Source: Clostridia bacterium (GTDB taxonomy: Bacteria > Bacillota_A > Clostridia > Christensenellales > Borkfalkiaceae). Taken from it: a stretch of DNA of 7,651 nucleotides. The DNA lies in assembly GCA_017507595.1 (NCBI GenBank), contig JAFWAM010000020.1, positions 1 through 7,651 on the forward strand, read 5' to 3'. Numbering within the stretch: position 1 is the stretch's first letter; each line of letters opens with the position of its first letter. This document shows positions 1 through 7,651 of this stretch, piece after piece. Below the pieces are notes generated by a model. The model saw only the letters and a program-made list of their open reading frames with translations, was not told the origin of the DNA and did no database searches. The position numbers and the translations under genes are program-made.

Positions 1-243
1 CATTAACTCATAATTTCCATCTTCATTTTTCGCCCAATACATGATATTGAGTGGAAAACCTTTTTTAACAGTGCGGATTACTTCATCGCGTTCTTTAGGT
101 GCGTAAACATACTCCCGTTGATAAGGTGGGCGAACATCTAACTTGCCACCATACGCAACAATACCTTCAATTCCGTCTAAGCCTTTTTCTTCATAGCCTT
201 CTACCAATTCTTTAATAGAAATTTGTATCCTTTCGATTTTCAT
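1..243 (-). CDS. DUF262 (GmrSD N-terminal-like) protein, N-terminal 81 residues only
   Basis: The gene starts at the ATG at 243 and stays open to the left edge, so only 81 residues are visible. The fragment contains LDVRPPYQREYVY (about residues 35-47), then a charged helix with R52 and R57, then GFPLNIMYW (62-70) and an acidic turn before the cut. The R-PPYQRE-Y and G-PLN-MYW blocks are the hallmark of the DUF262 family. That family includes the ParB/Srx-like nucleotide-binding N-terminus of the GmrSD modification-dependent nucleases; the usual DGQQR block would come next, off the edge. The start lies 6 bp after the methyltransferase stop, with AAGGA about 10 nt upstream. Two nearer ATGs (253 and 250) run quickly into a stop in another frame. 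It is almost certainly co-transcribed with the methyltransferase. A role in DNA restriction or phage defence is inferred from family and neighbour. The catalytic half is not visible. Confidence 0.85.
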   Translation of the reverse strand, partial: MKIERIQISIKELVEGYEEKGLDGIEGIVAYGGKLDVRPPYQREYVYAPKERDEVIRTVKKGFPLNIMYWAKNEDGNYELM

Positions 244-249
244 AACGCA

Positions 250-1302
250 TCATTCCTTTTGAGTATTAATATGTTGGATTAAAATTCGTATATATTTATT
301 TTTACCATTTACTTTAGGAAAAGCAAAATCGTATTTATTGCCTGATCCTGTATGCAATTCACCAACAATTTTAAATTGTTCTTTGCAGTGTTTTGCTAAA
401 AAGGTTAATGGTACGCCAATAATTTTATCTGTATTGCAAGGAATGTCTTGAACAAAACCGCAATCTATTGCGTTATATGTATCGTATTCCGGATAATTTT
501 CGGGTGTGTATTTTTTATATAGGTCTAAAGGGGTATGTCTTATGGCAAGGTCAAGATTTGTAAACCAACAAATATTCCCTAATCTTCGCCATTTTTGTCC
601 AGTCTCATCTTGCTTGTAATCCGTCCCTTTTGCCTCATAGTATTCAGGGACTTTAAACCAAAAATGTCCGCTATTAACACCAAGCCATACTTTATTTTCT
701 ATAAAATAGGGAAAGGTTTCAGCCCAAGTCGCATGATTCATATTTCCTAATATGATGAACTGTTTTTGCGCATTAACCAATAATGGCAAATACTCTTTCA
801 TTAAAGAGAATGGTGGATTGGTAACGACAATATCGGATTCCTTTAAAAGTTGCAAACATTCTTCCGAACGAAAATCGCCATCACCTTTTAAGAGAGTTAA
901 AGCATTTTTATCATTTTTTAATAATTCGCAAACGTCGGACATATCAACCGTATCATTCCCATCAGAGTCTTTCACTTCGGTAATTTCTATCTTGTAAGGC
1001 TTTTTTCCTTCTTGTATTAACCCTGTAGGTTTATCATCCCCAAAGATGTTTAATTGAGTGTAGAAAATAGGCGAGGTTGCATAACAGGTCGTAATCAATT
1101 TTTTTAAACCTAAAACGTTAAAGTTTAAGGCGAAATACTTGAAAAAATTGCTTTCATACGGGTCATCGCAATTACAAAATACGATTTTATCTTTAAAATA
1201 TTTGCGATAATGCCGTAATTCTTCTTCAATAGTAGATAATTGCGTATAAAACTCGTCCGTTTTTCCTGCTCGCGACATTTGCAAATTGCTATTAGTTGCC
1301 AT
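250..1302 (-). CDS. EcoRI-family adenine-specific DNA methyltransferase
   Basis: This 350-residue protein is predicted to transfer a methyl group from S-adenosylmethionine to adenine in DNA. The N-terminus KTDEFYTQLSTIEEEL (14-29) and CNCDDPYESNFFKYF (43-57), followed by LGLKKLITTCY (64-74), match what I recall of the EcoRI methylase family (M.EcoRI is about 326 aa). The catalytic NPPF motif is at 162-165, preceded by the hydrophobic strand DIVVT; GDGDFRSEE (140-148) is a likely cofactor-side loop. The C-terminal half (about 200-350) would hold target recognition. The start is supported by AAGGAG at 1313-1318, 10 nt upstream. Its first codons overlap the end of a leader ORF, so translation may be coupled. 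It is followed after 6 bp by a DUF262 gene. No EcoRI-like endonuclease is visible. The recognition site cannot be assigned from sequence alone. A+T content is clearly higher than in the transporter genes to the right, suggesting transfer. Confidence 0.93.
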   Translation of the reverse strand: MATNSNLQMSRAGKTDEFYTQLSTIEEELRHYRKYFKDKIVFCNCDDPYESNFFKYFALNFNVLGLKKLITTCYATSPIFYTQLNIFGDDKPTGLIQEGKKPYKIEITEVKDSDGNDTVDMSDVCELLKNDKNALTLLKGDGDFRSEECLQLLKESDIVVTNPPFSLMKEYLPLLVNAQKQFIILGNMNHATWAETFPYFIENKVWLGVNSGHFWFKVPEYYEAKGTDYKQDETGQKWRRLGNICWFTNLDLAIRHTPLDLYKKYTPENYPEYDTYNAIDCGFVQDIPCNTDKIIGVPLTFLAKHCKEQFKIVGELHTGSGNKYDFAFPKVNGKNKYIRILIQHINTQKE

Positions 1303-1372
1303 ATGTTTTGTGCTCCTTAGTATAAAGTCGCACTCTCAAAATAAAAAAGTGCGCAACTGAGATTGCGCACAT
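1292..1372 (-). CDS. Leader peptide upstream of the methyltransferase (26 aa)
   Basis: This short ORF starts at the ATG at 1372 and encodes MCAISVAHFFILRVRLYT followed by KEHKTYGN. It has a strong Shine-Dalgarno, AAGGAG at 1383-1388, 10 nt before the ATG. That is the same sequence and spacing as for the methyltransferase. Its first codons make up the Rho-independent terminator hairpin at 1349-1370, and its late codons (ACT AAG GAG) contain the methyltransferase ribosome binding site. It ends at a TAA (1292-1294) inside the methyltransferase gene in another frame. A ribosome moving along the leader would therefore melt the terminator and deliver translation to the next start. This suggests a regulatory leader rather than a functional peptide. 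The frame stays open further upstream to 1513, but nothing supports an earlier start. Expression is inferred from layout only. Confidence 0.72.
   Translation of the reverse strand: MCAISVAHFFILRVRLYTKEHKTYGN
1313..1318 (-). promoter_or_regulatory. Ribosome binding site of the methyltransferase, inside the leader ORF
   Basis: AAGGAG lies 10 nt before the methyltransferase ATG. It is read as codons AAG GAG of the leader ORF, so leader translation passes directly over it. Confidence 0.8.
1338..1370 (-). terminator. Rho-independent terminator inside the leader ORF (attenuator)
   Basis: On the minus strand GTGCGCAA and TTGCGCAC form a perfect 8-bp GC-rich stem with a 6-nt loop, followed directly by TTTTTTATTTT. 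It sits between the promoter and the methyltransferase, so it must be read through for expression. A competing 5-bp pairing exists: TTGCG just upstream (1377-1381) with CGCAA of the first stem arm (1363-1367). This would leave the leader ATG in the loop and block the terminator. The attenuator role is inferred from position. Confidence 0.85.
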
Positions 1373-1382
1373 AAAACGCAAA

Positions 1383-1388
1383 CTCCTT
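1383..1388 (-). promoter_or_regulatory. Ribosome binding site of the leader peptide
   Basis: AAGGAG lies 10 nt upstream of the leader ATG. It follows the 3' arm of the 18-bp inverted repeat by only two bases, so folding or unfolding of that stem could affect ribosome access. Confidence 0.75.
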
Positions 1389-1390
1389 GT

Positions 1391-1534
1391 TGCTACACAA
1401 ATAAATAGAAATGAACAAACACTCCCATTTGGAATTTGCATTTTTAACAAATTTCTATAATGGGAGTATGTCAATAAAAAGGGCAGAATATCCCCTTTGT
1501 TCGTCCATCTCAAAAACTATTTATTTGTGTAGCA
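1391..1534 (-). ncRNA. Structured 5' leader RNA: predicted three-way junction closed by an 18-bp perfect inverted repeat
   Basis: TGCTACACAAATAAATAG (1391-1408) is perfectly complementary to 1517-1534. Within it are two smaller hairpins. One pairs AAAGGG with CCCTTT (1493-1498 with 1478-1483, 9-nt loop). The other pairs 1459-1467 with 1421-1429 (9 bp, AATGGGAGT/ACTCCCATT) and continues inward with 1448-1453 against 1433-1438 (6 bp). The predicted transcription start of the promoter at 1540-1568 falls right at the outer arm, so the transcript would begin with this fold. It ends two bases before the leader Shine-Dalgarno. I do not recognise a known riboswitch class in it. Function is inferred: control of leader translation or of the downstream attenuator. 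Confidence 0.6.
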
Positions 1535-1539
1535 TAATT

Positions 1540-1568
1540 AGTATATCACACTTTCTTATTTTTTTCAA
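1540..1568 (-). promoter_or_regulatory. Sigma-A promoter for the leader-methyltransferase-DUF262 operon
   Basis: On the minus strand the -35 TTGAAA (1563-1568) and the -10 TATACT (1540-1545) are separated by exactly 17 bp. Each box has one mismatch to consensus. The expected start is about position 1533-1535, at the first base of the 18-bp inverted repeat. Confidence 0.85.
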
Positions 1569-1581
1569 TCTGTTTAGCGTT

Positions 1582-1617
1582 AAAAAAGAAAACTCGACTT
1601 GTGAAAAGTCGAGTTTT
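1582..1617 (-). terminator. Strong hairpin terminator upstream of the methyltransferase promoter
   Basis: A perfect 12-bp stem (1589-1600 with 1606-1617, AAAACTCGACTT/AAGTCGAGTTTT) has a 5-nt loop and is followed on the minus strand by CTTTTTT. No intact gene lies between it and the transporter terminator at 1714-1745. It may insulate the methyltransferase promoter or be the leftover 3' end of a lost gene. It also has a shorter T-run on the plus strand. Confidence 0.75.
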
Positions 1618-1713
1618 GTAATGATTCAATTAAATCCCTTACAGGGAATCCGTAAATCGGTCGTTTTTTATTTGTTTCTGCCCTGCCCAAGGAAAAGGCT
1701 TTTTGCGCGCCCC

Positions 1714-1745
1714 AAAAAAAGGCCTGCCGCAATGGACGGCAGGCC
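1714..1745 (-). terminator. Rho-independent terminator of the ABC transporter operon
   Basis: GGCCTGCCG (1721-1729) and CGGCAGGCC (1737-1745) form a perfect 9-bp stem with a 7-nt loop. On the minus strand TTTTTTT follows immediately. It is the first strong terminator after the ATPase stop, about 70 bp downstream. The rest of the gene-free stretch 1618-1812 holds only the repeat at 1776-1807. Confidence 0.88.
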
Positions 1746-1775
1746 CTTTATTTTGATGTTTTTTTTACTTAAAAA

Positions 1776-1807
1776 GCTTTGATAATCGCCCTATAGGCGG
1801 GTTTTTT
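1776..1807 (-). repeat. Intergenic repeat, copy A (after the ATPase gene)
   Basis: The 23-bp core at 1784-1806 reads (plus strand) AATCGCCCTATAGGC, then GG, then GTTTTT. It differs from copy B (4680-4702) at one base; similarity extends outward to a shared GCTT. It contains the palindrome CCTATAGG and a short CGCC/GGCG stem. It lies just past the ATPase stop, before the operon terminator. Confidence 0.7.
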
Positions 1808-1814
1808 AAAAAAA

Positions 1815-2552
1815 CTACTGATGAAGGAAGCGAGATAAAAATTCCACGGTGCGCTTTTCCTTGGGGTTGGTGAAAAGCTCGCTGGGGGGGGCTTCCTCCA
1901 CGATATAGCCGTCGTCCATGAAGATTACCCTTGAGGAAATATCCCTTGCAAAGGCCATTTCGTGGGTGACGACGATCATGGTAAGGCCGCTTGTTGCAAG
2001 GCCCTTGATAACGTCTAAAACCTCGCCGACCATTTCGGGGTCGAGGGCGGAGGTGGGCTCGTCAAAGAGGATGACCTCCGGATCCATACAAAGGGCCCTT
2101 GCGATGGCTACCCTTTGCTTCTGTCCCCCGGAAAGTTGTTGGGGCTTGGCGTTGCGGTAGGCCGCCATACCGACCTTTTGAAGATTTTCAAGGGCGATCT
2201 GCGTGGCTTCCTTACGGGGCCGTTTGAGAACGACGGTCTGGGGGCGGATACAGTTTTCAAGGGCGGTCATATTGTTGAAAAGGTTGAACTGCTGGAATAC
2301 CATGCAGGCCTTTGCCCTGTAGGCGCAAAGGTCAAAGCCCTTTTGGGTGATAAGATTGCCTTTAAAGTAAATTTCGCCGCCGGTGGGCTCCTCTAAAAGA
2401 TTGATGCAGCGAAGCATGGTGGACTTGCCTGAGCCTGAAGAGCCGATTACGGAAACGATCTCGCCTTTTTTGACCTCAAGATTGATGTCCCTTAAAACCT
2501 GATGGTCGCCGAAGGATTTTTCAAGGTGAGAAATTTTGATAATATTATCCAT
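1815..2552 (-). CDS. Polar amino acid ABC transporter ATP-binding protein, probably lysine importer
   Basis: This complete 245-residue ATPase powers the importer from the cytoplasmic face. Visible motifs are Walker [10 protein letters not shown] (37-45), Q-loop FQQFNLF (Q87), signature LSGGQKQR (140-147), Walker B VILFDE (160-165), D-loop SALD (168-171) and switch histidine H197 in VVTHEM. Length and motif set match the GlnQ/HisP-type subfamily for polar amino acids. The ATG at 2552 has AAGGAGGGG just upstream and overlaps the permease stop by 8 bp, so the two are translationally coupled. It is the last gene of an operon behind a lysine riboswitch, which makes lysine the likely substrate. It ends with TAG and is followed by a repeat copy and a terminator. 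Confidence 0.95.
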
Positions 2553-3309
2553 TTGTCCCCTCCTTGACCTTTATTTCTGCACGCGGGTCTGATTGGGAAC
2601 CGCAAATAGTGTAATTGCCGTCGGTGGAAAGCTTTTTTTCCACAAGGCGCAAAAGCCTTGTTATAGTGAAGGTCAAAATAAGATAGATAACGCAAATGAC
2701 CGTAAAGGTGGGGAAATATTGCCAGGTCAGCTTGTAAATGGTTTCGCCGATGAAGAAAAGCTCCATTACGCCAATGACGGAAAGAACTGACGTGTCCTTT
2801 ATGTTGATGACGAACTCGTTGGAAACCGAAGGCAAAATATTGCGCATTACCTGTGGGATAAGGACGTGTATCATTGCCTGGAAATGGGTCATACCCAGGG
2901 CGTAAGCCCCTTCAAACTGGCCCTTGTCAATGGAGATGATGCCGCCCCTGACGATTTCCGCCATGTAGGCGCCCGTGTTTACCGAAACGATAAAGATTGC
3001 GCACGGAATGATGGGAAGGGTCGATTTGGTGGCAAAGGCGTAGCCCCAATAAATAACCATTGATTGAACCATCATTGGCGTTCCGCGGAAAATCTCGATA
3101 TACACGGAAAACAAAACGTTGACCGTCTTTTGTAAAAACCTGACAAACTTGTTTTTGGAAAGCGGTATGGTCCTTACGACGCCGATGGCAAGACCGATAA
3201 CAAGACCGATAAGCGTTGACGTTATGGCAATAAGAAGGGTATATCCAACACCCATCAAAAGCTGCTGCCAACCGTTTATGATGATTTTATAGACGTATTC
3301 AAAAAACAT
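2545..3309 (-). CDS. Polar amino acid ABC transporter permease, probably lysine importer
   Basis: This 254-residue inner-membrane permease is of the HisM/GlnP type. Hydrophobic segments lie at about 17-45, 62-92, 98-118 and 198-222, with a further weaker one near 172-190. FRGTPMMVQ (74-82) is the conserved family signature. The EAA loop that docks on the ATPase is [21 protein letters not shown] (133-153). It presumably works as a homodimer, since only one permease gene is present. The start at 3309 has only a weak AAAGA upstream, 45 bp after the binding-protein stop, so translation probably depends on the upstream gene. After the usual end near EKKL (about 227) there is a hydrophilic tail of about 27 residues. 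That tail encodes the ribosome binding site and start of the ATPase, and may exist for coupling rather than function. Confidence 0.94.
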
Positions 3310-3354
3310 AATGTATCTTTAGCGGTTAAAAATAATGATATACGTTATTAAAAA

Positions 3355-4194
3355 TTATAAACCAAGGGTCCCTGCAATGGTGATAGCGGTGTCCATCATT
3401 GCCACTCTTTCGGAAAGGGTGATGCCTTCAAGAACTTTGTTTACCTCTGCAATGAGGGGTGACTGCTTTACGGCGCCGACTGCTAAGGTTACGTTTGCTA
3501 AATCTGCAATTGCAAAGCCGCCAACTGTGTTGTTTTTAAGGGCAACGTAGGTGTAATCTGCGTTCATGGCGCAGTCTGCCTTTGCACCGGGTTCCTCTGC
3601 GATATAGCCGTCAATGGTGGAAGCGTTGAGGGCGGTTTTTAAAAGGTCGAAGGATTCCCAAGTGACGGTTTCGGCATTGGCGATCTGGGCTAAAGCGTTT
3701 TCGTGGAAGGTTGCTGACTGGGCGGCGATTGTTGCGCCTGCAAAATCGCTTAAGGAGGTTGCGTCAGCGTAATCACCGTCTTTTCTTACGACGATAACAA
3801 GGTTAGATTCATAATAAGCGTCGGAAAAGTCAATTTCAAGACGGCGGTCGGCTGTTGGGCTCATACCGGCGATAATAAGATCTAAAGCGCCCGATTGAAC
3901 GGCGGGGATAAGGCTCTTCCACTCGTAGGAGTAAACCTCAAGCTTTTTGCCTAAAGATTCTGCAATCTTCTGGGCGATCATTACGTCGTAGCCGTATGCG
4001 TAAAGACCGGGCTGGTTTTTGATGGGAACGGCGCCGTTGTCGTCGTTGAACTGGGTCCAGTTAAAGGGCTGGTAAGCGCATTCCATACCGACGCGTAAAA
4101 CGTCGTCGCCTGAAGCGTCGCCACAGGCCGTGAAGGCGCAAAGGGAGGTTGCCATAAGGGCAAGGGTGAGTAAAAGAGTTACTAGCTTTTTCAT
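3355..4194 (-). CDS. Amino acid ABC transporter substrate-binding lipoprotein (SBP_bac_3 family), probably lysine
   Basis: This 279-residue protein would capture the amino acid outside the cell and pass it to the permease. The signal peptide MKKLVTLLLTLALMATS is followed by a lipobox, FTAC, giving lipid-anchored Cys24. The first lobe starts LRVGMECAYQPFNW (33-46), then GYDVMIAQKIAESLGKKLE (68-86), LDLIIAGMSPTADRR, and IDFSDAYYESN. The Arg in SPTADRR is the family's usual contact for the ligand carboxylate. The hinge-crossing segment has IDGYIAEEPGA. The ATG at 4194 has AGGAG 8 nt upstream (4203-4207). It is the first gene of the operon, directly behind a lysine riboswitch and its terminator. 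That supports lysine as substrate better than the protein sequence alone, which would only say polar amino acid. Confidence 0.94.
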   Translation of the reverse strand: MKKLVTLLLTLALMATSLCAFTACGDASGDDVLRVGMECAYQPFNWTQFNDDNGAVPIKNQPGLYAYGYDVMIAQKIAESLGKKLEVYSYEWKSLIPAVQSGALDLIIAGMSPTADRRLEIDFSDAYYESNLVIVVRKDGDYADATSLSDFAGATIAAQSATFHENALAQIANAETVTWESFDLLKTALNASTIDGYIAEEPGAKADCAMNADYTYVALKNNTVGGFAIADLANVTLAVGAVKQSPLIAEVNKVLEGITLSERVAMMDTAITIAGTLGL

Positions 4195-4222
4195 TTTTAT
4201 TTCTCCTGAAAAGGTTATTTCG

Positions 4223-4256
4223 TAAAAAAAACAGTCAAAGCAAGAGCCTCGACTGT
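4223..4256 (-). terminator. Terminator (expression platform) of the lysine riboswitch
   Basis: The arms at 4246-4256 and 4231-4241 (ACAGTCGAGGC with GCTTTGACTGT) pair over 11 bp including two G-U pairs, with a TCTT loop, followed on the minus strand by TTTTTTTT. It lies between the aptamer and the binding-protein ribosome binding site, so lysine-bound aptamer would lead to premature termination. Family knowledge indicates an OFF switch in this arrangement. Confidence 0.9.
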
Positions 4257-4282
4257 ATCAAACCGCATAAAAAATAAGTTTT

Positions 4283-4467
4283 ACCAAAACGAAAGCACTC
4301 CACAAAACTGTGACAGTTGCAAAGATATTTTCCCTGCACCCAACGGTCGGCCGCTCAAACGGACGGACGTTTCGGCGATAGCACCTTTGGGACTTTTTTA
4401 TGGACCTTTGAGGATCAAAAAAGCCTTAATCTTTGATATCGCGCCTCTAATCATTCTTGATTTTGAC
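4283..4467 (-). ncRNA. Lysine riboswitch (L box) aptamer
   Basis: On the minus strand the conserved blocks occur in the right order and spacing. AGAGGCGCG is at 4440-4448, CGCCGAAAC at 4369-4377, TTGGGTGCAG near 4334-4343, and the P5 block TGTCACA-GTTT-TGTGGAGTGC at 4295-4315. These match the lysC-type L box of Bacillus subtilis. Outer P1 is formed by 4456-4467 with about 4284-4295 (GTCAAAAT against GTTTTGGT, with several wobbles and one mismatch). The total of about 185 nt is normal for the class. It lies 3' of a sigma-A promoter and 5' of a terminator and the importer operon. It should sense free lysine and shut down the importer when lysine is plentiful. Confidence 0.93.
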
Positions 4468-4486
4468 TATTTAGTTTACGCTAACG

Positions 4487-4515
4487 ATAATAACATTTAT
4501 CCGTGCGACTGTCAA
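4487..4515 (-). promoter_or_regulatory. Sigma-A promoter of the lysine riboswitch-ABC transporter operon
   Basis: On the minus strand the perfect -35 TTGACA (4510-4515) and the -10 TATTAT (4487-4492) are separated by 17 bp. The expected start is near 4480, about a dozen bases before the 5' strand of riboswitch stem P1. Confidence 0.9.
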
Positions 4516-4577
4516 ACGTTTTGCCCCCGTTTTGAAAGGTTTTCTCCGTTTTGTGAAAATTTATATTAATTAATGAT

Positions 4578-4607
4578 AAAAAACCTGCCGTGAAAGTCAG
4601 GTTTTTA
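4578..4607. terminator. Bidirectional-looking hairpin terminator
   Basis: AAAAACCTG (4579-4587) pairs perfectly with CAGGTTTTT (4598-4606) around a 10-nt loop, with T-runs on either strand. It isolates the lysine operon promoter from genes to its right. A 6-bp hairpin with a GAAA loop on the plus strand (4609-4624) lies beside it. Nothing else is seen between 4625 and 4672. Confidence 0.65.
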
Positions 4608-4672
4608 TGCACCCGAAAGAGTGCGCTGTAATAAAAATAATTGCTTTTTTTGTGCCCTTTGCAGCCTGAAAT

Positions 4673-4702
4673 GCTTAATAATCGACCTATAGGCGGGTTT
4701 TT
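4673..4702 (-). repeat. Intergenic repeat, copy B (after the small lipoprotein gene)
   Basis: The core at 4680-4702 reads (plus strand) AATCGACCTATAGGC, GG, GTTTTT, identical to copy A except at one base. Its GGCGGGTTTTT arm can also pair with 4708-4718, competing with the terminator stem at 4713-4737. Confidence 0.7.
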
Positions 4703-4705
4703 GGC

Positions 4706-4737
4706 AAAAAAACCCGCCGGAACACAGGCCCGGCGGG
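4706..4737 (-). terminator. Rho-independent terminator of the small lipoprotein gene
   Basis: CCCGCCGG (4713-4720) and CCGGCGGG (4730-4737) make a perfect 8-bp GC stem with a 9-nt loop. On the minus strand TTTTTTT follows. It begins only 9 bp after the lipoprotein stop codon. Confidence 0.88.
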
Positions 4738-4745
4738 GTGAAAAA

Positions 4746-5174
4746 TTATTTTTGATTGATAAGATCCTTTAATGGCTTTATCATTTTTTTATCAAAGGTC
4801 GAATAAGTAAGATCCCCATACCGCCCTGTATAAAGCCAGCGACTTTCGCCAAATATGCTGGAAAAAAACCAAAGCACGGGGTGGAACTCGTTTTCCTTTG
4901 CGGCGGAGATGGCGGCCTCCTCGGTAAAATAGCGGTCAACGTACATATAGTTGTCAGCGTTGTTGGGGTCACGGATCTCGAAGGAGCAGTATATGCCAAG
5001 ATCGTTGTAGGCCGTGTCGCCGTCGTGGTCGTGATACAAAACGGAATACCCTGCCGCCTTGTAGGCAGAGATGATCTCTTCACAAGAAATCTCCTTGGGC
5101 GTCGCAGTATGACAGGCGGTAAAACTAAGCGTCATAATGACGGCTGTCAGACAATAAATCAAAATCTTTTTCAT
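4746..5174 (-). CDS. Small secreted lipoprotein of unknown function (142 aa)
   Basis: I do not recognise the family. The N-terminus MKKILIYCLTAVIMTLSFTAC is a lipoprotein signal with the lipobox FTAC and anchored Cys21, the same lipobox as in the lysine-binding protein. The mature part (about 121 residues) begins with a helix-like stretch EISCEEIISAYKAAGYSV. An acidic, aromatic segment with HDHDGD and MYVDRYF follows, then a helix EEAAISAAKEN, a hydrophobic VLWFFSSIFG stretch and a basic C-terminus. I chose the ATG at 5174, which gives a clean signal peptide and has TGGGGTG 5 nt upstream. A GTG at 5186 would add four residues without its own ribosome binding site. It lies 88 bp after the large gene without a strong terminator between, so it may be co-transcribed with it. 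It ends with its own terminator. Confidence 0.8.
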   Translation of the reverse strand: MKKILIYCLTAVIMTLSFTACHTATPKEISCEEIISAYKAAGYSVLYHDHDGDTAYNDLGIYCSFEIRDPNNADNYMYVDRYFTEEAAISAAKENEFHPVLWFFSSIFGESRWLYTGRYGDLTYSTFDKKMIKPLKDLINQK

Positions 5175-5220
5175 AAAGCACCCCACAAACGAATGAGTAT
5201 TTTAACCAAAAAGTGTAATT

Positions 5221-5243
5221 AATCGGCTTATAGGCCTGTTTTT
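5221..5243 (-). repeat. Intergenic repeat, copy C (after the large gene)
   Basis: This copy reads (plus strand) AATCGGCTTATAGGC, CT, GTTTTT. It is more diverged than copies A and B but keeps the same length and frame of conserved bases. It lies 20 bp past the stop of the large gene, in the 88-bp gap before the lipoprotein gene. Confidence 0.55.
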
Positions 5244-5262
5244 GATTGAAAAAGCAAAGCGA

Positions 5263-7651
5263 TCAAAGGGCGAAAAGCCGCATGGCTGCGGTTTTTACGC
5301 CGGGATCGGAATACTCGTCAATTTTAAATACAATGGTGTAAGTGCCTTTTTCAAGGCGGGAAATATATTTTGTTTCAACGCCGCCAAAGGCTGTGTCGGT
5401 ATAGGTTGGGAAAACTGACGTGCCGTATTTTTTGCCGTTTTGGTCGTACACGGCGAAAAAGTCGGAATCAACCGTGACGAGAAGCTTATAGGCTTTATCT
5501 ATGGTGAAGATAAAGGTCGAGGATGAATACTCCGTATTGAGAGATGAAGTGACTATTGTCGTATACTTGTCCTCGTAAAGGGTAAGAGAACTGCTTTCAG
5601 TCACTCCCTTTTCGTAGCAGACAAGCCTTATCCTCCCCTTAAAGTAATCGTTCATATAAACGGAGGGGCTGTAAGTATAGCTTACCCTATCGAGGGAGTA
5701 TACGTAGATATCTTTGCCATCCACGGTGACAGATTTCCAACGGCTGTAATATTTGCCGTCCTCGGTATAAAATCCGCCGCCGTTGACATCCATACCGTCA
5801 AGAAGCTCGTACTCGACGTAATAGCTGCCTACCTCCGTCGGGGTGATGAGGAAGGTTGCCAAATCGCCGTAAATCACGACGTCCTGCCACTGCTCGGTCA
5901 AAGGTAAGGTGCCGGTTGTGGGGGCGCCAACGTATTTTGCAGAGCCTGAATAGGTAAAGGGATCAGCACGGTCGCCGTAGTTTACACATTCCATAGAAAG
6001 AACGTAATTTTTACCTGCCTCAAGCACGAAGGCGTGACGGGGTGCCCACGCACTTTCAACGGGGGCGTCGAGATTGGTGCTTTCGTAAACGTCAATGGCA
6101 ACGTGATCGTGGTCGCCAAAATCGTAAATACCCGATTTTGTTGGATTAAAGGTCAGAACGTTTACGTCACCGTTGCCCTCGAAAAGGCACTCAAAGGTGT
6201 TTTCGTCAAGAATATCACCCGATGGGTCGTAAAGGTCGCCGTAATCCTCGTATATGCGGGAGTCAACCGTTACCGTTACGGTGTCAAGACCGTAAGAAAC
6301 GTAATTGCTTTTTAAGTAATATAAGCCTGCGGGGAAGTAGTTATCCCTGTCGTAATGACCGTGAACCCTGCCGTCCTCGTTTAAAAGAGTCACCGTCTTT
6401 TTGTCGGGGGTAAAGTTATATACGCCTCCTTCAAGAATTCGTATGGGCAAATAGTTGACGACGTCGGGGTGGTCGTAGCCGTAATCGGACGTGGTGTAGG
6501 TCTTGTAGGAGAAGGACTTGGTGTTGCCGTCGACCTCGATAAGGCCGTTGTTGAAAAGCTTTGCGTCCTCAAAGCTGTCGGCAAGCATAAACTCGTGAGT
6601 TTGGGGCGTGTAAAGCTCAACGGTCGTTACGTTAAGGGCACTTAATTTCTGGCTAAGCTCGTAAGTGACGTCGTAATACTCCACCGGGTAACGGGGATCG
6701 CTGTGGTGGACGTAAATATAAAAGTCAAGCTTGCCGTCGGTGAAATCATATTTGTAGGTCACGACAAACCTGCCGTAGCCTGTGGTTACGCCGTAGCCTG
6801 AAAGGGCGGATTTGATCTGATCCTTCCAAAAACCGTCCTGCATATCCCAAAGGCTGACGTAAGCGGTATATTTGCCGTCGGCGGTCTTAAGATAAGTCGC
6901 GTTAGCGTCAATAAGCTGCCAAACGGGAGTTGTGTCCTCAAGGACGGTGTCCATATCCATACCGGATCTTTCCGTAAGGACGAGATTTATACCCGACATA
7001 AGCATCTGGTGGTACCAGCTGCCGCCGTCAAGGTAATATTTGCCGTTGCGGGTTTCAAAGCGGGAATTTTTCTTATCAATATAATAATTATAGCCGTTTT
7101 GAGATTTCTTTTCGGTCTTGCCGGCGCCGTATATAGAAGTGAGCGTATAGTTGCTTCCTATATAATAAGTGAAGCTTTCTGCCGCTTGAAATGCCGTTTT
7201 AAAGGCCTCGATCTGAGGGGAAATTTCTTCAATAACCGACACGGAGGCCGACTTTTGCTCTTCAGTAAGGTTTTCAATCTCGTTTTTTTCCTCGGGGAGC
7301 AGGGTGGGGATAACGTACCCCTCCACCGCCGACAGGGTAACGCCGACTGACTCGGAATCTATCCTGTATTCACCGTCGAGCTGAATGGTTGCTTTGTAGC
7401 TTCCGTTGGAAATCTTTTCGTCAAAAAGAATATATTGCTCCTGATTGGAGATCTTGAATTTATTATTGCCAAGCCATTGATATACGCGGGTATCAACGTT
7501 AAAAAATACCTTGCCTACCGCGTCGGTATAATCTGCCTTGGGAACGATAGCAACGTAAGCAACTGCTTCGGTTACCTCGTCGTAAAAATTATATTCACAG
7601 GTAGCGGTGGTCTTTACGTCAAAATAGTCCTCAAAATTTTCCATTGTGAGG
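5263..7651 (-). CDS. Large Tyr-rich extracellular beta-module protein, N-terminus beyond the window
   Basis: The frame is open to the right edge. The first visible ATG is at 7644 (793 residues from there), but it has no ribosome binding site and is followed by no signal peptide, so the real start is probably off the edge. Numbering from that Met, residues 1-115 look like beta sheet. Residues 118-155 form a charged helix rich in Glu, and 156-350 form a second region (YYIDKKNSRFETRNGKYYLDG, then VTYKYDFTDGKLDFYIYV) resembling lipoprotein-type beta folds. From about 365 to the end come roughly four beta-sandwich-like modules (365-465, 485-575, 585-680, 685-793). They share a rhythm: F-P/ID, G-Y-F, a V-YD or YTEDGK turn, and EAGKNY/EKGTYT. 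This resembles pre-peptidase C-terminal-type modules. The residue mix is Tyr-, Asp- and Thr-rich, typical of secreted proteins. No LPXTG or catalytic motif is seen; binding or scaffolding is only a guess. Confidence 0.78.
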   Translation of the reverse strand, partial: LTMENFEDYFDVKTTATCEYNFYDEVTEAVAYVAIVPKADYTDAVGKVFFNVDTRVYQWLGNNKFKISNQEQYILFDEKISNGSYKATIQLDGEYRIDSESVGVTLSAVEGYVIPTLLPEEKNEIENLTEEQKSASVSVIEEISPQIEAFKTAFQAAESFTYYIGSNYTLTSIYGAGKTEKKSQNGYNYYIDKKNSRFETRNGKYYLDGGSWYHQMLMSGINLVLTERSGMDMDTVLEDTTPVWQLIDANATYLKTADGKYTAYVSLWDMQDGFWKDQIKSALSGYGVTTGYGRFVVTYKYDFTDGKLDFYIYVHHSDPRYPVEYYDVTYELSQKLSALNVTTVELYTPQTHEFMLADSFEDAKLFNNGLIEVDGNTKSFSYKTYTTSDYGYDHPDVVNYLPIRILEGGVYNFTPDKKTVTLLNEDGRVHGHYDRDNYFPAGLYYLKSNYVSYGLDTVTVTVDSRIYEDYGDLYDPSGDILDENTFECLFEGNGDVNVLTFNPTKSGIYDFGDHDHVAIDVYESTNLDAPVESAWAPRHAFVLEAGKNYVLSMECVNYGDRADPFTYSGSAKYVGAPTTGTLPLTEQWQDVVIYGDLATFLITPTEVGSYYVEYELLDGMDVNGGGFYTEDGKYYSRWKSVTVDGKDIYVYSLDRVSYTYSPSVYMNDYFKGRIRLVCYEKGVTESSSLTLYEDKYTTIVTSSLNTEYSSSTFIFTIDKAYKLLVTVDSDFFAVYDQNGKKYGTSVFPTYTDTAFGGVETKYISRLEKGTYTIVFKIDEYSDPGVKTAAMRLFAL

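Follow-up and report, generated by a model that had tools for sequence, protein, structure and literature searches.

The preQ1 and fluoride riboswitches combine a pseudoknot with a transcriptional expression platform, and systems of the tet(M)/erm type are leader-peptide attenuators in which a promoter, a leader and a terminator precede the gene. The same three elements were found in front of a methyltransferase gene in a stretch of 7,651 nucleotides of Clostridia DNA (hereafter the window). With pseudoknot riboswitches that have a transcriptional platform, the present element has in common a 5′ leader, mutually exclusive pairings that include a pseudoknot strand, an intrinsic terminator and occasional tandem copies; the present RNA differs in that it has no match in Rfam 15, in its long closing rod and in the enrichment of exported proteins among its downstream genes. 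Compared with tet(M)/erm-type attenuators, it has no conserved frame and showed no similarity in a search of plasmid records. Judged by comparison with its relatives, the window element is probably a cis-acting pseudoknotted transcription attenuator and a member of a multi-copy Clostridia RNA family.

Leader and methyltransferase operon in the window

All elements named in the initial annotation, namely a near-consensus promoter, a structured leader, an AAGGAG with an open reading frame and a terminator within the codons of that frame, were present, and all of them lie on the minus strand (1568-1338, together with the overlap into the gene), as do the features of the leader and operon given below. 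The promoter (1568-1540) consists of the -35 sequence TTGAAA (1568-1563), a 17-nt spacer and the extended -10 sequence TG-TATACT (1545-1540), and matches the consensus at 10 of 12 positions; a second, weaker promoter-like site (9/12) was found at 1513-1485. From the promoter position, +1 was predicted near 1534-1533, which coincides with the beginning of stem P1. The leader (1535-1300) gave a computed folding energy of -82.1 kcal/mol compared with -45.7 ± 4.3 kcal/mol for shuffled sequences (z, -8.5), and 0 of 200 shuffles folded as low. The body of the RNA (1534-1391) was computed to fold into P1 (1534-1518 with 1407-1391), P2 (1511-1499 with 1420-1408), a small hairpin (1498-1492 with 1483-1477) and P3 (1467-1459 with 1429-1421), with an apical hairpin, P4 (1453-1433; 1453-1448 paired with 1438-1433), whose bases overlap the pseudoknot partner. 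This partner is the apical loop strand AAAAATGCAAATTCC (1445-1431), which was assigned from pairing and from conservation counts in members of the family.

The switch strand GGAGTTTGCGTTTTA (1386-1372) has two potential partners. With the loop strand it can form 14 of 15 pairs of a pseudoknot, and with the 5′ arm of the terminator it can form an antiterminator in which GAGTTTGCG (1385-1377) and CGCAATCTC (1367-1359) match at 8 of 9 pairs (1385-1359). The sequence at 1370-1338 has both attributes of an intrinsic terminator, a G+C-rich hairpin, GTGCGCAATCTCAGTTGCGCAC (1370-1349), and a T-rich tail (1348-1338). The terminator and the start codon of the methyltransferase are separated by about 35-46 nt, and the promoter scan found no minus-strand promoter-like site in this gap, so the methyltransferase is probably read through the terminator. 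Both the fold and the terminator exceed chance, and both recur in relatives.

The downstream gene (250-1302; ATG 1302-1300) encodes an EcoRI-type adenine DNA methyltransferase, which was identified by a match to PF13651 (E 1.2e-120) over residues 6-343, that is, over its full length, and which is preceded by the Shine-Dalgarno sequence AAGGAG (1318-1313). It is followed by the start of a gene for a GmrSD_N (DUF262) protein (1-243), which is cut by the window edge; the 81-residue fragment matched GmrSD_N with an E-value of 3.2e-05, under the Pfam cut-off, and REase_II in PADLOC (E 1e-20).

A DNA search of a phage collection with the leader gave one match, MT835503.1 (L107; 75% identity, E 2e-37), which is the nearest relative found, and 5 stem pairs were changed on both sides in the alignment of the two leaders. 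L107 carries a PF13651 methyltransferase and a full-length protein with GmrSD_N and a C-terminal HNH domain. The RNA model described below was applied to 106 other loci of the methyltransferase family, 5 of which contain less than 200 nt of upstream sequence, and the leader lay directly upstream of the gene in one of them, L059, a Clostridia MAG from sheep rectum with the gene order leader, methyltransferase, DUF262-type protein. A plain DNA search of these loci had given nothing convincing and had missed L059; the search of L101-L106 with the RNA model gave a sole match (E 0.08) that was located elsewhere and was too weak to count. The three methyltransferases of the window, L107 and L059 are 51-60% identical to one another, and the nucleases of L107 and L059 are 71% identical. 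The three loci resemble EcoRI-type methyltransferases with a GmrSD-like neighbour in domain content and gene order, and differ in their leader from the methyltransferase family at large. Because the cassette of leader, methyltransferase and nuclease recurs in two loci besides the window, the leader has either remained with the methyltransferase operon or joined it repeatedly.

MT835503.1 is filed as Bacteriophage sp. and is an unannotated fecal contig, in the first 6.6 kb of which the cassette is accompanied by a tRNA and by two genes named by eye, for a MATE-like transporter and for an ABC exporter; it is probably a fragment of a bacterial chromosome rather than a phage. An origin of the leader as a phage element was rejected, as two exact patterns had no match in the viral collection and this sole match from the phage collection looks chromosomal.

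Distribution and shared anatomy of the RNA family

The leader was searched as DNA against 391 genomes sampled from one class, Clostridia, an assignment that rests on the named loci L010 (the centre of the genome draw), L059, L061 and L067; matches at E ≤ 0.001 were found in 49 genomes, and the members precede quite different genes. A covariance model whose only helices were P3, P4 and the terminator was then built from 35 aligned members, and it detected members in 79 of the 391 genomes at E ≤ 1e-6, at most 7 candidates being scored per genome. All 9 genomes of one order had a member at E ≤ 0.01, with up to 14 copies in one genome, and 4 of 8 further genomes had a member at E ≤ 1e-5, one of them with 12 copies. 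The model detected no member in 10 genomes of named records, six of which are Clostridia (e.g. Ruminococcus bicirculans and Oscillibacter), and none in 198 genomes of the class of Catenisphaera; because the same model succeeds elsewhere, the family is patchy even inside the Clostridia. With a profile built without the window and L107, the E-values were 1.3e-20 for the window, 1.5e-23 for L107 and 8e-18 for L059; the E-values of these searches are rough, and the model was fitted to members, which are search hits and not a random sample.

When the window and 20 member loci were scanned against Rfam 15 at the gathering cut-off, other RNAs were matched and none for the leader element, and permissive scans of the element gave only matches below the cut-off. 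No paper was recognised as describing the motif in the literature searches, and the passages found by term search in three surveys of candidate RNAs (PMC8632094, PMC11109978, PMC8040213) contained no matching motif, overlap with their supplementary lists being possible. The survey candidates are likewise structured leaders without an assigned ligand. The uncatalogued status of the family rests on these Rfam 15 and literature searches. Seven loci (L114, L140, L146, L158, L189, L238 and L273) carry the RNA twice in the same orientation, and in the tandem copies of L114 and L140 the terminators are identical and the bodies differ. A tRNA or RNase P gene was located within about 1 kb of the element in 5 of the 20 member loci scanned with Rfam (L107, L115, L116, L119 and L131); such genes may mark genomic islands.

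The members share one order of elements from 5′ to 3′, namely an extended -10 promoter, P1 (from about +1), P2, the small hairpin, P3 with the apical loop, P2′, P1′, a linker, the switch strand, the terminator and the gene. The linker between P1′ and the switch strand is short and often GACAAYC. Of 150 distinct cores, 138 were used for the counts of P1 and of the cis pseudoknot, the other 12 having no GG[AG][AG] strand in place; for the counts of the antiterminator and of ATG codons, 116 members were used after exclusion of 1 without a terminator found and 33 without GGAG at the set distance. The switch strand was of type A (GGAGTTTGCGTTTTT-like) in 84 of the 138 members and of other kinds, e.g. 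GGAGTTGTGCATTTTT, in 54.

P1 was paired at 12 of 12 positions in 124 of the 138 members compared with 28 of 400 shuffles, and 113 distinct P1 helices were found among the 131 members with at least 11 of 12 pairs; a -10-like motif lay upstream of P1 in 129 of these 131, a count that is biased in that the scoring of P1 favoured such motifs. Paired cells amounted to 78% in P4 and to 99.9% in the terminator, for which the alignment had been fitted to that same structure. The pseudoknot helices were 94.3-98.8% paired over 86 distinct rows, with changes on both sides at 7 of 15 pairs, and the best ungapped pseudoknot pairing reached 15/15 in 27 of 43 members (14 in the window) compared with 4 of 8,600 shuffles. 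Since neither P1 nor the pseudoknot was a helix in the covariance model, they are partly independent checks; the member sequences are related, so that the shuffle and permutation counts here and below are not true probabilities. Conservation is highest in the loop and switch strands, which are nearly invariant among type A members while the stems vary. By this comparison the element has the attribute expected of a riboswitch, a conserved structured 5′ leader tied to a downstream gene.

Alternative pairings and the proposed switch

Duplexes of the switch strand with the loop of the same member were compared with permuted combinations. The mean energies for the pseudoknot were -18.51 versus -17.99 kcal/mol in type A members and -16.04 versus -12.61 kcal/mol in the others, and 0 of 2000 permutations were as good in each group. 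The antiterminator duplex in the 116 members had -11.2 kcal/mol with matched arms versus -5.7 kcal/mol with shuffled arms, and -11.22 in cis versus -10.43 kcal/mol when permuted; none of 2000 permutations equalled the cis value either overall or in type A, and 40 of 2000 did so in the non-type-A members. Both pairings are thus better in cis than in permuted combinations, the antiterminator modestly so. In the nine well-aligned antiterminator pairs (pair 166-187, mostly mismatched, was omitted), 88.5% of cells were paired (86.9% in shuffles), 18 cells were changed on both sides versus 4.4 in shuffles, and registers slid along from this one scored lower. Two counts were negative. When arms were swapped among the 33 switch strands that diverge most, the antiterminator duplexes lost almost nothing (-12.72 kcal/mol matched versus -12.52 kcal/mol swapped), and the ON structure counted as a whole was not paired above shuffles (66.1 versus 66.7%), owing in part to the misalignment of P3 by the model (33% paired) and to one antiterminator position that is mismatched in most members. 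Apart from these two counts, comparison points to an expression platform with exclusive pairings.

Three divergent members were compared using segments chosen by eye and of unequal lengths. In the outlier L121, the member's own strand is a much better partner for its loop and terminator arm than the majority strand would be, and all three segments have diverged in concert; in L136, this holds for strand and loop, and the gain on the arm was small. The strand of L059 relies on its own loop, with -17.7 kcal/mol versus -8.5 kcal/mol for the loop of the majority. The majority strand, however, would pair with the loop (-19.0) and the arm (-10.6) of L059 no less well than the L059 strand (-17.7 and -10.4), so the changed strand of L059 shows no antiterminator gain.

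According to the proposed mechanism, transcription would start at about the first base of P1, and the rod of P1, P2 and P3 would display the apical loop (1445-1431). The strand at 1386-1372, transcribed next, would have two mutually exclusive partners. In the OFF state, the strand would pair with the loop as a pseudoknot, the terminator (1370-1349) would form and transcription would stop; in the ON state, the loop would be held in P4 and the strand would pair with the 5′ arm of the terminator (1367-1359), so that no terminator would form and the methyltransferase and nuclease genes would be transcribed. A helper hairpin, CGCACTTT...GAGAGTGCG (1353-1329), may accompany the antiterminated state, as judged from folding and comparison; its pair GCGCAC...GTGCG is present in L107 and absent in L059. 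Comparison of the members supports the stems, each of the two competing pairings, the terminator and the link with the gene downstream; the anatomy suggests that the pseudoknot is the OFF state, and a cellular signal (a small molecule, a protein or other) would shift the balance as in a riboswitch. In the window, the computed terminator and antiterminator forms had -72.0 and -70.4 kcal/mol, respectively, a gap of 1.6 kcal/mol, and the pseudoknot duplex was worth about -17 kcal/mol, any loop penalty not yet subtracted. Such near-equal folds could be a balance that a modest signal would tip. The geometry speaks against a full pseudoknot. The loop caps a rod of about 40 bp, and its partner lies a few nucleotides from the rod base, so that the junction would have to bend, or the rod to open in part, for all pairs to form; complete formation of the pseudoknot with P1, P2 and P3 intact is doubtful unless the rod bends.

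Downstream genes and alternative explanations

With a crude ORF caller, the 3′ gene was co-directional with the RNA in 129 of 149 cases (none was found in 1 of the 150), compared with 78 of 146 cases for the 5′ gene, which was not found in 4. The 20 of 149 3′ genes that are not co-directional count against a cis attenuator. Predicted start codons lay a median of 28 nt past the RNA match (range, -4 to 851), and a purine-rich ribosome site was present at 116 of 126 predicted starts, the choice of start having favoured such sites. These data bear on the possibility that the element acts in trans as an independent small RNA, transcribed from its own promoter to its own terminator, and that the methyltransferase is transcribed only by leakage. 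Such a role would suit the promoter-like motif and terminator that flank the RNA in most members examined and the copy number of up to 14 in one genome (E ≤ 0.01). It is nevertheless unlikely, given that the co-directionality is confined to the 3′ side, the 5′ side being near random, that half of the predicted starts are 28 nt or less from the end of the RNA match, and that a strand capable of antitermination is conserved. A dual role, as cis attenuator and trans small RNA, is possible.

Pairing could also occur in trans, if the switch strand of one copy bound the apical loops of other, terminated copies in mutual repression. The near invariance of loop and strand in type A against varying stems would agree with this, as would the strained cis geometry and the suitability of a stiff, loop-tipped rod for pairing in trans; yet a member's own loop beats permuted loops on average in both groups (0/2000), although the gap in type A is only 0.5 kcal/mol and the copies were pooled across genomes. 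Trans pairing was rejected as the main mode on account of the better cis loop duplexes, and we regard it as improbable.

The initial annotation had compared the locus with resistance genes and proposed that methyltransferase expression follows translation through a leader peptide, or that the control region was captured from a resistance gene. Its description of the sequence was accurate, as the leader stop (1294-1292) lies inside the methyltransferase gene and the AAGGAG of the gene itself (1318-1313) inside the leader frame, and its idea of attenuation stands in so far as a terminator-bearing leader precedes the methyltransferase; sensing by a leader peptide and capture from a resistance gene are unsupported. 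On that reading, a ribosome on the 26-codon frame MCAISVAHFFILRVRLYTKEHKTYGN (1372-1292; ATG 1372-1370) would sense translation stress and so control the terminator, and in the window the AAGGAG (1388-1383) and ATG are well spaced and the stop falls within the gene. The terminator recurs in family members, but neither the frame nor its overlap with the gene start is conserved. L107 has TTGG in place of the leader ATG, and a frame opened there by TTG or GTG ends after 2-3 codons; among the 116 members with the GGAG strand, an ATG lies 5-13 nt after the strand in 41, the frame is no longer than 5 codons in 22 of these 41, and an overlap of less than 60 nt with the gene start was found for 4 of the 34 frames that could be tested. 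The AAGGAG reaches into the switch strand, a conserved RNA strand with pairing partners, and its purine run is accounted for by the pseudoknot and antiterminator pairings. The leader peptide was rejected for lack of a conserved frame among the 116 members, the frame of the window being judged a chance frame, and such control has very little probability. Nor was there any sign of capture from a resistance gene. The window leader had no match at E ≤ 0.01 in 72,556 plasmid records, which presumably contain resistance genes of the tet(M), tet(O), tet(W), erm and cfr types, and a second family member had none at E ≤ 0.1; as far as these searches with two members reach, an origin from resistance plasmids was rejected.

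A mobile miniature insertion-like repeat that carried a promoter and terminator in front of many genes, its structure being a mere inverted repeat, would account for the many and tandem copies and the inverted-repeat ends, but it is most unlikely in view of stems that vary strongly and yet pair (113 distinct P1 helices among 131), of loop and switch strands that are the most conserved parts, and of the one-sided tie to the downstream gene.

From the 129 co-directional genes, 126 had a start codon and 108 were scanned (130 nt or less from the RNA, at least 45 aa, distinct). Among the 25 Pfam families listed of 55, BspA-type leucine-rich repeats (14), the copper amine oxidase N-terminal domain (11) and LRR_8 (9) were commonest, followed by MazE-like (5), CHAP (4) and NPCBM (4) domains and by lectin, S-layer and NlpC/P60 domains (1-3 each). 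No toxin of the ToxN type, which would be expected beside a ToxI-like RNA of a Type III toxin-antitoxin system, was among these 25 families, and in the window itself the downstream gene is a methyltransferase. Judged by a simple rule of a hydrophobic N-terminus, not by SignalP calls, 44 of the 63 downstream proteins with a length of 150 aa or more looked exported or membrane-bound versus 20 of 86 other ORFs of the same loci (Fisher p 1.7e-8); with the limit lowered to 60 aa, the count was 50 of 104. PADLOC defence models matched 3 of the 108 proteins, two methyltransferases and one weak match; the methyltransferase is hence an unusual client of the family. Cys-rich proteins of 60-90 aa starting with MIIDGPTGIEL were repeatedly found behind the leader (L112, L129, L138, L139, L177, L188 and L206); a protein search gave 133 relatives, and no Pfam domain was found among the 120 listed.

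The genes behind the other members are varied and enriched for exported proteins, which suggests that the signal would be a broad physiological cue and not one tied to a single metabolic pathway. More tentatively, the family might be a new class of sensing RNA, with at least a dozen copies per genome in some Clostridia. All copies would then read one general signal through a common pseudoknot/antiterminator switch and set both a restriction-modification operon and many exported proteins (leucine-rich-repeat, lectin, S-layer and copper-amine-oxidase-like), and the exposed surface would change in step with DNA defence. If the attenuator reading is right, the family would be a sizeable orphan group of regulatory RNAs, unmatched in Rfam 15, in little-studied Clostridia and with a testable two-state mechanism. 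A restriction-modification operon would then apparently be under RNA attenuation, of which no earlier description was found in the literature searches, and a leader common to restriction-modification and exported-protein genes would make the common signal a concrete question.

Elsewhere in the window, a lysine riboswitch aptamer (RF00168, 84.9 bits; 4285-4457, minus strand) lies upstream of an amino-acid-type ABC transporter operon (4194-1815, minus strand) for a solute-binding protein, a permease and an ATPase. An ORF of 793 aa (5263-7644, minus strand) had no Pfam match. The intergenic repeat AATCGNCNTATAGGCNGGTTTTT occurs at 1784-1806, 4680-4702 and, with 1 mismatch, 5221-5243 (plus strand), that is, in 3 copies in 7.65 kb versus 0.01 expected, and is perhaps a lineage-specific terminator or repeat.
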